7,567 nucleotides of DNA from Deltaproteobacteria bacterium (lineage in GTDB: Bacteria > Desulfobacterota > DSM-4660 > Desulfatiglandales > HGW-15), in the NCBI GenBank assembly GCA_016932235.1, contig JAFGDF010000267.1:1-7567 (forward strand), given 5' to 3'. The position numbers and the translations under genes were made by a program. This document shows, piece by piece, positions 1 to 7,567 of the stretch; position 1 is the first letter of the stretch; every line of letters begins with the position of its first letter. The notes under the pieces were generated by a model. The model saw only the letters and a program-made list of their open reading frames with translations. It was not told the DNA's origin and did not search any database.

Positions 1-1
1 T

Positions 2-934
2 ATCAAGATTGCAGATTTAATCGGATGTGCAGGATCAGTCCTGATAATCCTGTTTGCTTCTGCCTGGATTCCTTTGATGGGCCCTCTATTTCGAATCCTG
101 ACCCCTTTACCATTTCTTTACTACGCAACCAAGTTGGGACTGAATCAGGGTATAATAGTCAGTTTGATAACCCTTTTCATCGTCGGTATCATCGCTAAGC
201 TGGCGGGATTTTCCCATTTTATCTCTCTCTCTCTGGAATTCTGCCTGATCGGCCTCGTAATCTCCATGATATTTCGACGGCAGTTTACGTTCGGGCGTAC
301 GGTATTCTGGGGGACCGTGATCCTTATGATTATAAGTGCGGCCGTCATGTTTGTCCTCAGTCTCTCCAGGGGGTTGATGCCGATTGACATGGTGCAAAAT
401 TATTTCCAGGCAAACATAGGTGAGAATTTCTTGGTCTATGAGGATCTGGGGCTGGAAAAAGAGAAGGTCGCTCAGCTAAGACAGTTGGGGAAGATGTTGT
501 CGGATATTATCGCAAAGATCTATCCGGCCCTTGTGATTATCGGGACAGGTTTTATAGTCTGGATCAATGTAGTGATAAGTAAACCCCTTTTCAACCTGAA
601 AGGATTGAAGTACCCGGAATATGAAAAACTTGACAGATGGCAGGCTCCTGATCTGATGGTCTGGGGCGTCATCTTCATGGGGTTCGCTTTATTCATAAAG
701 GTATCCGCAATAAGACTGATCGCCATAAACGCCCTCATAGTCATGGCCGTAATATATGTGTATAATGGATTAGCCATTGTTCTTTTCCTGTTTAATAAAT
801 ACAATGTGCCTCGCTGGGCAAGATTCGGAATCTACGCACTGATTATTATTCAACAGATGTCCCTGGCGATACTTTCGCTAATGGGGCTCTTCGATCAATG
901 GATAGATTTTCGAAGGATTCATAAAAAAGTCTGA
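2..934 (+). CDS. DUF2232 (YybS-like) polytopic membrane protein, 5' partial
   Basis: An open frame runs from the left edge of the window (first full codon at 2) to TGA at 932-934, giving 310 visible residues. There is no stop before the edge, so the true start lies outside. An internal TTG-ATG at 74 would cut off the first membrane segment and is not a likely start. The protein is very hydrophobic, with about eight predicted membrane segments (roughly residues 8-32, 48-68, 74-91, 100-121, 175-195, 215-235, 238-262 and 272-292). A charged, probably cytoplasmic loop lies near 125-170, and the C-terminus is basic. Hydrophobic profile, length and position directly before rplI fit the DUF2232 family, found between rpsR and rplI in many deltaproteobacteria. 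Its biochemical role is unknown; a transport or envelope function is only a guess. The gap to rplI is 22 nt, so co-transcription is likely. Family assignment is by recognition, not by search. Confidence 0.8.
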   Translation: MKIADLIGCAGSVLIILFASAWIPLMGPLFRILTPLPFLYYATKLGLNQGIIVSLITLFIVGIIAKLAGFSHFISLSLEFCLIGLVISMIFRRQFTFGRTVFWGTVILMIISAAVMFVLSLSRGLMPIDMVQNYFQANIGENFLVYEDLGLEKEKVAQLRQLGKMLSDIIAKIYPALVIIGTGFIVWINVVISKPLFNLKGLKYPEYEKLDRWQAPDLMVWGVIFMGFALFIKVSAIRLIAINALIVMAVIYVYNGLAIVLFLFNKYNVPRWARFGIYALIIIQQMSLAILSLMGLFDQWIDFRRIHKKV

Positions 935-956
935 ATGAAGTGTTGGAGGAAGAAAT

Positions 957-1409
957 ATGAAAGTAATTTTATTAAAGGATATGGATGATCTGGGCCTTGA
1001 AGGCGATATCATTAGCGTGAAAAATGGTTACGCCAGAAACTATCTCATCCCAAAGGATTTTGCTCTTGAAGCCAGTGAGCGGAATATCAAGCTTATTGAA
1101 TCAAAACGGAAAAAGATTGAGATAAGGAAACTCAAGGCCAGAGAAGATGCATTAAAGATCAAGGAAGGTCTCGCGGATTTGCAGATAACCATAGCACAGA
1201 AGGTTGGTGAGGGGGATAAATTATATGGATCTGTGACAAGCATGGATATCGCTTCTGAAATGGAAAAAAGGGGAGTGACCATTGACAGGAGAAAGATCGT
1301 GCTTGAAAAACCTATTAAGAACCTCGGAGAATTTAAGATACCCATAAAGATTTATCCTGGAGTAACGGGTTTTATCACGGTATCCGTCGTCCCTGAAGAA
1401 CCTGAATAG
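957..1409 (+). CDS. rplI: 50S ribosomal protein L9 (bL9)
   Basis: This encodes a 150-residue protein, the usual bL9 length. bL9 binds domain V of 23S rRNA near the base of the L1 stalk, and its elongated C-terminal domain reaches away from the ribosome and helps limit frameshifting. The N-terminal rRNA-binding domain is plain: it begins MKVILLKDMDDLG and carries the bL9 signature VKNGYARNYLIP at about residues 21-32. A long, lysine-rich connecting helix follows at about 41-75. The C-terminal domain (about 80-148) has the typical GDKLYGSVTSMDIA stretch and ends in a beta strand, GFITVSVVPE. The start is fixed by a strong Shine-Dalgarno GGAGGA at 945-950, 6 nt before ATG 957. It lies 22 nt after the DUF2232 stop and 141 nt before dnaB, consistent with the ribosomal-protein/replication cluster. 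Confidence 0.97.
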   Translation: MKVILLKDMDDLGLEGDIISVKNGYARNYLIPKDFALEASERNIKLIESKRKKIEIRKLKAREDALKIKEGLADLQITIAQKVGEGDKLYGSVTSMDIASEMEKRGVTIDRRKIVLEKPIKNLGEFKIPIKIYPGVTGFITVSVVPEEPE

Positions 1410-1550
1410 CAGTCTGTCGGACCGGGTTTGCTATGCTGCTAAAAAGGTTTTAGAGAATACTGGATTTTCACCGCTTACATTTTAAGATCTAAATCTTATT
1501 AGGAGCCTGCAGGTTAAAGACCAACAGTCTCCTGGGAGAAATTTTAGGGT

Positions 1551-2915
1551 ATGGCTCAAATAAAGGAGAAGGTCCCGCCAGCTTCTATTAAGGTCCCGCC
1601 ACATCATCTGGAAGCCGAACAGGCAATCCTGGGGGGTATTTTAATAAATAATGATGCCATGAACCAGGTGATGGACATCATCTCCCCGGATCACTTCTAC
1701 AGGGAAGCCCACACATATCTGTTTCAAGGTATGGCTGAGCTTTATAACAACAATGAACCCATCGATCTCATAACACTCTCACAGTACCTCAAGGAGAAAA
1801 ATCTCCTCGAAAAAGCGGGCGGGATGGAGTATCTTACATCACTTGTGGCGGCGGTATCCACATCCGCGGGAGTGACTTTTCACGCCGAGATTGTAAGGGA
1901 CCTTGCGGTCAGACGAAATCTGCTGAACCAGTGCTCGGTCATTTCTGAATCCTGCCTCCAGAACTGGCAACCAACGGATGAACTCCTGGATCGGGCCGAG
2001 CAGTCTATTTTTGACATAGCCGAAGCAAGGGTCGGCGAAGGTTTTTCCTCAATGGAAAGCATTGTCAAAGAGAGTTTTATCAAGCTTGAAAGCGTGGCCG
2101 AACATGAAGGCTTTGTCACGGGCATTCCCACAGGGTTCACCGAATTCGACAGATTAACCGCGGGCCTTCAGCCCTCTGACCTTATCATTATCGCCGGAAG
2201 ACCGAGTATGGGCAAAACCGCTTTGGCGCTGAATCTCGGTTACAACGCGGCTGAAAAGACATCGAAAGGGGTGGCGGTTTTTTCCCTGGAGATGTCTAAG
2301 ATGCAGCTTGGGATGAGGCTTTTAGGATTTGAGTCACAGATCAACGCCACTAAACTGCGGACAGGACGCTTAAGGGATCAGGATTGGGGTTTGTTAACAG
2401 AGGCGGCAAACCATCTTGGTGAACTGCCTATTTTTATAGATGACGACTCAAGCCTGAGCGTTCTTGATATGAAGGCAAGATGCAGGCGATTATTTAAAAA
2501 GCGTGCCCTTGGACTGGTTATTGTTGATTACATGCAGCTTATTCAGGGGCGGAGATCCGCTGAATCCAGGCAGATGGAAATCTCCGAGATATCGAGGGCG
2601 CTTAAGGCCCTTGCCAAGGATCTCAATGTGCCTGTAATCGCCCTTTCACAGTTGAACAGGAAGGTTGAAGACCGCCCCAATAAGAGGCCCCAGCTGGCGG
2701 ATCTGAGGGAAAGCGGCGCCATTGAACAGGATGCCGACGTCATAGCCTTTATTTACAGGGACGAAGCCTACAACCCTACTAATGAGGAAAACAGGAATGT
2801 CGCTGAAATTATCCTCGCGAAACAGAGGAATGGACCAACCGGCTATTTTAAGCTGACATTTCTCAAGGAATACACTCGATTCAGGGATTATGCCGAGGAG
2901 CAGACTTTTTATTAG
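1551..2915 (+). CDS. dnaB: replicative DNA helicase DnaB
   Basis: This is a 454-residue hexameric 5'-3' helicase that unwinds DNA at the replication fork and recruits primase. The N-terminal domain (about 17-120) starts with the family pattern PPHHLEAEQAILGGIL. After a linker helix comes the RecA-like motor domain (about 185-450). It shows Walker A GRPSMGKT at 216-223, the catalytic glutamate in FSLEMS at 244-249, Walker B VIVDYMQL at 323-330, the H4 DNA-binding region around RPQLADLRESGAIEQDAD at 379-396, and the arginine-finger segment KQRNGPTG at 424-431. All core residues expected for an active enzyme are present, and no intein interrupts the P-loop. ATG 1551 gives a normal N-terminus. 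Its Shine-Dalgarno GGGAG (1534-1538) has a rather long 12-nt spacing. The 141-nt gap after rplI contains only weak A/T-rich hairpins (1439-1453 and 1483-1498) and no convincing promoter. The gene probably ends its transcription unit at the hairpin at 2941-2963. Confidence 0.98.
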   Translation: MAQIKEKVPPASIKVPPHHLEAEQAILGGILINNDAMNQVMDIISPDHFYREAHTYLFQGMAELYNNNEPIDLITLSQYLKEKNLLEKAGGMEYLTSLVAAVSTSAGVTFHAEIVRDLAVRRNLLNQCSVISESCLQNWQPTDELLDRAEQSIFDIAEARVGEGFSSMESIVKESFIKLESVAEHEGFVTGIPTGFTEFDRLTAGLQPSDLIIIAGRPSMGKTALALNLGYNAAEKTSKGVAVFSLEMSKMQLGMRLLGFESQINATKLRTGRLRDQDWGLLTEAANHLGELPIFIDDDSSLSVLDMKARCRRLFKKRALGLVIVDYMQLIQGRRSAESRQMEISEISRALKALAKDLNVPVIALSQLNRKVEDRPNKRPQLADLRESGAIEQDADVIAFIYRDEAYNPTNEENRNVAEIILAKQRNGPTGYFKLTFLKEYTRFRDYAEEQTFY

Positions 2916-2940
2916 GTATCCGCTAAATCAACAGTTTGTC

Positions 2941-2974
2941 ATCCTGCGACACGATCGCAGGATCCATGTTTTTT
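2941..2974 (+). terminator. putative rho-independent terminator after dnaB, built from a repeat
   Basis: ATCCTGCGA (2941-2949) and TCGCAGGAT (2955-2963) form a perfect 9-bp stem around a 5-nt loop. A run of six T follows at 2969-2974, 5 nt after the stem. The position, 26 nt beyond the dnaB stop, suits a terminator, but the gap between stem and T-run is longer than ideal. The same 9-mer recurs at 3003-3011 and 3160-3168, so the hairpin is also a member of a local repeat family. Confidence 0.55.
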
Positions 2975-3002
2975 AATATCCTGATGCAACCACGAAACTA
3001 TA

Positions 3003-3168
3003 TCGCAGGATGGGTCTTGGATTCTGTGATCCCTGGCCCAGATCTGGATTAAACGTACGAATTTTTATCTCCCGTTTATGTGTGCATTATTTTAATTGAT
3101 ATGTCCACGGAAGTCGCGCCAGGGCGGGCAAGTCACAGAATGACCAAGTATTTTTTGGTATCCTGCGA
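3003..3168. repeat. 9-bp inverted repeat flanking the 127-bp palindromic element
   Basis: TCGCAGGAT at 3003-3011 and ATCCTGCGA at 3160-3168 are perfect inverted copies that enclose the element at 3018-3144. They are the same 9-mer that forms the hairpin after dnaB (2941-2963). The layout suggests one repeat nested within, or inserted into, another. No target-site duplication is obvious. Confidence 0.6.
3018..3144 (+). repeat. MITE-like palindromic element, copy A (127 bp)
   Basis: The ends are the inverted repeats ATTCTGTGA (3021-3029) and TCACAGAAT (3133-3141). An inner inverted pair is CCCTGG (3031-3036) and CCAGGG (3119-3124). The interior is AT-rich and has no credible ORF. A second copy lies in the opposite orientation at 5931-6060, with the same arm layout: 1 nt between outer and inner arm on one side and 8 nt on the other. 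The left ~25 nt and right ~32 nt are highly similar between copies, while the middle has diverged. There is no coding capacity, so any movement would need a transposase supplied elsewhere; that is inference. Confidence 0.7.
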
Positions 3169-3210
3169 CCTTGGATCAGAGCTTGTCCTGGACCACGATC
3201 CATGGCATGG

Positions 3211-3240
3211 TTGACCGCATGATCCGAAAGGGTTGCTAAT
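3211..3240 (+). promoter_or_regulatory. candidate sigma-70 promoter for hflX
   Basis: TTGACC (3211-3216) resembles a -35 box, and after an 18-nt spacer GCTAAT (3235-3240) resembles a -10 box (4 of 6 matches). Transcription would begin near 3247, leaving a leader of about 45 nt before the extended HflX reading frame at 3294. It lies downstream of the terminator-like hairpin and repeat zone, so hflX needs a promoter somewhere here. The match is moderate and rests on pattern alone. Confidence 0.4.
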
Positions 3241-3293
3241 AACTGATAGTGGACAACCGATAACTCGTAACTTTCTTCCATGGGAAATCAGCC

Positions 3294-4970
3294 ATAGACA
3301 GAGTTTACGGACAAATCAGCGGGCTCAAGGCCGGTTATCTTAAACGCCTCCAAGATTTCTACCGCAGAAGAATACCCCCAAATGAGATTGTCTCCAGGGA
3401 GATTACCCGCCAGATATGCAGTCTGTCATTTGAGATTAAAAGACAGATAGGCATAATGATTACCCGAAGGGGTCAGGTGACCCACGTGATAGTGGGTGAT
3501 AATAAGAGCATTCAAATACCGGAGCTGGGCAGATTCAGGTCCGGCCCCGGCCGGCTTAAGGGCCTTCGATATATCCATACGCATCTTCACGGTGAACCGG
3601 TTTCCAGGGAGGACATTACCGATATGGTGCTGCTGGGCCTTGATATGCTGGGCATGATACAGGTGGGCAGGGACGGCATACCGGCACAGATTTCATATTC
3701 GCACATACTTCCGGAAAACAGGAACGACAGGGGATGGGAAATTATCAGCGTGCCTGACATCGGCCGGTTAAATGTAAATTTTCAGGAACTGATAAATTCG
3801 CTCGAAGGTGAGCTTGCAAGGAAAGGAGGAGCAAAGAGAATACAGGGTTCGGAGAAGGCGGTGCTCGCGGGTGTCACGACAGTTTCGAGCGAGGCTGCCC
3901 GGGAATCATTGAACGAGTTGAAGGCCCTGGCAATTTCGAATAACCTGAGCGTTACGGATATGGTTGTTCAAAACATCAAGCAGGCGAATCCCAGATTCCT
4001 GATAGGAAAAGGCAAATTAAGCGAACTGATTCTTAAATGTATCCAGACCGGTTCAAACCTCCTGATATTTGATAATGAATTGACCCCCGCGCAGGTAAAA
4101 AGCCTGGCGGATTATACCGAGATGAAGATTATTGACAGGAGCCAGCTTATCCTTGATATCTTTTCGCGGAGAGCGGTCACGAGGGAAGGAAAGATACAGG
4201 TGGAGCTTGCCCAGTTGAAGTATCTCCTGCCCAGACTTGCCGCAAAAAACACGGCCATGTCAAGGTTGACGGGCGGTATAGGGGGCCGTGGACCCGGTGA
4301 GACAAAACTTGAGATCAATCGTCGAAGGGCGAGAGAAAGAGTTGCGAAACTCAACAGGGAGTTGAAAAAGATTGGAAAACAGCGGGAGGAAAGGAGACGC
4401 CTGAGAAGGTCCAGGGGGCTTCCTGTTATTTCTATTATAGGTTATACAAACGCCGGGAAATCAACCCTGCTGAATGCGTTGACTGAAAGCACTGTAGGTG
4501 CAGGCAGCCGCCTGTTTGAGACCCTGGATCCGTCCAGCAGGAGGCTCAGGTTTCCAAGAGAGAGAGAGGCAATAATCACTGATACGGTCGGTTTTATCAG
4601 AAACCTGCCGGAAAGCCTGATGGAGGCGTTTGAGGCGACACTGGAAGAACTGACGGACGCGGACCTCCTGCTGCACGTCGTTGATGCCGCGAGCCCGAGA
4701 ATGGATGAGCAGATCAGTGTCGTGGATGATGTACTTTTCCGGCTTGACCTCCATAAAAAGCCGACCATCCTTGTTTATAATAAAATTGATCTTCTCGGAT
4801 ACAATCAGGCAATGCCGCACCCCGGCGGAGTTGAGGGGGTTTGCATATCGGCGCTGGATCAGGGGACTTTCCATCTGCTGCTGGAGCGGATTGAAAAATT
4901 TTTATGGTCAAGGATACTACCGGACTCCGTCCGACATTTCTGCAACGACAGATCGTTGCCCTCAACATGA
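3294..4970 (+). CDS. hflX: ribosome-associated GTPase HflX, long form, start codon unresolved
   Basis: HflX is a GTPase that binds the 50S subunit and splits stalled or stress-hibernating ribosomes. In numbering from 3294 (558 residues), an N-terminal extension begins VYGQISGLKAGYLKRL (4-19), followed by YRRRIPP (23-29) and the HflX nucleotide-binding-like N-domain. The family signature GGIGGRGPGETKLE is at about 327-340, followed by a basic coiled coil. The GTPase domain has G1 GYTNAGKST (383-391), G2 threonine in FETLDP (about 408-413), G3 DTVGF (430-434), G4 NKID (496-499) and G5 SAL (519-521), so it should be active. The first in-frame ATG is at 3456 and would remove 54 conserved residues. 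The frame is open back to 3264 but has no ATG, GTG or TTG there. ATA 3294, with GGGAAA 6 nt upstream, fits the expected N-terminus best. A single missing G near 3281-3284 would instead place ATG 3280 in frame. Function is certain; the start is not. Confidence 0.93.
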   Translation: MDRVYGQISGLKAGYLKRLQDFYRRRIPPNEIVSREITRQICSLSFEIKRQIGIMITRRGQVTHVIVGDNKSIQIPELGRFRSGPGRLKGLRYIHTHLHGEPVSREDITDMVLLGLDMLGMIQVGRDGIPAQISYSHILPENRNDRGWEIISVPDIGRLNVNFQELINSLEGELARKGGAKRIQGSEKAVLAGVTTVSSEAARESLNELKALAISNNLSVTDMVVQNIKQANPRFLIGKGKLSELILKCIQTGSNLLIFDNELTPAQVKSLADYTEMKIIDRSQLILDIFSRRAVTREGKIQVELAQLKYLLPRLAAKNTAMSRLTGGIGGRGPGETKLEINRRRARERVAKLNRELKKIGKQREERRRLRRSRGLPVISIIGYTNAGKSTLLNALTESTVGAGSRLFETLDPSSRRLRFPREREAIITDTVGFIRNLPESLMEAFEATLEELTDADLLLHVVDAASPRMDEQISVVDDVLFRLDLHKKPTILVYNKIDLLGYNQAMPHPGGVEGVCISALDQGTFHLLLERIEKFLWSRILPDSVRHFCNDRSLPST

Positions 4971-5004
4971 TTGCTTTTTCACCCACCTAACCTTGAAAAT
5001 GTAG

Positions 5005-5046
5005 AGCGAGCGCATTCCCCGTTGCTCGCTGCGGGGTTAGCGAGCG
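5005..5046. repeat. alternative-pairing hairpin repeat after hflX
   Basis: AGCGAGCG occurs directly repeated at 5005-5012 and 5039-5046. Between them GCTCGCT (5024-5030) can pair with either copy (7 bp each), and CCCCG (5017-5021) can pair with CGGGG (5032-5036). These stems exclude one another. The lack of a following T-run argues against a classical terminator, although the location 35 nt after the hflX stop would suit a transcript end. Confidence 0.5.
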
Positions 5047-5080
5047 TTTCAAAATAAGTATATTCCTTAACATTTGGATG

Positions 5081-5103
5081 ATTCCCGGCAGCTTGCTGCA
5101 GGG
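5081..5103. repeat. hairpin repeat of the ATTCCCxGCAGCTTGCTGC type
   Basis: CCC-G-GCAGC (5084-5092) faces GCTGC-A-GGG (5095-5103) around TT, giving an 8-bp stem with one G-A mismatch. Its layout resembles the CCCCG..CGGGG hairpin about 65 nt upstream (5017-5036), so the two are probably diverged members of one dispersed palindrome family. Confidence 0.5.
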
Positions 5104-5157
5104 AGAGTCAATCCATAAATTCATTGGAGGAACGCGATTCAGAAGCAAACTTTCTCG

Positions 5158-5514
5158 AAATCCCCCTCGGGCCCCCTTTTCTAAAGATGGGTCCAGGGCC
5201 TGCCCGCCAGTGCCCGAATAGCTTTCTGATAAGCAATGTTCGCAGTAGCTGGAGATCACAATCCTAGTAAATGTATACAAGGCCGTGGCAGGCGGGGAGA
5301 TTTTAACGGCCATGACCCGTCTGCTTACGGGAACCTGCCCGTGCATTGCGCGCAGGCGGGCCACAGGCAGGCAAAGAGCGCCTCTCCATTATTAAATCCC
5401 TCCCGACCTCCTTTTCAAAGGGAGGAGAACCGGCAAGCCCTCCCACACTCACCTTTACAAAAGGGAGGAGAACCATATTCCTCCCCCTTTGAAAAGGGGG
5501 ACCGAGGGGGATTT
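5158..5514. repeat. 357-bp block bounded by 24-nt inverted repeats, with internal degenerate palindromes
   Basis: The left edge (5158-5181) and the reverse complement of the right edge (5491-5514) match at 23 of 24 positions (core AAATCCCCCTCGG, then a single G/T difference, then CCCCCTTTTC). Inside are further versions of the same palindrome: CCTCCTTT/AAAGGGAGG (5407-5425, one bulged G), CCTCCC/GGGAGG (5439-5468), and a perfect 9-bp hairpin TCCCCCTTT/AAAGGGGGA (5482-5501). The 15-mer AAAGGGAGGAGAACC is directly repeated at 5417-5431 and 5460-5474. No transposase or target duplication is seen. It reads as a cluster of one palindromic repeat family rather than as one intact transposon. Confidence 0.6.
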
Positions 5515-5528
5515 TTGAACATGGTTGA

Positions 5529-5544
5529 GCGATAAAATTATCGC
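5529..5544. repeat. 16-bp palindrome, operator-like
   Basis: GCGATAA (5529-5535) and TTATCGC (5538-5544) are perfect inverted arms separated by AA. No T-run follows on either strand within a few bases, so a terminator is unlikely. It lies about 115 nt upstream of the sigma-54 promoter. It could be a protein-binding site or simply another repeat; the sequence does not decide. Confidence 0.35.
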
Positions 5545-5576
5545 GCGGTAGAAAAATATAAAAAAATGTATTATAA

Positions 5577-5594
5577 TGCACATCTTTTAGTGCA
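5577..5594 (+). promoter_or_regulatory. inverted repeat, candidate activator site for the sigma-54 promoter
   Basis: TGCAC (5577-5581) and GTGCA (5590-5594) are separated by 8 nt, giving a dyad about 90-107 nt upstream of the predicted start near 5684. Enhancer-binding proteins of the NtrC/PilR class bind such dyads at this kind of distance. The role is inferred from position and symmetry only. Confidence 0.35.
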
Positions 5595-5657
5595 ATATCC
5601 CCCAGTAAGTGACCTGCAATGTTTTGATTCTATCATAAAAATTAGCCTATTTCAAAA

Positions 5658-5673
5658 TGGCATGCCTGTTGCA
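5658..5673 (+). promoter_or_regulatory. sigma-54 (-24/-12) promoter
   Basis: TGGCATGCCTGTTGCA matches the sigma-54 consensus TGGCACG-N4-TTGCW at all but one position. The invariant GG (5659-5660) and GC (5671-5672) are separated by exactly 10 nt. Transcription would start near 5684 and run toward the pseudopilin gene at 6112, the next gene on this strand. Pilin-type genes are often under sigma-54 control through PilR-type activators, which fits. The resulting leader of about 430 nt is long, and an unannotated small RNA in 5684-6111 is an alternative target. Confidence 0.65.
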
Positions 5674-5886
5674 TTAATAAATATATTTTCTGCTTAAAAA
5701 AAGACACTATATGGCAATATTATATTATTCCGGGATATCATCAGGGTTTATAAGTAATATAGATTGCTTCTGGATTAGATACCGGATATCGCCTGTGCCA
5801 TGGCTATGGCCGGGAGAAAAGTCCGGATTGAACGAGAATAGAACTTCTTCATTCGTGAAGGATCTATAGGCCTTTATTGAATGAGG

Positions 5887-5909
5887 ATTCCCCGGTCGAG
5901 CCGGGGAAT
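5887..5909. repeat. perfect hairpin repeat ATTCCCCGG-loop-CCGGGGAAT
   Basis: Two 9-nt arms (5887-5895 and 5901-5909) pair perfectly around the loop TCGAG and are followed by GAC. It lies between the sigma-54 promoter and the pseudopilin gene, so it would be in the transcript. No T-run follows within 10 nt. It resembles the CCCCG-type dispersed palindromes seen after hflX. Confidence 0.6.
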
Positions 5910-5930
5910 GACAGGTGAAAAGAAAGACTT

Positions 5931-6060
5931 TGTCATTCTGCGGCCTGCCCGCCCTGGTGCGACCTAAAGAGGTAAATAGCAATTGTACGGCTATAAACTG
6001 AGCAAAGGCTTTAATCAAACTTATGTTTATTATGGTCTGGGCCAGGGACCGCAGAATCCA
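5931..6060 (-). repeat. MITE-like palindromic element, copy B (130 bp, inverted relative to copy A)
   Basis: Read on the minus strand, it begins TGGATTCTGCGGTCCCTGG and ends GCAGAATGACA, closely matching the ends of copy A (3018-3144). Outer arms are ATTCTGCGG (5935-5943) and CCGCAGAAT (6049-6057). Inner arms are CCCTGG (5952-5957) and CCAGGG (6042-6047). The two outer-arm differences from copy A are compensatory. It ends about 50 nt before the pseudopilin start and lies within its presumed leader. Confidence 0.7.
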
Positions 6061-6111
6061 CACATGAAAAATCAAGTTTCATACGATGATTCGTGAAAAC
6101 CGGCGTGTTGA

Positions 6112-6708
6112 ATGAAAGAATGTAACAGCATAAAATCAGACAGCCAATTTGGTTTCTCCGCCAACCTGTCGGATAAAATCCGGCTGCCTGGCGGTTTTAC
6201 CCTTCTGGAATTAATAATTACCATTGCCATCCTCGGTATCATAGCAGGTGTGTCCGTGCCGTTGTTTTCGACCTGGCTGCCGGATTACAGGCTGAAAAGC
6301 GCCGCAATGGAATTGTTTTTAAATATCAAGCTGGCCAAGGCCATGGCGATCAAGTCTAATTGCCGTTACAGGGTCGTGTTTGATATCGGCGCCACTGGAT
6401 CATACAGCATCCAGGGAATGGATGGAAAAAAGGAAAGGGTCGTGGATTTTTCCAGGTATGATCCGGGGGGCAATATAGGATACGGATGCGGAAAAGCCTT
6501 TAAAAACGCTACAGTAACGGGAGGTCCTCTTCCTCCGGATTTTATCAGTTATGTTTCCAATAGCGCGACATTCAATCCTAGACACATGGGATCGGCCGGC
6601 TATGTCTATCTGACCAACAGCAAGGGTACCGCTTATGCAGTGGGCACATGGTTATCGGGAAATGCTGTTATTAAAAAATGGAATGAAGAAAACGGTTCAT
6701 GGGAATGA
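6112..6708 (+). CDS. GspH/FimT-type minor pseudopilin with class III signal peptide
   Basis: The product has 198 residues. A 28-residue, mostly polar leader ends at the prepilin-peptidase site G28|FTLLE, with glutamate at +5 of the mature protein (E33). The hydrophobic N-terminal helix follows (about 29-52, including IITIAILGIIAGVSVPLF). Next comes the GspH/FimT-like stretch LPDYRLKSAAMELFLNIKLAKAMAIK (about 56-81), where such proteins enter their beta-rich globular domain. Family members are minor pilins or pseudopilins that prime assembly of type IV pili or type II secretion pseudopili in the inner membrane. The leader is longer than the usual 5-15 residues. ATG 6112 directly follows an in-frame TGA (6109-6111), so it is the earliest start, but no clear Shine-Dalgarno precedes it. 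No other pilin gene is adjacent: a repeat array begins 18 nt downstream, so any partner genes lie outside or were separated. A specific symbol cannot be assigned. Confidence 0.88.
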   Translation: MKECNSIKSDSQFGFSANLSDKIRLPGGFTLLELIITIAILGIIAGVSVPLFSTWLPDYRLKSAAMELFLNIKLAKAMAIKSNCRYRVVFDIGATGSYSIQGMDGKKERVVDFSRYDPGGNIGYGCGKAFKNATVTGGPLPPDFISYVSNSATFNPRHMGSAGYVYLTNSKGTAYAVGTWLSGNAVIKKWNEENGSWE

Positions 6709-7059
6709 GGAAATCGTACATAAAACGAATATCCAATAACGAATAATGAATATCGAAGGAAGAGAAGAAGCCAAGAACTTCATAATTCGACATTTCTTAT
6801 TCGATATTTTACATTCTGTTTTAAATAAAAGACGAATATCCAATCATGAATGATGAATATCCAATGTCGAAGGAAGACAAGAGGATTTAGAAACTTCATA
6901 GTTCGATATTCCTTATTCGAAATTCTACATTCGGTTTTAAATAAAAGATGAATATCCAATAATGAATGATGAATATCCAATGTCGAAGGGAAAGAAGATA
7001 GATTTAATACTTCATAATTCGACATTTCTTATTCGATATTCTACATTCTGTTTTAAATA

Positions 7060-7518
7060 GAATATCCAAAAACGAATGAGGAATAATAAATGCCCCTGTA
7101 TGACAAGAGGTATGACATTGAGGATCGTCTGATAGATTTTGCTGTGAGAATAATCAAATTTTCCGGATTATTGCCGAAAACAAAAATCGGAAGTCACATA
7201 GCAAACCAGATTATTCGTTGTGGAACTTCCCCGGCACCCAATTATGGGGAAGCACAAGGAGCGGAATCCCGATCTGATTTTATTCATAAAATGAAAATAT
7301 GCTTAAAAGAGCTGCGTGAAACTAAAGTATGGCTAAAAATGGTTTTGAAAGCAAATTTAATAAACCCGCAGTTGGAAGTTGAGCCTTTGATTCAGGAAAA
7401 TGATCAACTAATATCTATATTTGTCACGAGCATTAAGACTTCAAAAGAGAAGAAACCAAGAACTTCATAATTCGACATTCCTTATTCGATATTCTACATT
7501 CGATTTTAAATAAAATAA
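7060..7518 (+). mobile_element. putative gene-bearing repeat unit carrying a four-helix-bundle ORF
   Basis: This is one unit of the array, enlarged from ~110 to 459 bp by a complete ORF. The left arm (7060-7089) follows the other units up to the start codon, which aligns with an ATG at the same place in unit 3 (6980). The right arm resumes at about 7445: the stretch 7445-7479 matches unit 1 (6760-6794) at 34 of 35 positions, so the last codons and the stop of the ORF are repeat sequence. No transposase is present. Calling it mobile is inference from the repeat boundaries and copy number. Confidence 0.45.
7090..7470 (+). CDS. four-helix-bundle protein, 23S rRNA intervening-sequence (S23) family
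   Basis: The product has 126 residues, the usual size for this family (PF05635/TIGR02436). The core pattern is clear: IANQIIRCGTSPAPNYGEAQ (about 40-59), then GAESRSDFIHKMKICLKELRETKVWLKM (about 60-87). Helices are separated by short turns, and the tail is lysine-rich. Relatives are encoded in intervening sequences within 23S rRNA genes and as free-standing genes; a related fold is the Avd subunit of diversity-generating retroelements. The biochemical function of the free-standing proteins is not established, and nucleic-acid binding is an inference. The start is ATG 7090, with Shine-Dalgarno GAGGA at 7078-7082, 7 nt upstream, lying inside the repeat arm. The C-terminal residues (roughly EKKPRTS) and stop are encoded by repeat sequence. 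No reverse transcriptase or rRNA is visible nearby. Confidence 0.9.
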   Translation: MPLYDKRYDIEDRLIDFAVRIIKFSGLLPKTKIGSHIANQIIRCGTSPAPNYGEAQGAESRSDFIHKMKICLKELRETKVWLKMVLKANLINPQLEVEPLIQENDQLISIFVTSIKTSKEKKPRTS

Positions 7519-7567
7519 GAATATCCAATATCCAATGATGAATAATGAATATCGAAGGAAGAGAAGA

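What the first reader, a model, noticed from the sequence alone, without database searches (positions are those of the whole stretch)
7060..7518. Four-helix-bundle gene fits exactly between the arms of one repeat unit
Seen: in unit 4 the repeat runs right up to the start codon, and ATG 7090 aligns with the ATG at 6980 of unit 3 (16 nt of aligned arm before each). The repeat then resumes near 7445 and supplies the last ~8 codons and the TAA. A GA-TG-A to GA-GG-A difference in this arm creates the Shine-Dalgarno. Known: this protein family occurs in 23S rRNA intervening sequences, which are flanked by complementary arms. Inference: gene plus arms is a discrete element, perhaps spreading as DNA or RNA, with the arms serving both as expression signals and as ends.
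Basis: partly seen in the sequence, partly recalled or inferred. Interest (0 to 1): 0.75.

Follow-up and report, generated by a model that had tools for sequence, protein, structure and literature searches.

The report
Heptamer-hairpin element carrying a four-helix-bundle gene
A tiny gene for a four-helix-bundle protein of unknown function sits, start to stop, in the loop of a hairpin whose two arms are built from repeated 7-letter words; the same design recurs in many bacteria and looks like a small selfish element related to the sequences that interrupt some bacterial ribosomal RNA genes.

Summary
ORF 7090-7470 (PF05635/TIGR02436, "S23" family) lies exactly between complementary arms; the left arm holds the Shine-Dalgarno, the right arm about the last 8 codons and the stop. 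(2) The word follows the protein subfamily (Mantel r 0.64). (3) Filled and empty sites in Nostoc plasmids show the arm-to-arm unit as the acquired piece, replacing 188 or 328 nt, without target duplication (two events). (4) ORF-less hairpins such as window units 1-3 are deletion forms. (5) Among 118 genomes of one phylum, heptamer arrays track S23 copy number (3/48, 13/33, 14/20, 16/17 genomes for 0, 1-2, 3-5, 6+ copies); three other families lose most of their link once S23 is allowed for. Best reading: a REPIN/RAYT-like selfish hairpin family whose coding form carries S23, 23S rRNA IVS being its rRNA-inserted form. How it copies itself, and whether S23 acts on the arms, is not shown; relatedness was not corrected for.

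The parts
7058..7090 (+). left arm of unit 4 (heptamer words), complementary to 7464-7496; reaches the start codon
   Evidence: (I6)
7078..7082 (+). Shine-Dalgarno GAGGA inside the left arm, 7 nt before the ATG
   Evidence: family equivalent AAGGA in AACAAGGAAT
7090..7470 (+). CDS of 126 aa, four-helix-bundle S23 / 23S_rRNA_IVP protein
   Evidence: PF05635 E 8.6e-14, TIGR02436 E 4e-24; 82% identical to the nearest relative
7445..7470 (+). about the last 8 codons and TAA, supplied by the repeat (also present in ORF-less units)
7464..7496 (+). right arm of unit 4, complementary to 7058-7090
   Evidence: (I6)
6721..6823 (+). unit 1: ORF-less hairpin (arms about 6721-6757 and 6786-6823); keeps the end of the gene but no ATG
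6834..6937 (+). unit 2: ORF-less hairpin, weaker arms, keeps ATGTCGAAGGAA and ACTTCATAG remnants of the gene's ends
6950..7053 (+). unit 3: ORF-less hairpin (arms 6964-6987 and 7018-7041), keeps the ATG (6980) and ACTTCATAA of the coding form
7517..7567 (+). left arm of a fifth unit, cut off by the end of the window
   Evidence: D2

Best explanation
The unit is a small selfish hairpin element. Its ends are two inverted arrays of a lineage-specific, usually 7-nt word; the complete form carries a single gene, S23, in the loop and uses the left array for its ribosome-binding site and the right array for its last codons and stop (shown for this subfamily). ORF-less hairpins such as window units 1-3 are internal-deletion derivatives (shown for those that keep first or last codons). 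Units enter new sites arm-to-arm, replacing some target DNA without a target duplication (shown at two Nostoc loci). Inferred: S23, a member of a family with a pentameric ring structure, binds the heptamer hairpin of its own word as RNA or single-stranded DNA and promotes its copying in cis and in trans, as RAYT does for REPINs; 23S rRNA intervening sequences are the copies that landed in rRNA genes. The chemistry of copying is unknown and may be borrowed from the host.
For: Arms at S23 genes: 68 of 77 loci above the 99th percentile of shuffles; 118 of 156 with score >=15, 0 shuffled. Heptamer periodicity at lags 7, 14, 21 in both flanks, at most +3% 1 kb away. Specific to S23: 52 of 68 vs 8 of 372 ORFs; of the 8, two are PF05635 and one is a Y1 transposase. 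Arm word tracks protein subfamily: Mantel r 0.637, 0 of 999 permutations, N=125. Filled/empty: L143 against L155-L160, and L146/L149/L164 against L161/L162. Dispersed copies: four 91-92% identical copies in one Brocadia-relative genome (G019), plus internal-deletion and arm-arm forms in others. Genome-level association: Fisher p 2.6e-10, dose-response, Spearman 0.67; partial 0.52 after allowing for Y1 transposase, ParE and GxxExxY. Word patterns: GGCATAG in 8 and GAATATC in 13 of 20 S23-bearing genomes, 0 of 10 S23-free ones. The Coxiella 23S IVS has a 28-bp stem and tandem heptamers next to its S23p ATG (PMC4990558, passages).
Against: 38 of 156 S23 loci lack arms at that threshold; in the group L081-L110 only 16 of 32 have them. 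G001 has 8 S23 matches but 1 period-7 array in a 400-kb sample; G002 has a GAATATC-type gene (L018) but no GAATATC pattern match. The own-genome word-match test was weak: best score in the own genome for 3 of 14 arms. In G019 the copies lie inside an outer inverted repeat, so another element may have moved them. GxxExxY genes have similar arms without heptamers, so arms alone do not need S23. Period-8 arrays also rise in S23-rich genomes, in smaller number (7 vs 1). Xanthomonas heptamer arrays mostly keep their place between species (PMC4692102, passages). Only two independent replacement events were read. Relatedness of the 118 genomes is unknown to me and uncorrected. No catalytic site is known in S23 (recalled).
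Confidence: 0.62

Rival explanations
1. Passenger model: S23 genes and their arms are cargo moved by ordinary transposons or recombination; the arms are only translation, processing or autoregulation signals for S23.
For: The four G019 copies share an outer inverted repeat CATAAGCGCTAAG..CTTAGCGCTTATG, with apparent 11-12-nt direct repeats in 2 of 4 copies, by eye. SD and stop lie in the arms. S23 is co-oriented with its upstream neighbour within 300 nt in 60 of 65 (L001-L080) and 46 of 50 (other chromosomal) loci, against 390 of 523 adjacent ORF pairs within 1 kb in the same loci, as expected of a gene living on read-through transcription.
Against: L003, L143 and L146, for example, show no such outer repeat, and the Nostoc junctions fall at the heptamer arms themselves. 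Does not explain why ORF-less arrays elsewhere in the genome rise with S23 number.
Confidence: 0.16
2. Hot-spot model: heptamer hairpins pre-exist and S23 genes insert into their loops, so arms belong to the target and not to the element.
For: Arrays far outnumber S23 genes: 107 period-7/14 arrays in 1.03 Mb of sampled S23-bearing genomes, a sample in which no S23 frame was found at all.
Against: The empty Nostoc sites have no heptamer array at the junction. Arm word follows protein subfamily across phyla. Window units 1-3 and L197/L198 keep first and/or last S23 codons.
Confidence: 0.1
3. The heptamer arrays are ordinary simple-sequence repeats made by slippage in tolerant genomes; S23 correlates only through lineage or general repeat richness.
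For: Heptamer number differs between near-identical plasmids (L144, L145) and one locus has a very long array (L148). Phylogeny is uncorrected. Period-8 arrays also rise (7 vs 1).
Against: The excess is mainly of period 7 and its double (59 vs 4 arrays at threshold 12); periods 6, 9 and 10 are level and 12 and 15 are lower in S23-rich genomes. Y1 transposase and ParE counts lose their association once S23 is allowed for. Inverted pairing around one gene family is not a slippage product.
Confidence: 0.08
4. The repeated units in this window are a local tandem duplication or assembly artefact.
For: Units are tandem at 116-nt spacing; no genome is held for the window, so the assembly cannot be checked.
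Against: Copies differ by 13-37% and the same kind of unit occurs in unrelated assemblies and in complete plasmid records.
Confidence: 0.03

Closest known systems
23S rRNA intervening sequences (IVS) with an S23p ORF (Coxiella, Leptospira)
   Same: S23-family ORF in the loop of complementary arms; in Coxiella, heptameric direct repeats just before the S23p ATG with strain-variable copy number (PMC4990558, passages and Discussion)
   Different: This unit is intergenic behind a pseudopilin gene, not in rRNA; it has ORF-less sister hairpins in tandem and a conserved SD
REPIN/RAYT systems (recalled)
   Same: One small gene flanked by inverted short repeats, ORF-less hairpins dispersed in the same genomes, family-specific repeat sequence
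   Different: The gene is a four-helix bundle without a known nuclease, not a Y1 HUH transposase; arms are heptamer arrays; array counts are not explained by Y1 transposase counts
Cyanobacterial STRR heptanucleotide repeats (recalled) and Xanthomonas/Nostoc GGGNATC heptamers (PMC4692102, passages)
   Same: 7-nt tandem arrays, mostly intergenic, often in inverted pairs in Xanthomonas
   Different: Described there without a function or an associated gene; here tied to S23 in cis and by genome-wide counts
GxxExxY (TIGR04256) genes
   Same: Short genes with inverted arms of repeated words: 15 of 30 loci score >15, none of their shuffles
   Different: Unrelated protein; weak 8-9-nt periodicity instead of 7
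Avd of diversity-generating retroelements (recalled)
   Same: Related four-helix-bundle protein that binds nucleic acid (recalled); one S23 protein here (L063) also touches the bAvd model below its cut-off
   Different: No search for a reverse transcriptase or template/variable repeats was run

Membership tests
S23 / 23S_rRNA_IVP protein family | match above the curated cut-off of PF05635 and TIGR02436 | tested here: met
   52.1 vs 33.8 bits and 84.9 vs 24 bits
23S rRNA IVS | lies inside a 23S rRNA gene | tested here: not met
   no Rfam match at gathering score anywhere in the window; the gene upstream is a pseudopilin; the window ends 97 nt after the stop
23S rRNA IVS | complementary ends enclosing an S23 ORF | tested here: met
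23S rRNA IVS | excision by RNase III | not testable with these tools
   needs RNA work
REPIN/RAYT | Y1 transposase gene in the unit | tested here: not met
   the only Pfam match of the gene is PF05635
REPIN/RAYT | dispersed ORF-less inverted pairs sharing the gene's flanking repeat | tested here: met
   in relatives; word counts. In samples the own-genome word match was weak and only 4 of 35 arrays had a strong inverted partner
MITE or IS element | target-site duplication | tested here: not met
   two Nostoc empty-site comparisons show replacement without duplication; direct repeats only around the outer repeat in 2 of 4 G019 copies
MITE or IS element | terminal inverted repeats | tested here: met
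STRR heptanucleotide repeats | tandem 7-nt period | tested here: met
   for the family flanks; the window has a period-7 segment in a flank of its S23 gene
DGR accessory Avd | adjacent reverse transcriptase and TR/VR repeats | not tested
   no RT search was run

The most novel reading that the evidence does not exclude
S23 proteins are the makers or keepers of a whole class of orphan bacterial repeats: each S23 pentamer reads one 7-nt word per subunit along a hairpin arm (five words, 35 nt, against a measured median arm of 33 nt), with the word co-evolving with the protein, and so copies hairpins of its own word around the genome. It would be a self-spreading system without its own nuclease or polymerase, of which ribosomal intervening sequences and cyanobacterial and Xanthomonas heptamer repeats are all products.
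Probability: 0.3. Interest if true: 0.93.

Novelty: new variant of a known kind. Interest (0 to 1): 0.78.

Why it matters
It joins three loose ends: the S23 family without known function (7,996 hits among the 8,000 candidates scored), the origin of 23S rRNA intervening sequences, and genome-wide heptamer repeats whose role is open. It gives a directly testable claim (S23 binds and spreads hairpins of its own 7-nt word) and may explain why S23 genes turn up as passengers in defence and CRISPR operons, as seen here (L144, L145, L152) and reported for 18 genes in cas loci (PMC3936711, passages).

Tried and rejected
Tandem-duplication-only reading: rejected because the unit recurs across phyla. 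23S rRNA location: no rRNA in the window. Own-genome word test with sampled stretches: weak, 3 of 14. Empty site for L003 in G020: not clean, since that place holds a different repeat. Orthologues of the upstream pseudopilin (8 loci fetched, 51% identity at most): no heptamer array seen by eye in the 420 nt downstream, but too distant to call empty sites. Inverted-partner search for sampled arrays of G001/G002: 4 of 35 segments have a partner >=15 (control 1 of 35), so most sampled arrays are solitary or weak hairpins. GxxExxY on plasmids: 8 records found, flanks not read. S23 in phage records: 2 of 50,697, not read. HNH reading of the stretch displaced in L155: the annotated CDS has no Pfam match. 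Paper searches for a prior link between heptamer arrays and S23 genes; among what I saw, only the Coxiella IVS paper mentions both; most subscription papers and bioRxiv preprints are not held.

Full report
WHAT IS THERE. The window (7,567 nt; the nearest named protein relatives are from Desulfobacterales) ends in a tandem array of ~116-nt units behind a pseudopilin-like gene (6112-6708). Units 1-3 are ORF-less hairpins. Unit 4 holds a 126-codon gene, 7090-7470, of the S23 / 23S_rRNA_IVP family (PF05635 E 8.6e-14, TIGR02436 E 4e-24). Its arms 7058-7090 and 7464-7496 are 79% complementary over 33 nt and fold far better than with a shuffled arm. The repeat stops at the ATG and resumes for about the last 8 codons and the stop. 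A fifth unit starts at 7517. Both arms read as 7-nt words.

THE ARMS BELONG TO THE GENE FAMILY. A scan of genome contigs with an alignment of 24 homologues gave 323 confirmed places; the tool kept the best 80 and I used all 80. Their titles name Desulfobacterota, Brocadia and other Planctomycetota, Nitrospirota, Cloacimonadota, Kiritimatiellota, Verrucomicrobiota and others. With the window that makes 81, of which 77 had enough flank; 68 of 77 have complementary flanks above the 99th percentile of shuffles (12.0). Mean score is 22.6 within a locus, 14.3 between the left flank of one locus and the right flank of another, 8.2 shuffled and 8.3 for flanks farther out (64 loci). Adding S23 loci given by the family searches (30 best-scoring loci each, a part of their matches) and 14 of 24 plasmid records gives 162 S23 frames, 156 with both flanks, no duplicates: 118 have arms >=15 (shuffled 0) and 88 a period-7 array in a flank (shuffled 0). 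By source: 66 of 80, 16 of 32 (L081-L110), 14 of 14 (plasmids), 21 of 29 (L245-L274) and the window. Arms have a median of 33 nt, quartiles 28 and 42, n=119.

SPECIFICITY. Of 483 non-overlapping ORFs of 90 codons or more in the 80 loci and window, 440 had enough flank. Arms >=16 occur at 52 of 68 S23 ORFs and 8 of 372 others. Of the 8, two are PF05635 proteins that my first profile missed (L036, L063), one is a Y1 transposase with REP-like arms (L017), one a BRO-N protein (L073, framed by the same word as the S23 gene of that locus), three lie next to an S23 gene and share its arm, and one is a short ORF with another word. GxxExxY genes, present in 12 of 12 genomes examined, also have arms (15 of 30 loci >15, shuffled 0) but with weak 8-9-nt periodicity, so a second, unrelated family uses a similar layout.

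HEPTAMERS AND WORDS. Autocorrelation in the flanks of the 80 loci and window peaks at lags 7 (+15%), 14 and 21 (+10 to +12%) on both sides; flanks 1 kb upstream show at most +3%. The word varies: GAATATC for the window type, others built on GGGATTGA, AGGTCAGA, GGCATAG or CGCAATT; some are nearer 8 nt. Sharing of arm 6-mers follows protein identity (Mantel r 0.637, 0 of 999 permutations, N=125 with arms >=14), and arms are essentially unrelated below 50% identity.

FILLED AND EMPTY SITES. In Nostoc plasmids L143 carries the unit where six paralogous plasmid loci (L155-L160) do not: the arm-to-arm unit (L143 2444-2865) replaces 188 nt (L155 1842-2029), and the arms start and end within a few bases of the junctions. 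L146, L149 and L164 carry one in a DNA cytosine methyltransferase gene that is whole in L161 and L162; it replaces about 328 nt. Neither shows a target duplication (by eye). Since the gene is whole without it, the filled state is the derived one there. The three filled methyltransferase sites share one event, so I count two independent events. An ORF-less arm-loop-arm unit in L146 (about 3530-3692) is missing in L164.

COPIES AND DERIVATIVES. A 3.1-kb query around the unit of Brocadia pituitae (L003) matched 17 of 20 genomes, the source genome included; many matches are to arms only. One genome (G019) has four 91-92% identical copies with sharp ends; three span element positions 1-463 and one 1-450. 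Internal-deletion forms share a breakpoint in G017 and G014, and arm-arm forms occur in several genomes. L197/L198 (nearly the same flanks, so one case) and window units 2 and 3 keep both the first codons (ATG TCG AAG G) and the last (ACTTCATA), unit 1 the last only; these are deletion products of the coding form. In G019 the copies lie inside an outer inverted repeat, with apparent direct repeats at 2 of 4 copies, so there another mobile element may have moved them.

GENOME-WIDE LINK. Stretches of 400 kb each from G001 and G002 hold 1 and 26 period-7/14 arrays (threshold 15; shuffled 0). In one phylum, 70 of 118 genomes have a PF05635 match at E <= 0.001 (66 over the cut-off). I sampled the first 20 kb of contigs 1 and 2 of 20 of the 48 genomes without and 20 of the 25 genomes with at least five matches (545 and 626 kb; three of the stretches asked for did not exist, many were shorter): 4 against 59 period-7/14 arrays at threshold 12, 1 against 31 at threshold 15. 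Period 8 also rises (1 against 7), periods 6, 9 and 10 are about level, 12 and 15 are lower in the S23-rich set. No S23 frame fell in the S23-rich or G002 samples, so none of the 59 and 48 arrays there is an arm of one: the arrays are dispersed. Whole-genome matches to GATTNNNx4 plus its reversed form (also a heptamer) over all 118 genomes: at least 4 matches in 3 of 48 genomes without S23, 13 of 33 with 1-2, 14 of 20 with 3-5, 16 of 17 with 6 or more; Fisher p 2.6e-10 for presence/absence, Spearman 0.67; GATT alone 1 of 48 against 29 of 70. Other families in the same genomes: Y1 transposase Spearman 0.44, falling to 0.11 given S23; ParE 0.36 to 0.00; GxxExxY 0.44 to 0.16; S23 keeps 0.52 given all three. 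The pattern for GGCATAG is found in 8 of 20 S23-bearing genomes (up to 361 matches), that for GAATATC in 13 of 20 (up to 88; 12 of the 20 were chosen for having a window-type gene), and both in 0 of 10 S23-free ones. Against: G001 is S23-rich yet array-poor in its sample, and the own-genome word test was weak (3 of 14).

TRANSCRIPTION. S23 is co-oriented with its upstream neighbour within 300 nt in 60 of 65 (L001-L080), 46 of 50 (other chromosomal) and 7 of 7 (plasmid) cases, and with its downstream neighbour in 50 of 61, 28 of 37 and 7 of 8; 390 of 523 adjacent ORF pairs within 1 kb in the same loci agree. It seems to live on read-through, as a 23S IVS does.

MECHANISM. Shown: the unit, its arms, its use of arms for SD and stop, its presence/absence, its derivatives, the genome-wide association. 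Inferred: S23 binds heptamer hairpins of its own word and helps to copy them. Bearing on this: pI 9.4 here, above 8 in 91 of 157 relatives; the one solved relative found by sequence, 2rld, has five chains; the Xanthomonas homologue is a toroidal homopentamer (PMC4990558, passage). Unknown: the copying chemistry.

COMPARISON. PMC4990558 (passages and Discussion) reports for the Coxiella IVS a 28-bp stem around the S23p ORF and tandem GACAGAT heptamers before its ATG, with copy number varying by strain; it also argues that S23p is probably not made in that organism. PMC4692102 (passages) reports 186 and 183 heptamer arrays in two Xanthomonas genomes, with 70 and 75 inverted pairs, no known function, and no general association with mobile elements; 90% of them sit between the same genes in both species, which speaks against recent movement there. 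PMC4679880 (passages) describes TAACTGA heptamers in Beggiatoaceae. PMC11270868 (passages) finds the family scattered over several insertion sites in CPR 16S and 23S genes. REPIN/RAYT, STRR and Avd are compared from memory. In my nine paper searches I saw no paper that ties heptamer arrays in general to S23 genes.

CHECK. 

Noticed in passing
window 5158-5184 / 5488-5514 and 5398-5429 / 5478-5509: Another intergenic repeat family: inverted C-rich/G-rich blocks (AAATCCCCCTCGGGCC.. / ..GACCGAGGGGGATTT), 93% and 75% complementary.
   Followed up: no
window 3113-3156 / 5920-5963 and 3018-3042 / 6036-6060: Two long-range inverted repeats (84% over 44 nt, 92% over 25 nt) in two different intergenic regions, a further dispersed repeat.
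   Followed up: no
L111-L140: GxxExxY genes are also framed by inverted arms of repeated words, with 8-9-nt rather than 7-nt periodicity; 12 of 12 genomes examined have both families.
   Followed up: partly
L144 and L145 around 2480-2839; L152 2498-2866: S23 units sit inside defence operons: after DISARM drmD in two Planktothrix plasmids and between csx2 and cas1 in a Pseudanabaena plasmid.
   Followed up: partly
L155 1842-2029: The stretch replaced in L143 reads, in one frame, with a CxxC..HH..CxxCH pattern like an HNH nuclease (motif recalled; translation); the annotated CDS 1933-2160 has no Pfam match.
   Followed up: partly
L148, downstream of 2905: A very long run of CGACTTG-type heptamers behind an S23 gene, an apparent expansion.
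   Followed up: no
L036 7420-7777: A PF05635 gene whose arms have a much longer repeated word (GTCATTAG..GCCTTCGGC..), unlike the heptamers.
   Followed up: partly
L073 1608-2445: A BRO-N-domain gene framed by arms of the same word as the S23 gene of that locus: a possible second cargo.
   Followed up: partly
L186-L189 outer flanks: Outer inverted repeat CATAAGCGCTAAG / CTTAGCGCTTATG, with a similar one in some Desulfobacteraceae loci (L002, L007, L017); looks like a separate mobile element carrying the S23 unit.
   Followed up: partly
L185 (G020:C233), reverse strand: The orthologous place of the L003 unit in G020 holds a different repeat, GTAGGGGCGAAGCATTTGCCC with an inverted partner.
   Followed up: no
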